A DNA stretch of 64,000 nt, taken from Hellea balneolensis DSM 19091. GTDB taxonomy: Bacteria > Pseudomonadota > Alphaproteobacteria > Caulobacterales > Maricaulaceae. A model generated the notes under the pieces. That model was not told the DNA's origin. It ran no database searches and was given only the letters and a program-made list of their open reading frames with translations. The translations under genes and the position numbers were made by a program. Each line of letters starts with the position of its first letter. Positions within the stretch are counted from its first letter, which is position 1. The stretch is taken from the NCBI RefSeq assembly GCF_000428525.1, contig NZ_KE386760.1, positions 85,832 to 149,831 of the forward strand. The letters run 5' to 3'. This document shows positions 1-64,000 of the stretch, piece by piece.

Positions 1-2535
1 GGCGCGGCGATTACGAACACAGCGACGGCTAATGCAACGCCGTCTGGCGGGACTTATACACCTGCGACAGATACGGAAACAGTTACGCCTGAAACACCAG
101 TGCCTGCTATGACTCTTGCCAAGACAGCCTCTGATACAACAGATGTTCAAGCAGGCGATGTCATCACATATAGCTATGCTGTGACGAACACAGGTAATGT
201 GAGCATGAGCAATGTCACGATCTCTGACGCCCATAGCGGGGCAGGGACTCTCTCTGCAATCTCTCCTGCCAGTGTGGCCACGCTTGCACCTGGTGCTAGC
301 ACGACCTTCACAGCAACCTATACAGTCACGCAAGCTGATATTGATGCCGGAGCTGATATTACAAATATAGCGACCCTCAACGCGGACCCTTCAGGCGGAA
401 CATATACGCCTGTGACAGACGATGAGACCGTGACCGTAGAAGCGCCTTTGCCTGATGTCACTCTGGCAAAAACAGCGTCTGATACGACAAATGTTCAAGC
501 CGGAGATGTGATCACTTACACATATGAGGTGGTCAATACAGGTAATGTGTCCTTAAGTGACGTCACGATTTCTGACGCCCATAGCGGTACAGGCACTTTA
601 TCTGCCATCACGCCTGCCTCAGCAACTTTGGCCATTGGTGAGAGCGTTACATTCACTGCCACTTATACGGTTACGCAAGCTGATATTGATAGCGGCGCGG
701 CCATCACGAACACAGCCACAGTGAATGCGACTCCTGCCGGCGGCACATTTACGCCCGAGACTGATGATGAAACTGTAACAGTTGATGCTCCAGTTCCGTC
801 TATGAGCCTTGCCAAATCAGCCTCTGATACAAGCAATGTCCAAGTAGGTGACGTTATTACTTATACATATGATGTTGTGAACACAGGTAATGTGACCCTT
901 AATAATGTCAGCATTTCTGATGTACATTCTGGTACGGGAACGCTTTCTGCTATTAGCCCGGCTTCACTTGCCAGCCTTGCGGTTGGTGATAGCGCAAGCT
1001 TCACAGCGACTTATACGGTTACGCAAGCCGATATTGATAGCGGCGCGGCCATTACAAATACAGCCACGGGTAATGCCGATCCTGCAGGCGGAACATTTAC
1101 GCCGCCGACAGATACTGAAACAGTTACGGTAGATACGGCCGGTCCGTCTCTTGATATGACAAAGACACCGTCACAAACGAGCGATGCGGCTGTTGGTGAT
1201 GTGATCACTTACACATATGTCGTAGTTAATGATGGTAACGTCACGATGTCAGATGTTACGGTATCTGATGTCCATAATGGTAGCGGCACACTTTCAGCCA
1301 TTACGCCGGCCTCAGTTGCAAGCCTCGCAGTAGGCGATAGCGCGACTTTCACAGCGACATATACTGTGACGCAAGCCGATGTCGATAGCGGCGCACCTAT
1401 TACGAATACAGCCACAGCGGACGCAGTTCCTGCAACGGGTAGCTTTACACCTGTTACGGATGATGCCTCGGTTTCAACAGAAGCGGCAGCGCCTGATTCA
1501 ACGCTTACAAAAACGGCGTCTGCTGATACAGATGTGTCCGTTGGCGATGTGATCACTTACACCTATGTCTTTACCAATACAGGTAATGTCAGCCTGGCAA
1601 ATGTATCTGTTTCAGACGTTCATAACGGCACGGGCACGCTCGGCGCAATTTCGCCAGCAAGTGTGGCTTCAGTTGCCGTAGGTGAAAGCGTGAGTTTCAC
1701 AGCGGATTATACAGTCACGCAAGCTGATATTGACAGCGGCGCGGCGATTACAAATACGGCAACAGCCGATGCCACACCTGCTGGCGGCACTTACACGCCC
1801 GCGACAGCAGATGAGTCTGTTACGCCGCAAACACCTGCCCCTGATATGACACTGGTCAAAACAGCGTCAGACACAAGCGATGTGTCTGTCGGTGACGTGA
1901 TTACTTATACATATGAGGTGGTGAACACAGGCAATGTCACAATGAGTGATGTGAGCATTACGGATGTGCATTCGGGCTCAGGAACATTGTCAGCCATTAG
2001 CCCAGCGGCGCTTGCGAGCCTAGCTGTTGGTGATAGCGCGACCTTCACGGCGACTTATACAGTCACGCAGGATGATATCGATTCCGGCGCGGCCATTACA
2101 AACACAGCTACGGCGAATGCTACGCCTGCGGGGGGCACTTATACGCCTGCCACGGATGATGAGAGCGTAACGCCGGATGCGGGCGCACCTGAAATTACCT
2201 TTACAAAGACAGCTTCAGATACAAGCAATGTCCAAGTGGGTGATATTATTACTTACACATATGTCGCCGTTAATACGGGTAATGTTACAATTAATAATGT
2301 CAGCGTTTCTGATGTTCACGGCGGTAGCGGAACTTTATCCGCTATCACGCCTGCGACTGTTGCAAGCCTGTCCGTTGGACAAACAGCGACTTTCACAGCG
2401 ACCTATGAAGTTACGCAAGCTGATATTGATGCGGGCGCCCCAATTACAAATGAGGCGACGGTCTCCGGTACGCCGAGCCAAGGCACATTACCGCCTACAA
2501 CAGATACAGAAAGTGTCACGCCAGATGGCGCGGCG
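1..2535 (+). repeat. Type A coding tandem repeats (about 348 bp each)
   Basis: Seven complete units start at 103, 451, 796, 1144, 1492, 1840 and 2188, preceded by the tail of another. Spacing is 345-348 bp (115-116 aa). Each unit has the pattern K(T/S)(A/P)S, GDVITYTY, NTGNV, SDVHSGTGTLSAI, FTATYTVTQADIDSG, ITNTAT. There are no cysteines. Copies are close but not identical at the DNA level. Confidence 0.9.
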
Positions 2536-5500
2536 CCAGAATTGAGTATTGATAAGCGCGCTGTAAGCACTGATTTTGCTGCTGTGGGTGATGTCCTGTC
2601 ATATGAATATGATGTGACGAACACAGGCAATGTGACGATCTCAGGGCTTTCAGTCTCAGATGATAAAATTGCGACTGTTAATTGCCCTGTGACAACATTG
2701 GCGCCAGGCGAAAGCACGACTTGCCTAGCGGATTACACCGTCACTCAAGATGATCTTAATACAGGCTCTGTTACAAATATTGCCTCTGTTGACGGCACCC
2801 CAGCCGGAGGTACATTGACGCCTCCGACAGATACGGAAACAGTCGGCGGCACACAAAGTCCTGCCTTTACGCTAGCGAAATCTGCTGTTGATACAGACTT
2901 TGCAGCTGTAGGGGATACCTTGGATTACGAATATCTCGTGACCAATACAGGTAATGTCGAGATCACAGGGATTGCTGTTTCAGACGATAAAATTGCCTCT
3001 GTCACATGTCCTGTGACAACGTTAATGCCAACAGAAAGCGTAACCTGTACCGGGACTTACACCGTGACGCAGGCAGATCTTGATGCTGGCTCTGTTACGA
3101 ATATCGCTGAAGCTACAGGCACACCAGCGGGCGGTACGTTAGACGCTGCGGGTGATACAGAAACTGTTTCAGGCACACAATCACCTGAGCTTGCTATTGC
3201 AAAAACAGCCTTGAGCACAGATTTTGCGGCTGTTGGCGACATTCTTGATTACGAATATGTTGTGACCAATACGGGTAACACAACAATCATTGATGCAATC
3301 ACTGTTGATGATGATAAAATCACGCCTCCGGCTATTGTGTCATGTCCTGCGCTTCCAGCGGGCGGCCTTGCTCCAACAGCAAGCCTGACATGTACGGCGA
3401 GCTATAGCGTTACGCAGGCTGACTTGGACTCCGGTTCAGTAGTCAACGTGGCGAGCGCAACTGACGGAAATGTCACCTCAGCGCCTGACACAGCGACCGT
3501 AACAGGTACGCAAACGCCGTCTATGACGCTTGTGAAAACACCTGTTGAAACAACTTATAACGCTGTTGGTGATATTCTGACTTATGAATACACCGTTACG
3601 AATACAGGTAATGTCTTGATGACAGATTTAGTTGTCACAGATGACTTAATCGACACAGTCACGTGTAATGTTCCGGCCATAGGAAATGGCGATGCGAATT
3701 TCGATCCGGCTGAAGTCGTTGTCTGTACAGCGAGTTATGAAGTTACCCAAGCTGACTTGGATAATGGGTCCGTTACAAATAATGCGACCGCTGACGCGAC
3801 ACCTGCTGGCGGAACACTAACACCTCCAACAACAGATGCGACAGTTGACGCCGAGCAGCTTCCTGCCATGACTATGGTGAAGTCAGCGATTGAAACAACA
3901 TTTGATAGCATTGGTGATGTTCTGACTTATGAATATGAAGTCACAAATACAGGTAATGTCCTGATTGCTGACTTGGCCGTCACGGATGATAAAATTGATA
4001 CAGTTGTTTGTGATGTTACTGCCATCGGCAATAATGATGCGAATTTTGATCCTGCTGAAGTCGTTATTTGTACAGCGAGCTACACCGTGACCCAAGATGA
4101 TTTGGACGCGGGAAGTGTTATCAATAATGCCGCGGCCACAGGTACACCTGCGGGCGGGACTCTGGTGGATGCCACAGCGGATGAAACTGTTGATGCAGAC
4201 CAAAATCCTGCGATGGAAACCGTTAAGACAGCAACGGATGTTAATTTTGAAGTTCCGGGTGACATCACGACTTATGAATATGTCGTCACCAATACGGGTA
4301 ACGTCACAATCACAGACCCGATTACAGTTACGGATAACCTGATTGATACGATTAACTGTCCTGCACTTCCGGCTGGAGGTCTTCTGCCGGGTAACAGCTT
4401 AACCTGTACAGCCAGCTATACAGTGACACAGGCTGATTTGGATGCTGGTTCTGTCACAAACTTGGCCTCTGCGACTGATGGGACGACGACCTCTCCGCAG
4501 ACCTCAGAAACAATTCCAGCGGATCAAAATCCGGGACTCTCTGTTGTAAAATCAGCCTTGTTTACAGATTTCACCACAGCAGGCGAGGTTGTCGATTACA
4601 GCTTTGAGATTACAAATGATGGTAACCTCACGCTGACAGGCACAACACGTATTGAAGATGATAAAATCGGAACGATTGACTGTTTTGTAGGTAATTTCGT
4701 GCCGGGCTCGACACAAACATGCACAGCCTCTTACACAATAACGCAAGCCGATGTGGATGCTGGCTTTGTCACGAACCAAGCCTATGCGCAAAACGGCTCT
4801 GTTACGTCAGCCCCTGTTGACGCAACAGTTTCAGCAACACAGACGCCGTCTCTTGGATTTGTGAAACGTGCTGTTACATCGACATTTGTCAATGCAGGGG
4901 ACGTTATCTCTTATGAGTTTGACGTTGAAAACACCGGTAATGTGACGCTTACAGGCGTGTCTATCTCGGATGATAATATTGCCTCAGTTAGCTGCCCGAA
5001 AACCGTCCTAGCACCAGCTGAGACAATGGTGTGTAGCGCTGATTATACAGTCACCCAAGCCGATGTTGATGCTGGCAGTGTTGTTAATAACGCCTCTGTC
5101 TCTGGTAACTCTCCAGATGGCGGTAGCGTCGATACACCTAGTAGTGCGACTGTTGATAGTGACCCAATGCCGTCAATGGCGTTTGAGAAGCGTGCGATTA
5201 GTTCAGACTTTGCGCAGGTCGGCGATATTCTCAGCTATGAATTTGATGTTGAAAATACAGGATCTGTAACCCTTAGTAATATCGTCATTACAGATGATTT
5301 GATTGCGAGCGTATCCTGTCCGCTCAGCAGTTTGGCACCAAGTCAGTCTATGGTCTGTTCGGCGAATTATACCGTTACGCAAGATGATGTGAATAATGGC
5401 TCTGTCACAAATAATGCCTCTGCTGCTGCTGACCTGCCAGATGGAACGGCCCTTCCGCCTGTAGCTGACACAGCCATAATTGATGGTACACAAACGCCGT

Positions 5501-8500
5501 CTCTGGACATTGATAAGCAAGCCGTGGATACAAGCTATGCAGCTGTCGGTGATGTGCTAGATTATACATATCGTGTGCGCAATACAGGCAATGTTGATAT
5601 TACAAATATATCTGTCACAGATGATTTGATCCCAAGCCTGTCTTGCCCAGCAACAGCTTTGGCTCCGGCTGAAGAGTTTACCTGTACAGGATCTTATACT
5701 GTGACGCAGGATGACATTGATAATGGCTCTGTCACGAATATCGCGACTGCGAATGGAACACCTGCCGGCGGGACCTTACCGCCTGCAACAGACCAAGCGA
5801 CTGTCGATGCTGACCAAAACCCGGCTTTGACAACGGTCAAGACAGCCACAACATCTGATTATGATTCTGTCGGCGATACGATTAATTACGACTATCTTGT
5901 AACGAACTCAGGTAATACAACAATCATCGACCCTATCACTGTGTCAGATGATAAAATCGCCTCAATTTCATGCCCAGCCCTGCCAAGCGGCGGGCTCTTA
6001 CCCACACAGTCTATTACATGTTCGGCGACATATGTTGTCACGCAGGCTGATATTGACGCCGGCTCTGTGACCAACGTTGCGACATCCTCAGATGGCACCG
6101 TGACGTCACCGCCAGTCGATGAGACAGTCGGCGCGACTCAAGCTCCGTCTATCTCAATGACAAAAACAGCAACGCCGCAAAGCTTTGACACTGTGGGCGA
6201 CACAGTGAGCTATGAATATGTCATTACCAATACAGGTAATGTAACATTGACAGATGCTCTGAGTGTTTCCGATGACCGTATTGCAGCCGTGACATGTCCG
6301 GCGCTACCTGCGGGTGGTTTGGCCCCGGGGGCGAGCTTGACTTGCACAGGAACGGATACTGTTACGCAGGCAGATATTGATGCGGGTTCAATCACGAACA
6401 CAGCAAGCGCAACAGATGGATCTGTGAGCACGCCGCCTGTCTCTGAGACAGTGTCTGCTGTTCAAACACCATCGCTCGCGATTGATAAGACAGCTTTGAC
6501 AGCTGACTTTGCTTCTGTCGGCGATCTGGTAGATTACGAATATCTCGTGACGAATACGGGTAATGTTACGATCACAAACCCGATTTCTGTCGCGGATGAT
6601 AAGATCTCTTCAGTGTCGTGTCCGCCGCTACCAAGTGCCGGTTTAGCGCCTAATGCGACGCTGACATGCACAGCGACATATTCAGTCACTCAGGCTGACA
6701 TTGATAATGGCTCAGTGACCAATGTGGCAACAGCTTCAACACCGGGCGCAACGTCTACCCCGGATACAGAAACTGTTGATGCTGTTCAGACGCCTGAACT
6801 TGCCATTACGAAAACAGCGGGCGAGAGCAGCTTCGATGCCGTTGGCGATGTTCTGACATATGAATATCTTGTTCAAAATACAGGTAATGTGACGCTAACA
6901 GGCGCAATCACAGTTGCAGATGACCGCATCAGCACTGTTGCCTGTCCTGCGCTTCCAATGGCTGGTCTCGCGCCAAATGAAACCCTGACCTGCAGCGCGA
7001 CATATGTCGTCACACAGGCGGATATTGATGCAGGTGAAGTTATCAATGTGGCGTCAGCTTCTAATGGCGGCACAACGTCTCCGACAGATAGCGCGACCGT
7101 TACAGCAGATCAGCTTCCGGCTCTGACAACAATTAAGTCAGCTCTCAGCAACACATATAACGTGCCAGGTCAAATGATCGACTATGAATATGAAGTCATC
7201 AACTCGGGTAACACAACGATTACAGACCCGATCACAGTCGCGGATGATAAGATTGCATCTGTGAGCTGTCCAGCGCTTCCGGCGGGTGGTCTTGTGCCCG
7301 GTGCGAGCCTGACATGTACGGGCACTTATGAAGTCACTCAAACTGATATCGATAACGGCTCAGTTGAAAACATCGCCTCTGCAACAGACGGCAATGTAAC
7401 GTCGCCTGAGGTGAGCAAGAGAGTCTTTGCAACGCGTACCTCTACGCTTCAGATTGAAAAGACAGCCACGAATGTGAACTTTACTCTTCCGGGCGACATC
7501 ACGACTTATGAATATGTCGTCACCAATACGGGTAACACAACCATCACAGACCCGATTACGGTCAATGATAACCTGATCCCGAATGTGAATTGTCCGGCTC
7601 TACCGGCGGGCGGATTGCTTCCAGGTGATGCTATCACTTGTAGCGCGGATTATGTTGTGACGCAGGATAATCTGGATGTTGGCGTTGTAACAAATATTGC
7701 GTCAGCCACGGACGGAACGATTACCTCTGCGCCTGACTCAGAGACTATTCCGGCTAATGCTAATCCTGCCATTGAAGCGCGCAAAGCGTCTGACGATGTT
7801 TCTTATAACTTTGTCGGTCAGGTTCTGACTTATAGTTATGAAATTGAGAACACAGGTAATGTGACCCTGACAAATGAGTTTGAGATTGTTGATAATAAAA
7901 TCGGCACATTTGTTTGCTTCACAGGAAACCTCATCCCGGGTCAAATTGAAAGCTGCACGGCGACTTATACCGTCACGCAAGAAGATATTGACAACGGCTC
8001 TGTGACCAATGACGCTTATGCCATGCATTCGCGTGCCAGTTCGCCGCCTGTATTTGTGACAATTCCTGCCGAGCAGAATCCTGAGCTTAGCCTCGCGAAA
8101 ACAGCTCTTACTGCAGATTTCACAAATGTCGGTGACGTGCTTGAATATAGCTTCGAGGTTACGAACACAGGCAACACAACAATCACTTTCCCGATTGAGG
8201 TGTCTGATAACCGTATCGCGGACGTTATGTGTCCAGCACTGCCCGCGGGTGGTCTGCTCCCAGGCGCAAGTCTAACCTGTACAGGCACGGATACCGTTAC
8301 GCAGGCTGATATTGATGCAGGTTCTGTTGTGAACACAGCTTCAGCGACAGATGGTAACGTGACTTCAGCAGACGATATGGCAAGCGTAAATGGTGTTCAA
8401 ACACCATCTATGGCCGTCAATAAAATTGCCGGTAATAACGACTTTACGATGGTCGGTGATGTGCTGAACTATACCTTTATTGTGACCAATGACGGTAATG

Positions 8501-11500
8501 TGACACTCACACAGCCTATCTCAATCGAAGATGACCGTATCGGAACAATCTCATGTCCTGCGCTTCCAGCAGGCGGTCTTGAGCCGAACCAGACGCTGAC
8601 ATGTACAGCGTCAGATACAGTCACTCAGGCTGATATTGATGCTGGCTTTGTCACCAATACAGCGACAGCGACTGACGGAACAACAACATCTCTACCGGAT
8701 GACGAGACTGTTACAGGTACGCAAGATCCGGCTCTGAGTATTGTGAAGACAGCAAATGAGACAGAGTTCTCAGCTGTCGGTGATATCCTGACATATGATT
8801 ATGTTGTCACCAACACGGGTAATGTAACCCTCATAGACGCCATCACAGTCTCTGATGATAAGATTGCGACGATCAATTGTCCTGCGCTTCCTGCAGGAGG
8901 TTTGCCGCCAACAGAATCCATCACATGTAGCGCAAGCTATGAAGTGACACAGGCTGATGTGGATGCGGGATCCGTGACCAACGTTGCGAGCGCAACGGAC
9001 GGAACAACAACGTCGCCCACAGATGATGCGGTTGTCTCGGCAACGCAAACACCCGAGCTGTCTGTTGCGAAAACAGCTACGACGACAGAGTTTAATATGG
9101 TGGGCGACACCCTTAGCTATGACTATGTCGTGACCAATACGGGCAATGTAACAATCACAAGCGCCATTACGATATCTGATGACCGTATTCCGAATGTGAC
9201 TTGTCCAGACCTCCCTGCGGGCGGCCTGATGCCGGGTGCAAGCCTAACCTGCACAGGAACCGATACTGTCACGCAAGAGGACATTGATGCCGGTTTCGTG
9301 ACGAACACTGCCAGTGCGACTGATGGCACAACAACATCAGAGCCTGTCAACGAGACCGTTACTGGTGATCAAGAGTCAAACCTAAGTCTTGATAAGGTGG
9401 CAACATCCAATGACTTTACAATGGTTGGCGATGTTCTCAGCTATGACTTTGTCGTGCGAAACACAGGTAATGTGACCGTGACAACACCGATCACAATCCA
9501 GGATGACAAGATTGGAACGATTACATGTCCGGCGCTACCAGCGGGCGGTCTTGTTCCTGGCGCAACGCATACATGTTCGGCTGATTATGTCGTGACCCAA
9601 GAGGATATTGACGCGGGTGAAGTCATTAATATCGCGACCGCAGAAAGCGGAGGCACAACATCTGCGCCGGATACGGCAACGATCACAGGCACCCAAGAGC
9701 CAAGCCTGACACTTGTCAAATCTACGACGTCAACAGAGTTTACGGCTGTTGGTGATATTCTCAGCTATGAGTATCTGATCACGAACACAGGTAACGTGTC
9801 TATCACGCAGCCTTTGACGGTCTCAGATGATAAGATTGCGGATGTCACATGTCCTGCGCTTCCGGATGGCGGTCTTCCGCCTGCAGGAACGCTGACGTGT
9901 AGCGCTGATTATGTCGTGACCCAGGCTGATATTGATGCCGGATCTGTCACAAACATTGCGAGCGCAACGGACGGAACAACAACATCTGATACAGATAGCG
10001 TAACGGTCGACGCGATTGTCACCAATGGTCTGTCCATCGTGAAACGCGGGGTGACTGAAGGCTTCTCAATGCCGGGCGACATCGTGTCGTATGAATATGA
10101 CGTCACCAATACAGGCAACGCAACGCTTCTAACCGAAGTCACCGTTACGGATGACAAAATTGATACAGTTATCTGTCCTGCCCTTCCAGATGCAGGACTC
10201 ATGCCACAAGCTGTCCTCACATGCCGTGCGGATTATGAAGTGACGCAAGAAGATATCGACTCAGGTTCTGTGACAAACCTCGCGACTGCGACATCTGGTG
10301 ATGTCACGTCACCTGAGGTGTCTGAAACAGTTGAGGCTGTGCGTGAACCGTCTATGTCCGTCACGAAATCTGTCTCAGAGATCGTTCAAATTGGCGGCCC
10401 GATTTATGACGTCACATATCAGATCGTGATGGAAAATACAGGGAATGTCAGCCTGACTGACGTTCAGCTTGAAGATAATCTTACAGCAGCCCTGTCTCCG
10501 GCAGAAATATATGCCGCCCCAACAGCTAATATAAGCGGCTTTACAGGTGGTAGCGTCAATGCTGATTATGATGGTGTGTCCGATATCCTTCTCCTCTCTG
10601 GCGAGCCTGAGCTTCCTGTCGGTGATGCGGGTGTTGTGACAATTATTGTCCGCATCGACACAACGAATGGCGGTCCAGCGCAAGGTAATACAGCGGTGGG
10701 TAGCGCACCTGAGCTCCCGGCTGATGTTCCGTCAAATGATCCGAACGTCACGCCAGATACAGCTGACGATACCAATCCAACACCGCTCTCTATCATTGAT
10801 ACAGATGGTGACGGCGCACCTGATAACTTTGAGAGTTCGACGGAAGACCGTGATGGTGACGGAATCCCAGACTCCGCTGATTATGATCCAACGGGTTACT
10901 TCTATTGTGAAGAGAACGGCACGATCCTGACAGGCGGCGGAATCTCAATCTCTGGCCCGAATGGTGTTAATAGCAGCGTCGGTACAGCCAATGACATTGT
11001 TATCGTCCATGATGGGTCTAACGGGTTCTTCCAGTTCTATGTCACGGCGCCGGGTAATTACACAATGACGCCAACATATCCTGAAACTGGCGTTCCAAGT
11101 ACGGACCGCGTTGTTCAGTCAGACGCTTTGGACGCGACAAGCTTGCTACCGGCAAATCCGGCTGTGCTTGGCTCTTCCGAAGTTGGTGATACAGGTGTCC
11201 TCGCCGATGCTTCAGCTGCGGCGAACCCACGCTTCTACTTTGACTTTGAGTTTGAAGCCGGAGATCCGTCTATCCTGATGAACAACATTCCGATGAAGTT
11301 CTGCGGCGTCTCAGAGTTGAGCCTTGCGAAATCAGTTATCGGTGATCCGATCAGACAGGGCGATGGTCGTCAGCTTATCACTTATGAGTTCGACATTTCG
11401 AACACAGGTGAAACGCAGGTCGACTCCATCCAGATCTCTGATGACTTGGGTGATGTTTATGGCGATGCAAATGTTGTGGTTCAGTCAAATGAAATCACAG

Positions 11501-14500
11501 AAGAGCCAACAGCCTTTACCGGAGCGGAAAACACAGCCTATGACGGCGTGAATGACATTACGGTTCTAGATGGTCTCGGCTCACTGAATGCAGGTGAAGC
11601 CATGACGGTACAGTTGCAGGCACTTGTCGCGCCTGAAACGGCTAGCACTTTCATCAATAAAGCGACTGTCGAAGGGGCTAACCCGCTGACAGGGGACGTT
11701 GTCTCTGCTGATGATACAGCTGCGATCGAGCTTATTCCTGCGGCTAAGGTCAATGACCTGATTGTCAGAAAGACAGCACGCCCGAGAACCGTACAAATTG
11801 GTGACCCTGTGCTCTACACAATTGAGGTCACGAACTCTGGTGTCGGTACAATCTCGAATGTCGATATTGTTGACCAAATTCCATATGGCTTTGCTTATAT
11901 TCCAAATAGTGCAAATGTTTCAGATGGCACCACAACTGTTACTCTTGAGCCAAATGTGGCTGAGAGACGCAGACTGAACTGGACAGTTCAGCCAGGCGCG
12001 GAAGCTCCGCTTGATACACTTGCGCCAGGTGAAACGATCTCTGTGAATCTTAACCTCTTAGCTGGTCCAAATGTCGAGTTTGGCGCGCATGAGAACCAAG
12101 CCTTTGCACAGAGCCTTGATACAGGCGAGCGATCAGAAATTGCCACTGCAATTGTGGACTACATTCCTGAGCCAAGCTTTGATTGTACGCCTGTTATTGG
12201 ACGCGTCTATGATGATGTGAACCATAATGGTTACCCTGATGACGGCGAACCCGGACTACCGGCTGTGCGTCTCGTGACGGTGAATGGCGATATCATCACA
12301 ACAGATGAATTTGGCCGCTACCACATTCCATGTGCTATCATCGCCAATAATGAGCGCGGCTCTAACTTCCTGCTCAAGACTGATGTGCGTACATTGCCGC
12401 TAGGTTATTCTCCGACAACCGAGAACCCGCGCGTCGTTCGCGCTACACGCGGTAAGTTTGTGAAGATGAACTTCGGTGCTGCGCATCGTCCTAAGCTTCG
12501 CATCGACCTATTCACAGCGGACTTTGATGCAGAGTCAGGTTTACTTATGCCTGAAGCTGCTCGCCGTATAACGTCGATCCTTGCAGAAGACAGAATTTCT
12601 GACCGCGCTATCATCGTTTACCATGCGGATGAGCTTGAAAATGTCGATACAGCTCAAAATGCGCTGTCACTGACAATGAGAATGGTCCGTGATGTAGCAC
12701 GCAAGCAGTTTAAAGACATTGCGATGGAAGCCAGCTGGGGGGATGCGAAACCCTTTACGCGGGATGGAGACTTGTCTCTTGGCCAAGTCTTTGATGGACC
12801 TGCCGAAGGTGAAGTCCGTGACCGTGTGGCCTTCTTTGCCAATGATAATGGTAATATTGAGCGCACCGATGCGGATGAGTTTGATGAAAGAGCCAGAGGC
12901 CGCGAAGCAGGTCTGCGCGGCGGCGAAGGCTCTGAAGCTCTCGCCGGCGACACACGCCGCTCACCGAATAGTTTCGGGGGACGCCGTGATGCAGGTGAAG
13001 CTGAATCGGCACGTCCAGGACGTCTAACACGTTGGGTCGGATGGGGTAATAAAACCACATCCTATGCTGAAGGCATGGAAATTGAGACGACAACCACAGC
13101 GCTAGATGTTGTGAAGCGTCTTAATGCTCAAGCTAATGTTGTTGCGACGCCTGAGGGCCGCGTTATCCGCGCTGAGGGTTACTGGAACTATGATGCCTTT
13201 ATCGAACGTGCTGAACTTCGTATCTTTGATGCGGATAAATCAACACGGGGTGCACCTGTCCAGAAAGCCAGCTTCTATAATGGCACGGCAACACTGAACG
13301 TGAATAGCAGCTCAGATGCGGCTGGAGACAATACGCCTGAAACTATGGTCTATGTTTTGCGGGCTTATTCCGCGGATGGAAGCTTTGATGAGACGGCGCC
13401 GAAAATATTGGTTCTGGGCGAAGCTGAGTATGATCTGACAGAGGAAGAGTGGAACGCTGAGTCCCGCACAGCCTTTGGCCAGAATACGCTTCAAGTTGAT
13501 AATATCCGTGTTCGCGGTGGATCAGTACGGGTTTACGGCCGAAATGTTGGCGGAGAAACCGTTCAGGTCATGGGCCAAACGCTGACTGTGGATGCTGATG
13601 GTAAATTCATCACGGAGCAAATCCTTCCAATGGGTGAGCAATCTGTTGAAATCAAAGTTGCAGGTGAGAATGGAACAGAAAACCGTATCTTGCGCACTGT
13701 TGATGTTAAAAACAGAGACACATTCTATGTTGCGCAGATCGAAGCCACGATTGGCCAGAACATTGCTGAGGATGCCGCAGGTGATCGCAGCTTCGAAGAA
13801 GGCCGTGTGGCGTTCTATGTCCGTTCACGCCTGAATGACCGCTGGGCTGTTACAGCCACGGCTGATACAGGTGAAGCTGAGATTGAAAACCTCTTCAGCG
13901 GATTGGACGATAAAGATTTAGGGCAGCTTCTACGCCGTCTTGATCCAGAGCGCTTCTATCCGACTTATGGTGATGACAGTACGATTGAGCAGGATGCCCC
14001 GACATCTGGGAAATTCTATGCTCGCCTGGAACGTGATGATGACTATGCCTTATGGGGTAATTATCAGACCAACTTCAACGACACTGAATTCGCCCGTGTC
14101 CAGCGTACACTCTATGGTGCCAAGCTGCATTGGGATGAGAATGGCAATACGACTAAGTTCGGTGATGACCGTACACGCTTGACCGCCTTTATTGCGGAGG
14201 GTGGATCTCGCCAGGGCCGTGATGAGCTTCAGGGAACCGGCGGTAGTGTCTATTATCTACGCAATGGTGATATTGCGATTGGCTCAGAAATCCTGCGCGT
14301 TGAAACACGTGACAGTGTCTCAGGCCTCGTGATTGAAAGCCGCCGTCTGGCTTATGGGACTGATTATGACATGGACTTTATCCAAGGCCGCGTCATCCTC
14401 AACCAGCCTCTCGGTAGCCGTACAGATGATGGCCGACTCTTCAGAGATGGTAGCCAGTCAGGTAACGAAACTATCCTTGTCATTGATTATGAGTTTACGC

Positions 14501-16338
14501 CTATCTTTGGCGAAACAGATGATGCCGCCGTTTACGGTGTGCGTGGATCGCGTTGGCTCGGTGACCACATCAAGCTTGGCGCAACCTATAATCACGATAC
14601 GGATGGCGGCGTAGAGTCTGATCTCTATGAAGTTGACCTGACCCTGCAATATGCCGCCGGGACTTACATCAAGGGTGAATTTGCCAGAACAGAAGGTCTG
14701 GGTGTCCAAACCTTCCGCTCTATCGATGGCGGCTTTACCTATAATCCTCTGGATCGCGGCGGCTTAGCAGATAACACATCTGCGGATGGCTATGCGGTGG
14801 AAGCAGCTGTTGATTTCACTGAAATTGACGGGTTCAATCTGGATGGTAATTCCTATGCTTACTGGCGCAAGCGTCAGGCCGGATTTGCGGGTTACTCTGA
14901 AACAACTAATCAGACGATCGAGCAATTTGGCGGCGGGTTGAATGTGAACCTCTCAGAGGGCCTGAACCTGACAGCACGTGCGGATGTGTCTGATGACAAG
15001 ACTGTTGGAACAAATAGTTTTGCAGAGGCTCGCCTGGATTATGAAGCCAATGAGAATATCACAGCCTCTGTTGGCCTGTCCTATAATGATGATGCCCGCG
15101 GAAACTCAGGTACATCTGTTGGTGCACGGGTTGATTACGAGTTCGATGATGAGAGCAAAATCTATGCTTATGGCCAAGTTGGTATTGAAGGTGAAAACCT
15201 CAGAACAACTGACCGTATGGGTGTTGGCGCGGAAGTTCGTCTGTCCAAGAATGTTCTTGGCGGCGGCGAAGTGTCCACGGGCGAAGATGGCCTCGGAGCA
15301 CGTGCATCACTGCGCTATCAGTATGAAGATGGTGACGAGTATTACCTCGCCTATGATCTGCCGCTGAATGCTCAGGCTCAATCAAATCTCGGAACGTTTA
15401 ACTTTGGAGCTCGCCGCCGTTATAATGACGTCCTGTCAATCTATGGCGAAGAGCGTCTGCAGTTTAACGACCTTGGACTGAACGGTGTGACCCATGCTTA
15501 TGGCGTCGATTATAAGCCGGGTAATTGGAACTTTGGTCTCTCAGGAGAAGTTGGCCGTGTTGATAATCTTGACCGCGAAGCTTTCTCTGCAAGTGTTGGA
15601 TATGCGTCTGAGCGTATGAAAGCCGGCTTTACAGGCGAATGGCGTGAAGACGAGAATATTGATACAGGTGATGAGCGCCGCACATGGCTCCTACGCTCTA
15701 CAGCTCGCTACCAAGCGAGTGAAGAGCTCAGCCTGCAAGGTAAGCTCAATCTGGCCTTCTCTGATCAGTCGCGTCCAGATGCTGACCTTGGACCACAAAG
15801 CTTTAATGAAGCTGAGTTCAAAGAAGCATCTCTTGCGGCGGCATACCGCCCGATCTGGGATGACCGTTTCAACTTACTCGGCAAGCTTGTCTGGCTAGAA
15901 GATCTGTCTCCAACGTCACAGCGCTTTAATGGCGAATCTCTTAACTACCGCCAGAAGAGTACAATTGCGTCGGTTGATACAAGTTACGATGTCTCGCCAA
16001 GATGGACGTTGGGCGGCAAATATGCCTATCGCTCAGGGTCAGTCACAAGCAATCGTGAGAGTCTTGACTTTACAAAGTCCGAAGCTCAGCTAGGTATCCT
16101 ACGCCTGGATTACCACGCGACCCATAAATGGGATGCTGTCCTCGAAGGTCGTATCCTGGATATCGGTAATGGTACGATTACCCGTCAGGGCGGCTTGGCT
16201 GGTGTCTATCGTCACGTAAATGACAATGCCAAAATCGGTGTTGGCGTGACATGGGGCGGCATCGAGGAAGAATATCTCGCAACGATAGGCGAGGAGGACG
16301 ATCTCGGATGGTTCCTCAACGTTGTCGGTAAATTCTAA
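1..16338 (+). CDS. Giant tandem-repeat surface protein with C-terminal outer-membrane barrel (5' end outside window)
   Basis: The reading frame is open from base 1, so the true start and any signal peptide lie upstream; about 5445 residues are visible. Domains in order: at least 31 DUF11-like repeats of 108-116 residues (bases 1-10347); three diverged copies to about base 12170, the last a more canonical DUF11 unit (VRKTARPRTVQIGDPVLYTI); between them, near 10795-10893, an acidic TDGDGAPD / DRDGDGIPD stretch like thrombospondin type-3 calcium loops; an SdrD B-like domain near 12174-12460 (GRVYDDVNHNGYPDDGEPG); a mixed region; then roughly 870 residues of alternating aromatic/polar strands ending in Phe, typical of an outer-membrane barrel. 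Role is inferred as a barrel-anchored stalk for adhesion or surface structure. The domain order is seen; substrate and export route are unknown. Long antisense frames here are shadows of repeat composition. Confidence 0.9.
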   Translation, partial: GAAITNTATANATPSGGTYTPATDTETVTPETPVPAMTLAKTASDTTDVQAGDVITYSYAVTNTGNVSMSNVTISDAHSGAGTLSAISPASVATLAPGASTTFTATYTVTQADIDAGADITNIATLNADPSGGTYTPVTDDETVTVEAPLPDVTLAKTASDTTNVQAGDVITYTYEVVNTGNVSLSDVTISDAHSGTGTLSAITPASATLAIGESVTFTATYTVTQADIDSGAAITNTATVNATPAGGTFTPETDDETVTVDAPVPSMSLAKSASDTSNVQVGDVITYTYDVVNTGNVTLNNVSISDVHSGTGTLSAISPASLASLAVGDSASFTATYTVTQADIDSGAAITNTATGNADPAGGTFTPPTDTETVTVDTAGPSLDMTKTPSQTSDAAVGDVITYTYVVVNDGNVTMSDVTVSDVHNGSGTLSAITPASVASLAVGDSATFTATYTVTQADVDSGAPITNTATADAVPATGSFTPVTDDASVSTEAAAPDSTLTKTASADTDVSVGDVITYTYVFTNTGNVSLANVSVSDVHNGTGTLGAISPASVASVAVGESVSFTADYTVTQADIDSGAAITNTATADATPAGGTYTPATADESVTPQTPAPDMTLVKTASDTSDVSVGDVITYTYEVVNTGNVTMSDVSITDVHSGSGTLSAISPAALASLAVGDSATFTATYTVTQDDIDSGAAITNTATANATPAGGTYTPATDDESVTPDAGAPEITFTKTASDTSNVQVGDIITYTYVAVNTGNVTINNVSVSDVHGGSGTLSAITPATVASLSVGQTATFTATYEVTQADIDAGAPITNEATVSGTPSQGTLPPTTDTESVTPDGAAPELSIDKRAVSTDFAAVGDVLSYEYDVTNTGNVTISGLSVSDDKIATVNCPVTTLAPGESTTCLADYTVTQDDLNTGSVTNIASVDGTPAGGTLTPPTDTETVGGTQSPAFTLAKSAVDTDFAAVGDTLDYEYLVTNTGNVEITGIAVSDDKIASVTCPVTTLMPTESVTCTGTYTVTQADLDAGSVTNIAEATGTPAGGTLDAAGDTETVSGTQSPELAIAKTALSTDFAAVGDILDYEYVVTNTGNTTIIDAITVDDDKITPPAIVSCPALPAGGLAPTASLTCTASYSVTQADLDSGSVVNVASATDGNVTSAPDTATVTGTQTPSMTLVKTPVETTYNAVGDILTYEYTVTNTGNVLMTDLVVTDDLIDTVTCNVPAIGNGDANFDPAEVVVCTASYEVTQADLDNGSVTNNATADATPAGGTLTPPTTDATVDAEQLPAMTMVKSAIETTFDSIGDVLTYEYEVTNTGNVLIADLAVTDDKIDTVVCDVTAIGNNDANFDPAEVVICTASYTVTQDDLDAGSVINNAAATGTPAGGTLVDATADETVDADQNPAMETVKTATDVNFEVPGDITTYEYVVTNTGNVTITDPITVTDNLIDTINCPALPAGGLLPGNSLTCTASYTVTQADLDAGSVTNLASATDGTTTSPQTSETIPADQNPGLSVVKSALFTDFTTAGEVVDYSFEITNDGNLTLTGTTRIEDDKIGTIDCFVGNFVPGSTQTCTASYTITQADVDAGFVTNQAYAQNGSVTSAPVDATVSATQTPSLGFVKRAVTSTFVNAGDVISYEFDVENTGNVTLTGVSISDDNIASVSCPKTVLAPAETMVCSADYTVTQADVDAGSVVNNASVSGNSPDGGSVDTPSSATVDSDPMPSMAFEKRAISSDFAQVGDILSYEFDVENTGSVTLSNIVITDDLIASVSCPLSSLAPSQSMVCSANYTVTQDDVNNGSVTNNASAAADLPDGTALPPVADTAIIDGTQTPSLDIDKQAVDTSYAAVGDVLDYTYRVRNTGNVDITNISVTDDLIPSLSCPATALAPAEEFTCTGSYTVTQDDIDNGSVTNIATANGTPAGGTLPPATDQATVDADQNPALTTVKTATTSDYDSVGDTINYDYLVTNSGNTTIIDPITVSDDKIASISCPALPSGGLLPTQSITCSATYVVTQADIDAGSVTNVATSSDGTVTSPPVDETVGATQAPSISMTKTATPQSFDTVGDTVSYEYVITNTGNVTLTDALSVSDDRIAAVTCPALPAGGLAPGASLTCTGTDTVTQADIDAGSITNTASATDGSVSTPPVSETVSAVQTPSLAIDKTALTADFASVGDLVDYEYLVTNTGNVTITNPISVADDKISSVSCPPLPSAGLAPNATLTCTATYSVTQADIDNGSVTNVATASTPGATSTPDTETVDAVQTPELAITKTAGESSFDAVGDVLTYEYLVQNTGNVTLTGAITVADDRISTVACPALPMAGLAPNETLTCSATYVVTQADIDAGEVINVASASNGGTTSPTDSATVTADQLPALTTIKSALSNTYNVPGQMIDYEYEVINSGNTTITDPITVADDKIASVSCPALPAGGLVPGASLTCTGTYEVTQTDIDNGSVENIASATDGNVTSPEVSKRVFATRTSTLQIEKTATNVNFTLPGDITTYEYVVTNTGNTTITDPITVNDNLIPNVNCPALPAGGLLPGDAITCSADYVVTQDNLDVGVVTNIASATDGTITSAPDSETIPANANPAIEARKASDDVSYNFVGQVLTYSYEIENTGNVTLTNEFEIVDNKIGTFVCFTGNLIPGQIESCTATYTVTQEDIDNGSVTNDAYAMHSRASSPPVFVTIPAEQNPELSLAKTALTADFTNVGDVLEYSFEVTNTGNTTITFPIEVSDNRIADVMCPALPAGGLLPGASLTCTGTDTVTQADIDAGSVVNTASATDGNVTSADDMASVNGVQTPSMAVNKIAGNNDFTMVGDVLNYTFIVTNDGNVTLTQPISIEDDRIGTISCPALPAGGLEPNQTLTCTASDTVTQADIDAGFVTNTATATDGTTTSLPDDETVTGTQDPALSIVKTANETEFSAVGDILTYDYVVTNTGNVTLIDAITVSDDKIATINCPALPAGGLPPTESITCSASYEVTQADVDAGSVTNVASATDGTTTSPTDDAVVSATQTPELSVAKTATTTEFNMVGDTLSYDYVVTNTGNVTITSAITISDDRIPNVTCPDLPAGGLMPGASLTCTGTDTVTQEDIDAGFVTNTASATDGTTTSEPVNETVTGDQESNLSLDKVATSNDFTMVGDVLSYDFVVRNTGNVTVTTPITIQDDKIGTITCPALPAGGLVPGATHTCSADYVVTQEDIDAGEVINIATAESGGTTSAPDTATITGTQEPSLTLVKSTTSTEFTAVGDILSYEYLITNTGNVSITQPLTVSDDKIADVTCPALPDGGLPPAGTLTCSADYVVTQADIDAGSVTNIASATDGTTTSDTDSVTVDAIVTNGLSIVKRGVTEGFSMPGDIVSYEYDVTNTGNATLLTEVTVTDDKIDTVICPALPDAGLMPQAVLTCRADYEVTQEDIDSGSVTNLATATSGDVTSPEVSETVEAVREPSMSVTKSVSEIVQIGGPIYDVTYQIVMENTGNVSLTDVQLEDNLTAALSPAEIYAAPTANISGFTGGSVNADYDGVSDILLLSGEPELPVGDAGVVTIIVRIDTTNGGPAQGNTAVGSAPELPADVPSNDPNVTPDTADDTNPTPLSIIDTDGDGAPDNFESSTEDRDGDGIPDSADYDPTGYFYCEENGTILTGGGISISGPNGVNSSVGTANDIVIVHDGSNGFFQFYVTAPGNYTMTPTYPETGVPSTDRVVQSDALDATSLLPANPAVLGSSEVGDTGVLADASAAANPRFYFDFEFEAGDPSILMNNIPMKFCGVSELSLAKSVIGDPIRQGDGRQLITYEFDISNTGETQVDSIQISDDLGDVYGDANVVVQSNEITEEPTAFTGAENTAYDGVNDITVLDGLGSLNAGEAMTVQLQALVAPETASTFINKATVEGANPLTGDVVSADDTAAIELIPAAKVNDLIVRKTARPRTVQIGDPVLYTIEVTNSGVGTISNVDIVDQIPYGFAYIPNSANVSDGTTTVTLEPNVAERRRLNWTVQPGAEAPLDTLAPGETISVNLNLLAGPNVEFGAHENQAFAQSLDTGERSEIATAIVDYIPEPSFDCTPVIGRVYDDVNHNGYPDDGEPGLPAVRLVTVNGDIITTDEFGRYHIPCAIIANNERGSNFLLKTDVRTLPLGYSPTTENPRVVRATRGKFVKMNFGAAHRPKLRIDLFTADFDAESGLLMPEAARRITSILAEDRISDRAIIVYHADELENVDTAQNALSLTMRMVRDVARKQFKDIAMEASWGDAKPFTRDGDLSLGQVFDGPAEGEVRDRVAFFANDNGNIERTDADEFDERARGREAGLRGGEGSEALAGDTRRSPNSFGGRRDAGEAESARPGRLTRWVGWGNKTTSYAEGMEIETTTTALDVVKRLNAQANVVATPEGRVIRAEGYWNYDAFIERAELRIFDADKSTRGAPVQKASFYNGTATLNVNSSSDAAGDNTPETMVYVLRAYSADGSFDETAPKILVLGEAEYDLTEEEWNAESRTAFGQNTLQVDNIRVRGGSVRVYGRNVGGETVQVMGQTLTVDADGKFITEQILPMGEQSVEIKVAGENGTENRILRTVDVKNRDTFYVAQIEATIGQNIAEDAAGDRSFEEGRVAFYVRSRLNDRWAVTATADTGEAEIENLFSGLDDKDLGQLLRRLDPERFYPTYGDDSTIEQDAPTSGKFYARLERDDDYALWGNYQTNFNDTEFARVQRTLYGAKLHWDENGNTTKFGDDRTRLTAFIAEGGSRQGRDELQGTGGSVYYLRNGDIAIGSEILRVETRDSVSGLVIESRRLAYGTDYDMDFIQGRVILNQPLGSRTDDGRLFRDGSQSGNETILVIDYEFTPIFGETDDAAVYGVRGSRWLGDHIKLGATYNHDTDGGVESDLYEVDLTLQYAAGTYIKGEFARTEGLGVQTFRSIDGGFTYNPLDRGGLADNTSADGYAVEAAVDFTEIDGFNLDGNSYAYWRKRQAGFAGYSETTNQTIEQFGGGLNVNLSEGLNLTARADVSDDKTVGTNSFAEARLDYEANENITASVGLSYNDDARGNSGTSVGARVDYEFDDESKIYAYGQVGIEGENLRTTDRMGVGAEVRLSKNVLGGGEVSTGEDGLGARASLRYQYEDGDEYYLAYDLPLNAQAQSNLGTFNFGARRRYNDVLSIYGEERLQFNDLGLNGVTHAYGVDYKPGNWNFGLSGEVGRVDNLDREAFSASVGYASERMKAGFTGEWREDENIDTGDERRTWLLRSTARYQASEELSLQGKLNLAFSDQSRPDADLGPQSFNEAEFKEASLAAAYRPIWDDRFNLLGKLVWLEDLSPTSQRFNGESLNYRQKSTIASVDTSYDVSPRWTLGGKYAYRSGSVTSNRESLDFTKSEAQLGILRLDYHATHKWDAVLEGRILDIGNGTITRQGGLAGVYRHVNDNAKIGVGVTWGGIEEEYLATIGEEDDLGWFLNVVGKF
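2536..10347 (+). repeat. Type B coding tandem repeats (about 324 bp each, cysteine pair per unit)
   Basis: About 24 units follow the type A block, from PELSIDK at 2536 to the unit before PSMSVTK at 10348. They share the type A framework (GDVLxYEY, VTNTGNV, VTQADIDAGSVTN) but the middle is replaced by DDKI..V.CPALPAGGL.P...LTC, giving two conserved cysteines per repeat. The switch in type at 2536 is abrupt. Confidence 0.9.
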
Positions 16339-16361
16339 AAACGGGACCATTTAAACCTAAA

Positions 16362-16390
16362 AGCCGTCCGGTTCTCCGGGCGGTTTTTTT
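16362..16390 (+). terminator. Rho-independent terminator of the giant gene
   Basis: Hairpin CCGTCCGG-TTCT-CCGGGCGG (one G-T pair) followed by eight T, starting about 24 nt after the stop codon. Confidence 0.85.
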
Positions 16391-16511
16391 ATGTTTGAAT
16401 TGATTTTATGCCAGCCCTTCGAAATCTCTGAAGACGCGTTAACCTCTCTTTAACCGTTTATTATGGTTTATAGAGTATTGACGTTAGGGATCATAATTGG
16501 AGGACGTTTCA

Positions 16512-17273
16512 ATGAAACCTTATGTCATTCAGGCGATTGCCGCCCTTTCAGTTTGTTTTGCGGCTTACGCATCACCGGCCAACGCGCAAAGTAATACGTC
16601 TGCAGATACTGCGAATAGCGCCCCGGAGCGCTCAACAACACGCCGTATTATTAAAAAAATAGAGCCAATACCTTATTGGGTTGATGCGGATCAGCTTCGT
16701 GTCAGAGATAATCCCGTGGCCGGAGATGTCATTGGCATGCTCAAATTAGGCGAAAAAGTAAAAGCCTATGACGTTTTTGAAAACTGGATTCGCGTGAGTA
16801 AGCCCGGCGGAAATGAGCAATGGGTCAATTCTGACTTCTTAACGAGTAACCAAGTGACATGGGCACGGTTTAACAATGATACACGCCGGCGTAATATCGG
16901 CTTTAGCCGCGCCACAGCTGCCAATGATGTCACATTAAAGCGGATCAGGGTTGAAGGAGATAAAGACGCTCGGATTTATGCAGCAAGCCTAAAGCGGACC
17001 TCAAATAATAACCGCGTTATCGTTACCCGTCAGAACTTTCGCTCCGGCCCTTATTTCGAAAAGCGTCTTGTGGCTTGCGGCGCGGATAAGTCCGCAACTC
17101 ATTTTCAGCTGCTAGGCGAAGGCTATAATTACATCATGATGGAAAAAGACATTCGGGCCCAGACTGTTGACGTAAACTCCGCGCAGCCGCGTGTTGAGGT
17201 TACAAGTAGTGATGCCAGCCCCAAATCTGTTGCCATTGCGAATTTCAGCTGCAAGACCTCAAAGCTAAAATAA
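16512..17273 (+). CDS. Exported SH3-domain protein
   Basis: 253 aa from the ATG at 16512, chosen because GGAGGA sits 8 nt upstream; an in-frame TTG 15 nt earlier would bury that site. A Sec signal peptide (MKPYVIQAIAALSVCFAAYA, cleavage after ANA) precedes a bacterial SH3 domain at about residues 55-110 with the typical LRVRDNPVAGDVIGMLKLGE and W-I-V features. The C-terminal 130 residues include an RNIGF..A..NDVTLKRIRV segment that I do not recognise. SH3 domains of this type often bind cell wall or peptide ligands, so a periplasmic envelope role is likely. It stands alone, convergent with the next gene. Confidence 0.75.
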   Translation: MKPYVIQAIAALSVCFAAYASPANAQSNTSADTANSAPERSTTRRIIKKIEPIPYWVDADQLRVRDNPVAGDVIGMLKLGEKVKAYDVFENWIRVSKPGGNEQWVNSDFLTSNQVTWARFNNDTRRRNIGFSRATAANDVTLKRIRVEGDKDARIYAASLKRTSNNNRVIVTRQNFRSGPYFEKRLVACGADKSATHFQLLGEGYNYIMMEKDIRAQTVDVNSAQPRVEVTSSDASPKSVAIANFSCKTSKLK

Positions 17274-17279
17274 ATCAGA

Positions 17280-17819
17280 TTATTTTATCTCTTCTTGAGC
17301 GTTCATAATTATAAGGCCTGAACTCGTCTTAGCAGGGAATTGAGCCGTTTTAGCTTGTGCCTTTTCAGAGGCAGGACTTCCGATATTTACGGCAAGAGAT
17401 AATGTGCGGCGGCTGAGCGCACCTTGCGGGCTCTCATAGATGGCATCTAAACTAATAAAATGCGTTCCGTTTTGACGTGAGGAAAACTGAACAGGTATAG
17501 AGAGCTTGGATCCTGGCGTAAGCCGAAGGCTTTGCGGCGTTGTACTCGACATCATATCAAGGCCTTGACCTGTTTTTAGAGACAAGCTCAGAAACCCGTC
17601 TTGATATATATACTCAAGCCTAAGAGTGATATATTCAATTTCTCCCGGCTCTGTGTGTCCATCATAATCATGCGTCATAGAGACAGCCGCGCCAGGTTTA
17701 ACAAATTCTGTATGCGAATGAGCGCCTAATGCGTGAGGTTTGTCCTCCGCATAGGATGCATTAGAAAACGCGGCGGAGCCTAATAAAAAAACGGCTGATA
17801 TGATTACATTACGTCTCAT
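17280..17819 (-). CDS. Exported protein of unknown function, partner of the adjacent metalloprotease
   Basis: 179 aa with a signal peptide (ISAVFLLGSAAFSNASYAED). The mature part is His/Asp-rich at its start (HALGAHSHTEF, THDYDGH), then predicted beta strands with a fibronectin-like or copper-chaperone-like feel (SLKTGQGLDM, LTPGSKLSIPVQFSS, GTHFISLDAIY). I cannot assign a family. It begins 4 nt after the stop of the metalloprotease gene, so the two are almost certainly co-transcribed and may act together in the periplasm. Confidence 0.65.
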   Translation of the reverse strand: MRRNVIISAVFLLGSAAFSNASYAEDKPHALGAHSHTEFVKPGAAVSMTHDYDGHTEPGEIEYITLRLEYIYQDGFLSLSLKTGQGLDMMSSTTPQSLRLTPGSKLSIPVQFSSRQNGTHFISLDAIYESPQGALSRRTLSLAVNIGSPASEKAQAKTAQFPAKTSSGLIIMNAQEEIK

Positions 17820-17823
17820 AGTC

Positions 17824-19473
17824 TTACCCAGTCACGCTAAGATTAAAGCAGCCATCTCCGCGCTTTGACCCTGTTCCGTTAATATTGAAAAAATCAAAAG
17901 CCTCGATGATATATTCCCCAGCAGCCAAGCGGTCTGAAAAGGTTTCTTCCCCTTTTTTGGAAGAGGTGGATTCGCTGATAAGTTTATTGCCTTGCCAAAT
18001 TTTGAAATCCGGATCGCGGTTTTCATCGCCGCTTATTTTTTCCGCTTTAATCGTCACATCTGTTGCAGTTGGCAGGTTTAGGAAAATAAACTCCCTATTG
18101 CCCAATTTATTGAATGTGCCGGCATCATCTACAGAGCAAAGCTGAGCAGGTGTGCCGTTTAAGCTTACCTCTTTATAAACGGGCAAGGCAGAACGTATGG
18201 CGCCGCTATTATTTTCTCCTTGGCCATTGGGGCCTTCGCCAGAGATTTTGTGACTCTCCAAAAGCCTGTTTAAGGCCGCAAGATCAACACCTGCTTCTTT
18301 GCGTAACCCATCCGCAAGGGAAAAAATCGTAGAGAAAACGCTATCCGTCTTAAAAGATTCGCTGCGCATAACAGCGTAAAGCGGTTTAAGGCCAGCGGAT
18401 ATTGTGTCGGAGCCATCGGCGGCGTCATCATAAATATCATATAAAACGGTACTGATTGTGGCCTCATTAAACCAGCCCGGCATATTTACAGTCTTTGTTT
18501 CAAGATTAAATGAGAAGCCAGAATTTTGGGCGTTGCCTGAACTGTCCCGATAGACAGGATTACCCGTTATTATGGCCGATAAAGCATTGCTCCACCCTTC
18601 ACTAAAGGCCACGCGTGCATCGAGCCTGTCTTGAAGAGAGTGTAACCCGCCAATCGAATCTTTGCGGGAGAGTTGATCCTCGAAATAATGGCCCCATTCA
18701 TGAAGAATAACATGTGGGTCATATTCATCTGTATCGCGGTTTTCTTCGCCCAAAATATAAATTGCGCCGCCGCCTTCTGCCGTTGAATAGGCGGATGTTC
18801 CGATTTGCCCTAAAGATTTTTGCCCTATCACGGTGCGGTTGTTTGGGCTCCAACGGAGCTCCAAAGGCGGAAAGTCTATGGCGGGATCAATGGACGTAAA
18901 AGCCTCCACCGCGCTATAGATCGTATCAATAATAGCAAAAGGCGCTGCGGCTCTGACCTCTGTATAGGATTGCCCTGACCATCCATGCGGGGCATGAAGA
19001 TTGCGGGTTTGTTGCGCTATTCCGCCTGTACTGGCTAGGCTGCCCTGCAAAACATAGAGCTGATTTTCCTGCGTATTATCTGTGACTTTAAAATCCCAGG
19101 ATGCTGTACTTTGCGATAATATCTGCGCTTTCGTACGAATACGGATATCTATATTAGGATCGAGTGTGAGTGTGTATTGCCCGTTACTGTCGGCTGTTGT
19201 TGCAGCCACTATTTCATCAGCTGAGTTGAGCGCCTCAATAACAACGCCGCGCGCGGGGCTTTTGGCTGTATTGGCGTAATCTAATCCTGATGTGGATGTG
19301 TGCGGAACTCGGTCATATGTGATTTGACCTGAGACTTTAACAGAGCTGACGGGCTGAGATGCAGGAGAAGGCGTAGCGGCGACGCTTTGCGGCGCAGGGC
19401 TGCTGCTCCCGCCGCCGCAAGCGCTCAGTAAAACTGTAAAGGCCCCGCATGCGGCTAATTTTATGTTGTGCAC
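17824..19473 (-). CDS. Lipoprotein zinc metalloprotease (HExxH)
   Basis: 549 aa from a GTG start with AGGAG 6 nt upstream. The N-terminus is a lipoprotein signal (FTVLLSACGGGSSS, lipidation Cys in LSAC). Residues about 45-150 look like a carboxypeptidase-regulatory-like beta domain (GQITYDRVPHTS, TTADSNGQYTLTLDP). The catalytic centre is VILHEWGHYFED at about residue 257, a gluzincin-style HExxH, with SEGWSNAL downstream as a likely third zinc ligand (Glu). The C-terminal about 110 residues resemble a pre-peptidase-type beta domain. It is probably anchored in the outer membrane and acts on extracellular or periplasmic protein. Exact peptidase family not resolved. Confidence 0.75.
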   Translation of the reverse strand: MHNIKLAACGAFTVLLSACGGGSSSPAPQSVAATPSPASQPVSSVKVSGQITYDRVPHTSTSGLDYANTAKSPARGVVIEALNSADEIVAATTADSNGQYTLTLDPNIDIRIRTKAQILSQSTASWDFKVTDNTQENQLYVLQGSLASTGGIAQQTRNLHAPHGWSGQSYTEVRAAAPFAIIDTIYSAVEAFTSIDPAIDFPPLELRWSPNNRTVIGQKSLGQIGTSAYSTAEGGGAIYILGEENRDTDEYDPHVILHEWGHYFEDQLSRKDSIGGLHSLQDRLDARVAFSEGWSNALSAIITGNPVYRDSSGNAQNSGFSFNLETKTVNMPGWFNEATISTVLYDIYDDAADGSDTISAGLKPLYAVMRSESFKTDSVFSTIFSLADGLRKEAGVDLAALNRLLESHKISGEGPNGQGENNSGAIRSALPVYKEVSLNGTPAQLCSVDDAGTFNKLGNREFIFLNLPTATDVTIKAEKISGDENRDPDFKIWQGNKLISESTSSKKGEETFSDRLAAGEYIIEAFDFFNINGTGSKRGDGCFNLSVTG

Positions 19474-19585
19474 CGACTTCTCCTGAATCGCCCGTCACGA
19501 AGACGATGCAATTCAGATGCCAAGGCGCCATCTAACCCTTGCGAGGTTTGGATCTATTACGAGTTAAGATGTAAGAGAAAAATGG

Positions 19586-20044
19586 TTATTCTGCTTGGCG
19601 TGCCGCGCGCACCCGCACCAGACCTGCTTGTGCATCCTTGTAGGTTGGGTAGAGTTTTAAGACGCCATCAAAATGCCATTCAGCCTGATCCAGATTCCCT
19701 CTGAATAATTCCAAATATCCATAAGAGACGCGGATATCGGCATTATCCGGATAAAGATAGGCCAGAACCTTAAATTCGCGTTCAGCATGGTCATATAACT
19801 TTGCCCATGTCAGGATGCGGGCTTTGGTAAAGCGAAACTCATATTGCGTTTTTATCGCCGGATCTGCGCTTTCAAGACGGCTGAGCGCGGCCGCATAATG
19901 ACGGGTTTTCGCAAGCTCAAGGGCTGAGGCGACGACGTCTTTATCTGAATTTGTTGGGCTTTGATATTGCCCAGCCGCAAGCGGGGCAAACCCTAAAGTG
20001 AGCAAAAAGGTAGCCTTAATAATATGAAGCTTTGTCGTTTTCAT
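19586..20044 (-). CDS. Exported TPR protein, paralogue of the YaiO N-terminal region
   Basis: 152 aa: a signal peptide (ATFLLTLGFAPLAAGQ) and then about three TPR-like helical pairs. It is parallel along its whole length to the first 140 residues of the YaiO-like gene at 21472: both have a KARIL(S/T)WA...YxxAE core, P-DN-D-R, and a YP-Y-DA--GL-VR ending. It has no barrel. It is divergent from the polysaccharide operon, with 252 bp between. A role as a soluble periplasmic partner of that secretion system is inference. Confidence 0.7.
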   Translation of the reverse strand: MKTTKLHIIKATFLLTLGFAPLAAGQYQSPTNSDKDVVASALELAKTRHYAAALSRLESADPAIKTQYEFRFTKARILTWAKLYDHAEREFKVLAYLYPDNADIRVSYGYLELFRGNLDQAEWHFDGVLKLYPTYKDAQAGLVRVRAARQAE

Positions 20045-20296
20045 TTATATAATTAGCCAGCCCATATTGTGATGCTATTAACGTCTATCGCATGTAATTT
20101 ATAATATAGGGTTACGATTGATTTAATTAATTATAGCAGAACCCCCATAATATTGGAGGTTTATGAAACCCGGCTCAAAATATTTCTATTTTCTTAACTA
20201 AAAACTCTAAGCGTTTGAACATTTTCCTATGGTTTAACTGACCTATGGGAACTGCATGAACTCATTTGAGTTTGTGAATACTTTGGGAAATATATT

Positions 20297-21475
20297 GTGG
20301 CTTTTGCTATGCAGCAAGCCAGGCACAATCAAGTCAGTCAATATTACTTTGGCTATTTGTCCGATGCCGTGGCAAAATTAGAGAGCGCTTTACCGCGTTT
20401 GCCATCGCGCGAGCATTCGCACGATGCCCTAGCTCTTGCCACAGACATAGCCCACCGCATTAAAGGCAATGCGGCCATGTATGGATATTCAGAGCTAGGC
20501 CTATCTGCTGCTAAGCTCGAAACACTCTTAAGAACACAAGAAAAAAATATAGATGCGGCGTTAATCGCGCCGAAGATTGAAACCTTTATTGGTGACATCA
20601 AAAATATTTGCCAAGGTCTTGGCAATGTTGAGACGCCTGCTTGGGGCAAACATATCCCCACGCCAGATACTCTTACGATCAAAAAGCCGATCCAAAAACC
20701 GGTCATACAAGAAACCGCAAGGCCTTCTGATCGTAAGAGTATAATTGTGGCTTATCGCGATATTTGGTTATGCGACTTAATGGCGAGCCTGTTAGAGCCT
20801 GAGTTTAATGTGATCAGCTGTAATACTGAAAATGAACTGGCTCTTGCCTTGAGATTTCCGGTCATAGATATGTTGGTACTTGAACACAGCTTCGGAGATG
20901 TGTGCGGTATTGAACGCATTAAGACATTGAAAGCTTCGCGTAAAACTAACAAGCTTCCCATATTTTTGGCGCTTGATCCCAATAGCCCTGATGAGATCGC
21001 TGAAGCTATCAGTCTTGGCGTTGAGGGGTTTGCTGAGGATAAACACGAAATCCTGGATATCGTGAATTCAACTAAGGGCTTTCTGAAGCAGCCGGCCAAG
21101 CGTGTGCTTGTCGTTGATGATGACCCTGTCGTGAGAGAGATTCTGACTCATGCGCTTAAGAGTGCGGGTATGACCGTTGACACGGCCAAAGATGGCTTGG
21201 ACGCACTTAATTATCTGTCTGAGGAAGAGCCCGATCTTGTGCTTTTAGACCGCTTTATGCCACGCCTTGAAGGCGGGACTGTTCTCTATGAGATTCAACA
21301 AAAAATTAACCTAAAATCCATTCCTGTTCTGATACTTACCAGTATGGTCAATCAAGGTGAGGCCCAAAGTTGGTTTGCACGCGGTGCAGCAGACTTTATT
21401 CCGAAACCCTTTGACCCTGAGGAAGTAATAATGCGCGTGAAGCAGCATTTAGACAGAAGGCAAAGTGCAAGATGA
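20297..21475 (+). CDS. Hpt-receiver-receiver signalling protein
   Basis: 392 aa. The GTG at 20297 is used (GGGA about 9 nt upstream); ATG 20309 is an alternative. Residues about 15-110 form an Hpt domain with phosphorylatable His in AHRIKGNAAMYGY. Residues about 150-260 form a receiver-like fold whose phosphoacceptor position reads MLVLEHSF, with Glu where Asp is expected, so it is probably a pseudo-receiver. Residues about 270-385 form a canonical receiver: VVDDDP, LLDRFMP (phospho-Asp), LTS, PKPF. There is no DNA-binding or enzymatic output. It is the first gene of the polysaccharide operon, overlapping yaiO by 4 nt, so it likely controls that machinery by protein contact through a phosphorelay. 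Confidence 0.8.
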   Translation: MAFAMQQARHNQVSQYYFGYLSDAVAKLESALPRLPSREHSHDALALATDIAHRIKGNAAMYGYSELGLSAAKLETLLRTQEKNIDAALIAPKIETFIGDIKNICQGLGNVETPAWGKHIPTPDTLTIKKPIQKPVIQETARPSDRKSIIVAYRDIWLCDLMASLLEPEFNVISCNTENELALALRFPVIDMLVLEHSFGDVCGIERIKTLKASRKTNKLPIFLALDPNSPDEIAEAISLGVEGFAEDKHEILDIVNSTKGFLKQPAKRVLVVDDDPVVREILTHALKSAGMTVDTAKDGLDALNYLSEEEPDLVLLDRFMPRLEGGTVLYEIQQKINLKSIPVLILTSMVNQGEAQSWFARGAADFIPKPFDPEEVIMRVKQHLDRRQSAR

Positions 21476-22617
21476 CACCCAGCGCATTGAAGAGCTTTAT
21501 AATTGCCCTTTCATTGACGTTTACACTCGCAGAAACAGCGCTCGCTAACCAGGTCAATGACCGCGCAATGGAATTGGCGGGCCAGCAAAAGTTTGATGAG
21601 GCCTTGGTGCTTTTATCACAGCAAGATTCTGCTCTTGTGACAGGATATGAACACCGGTTCTTGAAAGCCAGAATTCTGTCTTGGGCCGGGAAATACGCCC
21701 AAGCCGAATCTGTCCTGAACAGCCTCATTGCAGAAGACCCTGATAATCCGGATCTTCGCCTCGCTATGGGCAATCTGAATTACTATCAGGGGCGCTTAAA
21801 GGAGGCGGAACGAGATTATCAGCAGGTTCTAAAAGATTATCCTGACTATCAAGATGCCCGAAACGGCCTTGCAAACGTTCGGAAGGCCCAAGACGCGGCA
21901 CAACGAGACCTTGGTTTTGCGGGGGATCATGTTTGGCGTATTGACGGCGGAGTGGGTCTATCTGATTTTGACCGAGATGACATCCCTGAATGGGATGACC
22001 AGTTCCTGCGCGTTGAATATAGCCCACATAGCCTCGCTTATCACGGATCAGCACAGCGTTATAAGCGGTTTGGAATTACCGATATTGAGTTTAAAGCGGG
22101 GATAGCTGACGCTGTTCGAGGCGGATGGGATTGGGGACTGGAAGCGGGGTTTACGCCAAACGCGACATTCAGGCCTGACTTTAATTTTGGCGGGCGGCTT
22201 GGCCGGGCCATCCAAACACAAAAAGGCACAACCTTCTATCCGCAACTAACATATAGCTATGACGATTATGCGGCTGGCGTGATTCATAATATTCAGCCCG
22301 GCCTGACGAGTTATCTTGATAACGGCTTGGTTCTGAGCGGCCGCTTAATTGCGACGCTGCAAGAGGCCGAAAAGGATCAGCTTGGCTGGCTAATTGAAGG
22401 CCGCGCCCCGATTGCGGACAGGTGGCAAATACGAGCAGGTTATGCAAATGCGCCTGAAGCCATTGACGGCATCGCGATTACAACCAAAAGCTTCTTTGGC
22501 GGACTCACTTATATGGTCAGTGATGACTTGGACCTTCACCTCAATCTTGCCCGGGATGACCGCGAGGATAGCTTTGTAAGGACCAGCGGAAATGTCGGCT
22601 TCACATATAAGCGCTAA
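21472..22617 (+). CDS. YaiO-family outer-membrane protein (TPR + beta barrel)
   Basis: 381 aa. Signal peptide (FIIALSLTFTLAETALA), two to three TPR units to about residue 140 (ARILSWAGKYAQAE, DNPDLRLAMGNLNYYQGR), then about 230 residues of amphipathic strands with many aromatic residues, ending GFTYKR. This is the YaiO architecture and a compact analogue of PgaA, in which periplasmic TPRs sit before a barrel that exports polysaccharide. Its start ATG overlaps the stop of the regulator gene (ATGA), and its end overlaps the next gene by 26 nt. Confidence 0.8.
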   Translation: MTPSALKSFIIALSLTFTLAETALANQVNDRAMELAGQQKFDEALVLLSQQDSALVTGYEHRFLKARILSWAGKYAQAESVLNSLIAEDPDNPDLRLAMGNLNYYQGRLKEAERDYQQVLKDYPDYQDARNGLANVRKAQDAAQRDLGFAGDHVWRIDGGVGLSDFDRDDIPEWDDQFLRVEYSPHSLAYHGSAQRYKRFGITDIEFKAGIADAVRGGWDWGLEAGFTPNATFRPDFNFGGRLGRAIQTQKGTTFYPQLTYSYDDYAAGVIHNIQPGLTSYLDNGLVLSGRLIATLQEAEKDQLGWLIEGRAPIADRWQIRAGYANAPEAIDGIAITTKSFFGGLTYMVSDDLDLHLNLARDDREDSFVRTSGNVGFTYKR

Positions 22618-23671
22618 TAACGACCTGCTTATAATATTTTGGGTGATAACCCTCTCAATGTTAGGGGCTGCCTTTTTTCTGTGTTTTGGCGTGATTATTC
22701 GGCGCATTGTTAGAAATCATCAAGCGGTCACGCGCGCTCAAGAAAAGGCGATATTTCAAACCTATTTAAAAGAAGCCTTAAAGCGTGATGTAGATGAGCA
22801 AGGCCGATTGGAAGATGCTCCATATTGTAGCCCGTCTGAAATGGCGGATGTCTTGCTCCACTATTTCAGAACATTAAGGGGCGAAAAACTTGAGCAGTTA
22901 AAGGAAATGACGTCTGGGTCAGTTTTGGAAGACAGCTTAGTCAAAGAAACCTTTAAGGGTATTCGGGGTTCCAGAATGAGAGCGCTCAGAACCTTATCCT
23001 ATCTAAATTCACAAAAATCCCTTCAGGTTATTGTTGATAATCTGGACTCGGAGGATAAATATGTTCGCCTAACAGCTGCGCGCTGCCTCGTTCTTCGCGA
23101 GAGTGATTGGTATTTAAATTCGATCCTAGAATCAATTCATGAGGCTTTCCCGCAAGATTACAAATTACTGGCGGGTATCTTGGAAGGGTTTGGCGCAGAC
23201 ATTGTCGAGCCCTTAGAAGATTACATCGTCATGACAGAAAATAATGTTCTTAAAACAGCCTGTCTAGAAACCTTAATTTTAATACGCCCGCCCCAGACCT
23301 CTTTGGACCTGAATGCGCTTATGCATAATGACGCCGAAACAGTTCGGGCGGCGGCGCTCGCATTATCTACGATGGCCCGTTATGACTCAGGCCGCGGTTC
23401 GGCCGAAGAAGACCCTCTGCGATTGGGACTCAAGGATAAGGCCATATCTGTCAAAATCCGCGCCGCTAAAATGGCCTGTGCGGTAAGAAGGCAAGACATT
23501 ATTTCAGACCTTTATAAACTTACCGAAGACCCGGTCATGTGGGTCAGATATTGGGCGTTGCGAGCGATTTGGATGTCAGGTCAATCAGGGCAAAAATTTG
23601 TGGAATCTCTGGTTAAATCAAATGATATGGCCGGCAGTGTCGCGCGGGAAATGACCTCCGGTTATGTTTGA
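22592..23671 (+). CDS. Membrane-anchored HEAT-repeat protein
   Basis: 359 aa. An N-terminal transmembrane helix (LLIIFWVITLSMLGAAFFLC) is followed by a cytoplasmic alpha-helical solenoid with HEAT-like repeats (MRALRTLSYLNSQ, DKYVRLTAARCLVLRES, AETVRAAALALSTMARY, WVRYWALRAIW). It overlaps yaiO by 26 nt and the glycosyltransferase by 8 nt, so translation is coupled. It holds the position that the small PgaD membrane subunit has in pga operons; a scaffold role for the glycosyltransferase is inference. Confidence 0.75.
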   Translation: MSASHISANNDLLIIFWVITLSMLGAAFFLCFGVIIRRIVRNHQAVTRAQEKAIFQTYLKEALKRDVDEQGRLEDAPYCSPSEMADVLLHYFRTLRGEKLEQLKEMTSGSVLEDSLVKETFKGIRGSRMRALRTLSYLNSQKSLQVIVDNLDSEDKYVRLTAARCLVLRESDWYLNSILESIHEAFPQDYKLLAGILEGFGADIVEPLEDYIVMTENNVLKTACLETLILIRPPQTSLDLNALMHNDAETVRAAALALSTMARYDSGRGSAEEDPLRLGLKDKAISVKIRAAKMACAVRRQDIISDLYKLTEDPVMWVRYWALRAIWMSGQSGQKFVESLVKSNDMAGSVAREMTSGYV

Positions 23672-25115
23672 TCTTATTCAAGACGCTGCGGCCAATCCGA
23701 ATTTTAGATCCTTTGTGTTTTGGGTCAGCCTTTTTGTTGTCGGCATAGGCTTTCTACAAAACCTCATTTACGCGTGGTGTATTCCGCAGGCCTGGATGGA
23801 GCTCAATAAGCATAGCCAGAGAGAAGATGATTATGCAGGATGGGAAATTCTGCGCTCAAGATCTGCTATGCCCATATCAATTGTTGTGCCCGCTTATAAT
23901 GAAGCCAATACAATTCGCGAGAGCGTTATGGCACTCCTTGCGCTCCATTATCCCGATTTGCGGATCATTGTTGTCAATGATGGGTCCTCCGACGCCACAG
24001 CAGAAACTATGGTCAAAGCTTTTAACATGACTGAGACTTATGTCGTGCGCGAAACTGAAACGATTACCCATAAACCTATCCGCCAAATTTACCGCTCCCA
24101 TATTTATCCATCACTCTTATTTATCGATAAGGAGAACGGCAAAAAAGCGGACGCGATCAATGTCGGCCTGACATGCGTTAGGACGCCTCTATTTTGCGTT
24201 ATTGATGCAGATTCTCTATTGGAGCCAACAGCCCTGTTAAAGGCAGTGCGCCCCTTTATGGAGACGTCTGATAATGTTATTGCGGTTGGCGGCACAGTAG
24301 GGATTGTTAATGGCTGTAAGGTCGAAAACGGACAGGTCACGGATTACAAGCTTCCCAAAAATTTCTTAGCGCGATTACAAGTGGTCGAATATATTCGCGC
24401 CTTCTTAATGGCGCGTCTGGCGGCGAGCCGTAAAGGCAGCCTTGCGATTATTTCTGGGGCATTTGGCATTTTCCGGCGCGACATCGCTGTCGCCGTAGGC
24501 GGCTATGACACGACAACGGTCGGTGAGGACATGGAACTTGTGCTGAAAATGCACCGCATGATGTTGGAATCAAAGACGCCCTATGCTGTACGTTATGTGC
24601 CTGAACCCGTTTGCTGGACCGAAGCGCCTGAAAGCTTTAAATTCTTATCCAATCAGAGAACGCGATGGCAGCGCGGCGCATTAGAGTGTTTGAGTCGTCA
24701 CCGCAAAATGCTTTTTAATCCGCGTTATGGGCGTTTGGGCATGATCACTCTACCGACATTTCTTTTAACGGATCTTATCAGCCCAATAGCCGAAATTTTG
24801 GGCTATATGTTGATGATTATTTTTGTCTGCTTGGGCTGGCTGGATGTGAGGTTCTTCATAGTCATTACCGCGTTGATTTTCAGCTATGGTGTTTTGATAT
24901 CTGTTTTATCACTCTTATTGGAACAAGATGAGATCGAACGTTTTACCCATCCCAAGGATTTATTCTTTGTGTTGATAACTGCTATTGTTGAAAATTTTGG
25001 CTTTCGCCAAATCTGCTCTATCTGGCGCATTAGGGGCCTTATACAGCATTTCCGCGGCATGAAGCCCACTTGGGGAACCATGGAGCGGCGCGGTTTTAGC
25101 GTCTCTTCTGATTGA
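23664..25115 (+). CDS. Processive family 2 glycosyltransferase (PgaC/IcaA-like)
   Basis: 483 aa. One N-terminal membrane helix (residues about 15-35), a GT-A domain with ISIVVPAYNEANTI, VVNDGSSD (about 100), DADS (about 180), GEDMEL (about 286) and QRTRWQRG (about 330), then three or four membrane helices. The D, DxD, ED and QxxRW motifs are those of processive enzymes that polymerise a beta-linked polysaccharide and pass it across the inner membrane (PNAG synthase PgaC, cellulose synthase). Context with a deacetylase points to an N-acetylhexosamine polymer. Confidence 0.85.
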   Translation: MFDLIQDAAANPNFRSFVFWVSLFVVGIGFLQNLIYAWCIPQAWMELNKHSQREDDYAGWEILRSRSAMPISIVVPAYNEANTIRESVMALLALHYPDLRIIVVNDGSSDATAETMVKAFNMTETYVVRETETITHKPIRQIYRSHIYPSLLFIDKENGKKADAINVGLTCVRTPLFCVIDADSLLEPTALLKAVRPFMETSDNVIAVGGTVGIVNGCKVENGQVTDYKLPKNFLARLQVVEYIRAFLMARLAASRKGSLAIISGAFGIFRRDIAVAVGGYDTTTVGEDMELVLKMHRMMLESKTPYAVRYVPEPVCWTEAPESFKFLSNQRTRWQRGALECLSRHRKMLFNPRYGRLGMITLPTFLLTDLISPIAEILGYMLMIIFVCLGWLDVRFFIVITALIFSYGVLISVLSLLLEQDEIERFTHPKDLFFVLITAIVENFGFRQICSIWRIRGLIQHFRGMKPTWGTMERRGFSVSSD

Positions 25116-25120
25116 ACAAT

Positions 25121-26974
25121 ATGACATTATTTAGTCGCTTTTATTCTTATATCCTTATTTTGGTTTTCGGGGCTTTTTTACAGGCTTGCGGACAAACTGT
25201 CTTCGTCTTTGATGATTTGGAAGGCCCTCAGACACAGGCTGTTATGATGGAGCCTGAGGATTTAGGTCCTCGGCAATTTGATGACGGGCAGGCCAGCCGT
25301 TTGGCGGTCCTCATTACAGAGGATGACTCACATTGGCTGGCTCTCGCCACGGGTTTAAAAACAATTGGAATTCCTTTTAGAATGACCACCGATGTTCGAG
25401 AGGCATTGGCCCACGATATTGTCATGATTTATCCGCAAGTCACGGGGTTGAATTTGTCAGGTGGAGAACTCGGCGAAATACGGGATTATGCCAAGCAAGG
25501 GGGAACCCTCATTGGCACAAATATATTAGGCGGCGGGTTAGCTGATATGTTTGGGTTTCAATCCATAGCGGAAAGTAAATCGCGCTATTATTTATCTTTC
25601 TGGGAAGGACATGTTGAGACAGAAGAATTCTCTGAAAAGGGTCTTACTGATATAAAGATAGGGAGCGCTGAACAAATCGATGCCAACCCTGGGACAAATA
25701 GCTATCTTGGCATAAGCGGCGAGGTTTTAGCGGCCTATGAAAATGGCGAAGCCGCTATTGTTAAAAGTCAATATGGGACAGGAACAACCTATGCCTTGGG
25801 CCTCGATATTGGGCAATTATTATCCAAAGGTTATAATAGGCGCCAAGTTGATATTCGCCAATACTATGCCAATAATTATCAGCCAACTTTGGACGCGCTT
25901 TTAATACTTCTTGAAAATATCTATAAGCAGCAAGCCTCCCTGAAAGTCACATTAGGAACTGTGCCTGATGGGAAGTCTCTGAGCTTTATCATGTCCCATG
26001 ATATAGATTTTTCGAGGAGCCTCATAAATGCCATTCCTTATGCAAAGCAACAAAAGGAGGCAGGGATTTCCGGTACATATTTTATTCAAACAAAATATGT
26101 GCGTGATTATAACGACGAAATATTTTTCAGCGATGAGGGCGCAAGTCTCGTGCGAGAGCTTGACGCATTGGGTGCTGAAATTGCAAGCCATAGCGTTGCG
26201 CATTCTAATGCGATGTGGGACTTTGAGATTGGTGATGGCTCTGAAGCCTATCCGGAATACCGCCCTTTTGTTCGCACAAAAACACGAACAACCGGCGCAA
26301 CGCTTATTGGCGAAACCCGCATTTCCAAATTCTTGCTTGATAACTTTACGCGTAAGCAAGAGGTTGAGTCTTTCCGCCCAGGGTTTTTAAGTAATCCCAG
26401 TCAAATGCCTCAAGTACTGGCTTCGACCGGATATAAATACTCTTCCTCTTCAACGGCCAATGTCTCGCTAACTCATCTGCCGTTTCAGCTCAGTTATAAC
26501 CGCGCCTTTTCTGCTTTCACGCCAGTCTTTGAATTTCCCATCACGGTCGAAGACGAAATTGAAGCTCCGATGATAAACCGTCTGGATCCAGCGATTAAGT
26601 TGGCCCGTCAGATTGCGAAAATTGAAGGCCTTTATGTTGTTTTGATACATACAGATGCGGTAGATACACGGCTGGATTTTCAAAAAGCCATTATAGACGA
26701 AGTGCGGCCCTATGCCTGGATGGGCACATTGCGTGAGTTTGGGCAGTGGTGGACGGCCAGAGATGATGTGAGCATTGATATAAAAAATATGGGCTCTAGG
26801 CTTTACCAAATTTCACTGAATTCTGAGACGTCCATTAAAGGTTTAACGCTAGAGCTCAACGGCCCCGCCAAACTTATAGAGAGCTCGATACCGCTTGAGC
26901 AAATCCAAGTCTTCGAGCAAGGATTATTACTGCCGAAATTTTCAGGACCCCAAACGCTTATGGTTCAGCGTTAA
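25121..26974 (+). CDS. Polysaccharide deacetylase-like lipoprotein (PgaB-like role)
   Basis: 617 aa from ATG 25121; a TTG at 25112 overlapping the previous stop is the alternative, and neither has a clear ribosome site. Lipoprotein signal with GAFLQACGQ. Residues about 60-250 form an alpha/beta domain resembling a glutamine-amidotransferase-like or beta-galactosidase trimerisation fold (GTLIGTNILGGGL). The deacetylase (NodB-like) domain starts near residue 285: MSHDIDFS (metal-binding HDxD) and ASHSVAHS (HxxxH) near 356. It probably de-N-acetylates the polymer in the periplasm before YaiO exports it. Last gene of the operon. Confidence 0.8.
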   Translation: MTLFSRFYSYILILVFGAFLQACGQTVFVFDDLEGPQTQAVMMEPEDLGPRQFDDGQASRLAVLITEDDSHWLALATGLKTIGIPFRMTTDVREALAHDIVMIYPQVTGLNLSGGELGEIRDYAKQGGTLIGTNILGGGLADMFGFQSIAESKSRYYLSFWEGHVETEEFSEKGLTDIKIGSAEQIDANPGTNSYLGISGEVLAAYENGEAAIVKSQYGTGTTYALGLDIGQLLSKGYNRRQVDIRQYYANNYQPTLDALLILLENIYKQQASLKVTLGTVPDGKSLSFIMSHDIDFSRSLINAIPYAKQQKEAGISGTYFIQTKYVRDYNDEIFFSDEGASLVRELDALGAEIASHSVAHSNAMWDFEIGDGSEAYPEYRPFVRTKTRTTGATLIGETRISKFLLDNFTRKQEVESFRPGFLSNPSQMPQVLASTGYKYSSSSTANVSLTHLPFQLSYNRAFSAFTPVFEFPITVEDEIEAPMINRLDPAIKLARQIAKIEGLYVVLIHTDAVDTRLDFQKAIIDEVRPYAWMGTLREFGQWWTARDDVSIDIKNMGSRLYQISLNSETSIKGLTLELNGPAKLIESSIPLEQIQVFEQGLLLPKFSGPQTLMVQR

Positions 26975-26983
26975 GCCCAATTT

Positions 26984-27820
26984 TTAGTCTCTATCCAGAG
27001 TGCGCTTAATCACATCCGCATGGGCCGCGTCATAATAAATAAGAGGCGCCGCGCCTATATCAACGTGATGCGTAGTGAGCTGCCCACTTTTCCAATGATG
27101 CAGCGTATAGCTTGGAGGACTATCCTCTACGAGCGCGCGCCCATCGACTTTGTTCGGGTCAATGGCAGAGAAATCAAGGCTGACTTGAGGGGCCACCGCG
27201 CCTGCAACTGACAGCGTCGTACCCGCATAGCTTAAAAATATCGAGCGGTGAATGTGCCCGCACATAATGTGAACGACATTTTTATGCTGCTGAATTATAG
27301 TTTTAAACCGCTTGGCCCAAGGTGAATCTTCGCGTGTTGTCATCCATTCAATACCAATATCCGCAGGCGGGTGATGCATGGCGATAAGCGTTGGCTTGGA
27401 GCTTTCCTTACCAAGCTCTTTATCCAGCCAATCAGCGCGATTCTCGCAAAAAGCGCCCCCATGACGGCCAGACAATGTTGTATCTAAAATGATAAACCGC
27501 AGATCTGGAAAGTTTATGCTGTAATTTAGAAACCCATCCGCAAGTTTTACGTAAGGAAAACAAGCCGCCAGATTTGCGGCATTATCGTGATTTCCCATCG
27601 CTAAATAATAAGGAATGCCCAATAATGTGAGTTCGGTCTTGAGCGCTTTATAAGACGCCGGATGACCACCTTCACTTAAATCACCTGTGATCAGAATTGC
27701 GTCAATCACATGGGGGCTGTCTTTGATGTGTTTTAGAACGCGCCGTAAGCGGTCAATATTTTGGCAAGACGAAGTCTCGCCTGGCGTTAAATGCAGGTCT
27801 GTTATTTGCGCGATCAGCAC
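26984..27820 (-). CDS. cpdA: CpdA-like metallophosphoesterase (3',5'-cyclic nucleotide phosphodiesterase)
   Basis: 278 aa from the GTG at 27820, chosen because AGGGAAGAGGG precedes it and the protein then opens directly with the family's first motif; a GTG 18 nt upstream lacks a ribosome site. Calcineurin-like motifs are complete: ITDLHL, ITGDLSEGGH, AMGNHDN, MHHPP, CGHIHRS. These bind two metal ions. Length and GNHDN/GHIH spacing fit class III cyclic nucleotide phosphodiesterases such as CpdA, but other phosphodiester substrates are possible. Divergent from the next gene. Confidence 0.75.
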   Translation of the reverse strand: MLIAQITDLHLTPGETSSCQNIDRLRRVLKHIKDSPHVIDAILITGDLSEGGHPASYKALKTELTLLGIPYYLAMGNHDNAANLAACFPYVKLADGFLNYSINFPDLRFIILDTTLSGRHGGAFCENRADWLDKELGKESSKPTLIAMHHPPADIGIEWMTTREDSPWAKRFKTIIQQHKNVVHIMCGHIHRSIFLSYAGTTLSVAGAVAPQVSLDFSAIDPNKVDGRALVEDSPPSYTLHHWKSGQLTTHHVDIGAAPLIYYDAAHADVIKRTLDRD

Positions 27821-27967
27821 ATGGCCCTCTTCCCTCACATGAAATTTGTGTCGTGTCTCATGACAGGCGAGAGCATCGGTTTCTGTGACTTAGGTCACAA
27901 TATTTATCCAAAGCCGAACTTGTCAGCAGGCCCGCAACATGGTTCTCTGCAAGTCTTGGAGGGGATT

Positions 27968-29050
27968 ATGAAAAAAATACTACTGTCGCTTATGGGGATA
28001 ATAGCATTGGCTGCGGCATATCTGGCGCTTTGGCCTGTTCCTATTGACCCCATATCTTGGGATGCGCCAGAAAATAAAGGCTATGTCGGGGATTTTGCCC
28101 CTAATGCGGATCTGGCCAATTTAGAGCGCCTCTCTATTGGGAATATTCATGGCCCCGAAGATGTCGTCATGCATGAAGGTAAGCTGTTCGTGAGCTCTCA
28201 AGAAGGCAAGATCATCGAAATTGATCCAGTTGCGAACACACACAGCGAATTTGCGGATACAAAAGGTTCAGCGCTCGGCATGGAAATGGACGCGCAAGGT
28301 CACCTGATTATTGCGGATGCCTTTCGCGGATTACTTTCCGTTTCGCCTAGCGGTATCGTGACTGTCTTGACCGATGAGGTAAACGGCACGCCCATAGCCT
28401 ATGCGGATGATTTGGATATTGGCGCAGATGGCGTGATTTATTTTTCAGATGCTTCGGTAAAATTTGGCGCTGAGGCTATTGGCACAACATTAGAGGCGAG
28501 CCTTCTTGAGATTATGGAGCATCAAGGCACGGGACGTTTACTGGCCTATGACCCGGCTACGAAGCGTACGCGTATTGTCCGCGACGGCTATGTTTTTTCC
28601 AACGGCGTGGCGATGACGTCTGATGGTGATATTCTCATGAATGAGACAGGCACCTATCAACTCCACCGTATTTCGCCTGACGGCACGTCCCGCGTGATTA
28701 TGGATAACCTTCCGGGATTTCCTGATAACATCAATCGCGGTCCCAAGGCAGCGGATGGCTCTGATACATTTCTTCTAGGGCTAATTTCGCAGCGCTCAAA
28801 ATGGCTTGATGATAATTCAGCCAATACGGGCGCGCGAAAAATAGCAATGCGGCTGCCGGCCTTTATGCGGCCAAAATCGGTTAGCTATGGCCTGATTGTC
28901 CATATTGACGGCGAGGGGAATGTACTTAGGACTTGGCAGGACCCTAGCGGTGATTATCCTAATGCGACGGGCGCAATCATTGCACAAGACGGTTATATGT
29001 ATGTGTCCAGCCTAACCGCGCCTGATCTGGGCCGCTTGAAACTAAAATAG
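27968..29050 (+). CDS. SMP-30/strictosidine synthase-like beta-propeller protein
   Basis: 360 aa from ATG 27968, with GGAGGGG just upstream. An N-terminal signal anchor (ILLSLMGIIALAAAYLALW) precedes a six-bladed propeller with GPEDVVMHEGKLFVSS, DDLDIGADGVIYFSDAS, NGVAMTSDGDILMNET and FPDNINRG. These match the strictosidine-synthase-like/APMAP group rather than classic gluconolactonase. It is likely a periplasmic hydrolase of lactones or esters; substrate unknown. The DUF4345 gene follows 10 nt later. Confidence 0.7.
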   Translation: MKKILLSLMGIIALAAAYLALWPVPIDPISWDAPENKGYVGDFAPNADLANLERLSIGNIHGPEDVVMHEGKLFVSSQEGKIIEIDPVANTHSEFADTKGSALGMEMDAQGHLIIADAFRGLLSVSPSGIVTVLTDEVNGTPIAYADDLDIGADGVIYFSDASVKFGAEAIGTTLEASLLEIMEHQGTGRLLAYDPATKRTRIVRDGYVFSNGVAMTSDGDILMNETGTYQLHRISPDGTSRVIMDNLPGFPDNINRGPKAADGSDTFLLGLISQRSKWLDDNSANTGARKIAMRLPAFMRPKSVSYGLIVHIDGEGNVLRTWQDPSGDYPNATGAIIAQDGYMYVSSLTAPDLGRLKLK

Positions 29051-29060
29051 GAGATTGAGA

Positions 29061-29438
29061 ATGAAACGCGGATTACAGATTGTCTTAGCTATATTGAGCC
29101 TAATCCCTTTATTTTTTGCAGTGATGGGGTTGATTGGCGGCGCAGAAGCCAACAATGCAGGCGAAGCTGTTACGGCGGGACTGGATAATCAATTTAGATA
29201 TTTATCGGCTTATTATCTTTCGCTCTTCTTTTTGATTTGGTGGGTTTTACAAGACCTTGAAAACCGTGGTGCTGTCCTGCGTTTACTTGTTTTAGCTATT
29301 TTCTTGGGCGGACTTGCGAGGCTATTCAGTTACCTTACGGTTGGCCCGCCGCCAGCAAATGCGATGATGGGGATGGTATTAGAGCTTGGTTCGCCCTCGA
29401 TTGTACTTTGGCACAATATAGTGGCTAAAAAAGCCTAA
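29061..29438 (+). CDS. DUF4345-type small membrane protein
   Basis: 125 aa from ATG 29061 (TAGGAG 8 nt upstream). Four predicted membrane helices: IVLAILSLIPLFFAVMGLIGG, LSAYYLSLFFLIWWVL, LRLLVLAIFLGGLARLFSYL and a C-terminal helix. The LDNQFRYLSAYY and GLARLFSYLTVGPP patterns match DUF4345. Function unknown. In the same operon as the propeller gene. Confidence 0.7.
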   Translation: MKRGLQIVLAILSLIPLFFAVMGLIGGAEANNAGEAVTAGLDNQFRYLSAYYLSLFFLIWWVLQDLENRGAVLRLLVLAIFLGGLARLFSYLTVGPPPANAMMGMVLELGSPSIVLWHNIVAKKA

Positions 29439-29459
29439 TCATTTGCGTCCCTAAATCTC

Positions 29460-29479
29460 ATATGCAATAAGTTGCATAT
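29460..29479. promoter_or_regulatory. Perfect palindrome, candidate operator
   Basis: ATATGCAA-TAAG-TTGCATAT, 8-bp perfect arms, 25 bp upstream of the next start codon. No T-run follows, so it looks more like a dimeric regulator site than a terminator. Confidence 0.4.
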
Positions 29480-29504
29480 ACTTAGAAAAAGAAGAGAGAA
29501 ATTT

Positions 29505-30674
29505 ATGTCGCGTGAATTTGATGTTGTTGTTTTTGGAGCCACAGGTTTTACGGGCCGCTTAGTCGCTGAATATCTAGAGGGCCAATACGGATCTGATGTC
29601 TCTTGGGCGATGGCAGGGCGGTCACAAGAGAAACTCGAATCTGTACGTGATGAAATGGGCGTCTCTAAAGATGTTGCGCTTATTGTGGCGGATTCCTCTG
29701 ATGCCGCGTCACTTAACGCTATGGCTGCGCGAACCAAAGCTGTTTGCACCACGGTCGGGCCTTATCAGCTGTATGGCGACTCCCTTGTCGAGGCCTGCGT
29801 CAAAGCAGGAACAGATTATGTTGATCTGTCCGGTGAGCCGCCATGGATGGTTGATACGATTGCAAAATATAGCGATGCGGCCAAAGAGAGCGGCGCACGG
29901 ATTGTTCACTCTTGCGGCTTTGATTCCATTCCCTTTGACCTGGGCGTTTACTTCCTACAGCAACATGCCATGGCTCATCATGGCGGGCCCTGTGCCAAAG
30001 TGCGCGGGCGTGTGCGTAAAATGAAAGGCACATTCTCTGGCGGGACAGCGGCCAGTTTTGGCGAGACTATGAAGCGCGCCGCGAAAGAGCCGCACGTGCT
30101 TAGCTGGCTCAAAGACCCGTTCTCACTTGTTCCTGATTTTAATGGTCCGCCCCAACCGACAGGACATAAACCGATTGAAGAAGAAGATATTGGCAGTTGG
30201 TCAGCGCCTTTCATTATGGCTTCCATAAATACGAAAAACGTCCACCGCTCTAACGCATTGCTTGGCCATCTTTACGGCGAAGATTTTGTCTATGACGAAA
30301 TGGTTCTGACGGGCCCTGGCGAAAAGGGCAAAGCCGCTGCGGAATATGTCGCTAAAGACGATAGCATGGCGAAAAACCCGCCCAAGCCAGGTGAGGGCCC
30401 CAGTAAAGAAGAGCGAGAAACAGGCTTTTATGATGTCATGTTTATTGGCGATGCGCCTGACGGGACACGTATTATTGCGGGGGTTACAGGCGATAAAGAT
30501 CCAGGCTATGGCTCCACCTCCAAAATGATCGCGGAATCCGCGCTGTGCCTTGCTAAAGATATCAGCCGCGAGGAAACACCGGGCGGCGTCTATACCTCGG
30601 CCCCAGCGATGGGCGGCGCGCTGATTGACCGCTTAGTGGCGAATGCAGGGCTTACGTTTAAGATTGAGAGCTAA
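29505..30674 (+). CDS. Saccharopine dehydrogenase-like / trans-acting enoyl reductase family protein
   Basis: 389 aa from ATG 29505 (GAAGAGAG upstream). The Rossmann start VVVFGATGFTGRLVAEYL and SLVEACVKAGTDYVDLSGEP, HSCGFDSIPFDLG, and a long C-terminal substrate domain are those of the saccharopine-dehydrogenase-like family that includes mycobacterial trans-acting enoyl reductases. An NAD(P)-dependent reductase of lipid intermediates is plausible; true saccharopine dehydrogenase activity is unlikely from context. DoxX follows 25 nt downstream. Confidence 0.75.
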   Translation: MSREFDVVVFGATGFTGRLVAEYLEGQYGSDVSWAMAGRSQEKLESVRDEMGVSKDVALIVADSSDAASLNAMAARTKAVCTTVGPYQLYGDSLVEACVKAGTDYVDLSGEPPWMVDTIAKYSDAAKESGARIVHSCGFDSIPFDLGVYFLQQHAMAHHGGPCAKVRGRVRKMKGTFSGGTAASFGETMKRAAKEPHVLSWLKDPFSLVPDFNGPPQPTGHKPIEEEDIGSWSAPFIMASINTKNVHRSNALLGHLYGEDFVYDEMVLTGPGEKGKAAAEYVAKDDSMAKNPPKPGEGPSKEERETGFYDVMFIGDAPDGTRIIAGVTGDKDPGYGSTSKMIAESALCLAKDISREETPGGVYTSAPAMGGALIDRLVANAGLTFKIES

Positions 30675-30699
30675 AACCGCGTAGCAGATAGAGGCAAAT

Positions 30700-31122
30700 A
30701 TGTTATCTTCAGTATCAATGACGCTTGGGCGCGCTCTCTTGGGGCTCTATTTCTTGATACCAGGATTGCAAAAAGCCGCTAATGCAGCTGAAACGCTAAG
30801 CTATATGAAGAGCCATGACATCGTGTTTGCGGAGCCATTAATGTGGTTCTCCACGAGCGTGAATATAGTTGGCGGACTACTATTAATGTCTGGGCGTCAT
30901 ATTAGAGTCGTCGCTTATGGTTTCGTAATTTACATTTTACTTGTGAATTTTCTTTTGCATGACTTTTGGACGATGCAAGGGGAAGGGGTAGCCCGTGAAA
31001 CTCAAAATTTCTTCAAAAATATGGGAATCTTAGCTGGACTTCTTGTGCTTGCGGGGCATTCTCAAGCAAGGAAAATTTCGTTATCAGGGTGGTGGCGAAG
31101 TGATAAGGTGATTCTGCGCTAA
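30700..31122 (+). CDS. DoxX-family membrane protein
   Basis: 140 aa, four predicted membrane helices. The start RALLGLYFLIPGLQKAANA and the LLLMSGRHIRVVAYGFVIY and LLHDFW segments match DoxX. These small quinone-linked-type membrane proteins often accompany oxidoreductases, consistent with the preceding dehydrogenase-like gene. Convergent with phaD; no clear terminator in the 39-nt gap. Confidence 0.75.
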   Translation: MLSSVSMTLGRALLGLYFLIPGLQKAANAAETLSYMKSHDIVFAEPLMWFSTSVNIVGGLLLMSGRHIRVVAYGFVIYILLVNFLLHDFWTMQGEGVARETQNFFKNMGILAGLLVLAGHSQARKISLSGWWRSDKVILR

Positions 31123-31161
31123 TATGCGTGTTCGTTAAGATATTTGCGAAAGTAAATCTAT

Positions 31162-31815
31162 TTAGGTTTTATCCGACACGAAATCCTTCAATAGTTCCGC
31201 ATACCCCTCACCATGTGTCCAGTAAGGCGTGATTTGTATCAGCGTCATAAACACCCCTTGATCAATGAGCGATTTGGGCGGGCCACTATATCTTGAAGAA
31301 TGGCCGTGGCGTAGATCGTGATATTGTAGCCAGAATGTAAAATGCTGCGCGATGCGTCCGCCGAGGGCCGTTTTTTCGCCTTCATCAAATGTAAGATGGC
31401 CTTGTTCTTCCAATGTGGAGAGCAAGGCGAGGGCGGTTTGTTCTTTAAGTGATAATATTCGCGCAAATTTACTGCGCAGAGCTGGAATACGGTCGATGAG
31501 TTCTGATTGATTTTTATAGAAAAAGCGGAAGTCGAAAATCTCTTCAAAAATAATATAAAGATAAACCCAATTGTCCTCGAGCTTTAACGGCTCTCTGACG
31601 GGCGAGCCTAAGACTTGCCGAATCTCTTCCTCATAGTCCGCGAAAAGTTCGACGATAATCTCGTCTTTGCCTTTGTAGTGATAATAAAGATTACCGGGAC
31701 TGATACCGATGACAGAAGCAATATCGACGGAGCTAACAGCGCTTTCGCCTTCATTATTAAAAAGGCCAAGGGCTGTCTTAAGTATTTTCTCTTTGGTTTT
31801 TGAGCGCTCTGCCAC
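31162..31815 (-). CDS. phaD: PhaD-like TetR regulator of the PHA cluster
   Basis: 217 aa. N-terminal TetR helix-turn-helix: ILKTALGLFNNEGESAVSSV, then IASVIGISPGNLYYHYKGKD. The GISPGNLYYH-KGK core, protein length and gene position match Pseudomonas PhaD, which activates phasin transcription and is thought to sense a PHA-pathway ligand. Its start codon abuts the phasin stop, so it is the last gene of phaC-phaZ-phasin-phaD. Confidence 0.75.
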   Translation of the reverse strand: MAERSKTKEKILKTALGLFNNEGESAVSSVDIASVIGISPGNLYYHYKGKDEIIVELFADYEEEIRQVLGSPVREPLKLEDNWVYLYIIFEEIFDFRFFYKNQSELIDRIPALRSKFARILSLKEQTALALLSTLEEQGHLTFDEGEKTALGGRIAQHFTFWLQYHDLRHGHSSRYSGPPKSLIDQGVFMTLIQITPYWTHGEGYAELLKDFVSDKT

Positions 31816-32301
31816 TTATTTTTTTGTTGTCGGTTTTTTCGCGGCTGTTGTCTTAGCTGCAGGTTTTTTTGTCCGAGCTGTTGTCGCTCGCTTTACTGGT
31901 TTTTTCCGCGCTGGCTTTTTGGGCTCTAGCAGGTCCAAGATACGGTCCAGCTTCGCCTCTATGGCAGAGAGGCGGTCTTCATAACCTGCTGTCTCGCCTT
32001 CATCTTTGCTGCCGCGTGATAGTCTCGAACGCATGGCTTTGATGCGATCATCAATATCAAAATCTGGCATATCAAAACTTGGCATTTGCGCTTTTTCCAA
32101 AGCTTCTTTACCTTTGGCTTTGCCTACCATTTCCAGCATTTCGCCTTTTTGGACCAGCTCGTCAAAGACCTCACTACCTTTACCCGTGACGTCTTTTAGG
32201 GCTTCTTGAGCTTCTGTGAAGGCGCGTCCATAAGCGCCAATCCCCGCGAGCCAGATACGGCGGGCCGATTCTGTTGAACTACGTTTCTTTTTATCTGTCA
32301 T
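31816..32301 (-). CDS. Phasin, PhaF/PhaI type with lysine-rich tail
   Basis: 161 aa. The N-terminal half carries RRIWLAGIGAYGRAFTEAQE, the phasin (poly(hydroxyalkanoate) granule-associated) signature, with an amphipathic helix to about residue 95. Residues about 125-161 are a basic KPARKKPVKRATT / KKPAAKTTAAKK tail like the histone-like DNA-binding tail of PhaF. It would coat PHA granules and may tether them to the nucleoid. The ATG overlaps the phaZ stop by 4 nt. Confidence 0.8.
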   Translation of the reverse strand: MTDKKKRSSTESARRIWLAGIGAYGRAFTEAQEALKDVTGKGSEVFDELVQKGEMLEMVGKAKGKEALEKAQMPSFDMPDFDIDDRIKAMRSRLSRGSKDEGETAGYEDRLSAIEAKLDRILDLLEPKKPARKKPVKRATTARTKKPAAKTTAAKKPTTKK

Positions 32302-33239
32302 ACTTCACTCTTTACCAAGGCAGGATCAAATTCATTCTTATGATTATAGGCCACAGCCACAGAGGGGAGCAAGACGGGATCGACATGCGGCATGGGGACT
32401 TCGGGCTCGCCAAAGAAATCGCGAATAAGCTCAACCGTTTTATCACGGCGCGTTAAGAGGAAGAGATGCCCCGCGCCGTCCAAAATTTCGAGGCGGGAGT
32501 TTTTGAGGGCGTAATGTAGGATACGGCCATTAATAACGGGCACAATATGATCGTTGCCGCCCATGATAACGAGCGTTTTAGCTTTGATGCGGCGAATAAA
32601 GGGGAGAGTGGAATATCCGGCCATAGCCGCCAATTGATAGAGATAGCCCTTCACACTGGGCGGCACCATATTGACGGAAAAATCATGTACGCCTTCACTG
32701 GCTGCATCGCCGTAAAGCGTCTCAAAGTTCTTGGCGAGGAAGTCACGGTCAATATAACGCTTGGGAGAGGCCATTTTTGACAGCGCCTTGGGATTGCCCG
32801 GCACCATAGTGACGCCCGTCGTCGTTGCACATAGGACAAGGTTGCGGGTCATGCGTTTATATTGCCATGCAAATTGCTGAGCGGGCCCGCCGCCCCATGA
32901 GACACCGAGCACATCGACTTTTGTATAGCGGTTTTGCAGAAGGATATCTTTGGCGGCTTTCGCGACCCACCAAGGCCGGTAAGGAATTTTAGGATCCGGT
33001 GAGCCTCCAACGCCAGGCATATCGAATGTAATGATATCGCGGCCTGTAAAGGTATCGGCAAAAGCTTGTGCGATTTCTAGGTTTGCGCCAATACCATTAA
33101 AAAATAGAAGCGGCGTGCGCTTTCCATAACCCTTATCTGTTCCTGACCAGATTGCCGTGCGCAATGTCTGGTTTCCGATTTTCGAAAAGAAAATACGGGG
33201 GAGGTTGGGATGAAAATCCGGATGTGCATCAGCTGCCAT
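32298..33239 (-). CDS. phaZ: Intracellular PHA depolymerase
   Basis: 313 aa alpha/beta hydrolase. LLFFNGIGANLE (oxyanion region), GVSWGGGPAQQFAW with nucleophile Ser114, GGNDHIVP (acid) and GAGHLFLLTR (His). The GVSWGG box and NGIGAN motif are those of Pseudomonas PhaZ, which mobilises medium-chain-length PHA from granules. It lies between phaC and the phasin as in pseudomonads. The start has only a weak AAAGG upstream. Confidence 0.8.
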   Translation of the reverse strand: MAADAHPDFHPNLPRIFFSKIGNQTLRTAIWSGTDKGYGKRTPLLFFNGIGANLEIAQAFADTFTGRDIITFDMPGVGGSPDPKIPYRPWWVAKAAKDILLQNRYTKVDVLGVSWGGGPAQQFAWQYKRMTRNLVLCATTTGVTMVPGNPKALSKMASPKRYIDRDFLAKNFETLYGDAASEGVHDFSVNMVPPSVKGYLYQLAAMAGYSTLPFIRRIKAKTLVIMGGNDHIVPVINGRILHYALKNSRLEILDGAGHLFLLTRRDKTVELIRDFFGEPEVPMPHVDPVLLPSVAVAYNHKNEFDPALVKSEV

Positions 33240-33306
33240 GTCTGGCCTTTCGGGCGTTATCTTGCGGCGCTCATGGCAGAAACCATTATGCGCCTATCTA
33301 TGAGGT

Positions 33307-33322
33307 GGGCGCCGGAGCGCCC
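33307..33322. other. GC hairpin between phaC and phaZ
   Basis: GGGCGC-CGGA-GCGCCC, a perfect 6-bp stem in the 130-nt gap. There is no T-run, so it is not a standard terminator; it could modulate phaC/phaZ transcript ratio (inference). Confidence 0.3.
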
Positions 33323-33369
33323 AATGTAAAGTTTCCCACTGCATAAACTGTGAGGAGAAGCGCTTTATA

Positions 33370-35049
33370 TTAAGTAAAGATATATTCACCCGGCGCTTGC
33401 GAAATAGGCGGATGCGCCTTGTTGCCCAAGCTTTTAGGGGCTGCTTTCATGTCGCCTGAGCGTTCGGACAGCCATTCATTCCATCGTATCCACCAGGATT
33501 GATTATGGCTCTCAGCCGCTTCAAGCCAGCGGTCGGCGCGGGCCGGGAAATCCTTATTCGTGTAATATTTAGCCTTTGGGTTACCGGGCGGGTTTATCAG
33601 CGATTGTAAGTGCCCTGAGTTTGAGAGGATAAATTCAGTCTCTCCGCCCATGAGCCGTACATTTCTATAACACGCCTTCCATGGCGTAATGTGATCTGTG
33701 ACGCCGGCGACCATAAATCCGTCCTGCGTGACGGCGGAGAGGTCAACATCATGGCCCATAAAAGGTATCTTTTTATCGGGGCGGAAGCGGCGATCTTGGA
33801 AAATATCCAGATAATCAGAATGAAGCTGCGCAGGCAGGTTCGTGCTGTCATTATTCCAATAGAGAACATCAAAGGGCGGCGGATCTTCGCCGAGCAGGTA
33901 ATTATTTACGACATAATTCCAGATCAAATCATTTGGCCGCATCCACGCAAAGGCGCGTCCAAGCTCATCCCCTGTCAGAATGCCTTTTTTCGCGCTTTGG
34001 CGCCGCGCGGCTTCAATGGCGCGGTCATTGACGAAAAGCCCGACTTCGGAGTCTGATTTCTTGCCGTCCAGCACGGAGACCATAAGGGTATAGCAATTGA
34101 CGCGGTTATCCCCGCGAGCTGCAAGCTCTGAGAGGAGCAGTGCAAGCGTGATGCCGCCGGAACAGGCCCCAGTGACGTTAATACGAGGGCTGCGCGTGAT
34201 TTTGCGAACCGCATCAGAGGCCTCAATCAGCGCCTCCACGTAATTTTCAAGTCCCCAATGCGAATGTTGACGCGTCGGATTGCGCCACGAGACGGCAAAG
34301 ACCTGATATCCCATTTTGGTTAAAAACCGCACCATGGATTTATCAGGCGCTAGGTCGAGGGCATAAAATTTGTTGATTTGCGGCGGAATCACCATGAGCG
34401 GAATTTTATAAACTTGCTCCGTCTTAGGTTGGTACTGAATGACTTCGAGCATCTCATTTTTAAAGACGACTGCACCTTTGGAGTTCGCAACGTTCTCGCC
34501 GATTTTGAACGGACGGCCATCAACTTGGCTGGGCATGCCGCCATTATTGCGAAGGTCATCATAGGCATTTTTCAGCCCGCGTGCGAGTGAAGCCCCTCCG
34601 GTTTCAAAAAGGCGCTTCATAGCCGTCGGATTGCCGAGCAGCGTATTGGTCGGGGCCAAGGCATCCACAATTAAATCGGTGACGAATTTTGCGCGCACCT
34701 TATCTGCAGGGTGCATGCGCGAGTCGCTAATCCACCCATCAAGCTCTTTGCGCATCGCGAGCCAGCTCTGCATACCGCGCTTGTAAAAGGCATTTGTTTG
34801 CCATGTTTCGTCTTTGAAGCGGCGGTCGCGTTTATCGGGCGCCAATTCTGATGTGCCTTTGGCAACTTCGAGTAATTCGCCCGCATAATTCTTAAGATGT
34901 TTGGCAAAGGGTCTGGGCTGTTTCGCGGCATATCCTGCAACTAATCCTAAAGATTTGATCACCTCTGAGCGGCGGAAGCCAACAAGTGTATTTACAGCTG
35001 TTGTGGTTTCTGCAGCTTTCTCACCAACTTTATGTTTTTTCGTCGCCAT
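33370..35049 (-). CDS. phaC: Class II-type poly(3-hydroxyalkanoate) synthase
   Basis: 559 aa, the same length as Pseudomonas PhaC1. The lipase-like box is TGACSGG with nucleophile Cys296; the acid is in GVTDHITP (Asp452) and the base in NSGHLQSLINPPGNPK (His480). C296 and the overall spacing coincide with class II enzymes, while class I enzymes typical of alphaproteobacteria read GYCVGG. It polymerises (R)-3-hydroxyacyl-CoA into PHA granules, probably medium chain length. DVLYWNND and YVVNNYLLGEDPPPFD are further PhaC signatures. A terminator separates it from the upstream phasin, so it probably has its own promoter in 35050-35111. Confidence 0.9.
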   Translation of the reverse strand: MATKKHKVGEKAAETTTAVNTLVGFRRSEVIKSLGLVAGYAAKQPRPFAKHLKNYAGELLEVAKGTSELAPDKRDRRFKDETWQTNAFYKRGMQSWLAMRKELDGWISDSRMHPADKVRAKFVTDLIVDALAPTNTLLGNPTAMKRLFETGGASLARGLKNAYDDLRNNGGMPSQVDGRPFKIGENVANSKGAVVFKNEMLEVIQYQPKTEQVYKIPLMVIPPQINKFYALDLAPDKSMVRFLTKMGYQVFAVSWRNPTRQHSHWGLENYVEALIEASDAVRKITRSPRINVTGACSGGITLALLLSELAARGDNRVNCYTLMVSVLDGKKSDSEVGLFVNDRAIEAARRQSAKKGILTGDELGRAFAWMRPNDLIWNYVVNNYLLGEDPPPFDVLYWNNDSTNLPAQLHSDYLDIFQDRRFRPDKKIPFMGHDVDLSAVTQDGFMVAGVTDHITPWKACYRNVRLMGGETEFILSNSGHLQSLINPPGNPKAKYYTNKDFPARADRWLEAAESHNQSWWIRWNEWLSERSGDMKAAPKSLGNKAHPPISQAPGEYIFT

Positions 35050-35111
35050 TGAATTTCCCTACCTTCTTTTCCTGTCTTTAAAGCAAGACTAAGGCGGCTG
35101 TGCAAGCGCCA

Positions 35112-35151
35112 TAAAAAAGGCGATGCGTGAAGGGGGAGGACGCGCATCGCC
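35112..35151 (-). terminator. Terminator after the upstream phasin gene
   Basis: Stem GGCGATGCG / CGCATCGCC (9 bp, perfect) followed on the minus strand by six T. It lies between the phasin at 35254 and phaC, isolating phasin transcription. Confidence 0.85.
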
Positions 35152-35253
35152 ATAAATCAATCGAAGTCTTAGATATTACGCCTCAGAAAACTGCGGGTAA
35201 TTTTAGGGGAGGGAAAGACATTCGATTAATCTAACTTTATAAGCTCTGTAAAA

Positions 35254-35697
35254 TTAAGCCGCTTTTGTGACTGTCTTTTCAGTTGTCATTTTAACTTTTT
35301 TGACAGGCTTTGTGGCTTTCTTTGTCATCGCCGCGATCTTTTTGTTCAGGGCTGTGACTTCGGCTTCAAGCTCAGATACACGGTCATTTGACGCTGTTGG
35401 CATGACGCCGCGAACTTTAGCAGTCGTGTCTGTAAATGTTTCAGACGCTTTGACTTGCGCAACCTTGGCAAGGTCAGCGGCTTTGGCTTCAAGCTCTTCG
35501 CCTTTTTCCACAAATGTGTCGAAAAGTCCGTCTGTAGATGTGCGAACTTGCTCAAAACGGAACTTAGCACGCTCATAAGCTGCGCCGTGTAGACCGACAT
35601 AGGCGAGAACGCCTTTACGAAGAAGAGCTGTAGCTTTCACAGCTTCTTTTTGAGTTGTTTTGGTTGCTTTTTTAGCAGTTGTTTTCGATTTTGCCAT
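35254..35697 (-). CDS. Phasin-family granule protein
   Basis: 147 aa, Lys/Ala/Thr-rich. The N-terminus is basic (KSKTTAKKATKTTQKE), then LLRKGVLAYVGLHGAAYERA resembles the phasin GLGAYG..-like helix, then a coiled coil (VSELEAEVTALNKKIAAM) and a basic tail. Predicted to bind PHA granules. A purine-rich GGAGGCC ribosome site lies just upstream and the terminator directly after, consistent with a strongly expressed single-gene unit. Confidence 0.7.
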   Translation of the reverse strand: MAKSKTTAKKATKTTQKEAVKATALLRKGVLAYVGLHGAAYERAKFRFEQVRTSTDGLFDTFVEKGEELEAKAADLAKVAQVKASETFTDTTAKVRGVMPTASNDRVSELEAEVTALNKKIAAMTKKATKPVKKVKMTTEKTVTKAA

Positions 35698-35823
35698 GAT
35701 GGCCTCCTGATTGGGCGAACTTTATTCGCTGTGTTCGATGAGACCTAGATATGAAGAAAAATTAGAAAGCGCGTCCTAAACTCGGCATAGCGTCAAAATC
35801 TAAGGCTTTCGGGGCGTATGACT

Positions 35824-38529
35824 TTAAGCGACCTGTGCCGCTTGAGTGTCCTCCGTATGCCGCAATAACAGGACATATTGCATGGCATCGATAAGGTCAC
35901 GGGACTTAATTGGTTTTGTCAGGAAAATATCAACGCCCGCGGCCATGCACTCCGCATTATTTTCAGCTGAAACATCTGCGGTTAAAGCGATAATGGGTGT
36001 GTTCTGATATTCCCGTCCTGAGTCTCTTATAGCCCGGGTTGTTTCAATTCCGTCCATTGTTGGCATCCGAATGTCCATCAATATGATATCAATGGCTTGC
36101 GTGTTCAAAACATCCAAGGCTTCTACGCCGTTTCCGGTACACAGCGTTTTGCAGCCTTGCGGGTCAATAAACATCCTAATGACTTCTTGGTTCGCAGGTT
36201 CATCCTCCACAATGAGGACTTTTAACCCTTTAAGCCTTTCCACTTCAGCAACCGCCGTGCGTTCTATGGGATGTGCGGTCTCATCATTCCTTTCTTCGGC
36301 AAAATAGGAGTTGCTTATAACAGTTTCAGTCTCTGGCGCAGGCTCGGTAGCTGGTAACTGCGTAATTTCTTCCTGTACTTCAGGTTCAACCGCTTCGCTT
36401 TGCGGACCGCATAATGTCAGTTTAAATTCTGATCCGCGGCCTTCCGCCGATATCATCGTTACGTCACCGCCCATCATGCGCGCAAGGCTTTGCGTGATAG
36501 CAAGACCGAGGCCAGATCCGCCATATTTACGCGTCATAGTGCTGTCGGCTTGCACGAAAGGTGTAAATAATTTGCCTTGTACCGCCTCGCTCATGCCTTG
36601 GCCTGTATCGGCGACAATGGCCGTGACCTCAGTCTCAGCATTGTCCAATTTCTTAGACGTCACGTGAAGATGAACGCGGCCACGTTCTGTAAATTTAGCA
36701 GCGTTGGATAAAAGATTGCTCAAACATTGTTCCGTGCGGACTTTATCGACTGTGATGTCACCGCTTAAGCTGCCTTCTACAAAACATGTAAAGGTAACAC
36801 CTTTAGCCTCTATGGCCGGACGCCACTCTTGCTCTAACTTTTTAACCAGAGCCTGAATATTGGTCGGCTCAGGATAAAGCTGCATTTTATCGCCATCTAT
36901 GCTCGACATATCAACGATGCTTTCTATCACATGTGTCAGCTTGTTAGAGCTGTCTAAAATTATCCCGGACTTATGACGCATGTCAGGGGTCGGGGCTTGT
37001 GTGGATAATAAATCCGCAATACCTACAATTCCGTTAAGAGGGGTGCGCAGCTCATGACTGACCATGCCCAAGAATTCAGACTTCATGCGATCTGCATCTT
37101 CAGCTTCCGCCGTCTTAATTTCGAGCTTTTTGGAGATATTGTGGCGGTAGCGCGCGAAAACTATCGCAAGACTTGCTGCCAAGGACAATATCGCAAGTAA
37201 GACAAGCAGTAGCTGATTTACGCGTTTGCTTTGCTCCGCTTTGGCACGTTGTAAATTAGCTTCGCGGGTGAGGTTCGCCTCCCTTTCGGCTTGACGTTCT
37301 TTGGTGTTTTCCAGACTCGCGACCAGTTTTGAGGTTCTGGTACTATAAGACTTTAAAAGGTTTTGGGTTGTCAGGTCGAGTAATTCATTAGTGAACTTAT
37401 AAATTTTGCTCTTGTCATTTTCCTGAATCGCAAAACTAAGTTTGGTTCGATTTATATAAGCCCGAAATATATCATTTGATTTTTCGGATTCAGGAACATT
37501 TTCCAATAAGAGTATTTTTTCTTTAGCTTCAGCAACTCTGCCTAACCCTAAAAGACTGTTGACCTCTAGGAACTGAAGGTGCTTCCTAACAGAAGGTAAC
37601 TTCGCTACCTTAAGCCCGTTATTTATATGTGTTAAAGCGACTTTATACTCACTTTGTTGGTCATAAAGGCGAGCGACCCTTAATTCTGTTAATCCAGGTG
37701 TGTTTGACCCAACCTCTTTTTCTATATCAAGAACAAACTGTGAGACCTGAGTTGAGACTTCGTGTTCTCGCCACATTGATAGAGAGTATATGAGATTATT
37801 GAGAAGGCTTGAACCGTCAATCGGGTAACCCGCGGCTTGCATTCGCGCTATAAGGTCAGCAGTGTTTTCAATTGCCAGCTCGGTATTGAGCAAAAGGTTA
37901 TTCAAATAAGTTGTGCTGGTCAGAGTCAAAATATGCGCGTCGGTCACATAAGGTGAAATTTCAGTAGGAATCTTTTTAAAGGCCTCTTGAGCTTGCTGTA
38001 AGGCTAAGGAAGGATTATTCGAAAATGAATTGACTACACTTAAGAGTAGCCAAGCATTGCTTGCAACAAACCAATCTTTATCATTTGCCGCAATTTCGAG
38101 GTCATTTATCAGGTTCTCACGGTCAATATTTGGATCCAAAAGATCAAAATTATCGAGCATGCGGCGATGAAGGTCATAAACAGCGAAATCTCTTTGGGCG
38201 CCCGCTTCTTCTAAAGTACTTTTATAGAGCGCCAGAATTTTATCGCGGTCAAAATCATTACTATGTGCAATTCTGCCATGAGCGTGTTGACGGATATGAC
38301 GAAGGCGGGTTTTGGGCGGAAGAGATGCTAGGTTTAAAGCCTCTATGGAAGCTATATTTTCAGTAAGAAGCTTTTCAGTTTTAATTTTTTCGCTAAAGGC
38401 AACGGCTTTTTCCATTGCCTCCTCTGAGATAATAGATTGCGCGTAAGTTTGGGTGGGTGTGCAGACAAGTGCTGACGCTGCTAGAAAACTAGATATAATC
38501 GTCTTGATATGTTTTCTATGTTTTTCCAA
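35824..38529 (-). CDS. Hybrid histidine kinase with TPR-like periplasmic sensor
   Basis: 901 aa. Signal peptide (ISSFLAASALVCTPTQTYAQ), about 400 residues of TPR-like helices, a coiled coil and a membrane helix at about 440-460 (LLLVLLAILSLAASLAIVFA). HisKA has MVSHELRTPLNG near residue 486; HATPase has NLLSNAAKFTE, DTGQGMS and GGSGLGLAI; the C-terminal receiver (about 770-890) has VEDEP, MDIRMP, ALTAD and TKPI. The TPR part is therefore outside the cytoplasm. It follows the double-glycine peptide gene on the same strand, 131 nt away across a terminator, so it is a candidate sensor. No cognate DNA-binding regulator is adjacent. Confidence 0.85.
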   Translation of the reverse strand: MEKHRKHIKTIISSFLAASALVCTPTQTYAQSIISEEAMEKAVAFSEKIKTEKLLTENIASIEALNLASLPPKTRLRHIRQHAHGRIAHSNDFDRDKILALYKSTLEEAGAQRDFAVYDLHRRMLDNFDLLDPNIDRENLINDLEIAANDKDWFVASNAWLLLSVVNSFSNNPSLALQQAQEAFKKIPTEISPYVTDAHILTLTSTTYLNNLLLNTELAIENTADLIARMQAAGYPIDGSSLLNNLIYSLSMWREHEVSTQVSQFVLDIEKEVGSNTPGLTELRVARLYDQQSEYKVALTHINNGLKVAKLPSVRKHLQFLEVNSLLGLGRVAEAKEKILLLENVPESEKSNDIFRAYINRTKLSFAIQENDKSKIYKFTNELLDLTTQNLLKSYSTRTSKLVASLENTKERQAEREANLTREANLQRAKAEQSKRVNQLLLVLLAILSLAASLAIVFARYRHNISKKLEIKTAEAEDADRMKSEFLGMVSHELRTPLNGIVGIADLLSTQAPTPDMRHKSGIILDSSNKLTHVIESIVDMSSIDGDKMQLYPEPTNIQALVKKLEQEWRPAIEAKGVTFTCFVEGSLSGDITVDKVRTEQCLSNLLSNAAKFTERGRVHLHVTSKKLDNAETEVTAIVADTGQGMSEAVQGKLFTPFVQADSTMTRKYGGSGLGLAITQSLARMMGGDVTMISAEGRGSEFKLTLCGPQSEAVEPEVQEEITQLPATEPAPETETVISNSYFAEERNDETAHPIERTAVAEVERLKGLKVLIVEDEPANQEVIRMFIDPQGCKTLCTGNGVEALDVLNTQAIDIILMDIRMPTMDGIETTRAIRDSGREYQNTPIIALTADVSAENNAECMAAGVDIFLTKPIKSRDLIDAMQYVLLLRHTEDTQAAQVA

Positions 38530-38604
38530 AACCAGACCCCGGCGAAGGGTTTGGTTTAGGGTAAATATCTTAACAATTTATGGCGTTTATAAAGAGTTTA
38601 CGCA

Positions 38605-38629
38605 TAAAAAAACCCGCCTTGGGCGGGTT
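38605..38629 (-). terminator. Terminator directly after the double-glycine peptide gene
   Basis: Perfect stem AACCCGCC-CAA-GGCGGGTT (read on the minus strand) followed by a T-run, 32 nt after the peptide stop codon. It shows that the short peptide gene ends a real transcript. Confidence 0.9.
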
Positions 38630-38660
38630 CCACATAGTTGATCAAATTGGATCAGAAATC

Positions 38661-38729
38661 CTAAAAGTCAATAATGATTGGCATCCCACCAGTTACGACT
38701 TCGATTTCTTCAAGAGTTAATTCACGCAT
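38661..38729 (-). CDS. 22-aa double-glycine precursor peptide (leader + heptapeptide core)
   Basis: Too short for routine callers. Minus-strand ATG at 38729 with AAGGA 7-8 nt upstream, stop TAG at 38663-38661. The leader is MRELTLEEIEVVTGG: an amphipathic acidic helix with Leu/Ile/Val at regular spacing and Gly-Gly at -2/-1, as recognised by C39 peptidases. The predicted released core is MPIIIDF (seven residues). It is 166 nt downstream of a C39-ABC exporter on the same strand and followed by a strong terminator. The core has no Cys, Ser or Thr, so lanthionine chemistry is excluded. Mature function, signal or antimicrobial, is inference. Confidence 0.8.
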   Translation of the reverse strand: MRELTLEEIEVVTGGMPIIIDF

Positions 38730-38784
38730 TGAATTTTCCTTGTTCTGCGTTTCCGGAATTGGAAACTATCAAATAAATGCGCCA

Positions 38785-38856
38785 TTTTCACTTAAAATCA
38801 AGTTAAAAAGTTACAAAATGGAACATTACAAGGTTAATACGCCTTAAAAGTGAAAA
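38785..38856. promoter_or_regulatory. Spaced inverted repeat upstream of the peptide gene
   Basis: TTTTCACTTAAAA (38785-38797) faces TTAAAAGTGAAAA (38844-38856); 11 of 13 bases match as inverted copies, with AAGTGAAAA perfect. It is in the AT-rich 166-nt gap between exporter and peptide. It could be a dimeric regulator site or part of an mRNA structure that sets peptide/exporter ratio. Confidence 0.4.
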
Positions 38857-38895
38857 GGTTGCATTAACAATGATAAAATTTATCAAAAATAATAC

Positions 38896-40950
38896 TTAAA
38901 TATGCAAAACTTGGTTTGAACGCTGAATAAAGGCAGGTCTGTGGGCTACAATTAATCTGGTAATCGGCATTTTTGCAATGATATCGACGATAATTTCCTC
39001 GGTTTTAGCATCCAGATTGGCTGTGCCTTCGTCCAAGAACAGGACGCTGGGTTCGTGATATAAAGCGCGGGCTAATAAGACGCGTTGTTTCTGACCGCCT
39101 GACAATATCGACCCCATATCCCCGACCATAGAGGTATAATGCATGGGAATAGCCATAATCTCATCATGAATTTGCGCTTTACGCGCGGCAGCGGCGACTT
39201 TTTTCATGTCCATTTCAGGATCAAAAAAGCTGATATTATCAGCGATCGTTCCAGATAATAACTTATCATCTTGCATTACAACGCCAATATGTTCACGCCA
39301 ACGGCGAATACCAATCTCTTGCAAAGGACGTCCATCTATCAAAATACGTCCCTTTGTTGGCTCATATAATCCCAATATAAGCTTCATAAGCGTCGTCTTA
39401 CCGCCGCCAGAGAGTCCTGTCAGAGTCGTCATTTGGCCGGGCTCTATCGCCAGACTATAATCGTCAAAAATCCAGCGATCTGTGTCTGAATAGCGAAATG
39501 AGATATTTTCAAGCTCAATGTGACCCTTAAACTCAGCACGTCCAGCTTCGCCGTCCTCTAGCTGTTCTTCTTCAGAGAAAATGATATCCGATAATCTGTC
39601 CAGATGAAGTGAGAGAAGCCGAAATTCGATACCCTTTTGCAAAAGCTGCGTGACGCTATCAGTAAAATATTGACGGTAAGCCAGAAACGCGACCAGCATG
39701 CCGAGCGTAAAGGCATTGCCATCCATCATCATCATGGCGGCGGCCCAAACCACGATGACGATCTGTAAGCCTGTTAAAAGCGTTTCCGCAAATTTCTGCC
39801 AGATCGTGAACTTTCCATACTCAACATTTGTATTGATGAAATCCGTATAAAGATTTCGCCAGGCCGCTTCGCGCTGAGCTTCTCGGCCAAAAAGTTTAAC
39901 TGTTGTGCTGGCGCGGATACTTTCAATCACATGGGTGTTTTCTACGGCTTTGGCATAGATGCTCTCTTCTTGCGTGCGGCGTAGATGTGGATAGATCAAA
40001 AGTGTGGAGAGGGTGAGCAATAGAACGCTTATCAGGATAATTGTCCCGAGCAGAGGTGAATAAAGATAGAGGATTATCAACATCAAAATGGCCATCACGC
40101 CGTCAATCAAAACGGCAACAATCGATTGAGTCAGCGCCTCTTGGATCGGCACAGAGCTGCCCATGCGCGAAATAATGTCCCCGACATGACGTTTTTCAAA
40201 ATAACTTGTAGGCAAGCGAATGAGGTGGCGAAAGACATTGCCGACCATCTGCAAGCTCATTTGATTGCCGTAAACTAGGATAGCCCAGCTACGCACAGCT
40301 TCACTGACCGCGCGCAAAATCATAAGACCGCCAAATCCCAGGGCGAGGGCTTTTAGCAAGCCATAATCATTTTGCGCCAGAGCGCCGTCCACAACGAGCT
40401 GTAAATAAAAAGGTGCGGCTAAAACTATGATTTGCAAAATAACAGAAAGCGTGAGCGTTTGAAATATGGCGCGCTTTAATCCGACAAGGCGTGACCAAAG
40501 CAGCGAAAGATGCGGCTTTAATCGTGCGTCTATAGGCGAAAATTCTGCTGTCGGGGTTAGCTCAAGCGCAATGCCCGTGAAGTGATCTGAGACTTGAGAG
40601 AGCTTTAAGTTTCGAAGTCCAATACCCGGATCGACAATTTGAACTTTGTCGCCTTTAACGGATTTTAGCACGACATAATGGTTTAAATCCCAATGCAAAA
40701 TGGCCGGGAGCTGGAGTTTTTCCAATTGGTCTAAATCAACTTTCAAAGGCCGCGCCGCGAGCTGAAGCCCTCCTGCGATCGCGATAATTGATTTTAGGGA
40801 TGCGCCCGTCATAGAGACAAGGTGACGTTTTCGGAGCACATTCAAATCAATATTATGCCCGTGATACTGGCCTATCATTGCAAGGCATGCCAGACCGCAC
40901 TCAGTCATTTCGGTTTGAAGAATAACGGGAAGTGTTTTGCGGCCAAACAT
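38896..40950 (-). CDS. C39-peptidase ABC exporter (double-glycine peptide transporter)
   Basis: 684 aa. N-terminal C39 domain (1-130): Gln and catalytic Cys in QTEMTECGLACLAM, His in HWDLNHYVVL, Asp in IVDPG, so the peptidase looks active. Six membrane helices at about 160-430. The ATPase domain has Walker A GLSGGGKTTL, signature LSGGQKQR, Walker B VLFLDEGT and H-loop VAHRP. It ends shortly after the H-loop and is slightly short for the family. It should cut after GG and move the core peptide out of the cytoplasm. Its ATG overlaps the stop of the 70-aa gene (TAATG), so the two are translationally coupled. Confidence 0.9.
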   Translation of the reverse strand: MFGRKTLPVILQTEMTECGLACLAMIGQYHGHNIDLNVLRKRHLVSMTGASLKSIIAIAGGLQLAARPLKVDLDQLEKLQLPAILHWDLNHYVVLKSVKGDKVQIVDPGIGLRNLKLSQVSDHFTGIALELTPTAEFSPIDARLKPHLSLLWSRLVGLKRAIFQTLTLSVILQIIVLAAPFYLQLVVDGALAQNDYGLLKALALGFGGLMILRAVSEAVRSWAILVYGNQMSLQMVGNVFRHLIRLPTSYFEKRHVGDIISRMGSSVPIQEALTQSIVAVLIDGVMAILMLIILYLYSPLLGTIILISVLLLTLSTLLIYPHLRRTQEESIYAKAVENTHVIESIRASTTVKLFGREAQREAAWRNLYTDFINTNVEYGKFTIWQKFAETLLTGLQIVIVVWAAAMMMMDGNAFTLGMLVAFLAYRQYFTDSVTQLLQKGIEFRLLSLHLDRLSDIIFSEEEQLEDGEAGRAEFKGHIELENISFRYSDTDRWIFDDYSLAIEPGQMTTLTGLSGGGKTTLMKLILGLYEPTKGRILIDGRPLQEIGIRRWREHIGVVMQDDKLLSGTIADNISFFDPEMDMKKVAAAARKAQIHDEIMAIPMHYTSMVGDMGSILSGGQKQRVLLARALYHEPSVLFLDEGTANLDAKTEEIIVDIIAKMPITRLIVAHRPAFIQRSNQVLHI

Positions 40951-41162
40951 TACTTAGGCCCTCTAGACAATATCCAGTCTAGGAGCCTGATGGAGTCTCC
41001 ATCCGTTTCGACCTTTAAGAAAAACAATCCCGCAATAAATATAATCATCACCAGAATGAGGAGAACGGTAATAATCCAGGAGGCCACACTATTTCGAAGC
41101 CGAACCTCGCCAAACAGGGCACGGGAGCGATGCTCCAAGGCTTCTTTACGAAATAAACTCAT
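40950..41162 (-). CDS. 70-aa membrane protein equal to the N-terminus of a HlyD-type adaptor
   Basis: It opens with LFRKEALEHRSRALFGEVRL, the usual cytoplasmic start of adaptors paired with C39-ABC exporters, then one membrane helix (WIITVLLILVMIIFIAGLFF), then only 20 more residues. The biotinyl-lipoyl, hairpin and beta-barrel domains of a true adaptor are absent, and no adaptor remnant follows because the ABC gene starts at once. The TAATG coupling argues that the short form is the real product rather than fresh decay; an old deletion that has been kept is also possible. Confidence 0.75.
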   Translation of the reverse strand: MSLFRKEALEHRSRALFGEVRLRNSVASWIITVLLILVMIIFIAGLFFLKVETDGDSIRLLDWILSRGPK

Positions 41163-41211
41163 GGTATTTGGCTAAGCCAATTCTAAAGGGATGTGAAGCC
41201 CTACTGGGGCC

Positions 41212-41712
41212 CTAACTACAAGCCGTCTTGGCCTTTTTGAGTGCCGCTGTGATTCCCTTAAGCGAGAACGCATAACTCACATTGGTTCCGCGTGCGCTGA
41301 CGGCCTTTAGGTTCATGGTTGCTCCTGCCTTCATTTTTGCAACAAGGGCGCGTTCATCATTTGAGTTTTCGATGAAGCTCTCATTTTCAGCCACGAACAT
41401 TTTATATTTAGCTGAGCCGACACGCGCTTCGGGCGCGCGGTTTGCTCTTAATGGAAAAGCGGCCATAAAACTGGGCTGCTCCTTAGCTGCGCCGGACTGC
41501 CAATTTGAGACCATAAAGTAAATTTCACCATGGCGGACCGAGCTTGGAGATTTGGATCTAGGCTCAGAGATAGCGTAGCAAATTTTGTCATTACCTTCCG
41601 CGCGAGAATAGACCGCCCAGTCGCTATATTTGCCCTCAAGCTTAGGCGCGGCTTGTGCCGCAGATGGCATGGTAAATGCCGCCAAAAATATGATTAAGAA
41701 AAGAGGTCTCAT
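41212..41712 (-). CDS. IalB-family exported protein
   Basis: 166 aa from ATG 41712 (a TTG 33 nt upstream is possible, but the signal peptide starts here). Signal peptide LFLIIFLAAFTMPSAAQA. The mature part has YSDWAVYSRAEGNDKICYAI, EIYFMVSNW and FAMKAGATMNLKAVSARG-like features of the invasion-associated locus B family common in alphaproteobacteria. Two cysteines (CYAI and C-terminal TACS) may form a disulfide. It precedes the 70-aa gene by 49 nt on the same strand and may be co-transcribed with the exporter. Confidence 0.7.
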   Translation of the reverse strand: MRPLFLIIFLAAFTMPSAAQAAPKLEGKYSDWAVYSRAEGNDKICYAISEPRSKSPSSVRHGEIYFMVSNWQSGAAKEQPSFMAAFPLRANRAPEARVGSAKYKMFVAENESFIENSNDERALVAKMKAGATMNLKAVSARGTNVSYAFSLKGITAALKKAKTACS

Positions 41713-41792
41713 TTCAGCACCCAATAATTTGTCCCTATTGGTCAATATTAAGGTTAAAACAGCCTTAATTTTTGCAAATTTTCAAGACGCAA

Positions 41793-43238
41793 TTACAGTA
41801 TATCCAATTTCCGCTGAATTTCTGTATGTTCCTCGCGCGTCATCTGATAGCGCGAGAAGCAAAACAGGCTTGCCAGGCCAAAGATGAGCGCCGTTAAAAG
41901 AGACGCGGTAGCAAGGCCGTCTATCGTGTCTTGGGCCACTTGGCTGGGCTCTAATTGTTTCGGGAAACTAAGCACCATTAAGGTCAGGCTCGCCACGGCC
42001 AAACCAACGGCAAAAGTGAGTTTCTGAGCAAATGAAAAAGCTGCATAAAGCAAGCCTTCTTGCCGTTTGCCGGTTCGAAGCTCCATCATGTCGGCCACAT
42101 CAGCAAGCATTGAATTTGAAATCACCAAAACCCCTGTCAGGCCTAAAAAGCCAAGGCCATTAAAGGCGGCGATAATCCACATGAGGCGGCTATCCCCAAT
42201 GGGCGGGAGCCAACCCATCAGATAGGCGGCAAAAGGAATGAGGTTACAAAGCAGGTAAATCGCTCCGAATAGTAATGTTGCAGGCTTTTTGTCCATTTTC
42301 GCCGCCAGAACGGAGGCCAAAATAACAGCCGGAATAAGCAGTAAGAACGGCGCTAAAGTCACAATTGTTTTCGCGCCTTGAGAAAGTTGCCAAAGATAGA
42401 CGCCCATATAAAGGCTAAGCGAACTTCCCGCGCCATATAAAATAAGGATGAGGCTATAGCCGCCCGATAGCCAGATAAAGGGGCGAATATTGGCCGCTTT
42501 TTTAAGCTCTCTGAATGTCTCGCGCCAATGGTTGCGGTCATCACCCTTATAGCGGCGAATGTCAGTGACTTTATGCCGTGTTCCGAAAACCGCGATCAAG
42601 CTCCCAATGACGCCAATAATTGTCATGGTCAAAACGAAAGGCGCGTAGCCTGCCTGGTTCATCATGCCGTCTTCAAAAGCGGGACTGTCCGGCAGGAAAA
42701 TGATAAAACCAATGAGGAAGACAAAGATATTGAAGGTGTTGTTAAACAGCTCTCTGACAGAGACAATATTTGTGCGTTCATTATAATTCGTGGAAAGCTC
42801 GGCCCCAAGGGAGTAATAAGGCACGCCGTAAATGGTGAGTCCTATGCGCACGACTAAAAGGAAAAACAGCATCCAGAGGAATAAACCGTTCGCGCTAAGG
42901 CTTGTTGGCGGCGCGAATAACAGCACTAAGGCAATCGCGGTGGGAATAATGCCCCACAGCATGAATTTATGTCGCCGTCCCCATTTTTCATTGCGATAAT
43001 TATCAGAGATTTGTCCCATAATCGGATCGGAAAAGGCATCGACGAAAAGCGCAATCATCGTCGCGATAAAGACAAGCCCTTCTGATACGCCTAAGACATT
43101 TGAAAAATAAAACAGGAAGAAGAAATGAAACAACATATTCTTCACAGAGATTAAACCCTGACCCGCGCCGTAAGCCGCTTTGGTCGGGATAGAGACTTGC
43201 CGTATTTTTACGGGTAGAGCTGTTTTAGTCGAGGCCAT
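41793..43238 (-). CDS. GPH-family (MFS_2) cation:sugar symporter
   Basis: 481 aa from ATG 43238 (AAGGA 8 nt upstream; the longer frame lacks a site). Twelve predicted helices with DAFSDPIMGQISDNYRNEKW and GRRHKFMLWG, the signature loop of glycoside-pentoside-hexuronide:cation symporters (MelB-like). Substrate unknown. Last gene of the TetR-led operon, 19 nt after the SpoU gene. Confidence 0.8.
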   Translation of the reverse strand: MASTKTALPVKIRQVSIPTKAAYGAGQGLISVKNMLFHFFFLFYFSNVLGVSEGLVFIATMIALFVDAFSDPIMGQISDNYRNEKWGRRHKFMLWGIIPTAIALVLLFAPPTSLSANGLFLWMLFFLLVVRIGLTIYGVPYYSLGAELSTNYNERTNIVSVRELFNNTFNIFVFLIGFIIFLPDSPAFEDGMMNQAGYAPFVLTMTIIGVIGSLIAVFGTRHKVTDIRRYKGDDRNHWRETFRELKKAANIRPFIWLSGGYSLILILYGAGSSLSLYMGVYLWQLSQGAKTIVTLAPFLLLIPAVILASVLAAKMDKKPATLLFGAIYLLCNLIPFAAYLMGWLPPIGDSRLMWIIAAFNGLGFLGLTGVLVISNSMLADVADMMELRTGKRQEGLLYAAFSFAQKLTFAVGLAVASLTLMVLSFPKQLEPSQVAQDTIDGLATASLLTALIFGLASLFCFSRYQMTREEHTEIQRKLDIL

Positions 43239-43257
43239 ATCAGAATCCTTCAAGAGA

Positions 43258-43767
43258 CTAGCGCTTACGCTTAGGGCGAGACCACGTCTCATCAGGGCCG
43301 CCGACTTTGACGGGTCGATCAGGATATCCGCCCATCATGATGGTGCGATCATAGAGGGCGAGGGCGCAAGCCAGGCTAACATTGATACAAAACTTAGTCG
43401 GTATTTTGACAAGGTAGTCACAGCGGGCTTGCATATCATCCGACAAATTCCCTTTCTCGGGCCCAAGCACATAAACGCAATTTGTCGGGTGGCGAAAGCT
43501 TGGCAGTTCTATCGACTCATCGGTCAACTCAACTCCGACCATTTGGCAGTTCTTAGGCAGAATAAGATCGCCGGGCGTGTCCCATTCATAAAAAGGCATA
43601 TGGGTGTCCGAGCGTGATGTGTCAGTACGTCGGACTTCGAGCGCCTTATGCGTGGCGCCTATGGTAAAGGCAAAGCTTGCGCCAAAGGCATTAGACGTGC
43701 GCAGTACAGCGCCTAAATTATAGGATTTGGAAATTCCTTCAACACCCACACCGAAATAACCTCTCAT
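43258..43767 (-). CDS. SpoU/TrmH-family RNA 2'-O-methyltransferase
   Basis: 169 aa, a single SPOUT domain without extensions. Motif 1 NLGAVLRTSNAFGASFAF, motif 2 VYVLGPEKGNLSDDM, motif 3 IPTKFCINVSLACALALYDR (normally IPM-G-VDSLNVSVA). Short length resembles TrmL or TrmH-type enzymes that methylate tRNA ribose; the target cannot be told from sequence. It starts 3 nt after the LplT-like gene stop. Confidence 0.8.
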   Translation of the reverse strand: MRGYFGVGVEGISKSYNLGAVLRTSNAFGASFAFTIGATHKALEVRRTDTSRSDTHMPFYEWDTPGDLILPKNCQMVGVELTDESIELPSFRHPTNCVYVLGPEKGNLSDDMQARCDYLVKIPTKFCINVSLACALALYDRTIMMGGYPDRPVKVGGPDETWSRPKRKR

Positions 43768-43770
43768 GAC

Positions 43771-45093
43771 CTAGCTCTCCAAATGAACATAACGTTCAAT
43801 GGGGTTAAACGTGCGGTAGATGGCATAGGCGGCGACTATGGCGCTGCCAATCACAATCATAACAAAAGGCATTTTTGGCGCGACTTTCATGGCCGCAAGT
43901 CCAATGAGGCCAAAGGTTGTTATGTTGACAAAGAGGTTTAACAAAACAGATCCTGCGCTCATCAGTTGCGCCCGAATATTCGGGTTGGCCCGCCTTTGCG
44001 ACATGGCTTGCAACGGCACCAGGAACAGCCCGTTACAGATGGAGGCGCCGACGATCGCCGTCATAAATAACGGCATATGCGGATTTTGCGCAAAATCACT
44101 GACGGGGCCGAATGTCTCCGCCCCCATATAAGTCGGGCTTGGTATCAAGCAAAGCATAAGCACGAATAGCGTCACCCCCGTAATGCCAAAGGCCGACAGG
44201 CCTACGGATTCAGGGCCCCAGATCTTCCAGCCGCCAATAAAAAGCGTCAGGAGCGAGCCGATTAAAATTGAGATCGTCGAACTGGCCAGCATCATCATCA
44301 GCACGCCCTCTTCATAGCGCATAGTTGTGGCGACATAATCAGGGAAGGTCGTAACAAAAACGGTGGAGAGGCCATAAAACCAAGCCACCCCCAAGAGCGG
44401 CCGCAGCACATCTTGATTGGCAAAGGCTTGCTTAAGAACGTTGACCGTCGCCGTAATGGGATTGTAATTGACCTTTAATTTGGGCTGCGGCGCGGGCGCT
44501 GCGGGGGTCATTTCCGCCGCGATCCAGCCTACAATAGCGAGCGAAAATAAAAGTCCTGAAATGACAGGCGTTCCAAATTTCAAAACGCCAAGGCCCACGA
44601 CAGTGCCGACCAAAAGGATAGAGAATTGAAATCCGCTCATCAGCGCATTGCCGGTAATGAGCTCTTTCTCGGACAGCCATTGCGGCAGCACCGCATTTTT
44701 CGTCGGCGAGAAAAAAGCTGATTGCGCCCCCATCAGCCCCAAACATACAGCAAGGATATGCACATTCTTAAGCGCAAACCCCACAGCCGCAAGCGCCATA
44801 ATCAGCGCCTCGGCGCGTTTGACCCAGCGAAAGATTTTGCCGCGGTCAAATTTATCCGCGATTTGTCCGGCTATGGCGCAGAGGATCGTAAAGGGCCCCG
44901 TAAAGATCAGCGCCGCCACAGGCACGCGCACCGCGCTGGGCAGGTCAGAGAGAAAAGCAAAGCCGCCAAATGTGATCATCGCAATCAGTGCATTTTTGAG
45001 CGTATTGTCGTTAAATGTGCCGGTTTGGAAGAGGGTGAAAAGCGGCAAGAACCGCCTTTGCACCAATAATTTTCCCGCGAGTCTTGCGCTCAT
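43771..45093 (-). CDS. MFS transporter, LplT-like lysophospholipid flippase
   Basis: 440 aa, twelve helices. QTGTFNDNTLKNALIAMITF near the N-terminus and GAQSAFFSPTKNAVLPQWLS are hallmarks of the LplT/Aas-associated MFS group. The gene overlaps the preceding acyltransferase by 4 nt. LplT plus a PlsC-type acyltransferase is a known pairing for re-acylation of lysophospholipids at the inner membrane, often seen as one fused protein. Confidence 0.8.
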   Translation of the reverse strand: MSARLAGKLLVQRRFLPLFTLFQTGTFNDNTLKNALIAMITFGGFAFLSDLPSAVRVPVAALIFTGPFTILCAIAGQIADKFDRGKIFRWVKRAEALIMALAAVGFALKNVHILAVCLGLMGAQSAFFSPTKNAVLPQWLSEKELITGNALMSGFQFSILLVGTVVGLGVLKFGTPVISGLLFSLAIVGWIAAEMTPAAPAPQPKLKVNYNPITATVNVLKQAFANQDVLRPLLGVAWFYGLSTVFVTTFPDYVATTMRYEEGVLMMMLASSTISILIGSLLTLFIGGWKIWGPESVGLSAFGITGVTLFVLMLCLIPSPTYMGAETFGPVSDFAQNPHMPLFMTAIVGASICNGLFLVPLQAMSQRRANPNIRAQLMSAGSVLLNLFVNITTFGLIGLAAMKVAPKMPFVMIVIGSAIVAAYAIYRTFNPIERYVHLES

Positions 45094-45905
45094 GATGTCT
45101 CTCCCTTTTCGGCTTCCGCCTCGCGGGCCTCACGTTTGGCGCGGGCCACATCATTCTCTTCGGTCTTGCCAATATCATCAGGGTTTAGCGCCCCGAGATT
45201 ATCCAAGTCCAGAAGCGCAATAGAGCGCGTTTCGATGTCACTTTCAAGCCGCGCCATAAATTCCTCTTTGCCAAGGCCCGGCATGATGGGCGGCAAGAAT
45301 TCAAGGCTTGCGGGGCCGGGATGTTTCACCCAATCATTTTGGTTCCAGCGCTGCCCTAAATTACTGGCGAGCGGGACCACAGGACAGCCAAAATCCTTAT
45401 ACAGATGATAGACGCCTTTGCGGTATTTATGCTGCGTGCCAATCTTTGAGAGGTGCCCCTCAGGATAAATCAGCAATCTACGCCCTTGCTCACGCACAAT
45501 GGCGGAGGTCTCAGCCATTTTTCGGCGCTGATCCACGCCGCCGCAATTATTGATCACCACGGCATTCATTTTGGTCAGGATGCGCCCGATAAAAAGAAAT
45601 TTCGTAATCGCATCCCCCGTCACAAAGGATAGGTCAAAAAATTGCGAAAAAACGACAAAGCCGTCGCCATAGCTCTGATGCTTGGCGGCAATAATAACGG
45701 GCCCGTCGGCGGGGATATGTTCATGCCCCGTGACCTGCACCTTAATCCCAGCAATCACCCGCATCCCCCACACCATCAGGCGCGTATAGCGGCGCAAAGA
45801 GGCCATCATTATTTTCCGCCCCGGAAGCAGCGAGAGGATGACGCAAACCACCGCATAAATGGCCGTCACAGTCAGGAAAAAGACGTTAAATAATAAAGAG
45901 CGCAT
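45090..45905 (-). CDS. PlsC-like 1-acylglycerol-3-phosphate O-acyltransferase
   Basis: 271 aa. N-terminal membrane helix, then the acyltransferase blocks HQSYGD (HxxxxD with catalytic His), GGVDQRR, YPEGHLS and VPLASNLG. It transfers an acyl chain to lysophosphatidate or a lysophospholipid. The tail past about 225 is charged (REAREAEAEKGE). It starts 2 nt after the TetR gene and overlaps the LplT-like gene. Confidence 0.85.
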   Translation of the reverse strand: MRSLLFNVFFLTVTAIYAVVCVILSLLPGRKIMMASLRRYTRLMVWGMRVIAGIKVQVTGHEHIPADGPVIIAAKHQSYGDGFVVFSQFFDLSFVTGDAITKFLFIGRILTKMNAVVINNCGGVDQRRKMAETSAIVREQGRRLLIYPEGHLSKIGTQHKYRKGVYHLYKDFGCPVVPLASNLGQRWNQNDWVKHPGPASLEFLPPIMPGLGKEEFMARLESDIETRSIALLDLDNLGALNPDDIGKTEENDVARAKREAREAEAEKGETS

Positions 45906-45907
45906 GA

Positions 45908-46543
45908 CTAAACCTCCTCTTTCTGTTTAAGGCCGAGCACAGCAAAAACACCCGCTTCAAAAGCGGGGATATGCGCCGAGAGCGGCCCGTCTATGGCGCC
46001 CAGCACTTTGGCTTGGGCAGGATGCAAAACAACGCCCAAAGCCATGGCCGAGAGGAGGCTCGCATCACCTTTCGGCATAGCGCCCCCATCCATCGCTTTT
46101 TGCAAGAGTTTCACCGCCGCCATATGGGGCGAATTCGGCCACTCTCCGGCTGGCGCATCGGAGAGCGCCGGGAAGTGATGCAAATGCAAAATATGATAGC
46201 GGAACAATGTCCAATCATCATCGGCAATCTCGCAATAATGGCGCACGATAAAGCTTACCTGATCGGCAAGGCCCTCCTCGCGCGCAGAGGCGGCCATAAT
46301 CATCTCGGTCAAGCGAATATGAATGGCCCGCATCAGCTCCCGCGCCAACGTGTCTTTGTTTTTGAAATAACGATAAAGCAGACCCTCAGACACACCCGCT
46401 TGCTGCGAGATGGATTTGGTCGAGACCCCATCCACGCCATGCTCAGCGAACAGCCACACCGCTGCCCGCTCAATCTTAGCCTTATTCGTTCCGTCCACAG
46501 CCGAAACGCCCCGCCCAGGCTCATGATACTTTATTGTGCTCAT
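45908..46543 (-). CDS. TetR-family regulator leading the lipid operon
   Basis: 211 aa from ATG 46543, for which AAGGAG is at the right 6-nt distance; ATG 46549 would touch it. DNA-binding part: ERAAVWLFAEHGVDGVSTKS, then ISQQAGVSEGLLYRYFKNKD. First gene of TetR-plsC-lplT-spoU-GPH. Two near-identical palindromes lie just upstream, so it most likely represses its own operon and responds to a lipid or membrane-stress ligand (inference). Confidence 0.8.
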   Translation of the reverse strand: MSTIKYHEPGRGVSAVDGTNKAKIERAAVWLFAEHGVDGVSTKSISQQAGVSEGLLYRYFKNKDTLARELMRAIHIRLTEMIMAASAREEGLADQVSFIVRHYCEIADDDWTLFRYHILHLHHFPALSDAPAGEWPNSPHMAAVKLLQKAMDGGAMPKGDASLLSAMALGVVLHPAQAKVLGAIDGPLSAHIPAFEAGVFAVLGLKQKEEV

Positions 46544-46572
46544 GCTCATCTCCTTAGATAGTGCCTTAGATA

Positions 46573-46590
46573 AGTGAGTAATCACTCATT
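46573..46590. promoter_or_regulatory. Operator palindrome 1 for the TetR regulator
   Basis: TGAGT-AATC-ACTCA core within AGTGAGTAATCACTCATT, 30 bp upstream of the regulator start. Same core as site 2, read in the other orientation. Confidence 0.7.
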
Positions 46591-46632
46591 TATAGCGTGA
46601 TACAGAGAAGGATGGGGGAGCGCAAGGGAAAA

Positions 46633-46650
46633 AATGAGTGATTACTCATT
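46633..46650. promoter_or_regulatory. Operator palindrome 2 for the TetR regulator
   Basis: AATGAGTGATTACTCATT, TGAGT-GATT-ACTCA core. Its centre is exactly 60 bp from that of site 1, so the two sites bracket the likely promoter. Confidence 0.7.
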
Positions 46651-46790
46651 TTTGGGGTTTAGGGTTAATGAGGGGTTAAGAGGGAGCGGTGCAGTGGCAA
46701 CATCCTCATTACGGTCCATAGCCTAGATCTTGGATTGAATTGCTATAGTGGGGTCACTTAATCGTTGGGACGGAATACCATCCTAAGGGA

Positions 46791-46823
46791 AAACACATGG
46801 CAATTACAGAGAGTCATGTGTTT
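46791..46823. other. Inverted repeat after the four-repeat protein gene
   Basis: AAACACATG and CATGTGTTT, perfect 9-bp arms separated by 15 nt, ending 2 nt past the stop of the minus-strand gene. On the minus strand the second arm ends in TTT, so it may act as a weak terminator. Confidence 0.4.
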
Positions 46824-46824
46824 C

Positions 46825-47067
46825 TTAGCCTTTGATCTTGCCGTAATAATATCTGTTTTGACTATCATACAGTTCCATTTTGCCGCCACCCTTTAGCTTC
46901 CCATAATAATATTGGCCGTTGTGGTCATACAGTTCTATTTTGCCATTATCCTTCAACTTGCCATACCAGTAATTGTTTTGCGGATCATATATTTCGACCT
47001 TGCCACCAGCTTTTAGCCTCCCATAATGGTATCCATTATCTGGGCCGTAAAATTCAATTTTTGCCAT
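46825..47067 (-). CDS. Small protein made of four 20-residue repeats
   Basis: 80 aa from ATG 47067 (GGAAA upstream; a TTG 12 nt earlier is less likely). The whole protein is four copies of a K(I/V/M)E(F/L/I)YD..N.YYYGKLK.GG unit, each exactly 60 bp. It has no signal peptide or membrane helix, and is rich in Tyr, Gly and Lys. The pattern suggests a small beta-hairpin or meander array; I do not recognise a family. It follows the deoxyribosyltransferase-like gene by 48 nt on the same strand. Confidence 0.7.
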   Translation of the reverse strand: MAKIEFYGPDNGYHYGRLKAGGKVEIYDPQNNYWYGKLKDNGKIELYDHNGQYYYGKLKGGGKMELYDSQNRYYYGKIKG

Positions 47068-47115
47068 TGCTATTTCCAATCTCGCTCAGTGAACTAGTAA
47101 CCACTATCATTTATA

Positions 47116-48237
47116 CTAACTAGCCGTATCAGGTTTTTGAAAAATTGCTTCTTCGGGATTGTTTAAAGCTGAGAGAATATTTTCAGCAACCTTTTCAATC
47201 AATTTTTCTCCCCAAAAGGGGTCATAAATATCATAATATATTACACGGATATGTTTTAGATCGAACGGTACATCTTCTTCATTAGAAGACACAAGCACCA
47301 CAGGCTTTTGTAGGGCGTGTGCCAATCCTAACTCATAAAAGACATTTGGATTTCTAGATGTGAGTTCGGCGATTAATACTTTAGCTTCGGTAATACCCTT
47401 CCACACTTGATCTATAATTTTACCTGTCCCAAAAATATCGTCATCGGCGCGGACTGGATTTAACCCCGCTTTTTTGACGGCTGGCTCATAGACAGAGGAA
47501 TAGTATGATCCGAGCGGATCACCAAAGGGCATCATCACGAAACAAGTGTCATTTGCCCCCACTTTGACAGACTTACCTAGTTTTCGAATTCGATCTGACT
47601 TTAAACTTGACGTCGCCGCTTGATGAGAGAAATCTAATACCCGTTGTTTTCCATTATGGTCCTCAACGAGTTGAGCAAATTTTAAGTTATCAAAGAAAAT
47701 TCCTTTGAAATCAGAAACCTTTTCCCTTGGAATTTTGAATTTATCAACAAGGGTGTTTTCGAAAAACTGGGCATCAGGAATGTTCTCTCCGCGATAATGA
47801 AGATATACATCGGCAATATCCACTGCATCAGTAACAGCTTTTCGGCGACCTTCTAACTCATCACCGGATGATTGTGGCCGCAATATTTTCTTCGCTAAAT
47901 CGGTGACTTCAATCTTTCTTGTGGCAGGAGCCGATACTAATCCGTACTTTTTTGCAGAGCCTATTTCAGACTGATATGGACCGTTGTAACTCACACCAAC
48001 AAATTCAGCCGACTCTTGATCTGTACATGCTTTGCCTGCGTTTTGATCCAATATAGCGCGAGGTATTCTGAGGGCTTTCTCAAGTGAATGTCTTGGATAT
48101 TTTGCTGAATTTACTACAGTATTCCTTTTCCGCGGAGTTTTCTTTGCTGCCTTCTTTTTAACACGCTTACTAGGTTTCTTAGCGGGCTTTCTAGCGCTCA
48201 CGGATGGTTCTAAATTTTTTTCGTCCTCGCCTAACAT
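47116..48237 (-). CDS. Protein with nucleoside 2-deoxyribosyltransferase-like C-terminal domain
   Basis: 373 aa. Residues 1-40 are strongly basic (KKPSKRVKKKAAKKTPRKR). Residues about 45-200 look like a winged-helix or DNA-binding module (ALRIPRAILDQNAGKACTD, GSAKKYGLVSAPATRKIEVT). Residues about 225-360 match the deoxyribosyltransferase-like/TIR-like alpha-beta domain: CFVMMPFGDP, GLNPVRADDD, LIAELTSRNPNVFYELGLAH, KPVVLVSS, PFDLKHIRVIYYD. The glutamate in NVFYELG is the catalytic position in nucleotide-cleaving relatives. Its domain type occurs in prokaryotic immune effectors, and the AT-rich accessory setting fits defence, but no partner defence gene is visible. Confidence 0.65.
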   Translation of the reverse strand: MLGEDEKNLEPSVSARKPAKKPSKRVKKKAAKKTPRKRNTVVNSAKYPRHSLEKALRIPRAILDQNAGKACTDQESAEFVGVSYNGPYQSEIGSAKKYGLVSAPATRKIEVTDLAKKILRPQSSGDELEGRRKAVTDAVDIADVYLHYRGENIPDAQFFENTLVDKFKIPREKVSDFKGIFFDNLKFAQLVEDHNGKQRVLDFSHQAATSSLKSDRIRKLGKSVKVGANDTCFVMMPFGDPLGSYYSSVYEPAVKKAGLNPVRADDDIFGTGKIIDQVWKGITEAKVLIAELTSRNPNVFYELGLAHALQKPVVLVSSNEEDVPFDLKHIRVIYYDIYDPFWGEKLIEKVAENILSALNNPEEAIFQKPDTAS

Positions 48238-48502
48238 AGCCTTGCCTCAGGTTTATTGCTTATAAAAAGCACTTTTTACATGTAATAATATTTTATCATT
48301 ATCATAAATTGATAACTAGTACAAATAAAGAACATCTAATTCTTGTGGATAGTATACTACAGGTAATATAATATTTTGTGTCTCCTAAGCCCCTCGAATT
48401 GAAGTCAATCCTAAGAAAAACCCTCTCAAAACCCAACCACAGTGCCAATTTAAAAAACTAAATCCTCGTTTACTCCAACCTGCGCTATATTACTGATGTT
48501 CT

Positions 48503-48721
48503 CGATAATTGTGAAATTGCTAACGCAAGTTTCACTTGGGCAGGCAATCGCGTAGGTTTGTTATTATCGGGACGGTGAGGCTAAGCGCTGCGATTTACGC
48601 GCGCGGAAAGCTGGCCTCGGCGAAAGTCACTTGAGACGCCGCCGATAAAATCACCGCCGCAGGGTGTCTCCTTGTGTTTATAGTTATCCCAGGTGTGCCT
48701 CAAGGCGATCACCCTGCGGGC
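48503..48721. ncRNA. Candidate structured RNA (strand uncertain)
   Basis: Stem CGATAAT (48503-48509) / ATTATCG (48563-48569) encloses hairpin GTGAAA (48511) / TTTCAC (48530-48535). Then GAGGC / GCCTC bracket 48577-48618. Then GCCGCAGGGTG (48656-48666) pairs with CACCCTGCGGGC (48710-48721), enclosing CCTTG / CAAGG. The 3' CAAGG..CACCCTGCGGGCG..ATC loosely recalls the 3' end of 6S RNA, but the paired 5' arm is too near for a normal 6S layout. No tmRNA T-loop, SRP or RNase P core motif seen. Confidence 0.35.
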
Positions 48722-48882
48722 GTCCATCTTTTATGACGGATTGCCTATGTTGATTTTTCCGAAAAGAAAATTCAACGAACCAACCCAATCCGTGTTGGCT
48801 GGCAATAAAAAGTTAGGTTTCTTTCAAAAAAACCGAGTCAGCTGGCAGGGAAGGTGTAACTATGCTCCGTATTCTCAAACTC

Positions 48883-49003
48883 GTCATAGCCCGACTTGAT
48901 CGGGCTACCCATTCGGTAAATTTACAACGGAAGTTAATATTACGATTTATGCGCTTAAGCGTCCCTGCACCGCATGGGTCACCCGATCAAGTCGGGTGAT
49001 GAC
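48883..49003. repeat. REP-like intergenic inverted-repeat pair
   Basis: Left arm GTCATAGCCCGACTTGATCG.. (48883-48912) and right arm ..CCGATCAAGTCGGGTGATGAC (48974-49003) are near-perfect inverted copies, and each contains its own palindrome CCCGACTTGATCGGG. This bipartite layout is the known form of alphaproteobacterial intergenic palindromes. No second copy in this window. Confidence 0.7.
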
Positions 49004-49108
49004 AGGATAGGGAGCTAGGTGATGAGAAAGGGAGCGGCCTCCGAGCCCTCACGCCCAATTCGCCTACTTCCCATTTGCCATTATGTCAAACCCCGCTATC
49101 ACTCTGCT

Positions 49109-50584
49109 ATGGAACATTATGGTCTTCTTTCGCTTCTTCCGCCCCTTATCGCGATTGGGCTTGCGCTTTGGACGCGGCAGGTCTTTTTGGCTTTGCTGCT
49201 CGGCATTGCCTCAGGGTTTTTAATCCTTGCGGGCGGTAATCCTCTGCAAGGGATGATTGGCACGATGCAAGGTTTCGTCAAAGTCTTTGAGAGCAATTAT
49301 AATACGGAAATTATTATTTTTACCCTTTTGATTGGCGCGTTGATTGCCCTGATACAGCGGGCGGGCGGCGTCGAAGGTTTTGTCACCCGTGTGGTGAACT
49401 GGCTGCAAAAAAAGGCCGAAAGCGCGGATAGCAAAGGACAGCGCCGCCGTGTTGAACTCCTCGCCGTGGCAACGGGCATATTGATCTTCGTTGAGAGTAA
49501 TATCTCGACCTTAACGGTGGGCACGCTTTATCGTCCGCTCACGGATAAGCTCGGCATGCCGCGCGAGAAGCTCGCCTATATTGCCGACAGTACTTGCGCG
49601 CCGATTTGTATTCTCATTCCGCTTAATGCGTGGGGCGCTTACATAATGGGCTTACTGGCTGAGCAAGATGTAGAGAAACCTGTCTCGATGCTGTTCAGTG
49701 CGGTGGCGCTCAATTTCTATCCCATGCTCGCTATCGGAATTCTTATTTTTGTCATTATGACGGGCCGCGATATTGGCGAAATGAAGCGCGCTGAAACACG
49801 CGCGCGAGACGAAGGCAAGATTCTGCGCGACGGGGCTGTCCCGATGATTGCAGGGGACATCACCATGATGGAGGCCAAAGAGGGCGCGGCGCCCAAAGCG
49901 CGTAATATGGTGTTACCGCTACTGACACTCGTTGTGCTGATGCCTGTCTTTTTGCTCTATACAGGGTGGGGCAATGGCGCGGATGAAGCCAATACGCTTT
50001 TCGAAATTATGGACAGGGCTTCTGGCTCTAAATCCGTGCTCTATGCGGTGTGCGGCGCGATGCTTGTCTCAGTCGGTCTCTCCAAAGCGCAAGGCATAAT
50101 GGGCATCCGCGAAATGGTGGATGTGATATTAAAAGGCATGTCCGGCATGGTCTCGCTTGCTTTGCTCATGGTCTTTGCTTTCGCGCTGGGGAATTTATGC
50201 GGGGAACTCGGCACGGGAATATTTGTCGCTGAGCAAGCCAAGCCATTTCTCTCGCCTGCTCTAGTGCCTGCGCTTATATTTATCATCAGCGCGTTCATCG
50301 CGTTTAGCACGGGGACAAGCTGGGGCACTTTTGCGATTATGATCGCCATCGCTGTTCCGCTCGCGACAGGCATGGACACAAATGTCAGCCTCGCCGTCGC
50401 GGCGGCGCTAGGCGGCGGCGTCTTCGGAGATCACTGCTCCCCCACCTCCGACACCTCGATTATAACATCAATGGCTACAGCCAATGACCACATCGATCAC
50501 GTCAGAACGCAGATACCATATGCGCTGATAGGGGGCGGGATAACGACGGCGCTTTATCTTATTCTAGGAGTCTTCGGTGTTTAG
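49109..50584 (+). CDS. nhaC: NhaC-family Na+/H+ antiporter
   Basis: 491 aa from ATG 49109, where the protein begins with the family's usual start (YGLLSLLPPLIAIGLALWTR). A GTG/ATG at 49019/49022 with AGGGAG upstream would add 30 residues of non-membrane sequence and is the alternative. About eleven helices; LIQRAGGVEGF, FVESNISTLTVG, ADSTCAPICILIPLNAW, FSTGTSWGTFAIM and GVFGDHCSPTSDTSIITS are NhaC signatures (the last the ion-binding motif). It exports sodium for protons or a related exchange. The avidin-like gene overlaps its end by 8 nt. Confidence 0.85.
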   Translation: MEHYGLLSLLPPLIAIGLALWTRQVFLALLLGIASGFLILAGGNPLQGMIGTMQGFVKVFESNYNTEIIIFTLLIGALIALIQRAGGVEGFVTRVVNWLQKKAESADSKGQRRRVELLAVATGILIFVESNISTLTVGTLYRPLTDKLGMPREKLAYIADSTCAPICILIPLNAWGAYIMGLLAEQDVEKPVSMLFSAVALNFYPMLAIGILIFVIMTGRDIGEMKRAETRARDEGKILRDGAVPMIAGDITMMEAKEGAAPKARNMVLPLLTLVVLMPVFLLYTGWGNGADEANTLFEIMDRASGSKSVLYAVCGAMLVSVGLSKAQGIMGIREMVDVILKGMSGMVSLALLMVFAFALGNLCGELGTGIFVAEQAKPFLSPALVPALIFIISAFIAFSTGTSWGTFAIMIAIAVPLATGMDTNVSLAVAAALGGGVFGDHCSPTSDTSIITSMATANDHIDHVRTQIPYALIGGGITTALYLILGVFGV

Positions 50585-50999
50585 AAAACTTGGGGTGTCT
50601 ATTGGGGCACTGGCTTTATCGTCTTGCGCACAAGCCCAAGATACCCAACCCAACCTCTTCGAAGGTCAATGGGTCAATGACCGTGATTCCGCCGTGACGT
50701 TTGACGTCACAGATGGTTTGCTTTCGGGTCATTATCAAACCGCATTAGGGCAGCCTGATAAATCTAAAAAATTCCCGCTCACGGGATTTGTCGAAGGCGA
50801 CCAGATTACGTTTACGGTGAATTTCAAAGGCTATGGCTCTCTGACCAGCTGGACAGGACAGCTCACAGCGGATGAACAGGGCGATTATATCAGAACGCTC
50901 TGGAACTTAACGCGGGACGTCGAGGATGCGGCTGAAGATGAGGATCTTTGGCAATCTATCACCTCAGGCGCGAGTGATTTTCGGCGGATGGAGGATTAA
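50577..50999 (+). CDS. Avidin-family biotin-binding protein, exported
   Basis: 140 aa from GTG 50577 (AGGAG 6 nt upstream). Signal sequence with ALALSSCAQAQ: either a lipoprotein (Cys17) or Sec cleavage after AQA. The mature chain is one avidin barrel: FEGQWVNDRDSAVTF, GLLSGHYQTALGQ, FPLTGFVEGDQITFTVNF, LTSWTGQL, YIRTLWNLT, LWQS, SGASDF. Against streptavidin the ligand residues N23, S27, Y43, S88, T90, W92, W108, W120 and D128 have counterparts; W79 is Phe and S45 is Thr. High-affinity biotin binding is likely but not certain. Coupled to the antiporter. Confidence 0.85.
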   Translation: MFRKLGVSIGALALSSCAQAQDTQPNLFEGQWVNDRDSAVTFDVTDGLLSGHYQTALGQPDKSKKFPLTGFVEGDQITFTVNFKGYGSLTSWTGQLTADEQGDYIRTLWNLTRDVEDAAEDEDLWQSITSGASDFRRMED

Positions 51000-51413
51000 T
51001 TATTTCGCGAGCCAATAACCCGCAATGGCGCAGAGCGGGAGGGCGATAAATTCAGCTAAGGATAATGTCGAGACTGAAAACTTTAGCGCTTCGATAGCCC
51101 CCGTAAATACCGCGCGATGCTCGACATAGTGACTTTTAAAACCGCCGATAAATGTTGGTACAGGGATAACGCAAATTCCCGTTATAAGCGCCGCAAGCGC
51201 TCCGCCGATGGGGCCTTTAATTTTTGGGGTTATGATGGTCCACCAAAATGTGGAGAGCGGCAATAGAGCCAGAAAAATGAGGAGGCTTAGTTTTACAACA
51301 TCCGATAACGCATCGGCTTGATGCCCGAGCAGACGAAAGGCCAAAACCCCGCCATAGATGGTTCCGAGGCCCGTTAGGACAGCAACGAATCTAAAGCGTT
51401 TGGAGAACGTCAT
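51000..51413 (-). CDS. Four-helix membrane protein of unknown function
   Basis: 137 aa, four predicted membrane helices (FVAVLTGLGTIYGGVLAF, LLIFLALLPLSTFWWTI, GGALAALITGICVIPV, LAEFIALPLCAIAGYW). No signature recognised. It starts 11 nt after dnaJ on the same strand and is probably the last gene of the fkbM-dnaJ unit; its stop abuts that of the avidin gene (convergent). Confidence 0.6.
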   Translation of the reverse strand: MTFSKRFRFVAVLTGLGTIYGGVLAFRLLGHQADALSDVVKLSLLIFLALLPLSTFWWTIITPKIKGPIGGALAALITGICVIPVPTFIGGFKSHYVEHRAVFTGAIEALKFSVSTLSLAEFIALPLCAIAGYWLAK

Positions 51414-51424
51414 GAGCTTGGAAT

Positions 51425-52579
51425 TTAATCGACTAAATCATCCCAGAAGCGCCGCGCTTTGCTAAAGAAATTCGCGCTTTCGGGACTAATCTCATCACCA
51501 GAGACTTCGGCGAGTTCTTCGAGGAGTTCGCGTTGACGCTTATTTAGCTTGGACGGTGTTTCGACGGAAAGCTCGACATACATATCGCCGCGCTGATTAG
51601 CGCGTAAAACGCTCATGCCTTTTCCGCGAAGGCGCATGCGTTTTCCAGATTGGCTGCCTTCGGGAATTTTGATTTTGGAACGTCCGCCATCAATGGTCGG
51701 GATTTCAATATCTCCGCCCAAAGCGGCTGTCGTCATGGGCACAGGCGCGCGGCAGAAAAGATTAGCACCCTCGCGTTCAAACAGCTCGTGAGGTTTGACA
51801 GAGACGAAAATATATAAATCGCCAGGCTGTCCACGACCGCGTGGGGCTGCATCACCCTGACCCGATAAGCGGATGCGCGTGCCGTCTTCAACGCCTGCAG
51901 GGATAGTGACATCCAATTCGGTCTGCTGGCGTGTCTGGCCTTGGCCGTCACATTGTTTGCAAGGATTGGAGACATACTCGCCTTGTCCGCCGCAAGTCGA
52001 ACACGCCCGTTCCATTGTAAAGAAACCTTGCTGCGTACGAACGCGCCCTGCGCCGCCGCATGTGCTACAAGTCTCAACAGACGCCCCGGGCTCCGCGCCT
52101 AATCCGTCGCAGCGATCACAATCTCCGGCGATAGGAACAGTGATATCAATTTCTTTTCCGCCAAAAGCTTCTTCGAGAGAGATTTCCATTTCATAGCGTA
52201 GGTCAGAGCCGCGGGCTTGTTGCTGACGGCGTCCACCGCCGCCGCCGCCAAACATATCAGCAAAGCCGCCACCCGCCGCGCCGCCGCCAAATATTTGGGA
52301 GAAGATATCGCCAAAGTCTTGGAAGCCGCCCGCGCCGCCGCCCATTCCGCCCTGCTCGAAGGCGCGGTGACCCATGCGGTCATAGGCTGCGCGTTTCTGT
52401 GCGTCGGATAATATACCGTAAGCTTCGTTCAATTCTTTAAAGCGGGCCTCGGCTTCAGGATCATCAGGGTGGCGGTCAGGGTGGCATTCCATCGCTTTCT
52501 TGCGAAAGGCTGATTTCATTGTCTTTTCATCCGCCGTTTTAGCGACGCCGAGGATTTCATAATAATCGCGTTTAGACAT
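51425..52579 (-). CDS. dnaJ: Chaperone DnaJ
   Basis: 384 aa, full length. J domain with [20 protein letters not shown] and CHPDRHPDD (HPD loop); Gly/Phe-rich linker ([19 protein letters not shown]); zinc-binding domain with four CxxCxGxG-type repeats ([32 protein letters not shown]); C-terminal substrate domain. Co-chaperone that stimulates DnaK ATPase. Unusually, its start overlaps an FkbM methyltransferase gene by 8 nt rather than following dnaK directly. Confidence 0.97.
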
Positions 52580-53450
52580 GGTTTTTCTCTACTGCTTCCA
52601 AAGCTTCTTTAGGAGAGGCCTTTTTAAGAATAGTGTTCATTTTTGTGCGTTCAGTCACGACATAGTCATTTGCTTCGCAAAGTTCAATTAAGGGCGAATT
52701 CGCAGCCCGACCTGTTTCCAAAATCAACAACTTGGGGTGAAGCTTCGAAGACGCATCCTCAAAAAATGTTGTAAGTGCTTTCAAGTCATGCCCTTCAATA
52801 TCCACTTTCATCGCATCAAGACGCGTTAGCCCCAAGGTACGCGCGATACGGGGGAGGGTATCAACAACAACGGTCTCAGTCGTATCAGATTGCGCTGACA
52901 GCTTGGCTTCACCTCGATTTACGTCCCCGCCGCCAAGATATCCAGTTCCCGGGGCATCAGACACAGCGGCGCGGATTATTTGAATATTGGCGTCATTCAC
53001 GGCAATATTAGCTTCGAGGCGGGCGCAGGTCTGAACGCCAGGCTCTATGGCAATAATTTGCGCGGCGCGATTAGCTTGAGCGGCATAGGCATTCACGTAA
53101 AGTGAATAGAGGCCTACATTCGCGCCAACATCTAGAAAAACAAAAGGCACGTCTGAATGGTTTTCTATTTCAGATTTAAGCGCAAGGCGTTCGTTAAGGT
53201 CCCAGACTTGAACACCGGCAAAGGCGCGTTTTTCACAACGGTTACCGCTCGGATAAAGCCGCGCAGAAATGCCGTCCTCAATCTGAATATCAAAAGGCCC
53301 TGTTTCTCCCGCGAGTGCTTTCTTACGCGCGCGTGATATCAAGGCACGGCCAATGCGCGTGTCCCCATAGCCATCTGCTTTTTTGCGCCACGCTTCACGC
53401 GCGGGCGGGAGAGCATATGTGCCAAATGGAGGAGTAATATGATATGTCAT
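52572..53450 (-). CDS. FkbM-family methyltransferase
   Basis: 292 aa. SAM-binding motif [15 protein letters not shown], then [17 protein letters not shown], and [15 protein letters not shown] (the FkbM IDVEG motif). Such enzymes O-methylate sugars or polyketides. It lies between the dnaK terminator and dnaJ, overlapping the latter, so dnaJ translation depends on this gene. Functional link to chaperones is not evident. Confidence 0.85.
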
Positions 53451-53460
53451 CGTTTAAACC

Positions 53461-53499
53461 AAAAAACCCCGAATACACTGAAATCCAGTATATTCGGGG
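53461..53499 (-). terminator. Terminator after dnaK
   Basis: Stem CCCCGAATATAC / GTGTATTCGGGG (one G-T pair) followed by six T on the minus strand, 41 nt after the dnaK stop and 11 nt before fkbM. Confidence 0.9.
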
Positions 53500-53539
53500 C
53501 TCCACCTGAAGACATAAATGTCATCCGGTCTGGGGGAAC

Positions 53540-55447
53540 TTAAGCCTTGTCGTCTTCATCAACGTCTTCGAACTCAGCATCGACGATATCTTCGTCATCA
53601 GCATCATCCGCTTGCTTGGCAGGACCTGCATCCTCATCAGCAGAGGCATTTTCATACATCGCTGCACCCATTTTCATGAGAGCTGCAGAGAGGACTTCGG
53701 TCTTATCTGTAATGTCAGCCGTATCATCTGAATCTTTAAGTTCTTGCAGTTCTTTCACTGCCGCTTCGATATCAGCTTTTAGATCTTCTTCGGCTTGGTC
53801 GCCATGATCTTTCAGCGATGTTTCGGCTTGGTGAATCGCCGCTTCAGCTTTGTTACGGGCTTCGGCGAGTTCACGGCGAGCTTTGTCTTCATCCGCGTTC
53901 AGCTCAGCATCTTTGACCATCGCTTCGATATCTTCATCAGACAGGCCGCCTGAGGCTTGGATACGTATCTGCTGTTCCTTGCCTGTAGCATTATCTTTGG
54001 CCGAGACGTTGACGATACCATTGGCATCAATGTCAAATGTGACTTCGATTTGTGGCATACCGCGAGGTGCAGGCGGGATACCCACCAGATCGAATTGGCC
54101 GAGGAGTTTATTATCGGCCGCCATTTCGCGCTCACCTTGTGAGACACGGATGGTCACAGCGGACTGGTTATCAGCCGCTGTAGAGTAGACTTGAGACTTT
54201 TTCGTCGGGATTGTCGTGTTACGGTCAATCATACGTGTAAATACACCACCTTCGGTTTCGATACCGAGGGAAAGCGGCGTTACGTCAAGAAGTAACACGT
54301 CTTTAACGTCGCCTTGCAGAACGCCCGCTTGAATAGCAGCGCCCATGGCCACAACTTCGTCTGGGTTCACGCCTTTATGAGGCTCTTTACCGAAGAATTT
54401 GGTCACTGCGGCTTGGACCGCCGGCATACGTGTCATACCGCCAACGAGCACAATTTCGTCAATATCGCCAGCTTTGAGGCCCGCATCGGCCAGAGCTTTC
54501 TTACACGGCGCGATGGTGCGCTTAATCAAGTCGCCAACAAGTGTTTCGAGCTTGGCGCGTGTCAGCTTCATGTTGAAATGCTTAGGACCAGACGCATCAG
54601 CTGTGATGAAGGGAAGGTTCACTTCATAGGAGGAAGCTGTTGAAAGTTCCTTCTTGGCTTTTTCGGCTTCTTCACGAAGACGCTGGAGGGCAAGCTTGTC
54701 TTTCTTTAGATCAATGCCGTTATCTTTTTTGAACTCTTCATTGAAATATTCAACGATGTGCATGTCAAAATCTTCACCGCCGAGGAAGGTATCGCCATTG
54801 GTGGCTTTCACTTCGAAAACACCGTCACCAATTTCGAGGATAGAGACGTCAAATGTACCGCCGCCAAGGTCATAAACAGCAATGGTTTTGCCATCTTCTT
54901 TATTCATGCCGTAAGCGAGCGCTGCCGCTGTTGGTTCATTGATAATACGAAGAACTTCAAGGCCTGCAATTTTGCCAGCGTCTTTGGTCGCCTGACGCTG
55001 AGCATCATTAAAGTAAGCTGGAACCGTGATAACGGCTTGTGTCACGTCAGAACCGAGGAAGGCTTCCGCTGTTTCTTTCATCTTGGTCAGAATCATCGCA
55101 GAAATTTCAGAAGGAGATAAAGCTTTTTCGCGCCCTTGAACATAGGCATCGCCGCCTTTGCCTTTAACAATCTTATATGGGACGAGTTTGGCGTCCTTCT
55201 TGACAGCCGGGTCGGTCATGGCGCGTCCGATGAGGCGCTTGACTGCGAAATATGTGTGGTCAGGGTTTGTGACCGCTTGGCGGCGGGCCGTTTGTCCGAT
55301 CAGGCGTTCGCCATCATCTGTAAAGGCAACAACTGAGGGAGTGGTGCGCACACCTTCTGAATTTTCAATGACCCGGGCCTTATCACCGTCCATAACAGCG
55401 ACGCATGAGTTAGTCGTTCCGAGGTCAATACCGATTACTTTCGACAT
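53540..55447 (-). CDS. dnaK: Chaperone DnaK (Hsp70)
   Basis: 635 aa from ATG 55447 (GGAG 8-9 nt upstream), opening with [19 protein letters not shown]; a start 60 nt further upstream adds a non-conserved extension. ATPase motifs include [25 protein letters not shown] and [14 protein letters not shown]; the linker [16 protein letters not shown] and substrate domain follow, and the acidic end ([17 protein letters not shown]) is proteobacterial. ATP-driven folding chaperone. No grpE or hrcA beside it. Confidence 0.98.
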
Positions 55448-55648
55448 TGGTTTTCTCCGTTTTTGGGCCTTTAAGAAGCACCCGTGAGGTTTAAAATTCG
55501 TGGACAAAGCCGATTAAGCTTGACCGTTGGCTGAGATATGGGAAGCAAAATCAAGGCTTCAAGGGCCAAGCCTTGAAAAGACTCACTTTTTTAAGCTCTT
55601 TTTTCAGTCTGTTAGACGTATATAGGACTTAATTCGGCCAAGCCGTAC

Positions 55649-57496
55649 TTAGTCGATAACGGGCGGGGCCGCTTCACCCGCATCAATCAAGAGCTGCTCT
55701 GCTTTCCCTTGCAGGGCATCTGAGGGCATCAGAACTTTGATCACGTTCATGATGTCATTACCATTTCGCGCAGCCATGGCGTCAATCTCAGGCTTTACTT
55801 TACTTTTTAGCGGCTCATCGCCTGAAGCTAGCGCGGCCAGATAGCTATAAACGGGCGCATAGTAATTCTCCCGTTCTGTCAGCTCAGTCGCAACCTTAAT
55901 CATGGCTTCGCCGTCGCCATCCTCCAGCGCTTTCATATAAAAAGTGTAGTAATATTGCGACGGGGCTTCGGGGTTTCTGTCGAGCGCTTCCTGAGCAAAT
56001 TGCATGGCGCGATCCCATTTTCCAGAATGAGCTAGACACAGGCTAAGCCATGTCAGATTATCCGGATTGGCAGGGTTCTCCAGAACCGCCATTTCAGCAT
56101 GCATCAACCCGCCGGGAATATCGCCGCTGCGTATCTTGAGTAAGGAAAGCGCTTGCTGCGCCCATGAATTATCAGGATTGATGCGGATGGCCTCTTCGAT
56201 CATTTTAATGCCGACTTTATCATCAATATCCGGATTGACTGAGCGCGCTTTTAAAACGGGTTCATGAGAGATGGCGCCAACATAGGTGATCCAGCCAAAT
56301 GAGGCGAGTAAGGTCGAGTTTTCAGGCGTATCCTTCAGGGACGTTTCAAGACAATTATAAATCGTTTTATATAGCTCAGGCGAGGGGGACTGCATGAGCG
56401 TCCCGACCAGACTATGACACTCAAAAGCTTCAAGATTGGCGATCTCATTTGTATCTGCGGCAATTTTTTTCTGAATACTGCCCAGACGCTTTTTTATAAT
56501 CACGCCCTCAAGTCCTGCAAAATCGCCGCTTAAATCTGAGACCATGTCGTAAAGTGCCCGATAATATTGAGATTGCCCTGGCGCGCGGCGCAAGCGATTT
56601 TCATAGATAATCTCGGTTTTGCCCAAATCGATAAGCTTGATATAAATATCAATTTCAGGTTCGACGCCTAATATCACGCCTGTGATCGCATAATCATAAT
56701 TTTGCGGTACCGCACGTAGAAGGGTCTCGTAATTTTCCTCATGGGCAATAGGCCGTATCAGGCTGAACCGTGTCAAATCCTCAGTCATTTGGGTTTGCAG
56801 GGCTTGTTCCAGAAAATCAAAGGCGGGGTCATCTGTCTGGTTGGTGAACCTCATAACCGCAATACTTGGATAGGACGAAATCAGGTGGCTATATTCACTG
56901 GTAGCCGCCTCTGAAAGCGTTTTCGGAGCTGGCTCAGTACGGGCTTGTAGCGGTTCGGATTGTATATTGGGTTGGAGGGGCGTAAAACTTCGCAGGGCAA
57001 AGACAGCGGCAAATATCAACGCCAGAAGCCCTGCGCCCAAGGGCCAATAAGAGAACCAATTATTTCGTGTTGTGGAGACATCAGCAGGCAGTGTTACTGT
57101 TTCTACGGTGCCATTTTGTGCAGGGCTCGGCGTGACAGGCTTTGAGGCGCTGATAGGGATAGGACTGTCAAATTGTGGGCGATAACCGCCTTTTGGGATC
57201 GTAATGAGGATATCGCTTGGATCGTTTTTTTGGGCGTAATAGTCCTGTAGCATATAGCGCAAACGCCGCGCTGTGACGCGCACGACCGAGTCTTGCATGG
57301 GATCAAAGTCTGCATTTTTGCCAAAAACATCTTGGGCAATGGTTGTGCCGTTCAGGGCGTCCGCGCGCCCTTCAAGGCTTTCCGTCACAATATAGCGCAA
57401 AAAATCTTGAGCCTTGGGGCTGGCCGAAAATATCTTATCGGCTAAAATAGCCTCAAGCGTGCGCGTAATATCGCGATATTGCGGAGCGTCACCCAT
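55649..57496 (-). CDS. Membrane-bound winged-helix/TPR regulator
   Basis: 615 aa. Residues 1-105 form a helical DNA-binding-like domain seen at the front of many alphaproteobacterial TPR proteins (ASPKAQDFLRYIVTESLEGR, DSVVRVTARRLRYMLQDYY, ITIPKGGYRP). One membrane helix at about 150-170 (WPLGAGLLALIFAAVFAL). Then an adenylate-cyclase-associated-type alpha/beta domain (SYPSIAVMRFTNQT) and TPRs (WAQQALSLLKIRSG, NPDNLTWLSLCLAH). CadC/ToxR-like layout suggests a regulator that senses outside the cytoplasm; targets unknown. A CAAGGCTT / AAGCCTTG stem at 55552-55575 follows it. Confidence 0.7.
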   Translation of the reverse strand: MGDAPQYRDITRTLEAILADKIFSASPKAQDFLRYIVTESLEGRADALNGTTIAQDVFGKNADFDPMQDSVVRVTARRLRYMLQDYYAQKNDPSDILITIPKGGYRPQFDSPIPISASKPVTPSPAQNGTVETVTLPADVSTTRNNWFSYWPLGAGLLALIFAAVFALRSFTPLQPNIQSEPLQARTEPAPKTLSEAATSEYSHLISSYPSIAVMRFTNQTDDPAFDFLEQALQTQMTEDLTRFSLIRPIAHEENYETLLRAVPQNYDYAITGVILGVEPEIDIYIKLIDLGKTEIIYENRLRRAPGQSQYYRALYDMVSDLSGDFAGLEGVIIKKRLGSIQKKIAADTNEIANLEAFECHSLVGTLMQSPSPELYKTIYNCLETSLKDTPENSTLLASFGWITYVGAISHEPVLKARSVNPDIDDKVGIKMIEEAIRINPDNSWAQQALSLLKIRSGDIPGGLMHAEMAVLENPANPDNLTWLSLCLAHSGKWDRAMQFAQEALDRNPEAPSQYYYTFYMKALEDGDGEAMIKVATELTERENYYAPVYSYLAALASGDEPLKSKVKPEIDAMAARNGNDIMNVIKVLMPSDALQGKAEQLLIDAGEAAPPVID

Positions 57497-57650
57497 AGAT
57501 GTCAGATGTTCCCTTTTTAACGCGACCCATATATCTTATGCCCTATTCCGAAAATGGGTCAATTTTTTTGCTGAATTTACATCTCTGAGGGGTTCATCAG
57601 TTAAAAATACACCTTTTGATTTAACAAGGCTTTTTGGCCTATACAGAGCT

Positions 57651-58298
57651 ATGATTATACCCGACTCTTTACAGGGGTTCCCGCCCGGTTTTGCGCATTA
57701 TCCGCTCTATTTTTCGTCCGCAGAACAAGCGGAGTTGATAGAGGTGGTTAAGCAAGGCGTGGCCCAAGCGCCATTTTTTCAACCTGTAATGCCGCGAACG
57801 GGCGCGCCGCTCTCTGTTGTGATGAGTAATTTTGGCGCGCTAGGCTGGGTAACGGATAAAGATAAAGGGTATCGATATGAACCGCGTCATCCCAAGACAG
57901 ATCAGCCTTGGCCAGAGCTGCCTGCAGCTTTGGGGCGGCTCTGGGATAAGCTCACGGATTATCCAGCCCAGCCCGAAGCCTGCTTGATAAATTGGTATAA
58001 AGAAGACAAAGCCTCTAAAATGGGGATGCATGTTGATAATGACGAAAATAATTTGCGCGCGCCCGTCGTCTCGGTCAGCCTCGGCGACCCAGCTATGTTC
58101 CGCATAGGCGGGCCTAAACGCGGCGGCCCAACTAAAGGCATAAAGCTCTATTCAGGTGATGTTGTTGTCCTCGCGGATGACGCAAGGCTTTGCCATCACG
58201 GCGTGAGCAAAGTTTGGTATGGGAAAAGCGCGGTCGTGCCGCGCGGCGGGCGCATAAATTTGACTATGCGGCGGGTGAATGAGGTCAGCACATCATGA
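57651..58298 (+). CDS. alkB: AlkB-like 2-oxoglutarate/Fe(II) dioxygenase
   Basis: 215 aa from ATG 57651; the frame continues upstream but the family start and the divergent neighbour's start argue for this codon. Motifs: NWYKEDKASKMGMHVDND (HxD iron ligands), SVSLGDPAMFRIG, CHHGVSKVWYG (third His) and GRINLTMRR (2-oxoglutarate Arg and substrate Arg). It removes alkyl groups from damaged DNA/RNA bases by oxidation. Its stop overlaps the next start (ATGA). Confidence 0.85.
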   Translation: MIIPDSLQGFPPGFAHYPLYFSSAEQAELIEVVKQGVAQAPFFQPVMPRTGAPLSVVMSNFGALGWVTDKDKGYRYEPRHPKTDQPWPELPAALGRLWDKLTDYPAQPEACLINWYKEDKASKMGMHVDNDENNLRAPVVSVSLGDPAMFRIGGPKRGGPTKGIKLYSGDVVVLADDARLCHHGVSKVWYGKSAVVPRGGRINLTMRRVNEVSTS

Positions 58299-58543
58299 CA
58301 GTCACCCCCTACGACATTCTCGGCATTGGCGGGGTTATTATAATCTTGCTGGCTTACTTACTGCTTCAGCTTGAAAAGCTTTCCGTTTTGGATTGGCGAT
58401 ATTCAGCGGCGAATGGTTTGGGCGCGATTTTAATTCTTATCTCGCTCTATTTTAGTTTTAACCTTGCCTCATTCATCATCGAAATTGCATGGCTACTCAT
58501 CAGTATTTTTGGGCTTTTCAAGGCGCTATCTTCACGGCAATAG
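58295..58543 (+). CDS. CBU_0592-like small membrane protein
   Basis: 82 aa, three helices (ILGIGGVIIILLAYLLLQLE, YSAANGLGAILILISLYF, SFIIEIAWLLISIFGLFKAL). The YLLLQ, N--GA-LIL-SL and N-ASF-IEI-W patterns match a small conserved family of unknown function. Overlaps alkB by 4 nt. Confidence 0.7.
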   Translation: MTVTPYDILGIGGVIIILLAYLLLQLEKLSVLDWRYSAANGLGAILILISLYFSFNLASFIIEIAWLLISIFGLFKALSSRQ

Positions 58544-58579
58544 GTGAGGATAAGAAATTCGCCGCCATAAAGAGCTCCT

Positions 58580-59845
58580 ATGTCCCATATTTTTACGCCC
58601 CTCACACTGCCGAATGGACAGACAATATCAAACCGCTTGTGTAAGGCGGCGATGGAAGAAAATATGGCGGAGCCGGGCCAAGTCCCAGGAGAGGCGTTGG
58701 TTAATCTCTATCAGCAATGGGCCGATGGCGGCGTCGGCATTATCCTGACGGGCAATGTTATGGTCTCGCCGACCGCTATGACAGGGCCGGGCGGGGTTTA
58801 TCTGGGCGCCGAGACTTTGGCCCAAGGGGATAATAAGACACGTTTTCAGAGCTGGGCCGCCGCAGGGAAATCTGGCGGCGCGCAGCTTTATATGCAGATT
58901 AGCCATCCGGGCCGTCAAATCTATGCCGCTCAAGGCACTGAGCCTGTTTCGGCCTCCGCCACCAAAGTGACAATGGAAGGCCCGGCAGAGAAGATGTTCA
59001 CGACAGCACGTGCGCTGAGCGGTGATGAAATTCTCGGCATTATTAAGCGCTTTGCCGATACGGCCCATGCTGCCGAGATGTGCGGCTTTGACGGCGTGCA
59101 AATTCACGCGGCGCATGGCTATTTGCTAGCGCAGTTCCTCTCGCCTTTGACGAATTTGCGGGAGGATGAGTGGGGCGGGCCACTGGAAAACCGTGCCAAA
59201 TTATTGCTTGAAATTGTGCGCGAAATTCGCGCGCGCGTGGAGCCCGGCTTTGGTGTTGCGGTCAAGCTAAACTCGGCGGATTTTCAAAAGGGCGGCTATG
59301 ATATTGGTGATGCGAAACAGGTCGTGGAGTGGCTAAACGGCGAAGACGTGGATTTTGTCGAAATCTCTGGCGGCAGTTATGAGAGCGCCGCGATGATGGG
59401 AATGAGTGAGGATGGCCGCGCCCAAAGCACGATTGACCGTGAAATGTATTTCATCGACTTTGCTAAGGATATTGCAAGCTCAGCTAAAATGCCTTTGATG
59501 GTAACGGGCGGCGTGACGAAACGCGCCACGGCTGAGGATGCTTTGGCGGATGGTCAGGTTGCGATGGTCGGGATTGCCCGCGCGATGGGCTATAATCCGA
59601 ATATACCGAATGACTGGAAAGCTGGAGAAAATTTGCATGTGCCGCTACCTGTCGTGAAGTGGAAAAACCAAACTTTCAAAGCTCTGGCAAATATGGCGAT
59701 GACGAAAATGAACCTTTACCGAATGGGAGACGGCTTCCCGCCCAAAGCCAAGCCCAGCCCATTGGGGTCGTCACTAAAACAGCAATTAAAGAATTCTGCG
59801 CAAACCAAGCGCTATAAAAAATGGCTTGAAACGCGCGGGTCTTAA
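58580..59845 (+). CDS. NADH:flavin oxidoreductase (Old Yellow Enzyme family)
   Basis: 421 aa TIM barrel with FMN-binding features: FTPLTLPNGQTISNRLCKAA, QLYMQISHPGRQ, FDGVQIHAAHGYLLAQFLSP (catalytic H-A-A-H), NLREDEWGGPLENRAK, VAVKLNSADF, MVTGGVTKR, MVGIARAM. It reduces activated C=C bonds using NAD(P)H. The 40-residue tail after the barrel (NMAMTKMNLYRMGDG) is typical of the subgroup next to lipid genes. An SDR gene follows on the same strand. Confidence 0.85.
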   Translation: MSHIFTPLTLPNGQTISNRLCKAAMEENMAEPGQVPGEALVNLYQQWADGGVGIILTGNVMVSPTAMTGPGGVYLGAETLAQGDNKTRFQSWAAAGKSGGAQLYMQISHPGRQIYAAQGTEPVSASATKVTMEGPAEKMFTTARALSGDEILGIIKRFADTAHAAEMCGFDGVQIHAAHGYLLAQFLSPLTNLREDEWGGPLENRAKLLLEIVREIRARVEPGFGVAVKLNSADFQKGGYDIGDAKQVVEWLNGEDVDFVEISGGSYESAAMMGMSEDGRAQSTIDREMYFIDFAKDIASSAKMPLMVTGGVTKRATAEDALADGQVAMVGIARAMGYNPNIPNDWKAGENLHVPLPVVKWKNQTFKALANMAMTKMNLYRMGDGFPPKAKPSPLGSSLKQQLKNSAQTKRYKKWLETRGS

Positions 59846-59887
59846 CTTATCAGGCCCTAAACATATTTATCTCTAACGGAGTGTTCC

Positions 59888-60673
59888 ATGAAACTTGATT
59901 CCTCATTTACAGCTATTGTGACGGGCGGCGCGTCCGGCCTTGGCGAAGCGACAGCACGGGGCCTTGCGGCCAAAGGCGTAAAAGTCGGTATTTTCGATAT
60001 GAATGAGGAGCGCGGCGAAATGGTCGCCTCCGAGATCGGCGGCACTTTTGCCAAAGTTAATGTCGCCGATACGGAGAGCGTTGATGCCGGGCTGGACGCC
60101 CTCAGGGCGGCGAATGGCCAAGAGCGTATTATGGTCAATTGTGCTGGTATTGGCGGCGCGGAGAAAACCGTTGCGCGTAAACGTGATACGGGCGCAATCG
60201 TGCCGCATGATATTGAACGTTACGTTCGCATCATCAATATCAATCTTATTGGCTCCTTTATTTGCGCGTCTAAATCAGCCGCTGGCATGATGGCGCTTGA
60301 GCCGACTGAGCCCGATGGAGAGCGCGGCATTATCATCAATACAGCGTCTGTTGCGGCGCAAGACGGCCAAATTGGCCAAGTCGCTTACAGCTCGTCCAAA
60401 GGCGGCATCCTCGCTATGGCACTTCCTATGGCGCGTGATCTGGCCCGCGAAGGCATTCGCGTAAATACGATCTTGCCGGGTTTTTACGAAACGCCGATTT
60501 ATCAGCAGATGAATGATAACGTCAAAGACGCCCTGCGCGCCCACGTACAATTCCCCAACCGCTTTGGTAATCCAGCGGAATACGCCCAAGTCGTCGAATT
60601 TATGTGCGAGCACACATATATAAACGGCGAATATATCCGCACCGATGCAGGCGCGAGAATGCCCCCGCGCTAG
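59888..60673 (+). CDS. Short-chain dehydrogenase, 3-hydroxyacyl-CoA dehydrogenase-like
   Basis: 261 aa. Cofactor motif TGGASGLGEATARGL, VNCAGIGG, NTASVAAQDGQIGQVAYSSS (Ser...YSSSK catalytic Tyr/Lys) and LPGFYETP. The GIFDMNEERGE acidic residue after beta 2 predicts NAD. The pattern resembles type II 3-hydroxyacyl-CoA dehydrogenase (HSD17B10-like). With the OYE neighbour it suggests fatty-acid or steroid-like catabolism (inference). Confidence 0.85.
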   Translation: MKLDSSFTAIVTGGASGLGEATARGLAAKGVKVGIFDMNEERGEMVASEIGGTFAKVNVADTESVDAGLDALRAANGQERIMVNCAGIGGAEKTVARKRDTGAIVPHDIERYVRIININLIGSFICASKSAAGMMALEPTEPDGERGIIINTASVAAQDGQIGQVAYSSSKGGILAMALPMARDLAREGIRVNTILPGFYETPIYQQMNDNVKDALRAHVQFPNRFGNPAEYAQVVEFMCEHTYINGEYIRTDAGARMPPR

Positions 60674-60693
60674 GGTCCAAACTACATCTCTTC

Positions 60694-60730
60694 AAAGGCG
60701 AGCATGCTGTGATATTGGGCTCGCCTTTTT
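60694..60730 (+). terminator. Terminator after the SDR gene
   Basis: Perfect 10-bp stem AAAGGCGAGC / GCTCGCCTTT running into TTTTT. Confidence 0.9.
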
Positions 60731-60836
60731 ATGGTGCGGTTTAAGCGAGGTAGTTTTTGTCCCATTAGAACGTGTGTGTTTAACGATTTCAGTTACTTGT
60801 TGCGCAAAACTGCGCCTCAGCGCTACGGTTGCGTAC

Positions 60837-61514
60837 ATGATAAGAGATTATATTGTTAAGGCGGCTACCTTATTGTTATTTGTTGGCTTTGCGAGTGGAC
60901 TTGTTGGGCAAGTTGAACTTATGAGGCCTGGAATTTCATTCATCAGCCCCGAGTTATGGACTAAAATTTTACCCGTGCATGTTTGGGCGATGATCATATC
61001 GACTGCTGTCATTGTCTTAAGTACCATTTCGCTCATTGGAGATAGAACGATTTTAGGGCAATGGGCTATTTGGCTTGGTTTCAGTACAATTGCGCTTTTA
61101 TGTGGAGCACTGTTAAATTTGGCGCTTTCAAATGTTCAATCTCCTGATAGCTTTATAACGGATACTTATTTTATCACGGCGAACCGACATGCTTACGGAA
61201 CCGCACTCTTACTTGTTGCGCTAGGAGGATTGAGCGCCTTGCAGAAAGTGAAGTTTGAAAGTCTGCCTCTTAAAACCTCTTTTGTGTTTGCTTTATTAGT
61301 CACCAGCACAGGCATTGCACTGGCGTTCTTACAGTCTCAGCTCGGTTTATATGGCTTGCCGAGGCAATACATTGACTATCCAAATGAGTTCGCCTCGTTG
61401 CAACTTTATTCTAGCATCGCGGCGATTACTTGCTGCCTTCTATCTGTTGTTTACATAATAATCTTGTGGCATCATTCAAATAAGAAGGTTGGCACAATTG
61501 AAGAGGTTTTCTGA
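60837..61514 (+). CDS. Short cytochrome-c-oxidase-subunit-I-like membrane protein
   Basis: 225 aa from ATG 60837; the frame upstream crosses the terminator. Segments match subunit I of heme-copper oxidases: helix I/II (GLVGQVELMRPG, PELWTKILPVHVWAMI), helix X (DTYFITANRHAYG, normally DTYFVVAHFHYV) and helix XI/XII (GLPRQYIDYPNEF, YSSIAAI). Low-spin heme ligands correspond to His48 and His118, both kept; the heme a3 ligand is Asn116, and the CuB helices VI-VII are missing. It cannot be a normal oxidase; it may bind one heme. No other oxidase subunit is nearby. Confidence 0.7.
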   Translation: MIRDYIVKAATLLLFVGFASGLVGQVELMRPGISFISPELWTKILPVHVWAMIISTAVIVLSTISLIGDRTILGQWAIWLGFSTIALLCGALLNLALSNVQSPDSFITDTYFITANRHAYGTALLLVALGGLSALQKVKFESLPLKTSFVFALLVTSTGIALAFLQSQLGLYGLPRQYIDYPNEFASLQLYSSIAAITCCLLSVVYIIILWHHSNKKVGTIEEVF

Positions 61515-61837
61515 GACTAACTTAAGTCAATTTTTGCTACTTTCCTAAGGGACAGAAAATCGTTTCAACTAACACAGTCCGAGTCATTGTGCTGATTATG
61601 CTTCCCTAAATTTATTAATTTCCCCAACCACTTGCATTAACCCTAATCTGTCTCGCAATGAAACAGCGGCTTAGCCGCTATGTTACGCCTCAGGGGCGAT
61701 TCCCTTAAAAACCGCGCGAATCTCTTTCTAAATCTCTCCCTTTTTAGGGGAACGCGCCCTGCGGGACTGGCACGGCTCTTGCTCCCCTTATGAGCGAGAC
61801 ACTTATTAAACCCGTTTACAAGGATTAGGGGAACGCC
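61515..61837. other. 323-bp non-coding region with regulatory signals
   Basis: Holds a short perfect hairpin AGCGGC-TTA-GCCGCT (61668-61682, no T-run) and the sigma-54 promoter listed separately. Nothing else recognised. Confidence 0.5.
61768..61783 (+). promoter_or_regulatory. Sigma-54 (RpoN) promoter of the XRE gene
   Basis: TGGCACGGCTCTTGCT matches the TGGCACG-N4-TTGCW consensus exactly, with the -24 GG and -12 GC 10 bp apart. It is 54 bp upstream of the XRE start codon, giving a leader of about 40 nt. Confidence 0.8.
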
Positions 61838-62254
61838 ATGACCAGTAATATTGACCTTCACGTTGGAAAAAGACTTCGCCGCCGCCGCCGCTTGCTTGGC
61901 TTAACGCAGCAAAGCCTAGCCGAAGAAGTCGGCATTCGCTTCCAACAAATCCAAAAATATGAATGCGGCGCCAACCGGGTTTCAGCGGCGCGTCTATTTG
62001 AACTGTCCGAAGCACTCTCTGTACCGATCCAATATTTCTATGAAGGCCTGTCTGAGAATGATCCGCTCATGCGCGGCACGCCCAATCCTGAAATTATTGC
62101 GGCGGATGTATTATCGAAAAAAGAAACAATGGATCTTGTCCGGGCTTATTATTCCATGGGCGAAGGACCGCGGAAACATTTGCTTGATTTGGCCAAATCA
62201 CTTGAAGCTAATTCAAAGCCTGCAACGGCAGGCTTGCGATTAGTGACGCCATAA
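61838..62254 (+). CDS. XRE-family helix-turn-helix regulator
   Basis: 138 aa, ATG with AGGGGAA upstream. Residues about 8-65: VGKRLRRRRRLLGLTQQSLA, EEVGIRFQQIQKYECGANRV, LFELSEALSVPIQYFYEG, a Cro/C1 domain of the kind common in alphaproteobacterial single-copy regulators. The C-terminal 70 residues (KKETMDLVRAYYSMGEGPRK) form the short helical tail of that group. Transcription depends on sigma-54 by its promoter, linking it to nitrogen, flagellar or envelope programmes. Confidence 0.85.
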   Translation: MTSNIDLHVGKRLRRRRRLLGLTQQSLAEEVGIRFQQIQKYECGANRVSAARLFELSEALSVPIQYFYEGLSENDPLMRGTPNPEIIAADVLSKKETMDLVRAYYSMGEGPRKHLLDLAKSLEANSKPATAGLRLVTP

Positions 62255-62292
62255 ATAACTGACATTGATAGAGCCGCGTGATATGCGGCCCT

Positions 62293-63111
62293 ATGACTGA
62301 TTATTCCGAGACTGAGCTTAAATCCCGCCTCGCCCACATCGAGGTGCTCGCGAAAGCGGCGCGTGATATCACGTTGCCGCTTTTTGCGTCTGATATGGAC
62401 GTTATCAATAAGGCCGAAGGGTCTGATTATGACCCCGTCACAGCGGCTGATGTTGAAGGTGAGCGGGCCATGCGGACGCTTATTACGACCGCTTTCCCCG
62501 ATGACGGCATAGAGGGTGAAGAGCTGCCCGATATTCCGGGCCAAAATGACTGGCTCTGGACGCTCGACCCAATTGACGGTACGCGCGGATTTGTGGCGGG
62601 CGTCCCTGTTTGGAGCACCTTGATTGCTGTTAGCTATAAAAACCAACCTGTTTTGGGCCTGATTGATGTCGCGGCGCAGGATAAACAGTTTTGGGGCGCA
62701 CCGGGGCGTGCCTGGCTTGTTCATGGCGGCGAAACAAATCCGCTAAAGACAAAGAGCTGCGGGGGTGATCTGACAGCCGCTATTTTGGGCTGCACGGAAC
62801 CCCTCGCTATGCTGACCGCGCGAGAGCTTAGCATTTATAATACAATTCGGCGCGACGTACGCTTCTCCCGCTTGGGGCTTGATGCTTATGGTTATGGCCA
62901 AGTCGCGGCGGGGCGGATGGATATTATTATCGAGGCGCTTTTAAAGCCCTGTGATGTGCGCGCCTTGATGCCTGTGATAGAAGGCGCTGGCGGGAAGCTC
63001 ACGAATTGGGAAGGCGGCTCCGCTGTGGATGGAGGACGGGCTGTGGCTGTGGGCGATCCGGATTTACTGCCCGAGCTCTATAAGCGCCTTAAAGACGCGC
63101 CGCCAAATTAA
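62293..63111 (+). CDS. hisN: Inositol-monophosphatase-family phosphatase, probable histidinol-phosphatase
   Basis: 272 aa from ATG 62293 (a GTG 15 nt earlier is possible). Metal-binding motifs: GEELPD, WTLDPIDGTRGFVAGVPVWS and CDVRALMPVIEGAGG. The DPIDGTRGF form, YDPVTAADVEGERAM and overall length fit HisN-type histidinol-phosphatase, which performs the penultimate step of histidine synthesis in actinobacteria and many alphaproteobacteria; inositol phosphate is an alternative substrate. Its stop overlaps the convergent hydrolase stop. Confidence 0.8.
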   Translation: MTDYSETELKSRLAHIEVLAKAARDITLPLFASDMDVINKAEGSDYDPVTAADVEGERAMRTLITTAFPDDGIEGEELPDIPGQNDWLWTLDPIDGTRGFVAGVPVWSTLIAVSYKNQPVLGLIDVAAQDKQFWGAPGRAWLVHGGETNPLKTKSCGGDLTAAILGCTEPLAMLTARELSIYNTIRRDVRFSRLGLDAYGYGQVAAGRMDIIIEALLKPCDVRALMPVIEGAGGKLTNWEGGSAVDGGRAVAVGDPDLLPELYKRLKDAPPN

Positions 63112-63992
63112 AGCGCATTTTTCTCTAGGAATGTTTCGAAAGTTTCAAAGAACTGGTCGCGGTAAACATCGCGTTCTAAAAACAACTCATGCAAGGCGCC
63201 GGGGACGACTTTAAAGCTCGCGCGGGCTTTGGCGGCAAATTCCTCATTGGAGGCCGGGTCCACAATCGGGTCAGCCCCTGCGGCCACAATGAGGCAGGGA
63301 ATATTCAGCTCACCCGCATTACGGTTGACCCAAGCCATGGATTTCAAGGCTTGTACAATCCAGCCATAGGTGGGCGGCCCGACGCGCAGACGCGGCGAGG
63401 TTTGAAAATAAGCGGCCCAATGACGATAACGATCTTTGTCAGAGGTCAGCTTGTTAATATTAAACGGAATAGGCAGACCGTTTCGCTGCTTTTGGAAAGG
63501 CAAGTTTTTGGCCTTCAAGCCAAGGGCAGAAAGACCCCTGATCGCCCATTTCATGATTGGTGTGTCCAAATCGTAAAGCCCCAGCATAGGCGCGGAGCAG
63601 ACCACAGCAGAAGGGTTGATAACGCCGCTTAAAACGGCTTGCAGGGCGATGGTGCCGCCCATGGAATGGCCCATAACAATATGAGGTTTAGGCAAAAGTG
63701 AGTTTAGCTCTTCGGCGACATAGGCCAGATCATCTGCATAATCTTGGAAGCTATCAACATAGCTTTTCATCTTATCTTCGAGAAGGCGATCTGACAGCCC
63801 TTGTCCGCGCGGGTCAACTATCAAGATATTAAAGCCGCGCTCGATAAAGTCTGTCGCGGTTTCAAGATATTTTTCGATAAATTCGGTGCGGCCCGGAGAG
63901 AAAATAATAGAGCCGCGGGGTTCATCCACGGCGGCGTTGGCTAGCATTATGCGCAGCCGGATGTCGCCATGTTGTATAAAATAAGTTCCCAT
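63108..63992 (-). CDS. Alpha/beta hydrolase, lysophospholipase-like
   Basis: 294 aa from the ATG at 63992; the upstream context is cut off by the window edge, so a longer start cannot be excluded. IIFSPGRTEFIEKYLETATD, VDPRGQGLSDR, VMGHSMGGTIALQA (nucleophile Ser), AAGADPIVDP (acid) and PGALHELFLERD (His) form the PldB-like set. It likely hydrolyses lysophospholipids or monoglycerides at the inner membrane. Confidence 0.75.
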   Translation of the reverse strand: MGTYFIQHGDIRLRIMLANAAVDEPRGSIIFSPGRTEFIEKYLETATDFIERGFNILIVDPRGQGLSDRLLEDKMKSYVDSFQDYADDLAYVAEELNSLLPKPHIVMGHSMGGTIALQAVLSGVINPSAVVCSAPMLGLYDLDTPIMKWAIRGLSALGLKAKNLPFQKQRNGLPIPFNINKLTSDKDRYRHWAAYFQTSPRLRVGPPTYGWIVQALKSMAWVNRNAGELNIPCLIVAAGADPIVDPASNEEFAAKARASFKVVPGALHELFLERDVYRDQFFETFETFLEKNAL

Positions 63993-64000
63993 ACGCGGTT

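Follow-up and report, generated by a model that had tools for sequence, protein, structure and literature searches.

Peptide signalling of the kind considered here is known mainly from Gram-positive bacteria. In open reviews, quorum sensing by oligopeptides is described as a Gram-positive trait (PMC8895600; PMC13220807), and the pheromone systems of the ComC type, with their double-glycine (GG) leaders, are Gram-positive (PMC7595303). The streptococcal ComC/ComAB/ComDE and BlpC/BlpAB/BlpHR systems have in common with the present locus, found in a 64-kb window (the whole stretch of DNA analysed) of the marine alphaproteobacterium Hellea, a ribosomally made GG-leader precursor, a C39 peptidase-ABC (C39-ABC) exporter and a linked histidine kinase, with a mature peptide that varies behind a constant leader. 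Unlike the streptococcal systems, this one has a Gram-negative host, the cores are mostly 5–9 residues long, and some precursors carry two to four core copies; moreover, the Hellea cassette has a periplasmic TPR sensor within a hybrid kinase, an HlyD stub, and no linked response regulator. Two criteria of the ComC-AB-DE arrangement are met, namely a GG-leader precursor next to a C39-ABC exporter whose catalytic residues are intact, and a histidine kinase encoded with the peptide (38 of 38 loci). The third, a polytopic HPK10-type sensor with a linked LytTR regulator, is not, its place being taken by the TPR sensor with HisKA, HATPase_c and receiver domains. The cassette would thus work like the ComC-type GG pheromone systems, but fails their receptor definition (PMC7595303).

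The RRNPP systems (RapF-PhrF, NprR-NprX) likewise use linear peptides that are short, and their TPR superhelix is close in size to the one predicted here. Their criterion of a cytosolic receptor and an imported peptide is not met by the Hellea receptor, whose sensor follows an apparent signal sequence and precedes a membrane helix; it is predicted to be periplasmic, is fused to a kinase, and needs no peptide import. In addition, the Hellea leader is of the GG rather than the Sec type, and the fold match extends to kinases without a linked peptide. Class II microcin export (CvaA/CvaB/TolC) likewise involves a C39-ABC exporter, a GG leader and an HlyD-family N-terminus, whereas here the HlyD protein lacks its periplasmic body, the core is about ten times smaller, a kinase is linked, and there is no immunity gene. 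A core of tens of residues with an immunity gene, as expected of class II microcins, is not found, no conserved immunity ORF having been seen in the neighbourhoods; nor is the linked modification enzyme of a RiPP, as no shared neighbour enzyme was seen by eye within up to 20 kb. In Xanthomonas, the RaxX/RaxA/RaxB system provides a Gram-negative GG-leader peptide that is exported by a C39-ABC protein and acts as a signal, RaxX being larger, sulfated and recognised by a receptor of the plant, and RaxA a full HlyD-type protein.

No description of the cassette was found in open papers (subscription papers lay outside the search), nor any experimental data on this peptide-kinase system. The peptide is most likely a signal and the linked kinase its receptor, a model of the cassette in which we have reasonable confidence, in the absence of binding, export or expression data. 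If true, it would supply the periplasmic TPR histidine kinases with a concrete class of ligand. As the peptide-receptor pair is conserved in cultured alphaproteobacteria, the question is directly testable with synthetic peptides.

A 22-codon double-glycine precursor gene

The peptide gene (38661..38729, minus strand) is unannotated and comprises 22 codons and a TAG stop. It is preceded by an AAGGA ribosome-binding site (38737..38741, minus strand) 7 nt 5' of its ATG, and encodes the leader MRELTLEEIEVVTGG (15 codons; 38685..38729), ending in the GG that forms the predicted C39 cleavage site, followed by the core MPIIIDF (38664..38684), which fits the family consensus and is the predicted mature peptide ([M+H]+ 848.459 if unmodified). 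The ATG with its AAGGA, the leader, the core and the stop had been proposed by the sequence-only reading, and are borne out by the sequence. Neither the peptide nor the HlyD stub matched a known family in Pfam or NCBIfam, no Rfam element was found, and a promoter scan scored the real sequence no better than shuffled versions.

On the two strands of the whole window, this is the one short ORF with a leader of this kind. Across 137 genomes of the family, the 15-codon leader pattern occurred in 29, at one site per genome, and its reversed control gave zero matches. Compared with the nearest relative (G003), the peptide gene has four nucleotide differences, all of them synonymous. Given the single leader site per genome, the empty reversed control and the synonymous-only differences, coding and conservation lie far beyond chance, and it is virtually certain that the gene is real and under selection. 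A chance ORF was ruled out by the leader-pattern survey, the conservation of 39 precursors and the synonymous differences from G003. Since gene callers tend to skip genes of 22 codons, similar systems may be overlooked elsewhere.

The same earlier reading placed a strong terminator shortly after the stop codon, and a stem-loop, read as an intrinsic terminator, does begin about 29 nt 3' of it (38606..38631, minus strand), between the peptide and kinase genes, running into a U-tract with a folding energy of -19.5 kcal/mol (z -2.8). A terminator scanner did not call this stem-loop, in our view because the U-tract takes part in the pairing of the stem. In the 70 nt 3' of the peptide stop, z is below -1.5 at 35 of 39 loci.

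On the other side of the gene, a small stem-loop (GTTTCC..GGAAAC; 38749..38766, minus strand) rests on weak evidence. Its pairing is kept in L038 and L040 despite a different stem sequence, and the upstream regions of the peptide genes have a mean z of -1.36 (n=39). The letters of the upstream stems change and the pairing stays, as in GTTTCC/GGAAAC, GTCCT/AGGAC, GCTTC/GAAGC, CACGAG/CTCGTG and CGCGAG/CTCGCG, and a GTAAC-N6-GTTAC dyad occupies the position in other genera. An operator or an RNA-stabilising hairpin is possible.

The precursor family and its cores

Homologues of the peptide were found in 39 genomes of Robiginitomaculaceae (Maricaulales), comprising Hellea, Litorimonas, Algimonas and relatives, with Litorimonas cladophorae and Robiginitomaculum among the named ones. 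The set combines a survey of orthologous exporters with a family-wide search for the leader pattern. Loss of the leader or frame beside orthologous exporters would have refuted the original proposal; both were retained at every stub-exporter locus long enough to show them. A search of 385 sampled genomes of the class gave no leader pattern with an xP core outside the family.

The leader is near-invariant, reading MREL(T/S)..E...V.GG; M1, R2, L4, E8 and G14 are identical in all 39 precursors, and G15 in 38, with alanine in the other. The cores, by comparison, comprise 38 distinct sequences, and the core unit is 5–9 residues long in 37 precursors, the two exceptions having 11 and 31. The consensus is x-P-I-[IV]-[IV]-[DE]-F, with proline at position 2 in 32 of 39, and examples of cores are MPIIIDF, NPIVIDF, YPIIVDF, LPIVIEN, QPIVIWL, KVVVDY and SLKVEV. 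For two peptides predicted in the probable genomes of Litorimonas cladophorae KCTC 23968 (NPIVIDF) and Algimonas porphyrae LMG 26424 (VPIIVGQDF), the [M+H]+ values are 817.445 and 987.551.

Seven precursors carry two to four copies of the core: IPVIDF, LPADIEW and RSIKT (four each), FPIIIG, TPIDIEL and GPVIIET (three each) and FPIDIEV (two). Within each, the copies are identical as protein; of 45 codon columns, 30 vary synonymously and none non-synonymously, while the spacers vary. The units were selected as exact matches, and no degenerate extra copies were seen in the seven precursors. From this divergence of codons beneath identical copies, which is the strongest evidence available, it is the short core, and not the whole precursor, that is read as the selected functional product, and we are confident that it is made as a short mature peptide. 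If the core copies are the product, the spacers must be trimmed in the species with multi-copy precursors.

Two loci depart from the pattern. One precursor (L053, in G038) is atypical, with the core TKSAEKTEKQATESAIPEIDCLNRRRRACGA; its sister genome has four copies of IPVIDF, and IPEID may be a remaining core copy. At the other (L225, in G116), the peptide gene 5' of the kinase start reads MRGPIIIL and a stop, which looks like an in-frame deletion of the leader that spared the core; the terminator downstream and the kinase are still present, and no related C39 exporter was found in that genome at E<1e-100.

The linked histidine kinase and its sensor

The proposed receptor is a hybrid histidine kinase of 901 aa (35824..38529, minus strand), in which Pfam searches and alignment give the order signal sequence, periplasmic TPR-like sensor, membrane helix, HisKA, HATPase_c and receiver. 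A histidine kinase gene lies 3' of the peptide gene at all 38 loci where the contig continues, in most cases a hybrid with a periplasmic TPR sensor, and begins 55–189 nt after the peptide stop, behind the terminator; with a terminator between them, the two genes probably do not form one transcript. The kinase domains were confirmed by Pfam at L191 and L192, while L193 gave TPR matches only, its kinase part being hidden by masked sequence. This linkage is specific: the TPR sensor-kinase family adjoins every stub-type exporter with enough downstream sequence, and not one of the roughly 70 exporters whose HlyD is full-length.

In four genomes (G010, G106, G108 and G109) the peptide and kinase genes are paired without an adjacent exporter, and in G010, a single contig, 1.3 Mb separate the pair from the one related C39 exporter. 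The genes flanking the cassette differ between lineages. From the linkage, the pairs that persist without an exporter and the differing flanks, peptide and kinase are the most tightly retained pair. The sequence-only reading, which mentioned neither the kinase nor the HlyD stub, had left the choice between a peptide signal and a micro-RiPP open; its signal half is supported by the adjoining receptor-like kinase, the peptide-kinase pairs without an adjacent exporter, and the identical cores that have diverged synonymously.

As read from the alignment, the predicted periplasmic sensor (403 aa; 37231..38439, minus strand) is flanked by an apparent signal sequence on one side and a membrane helix on the other. 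AlphaFold2 models it as an all-helical superhelix (mean pLDDT 86.2, pTM 0.81), and it matches TPR repeats in Pfam and in profile searches against PDB sequences, including HOP TPR2A (E 6e-5). Known members of the TPR-type superhelix bind short extended peptides (PMC3601957, PMC7524759). Foldseek matched the model to Rap proteins, several of them complexed with Phr-type peptides of 5–7 residues, at a TM of about 0.5. As a control, related TPR kinases from another family, which have no peptide gene, were modelled; these match Rap at least as well, and the Rap similarity was consequently withdrawn as specific support. An invariant Asn215, aligned to HOP Asn264, was also set aside as a clue to the ligand, being a TPR feature that peptide-free kinases share. 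Since fold and Asn motif both occur in peptide-free kinases, neither indicates a peptide ligand by itself, and the modelled fold is compatible with peptide binding without proving it.

Core and sensor distances showed no co-divergence in Mantel and partial Mantel tests once exporter distance was removed (partial r -0.03, p 0.58, n=23), a weak test with 23 short cores and sensors near saturation, 72% different on average. That the core is the ligand of the linked kinase is an inference as regards binding, and one that we regard as likely.

No relatives of the sensor were found outside the family at E 1e-20 in the 385 sampled genomes of the class. Weaker TPR sensor-kinase relatives (L227–L241) occur, for the most part, in two further families of the order, beside other genes, with no recognisable GG peptide upstream; in one genus the kinase is downstream of a probable aroA.

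The exporter and the route of the peptide

The C39 peptidase-ABC exporter (684 aa; 38896..40950, minus strand) has the Pfam domains Peptidase_C39, ABC_membrane and ABC_tran, and in most genomes lies just 5' of the peptide gene together with an HlyD stub. Its catalytic residues, which had been described as complete, are indeed so: C18, H91 and D107 are invariant in 18 exporter orthologues. The stub (70 aa; 40950..41162, minus strand), whose gene overlaps the exporter start by 1 nt, has an N-terminus (LFRKEAL..GEV) and one membrane helix resembling those of full-length HlyD, and a C-terminal LLDWIL tail. The tails LLDWIL and IWRWLW resemble the full-length HlyD end EWLFDPL by eye. The periplasmic body is missing, and a domain search found no HlyD domain (barrel-sandwich/HlyD_3 body) in the stub, whereas the full-length homologue has it. 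All 33 distinct stubs retain the same two ends, and the stub-type exporters form one clade (support 100/99). The simplest reading of these sequences is a one-time in-frame internal loss in HlyD, followed by retention, by which the exporter seems to have dropped the HlyD portion extending in the direction of the outer membrane. As the linked HlyD keeps both ends without the periplasmic body that bridges to TolC, release of the peptide into the periplasm is inferred; whether this is the main route is evenly balanced.

The alternative that survives best is that a full-length HlyD encoded at another site lets the signal pass via TolC into the medium, the kinase sensing a conventional quorum signal and the stub being a remnant or an exporter subunit. 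Such export in trans cannot be excluded, since a full-length HlyD is encoded beside a second C39 exporter in the Hellea genome itself (C1:1072209), and in the four genomes with an isolated peptide-kinase pair the one related exporter that was found comes with a full HlyD. We consider this doubtful, as the same two ends are present in 33 of 33 stubs, whose exporters form a single clade, so that the short form looks selected rather than decaying.

Less plausible still is the view that the C39-ABC protein exports a tiny bacteriocin or RiPP, and that the kinase only regulates production or senses envelope damage. The peptide leader is of the class II microcin type, and longer, microcin-like GG peptides adjoin some exporters with full-length HlyD, one of them in the same family; however, the neighbourhoods hold no conserved immunity gene or modification enzyme, the cores are mostly 5–9 residues, almost all without Cys and freely variable at position 1, the part of HlyD leading from the periplasm to the outside is absent, and precursor and kinase are paired even where no exporter adjoins. 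Of the two possibilities raised originally, the micro-RiPP is thus not upheld, as no modification enzyme is conserved (by eye) in neighbourhoods of up to 20 kb. A cis-acting leader ORF, attenuating the kinase without any function of the peptide in trans, is suggested only by the succession of short ORF, terminator and kinase gene, and can hardly be reconciled with conservation at the protein level, a textbook GG leader, multi-copy cores identical as protein with differing codons, surrounding RNA that is not conserved in sequence, and a C39 exporter at almost all such loci, known C39 substrates bearing this leader.

In the peptide-signal model that we favour, the cassette consists of the HlyD stub, the C39-ABC exporter, the heptapeptide precursor, the terminator and the TPR-sensor hybrid kinase; cleavage, release site, binding and output are inferred steps, set upon the observed gene, its conservation, selection on the core, linkage, domain content and predicted fold. 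The C39 domain would recognise the MREL...GG leader and cleave after GG, and the exporter would carry the core, a short linear peptide, through the inner membrane and, with an even chance as the main route, release it into the periplasm. The periplasmic peptide may leak out and return from neighbouring cells, or act on the cell that produced it. Its binding, in extended form, in the TPR groove of the kinase would then change phosphoryl flow via the receiver domain to an unidentified partner. None of the genes beside the window kinase is a response regulator, inspection of the large neighbouring ORFs by eye, without a domain search, showed no shared regulator gene, and neither a partner regulator nor a target gene was identified. 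We lean only slightly towards the broader proposal that a Gram-negative family signals or times itself with ribosomally encoded linear peptides of about 5–9 residues, released into the periplasm by a C39 exporter without a bridge and read by a TPR hybrid kinase, with multi-copy precursors possible and a signal that differs by species; if true, it would represent a Gram-negative class of peptide pheromone and give the periplasmic TPR kinases a type of ligand.

The second C39 exporter of the Hellea genome (G000, C1:1072209-1078064; L002, L247) is 46% identical to the first; a full-length HlyD is encoded close by, and two GG-leader ORFs (124 and 165 aa) lie upstream. It probably forms a system of its own, for export of the microcin type or of proteins. 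In three genomes (L044, L045 and L046), very large convergent proteins of about 1,700 aa and a second, smaller, secreted-looking gene are encoded directly 3' of the kinase; these are possibly regulated surface proteins.
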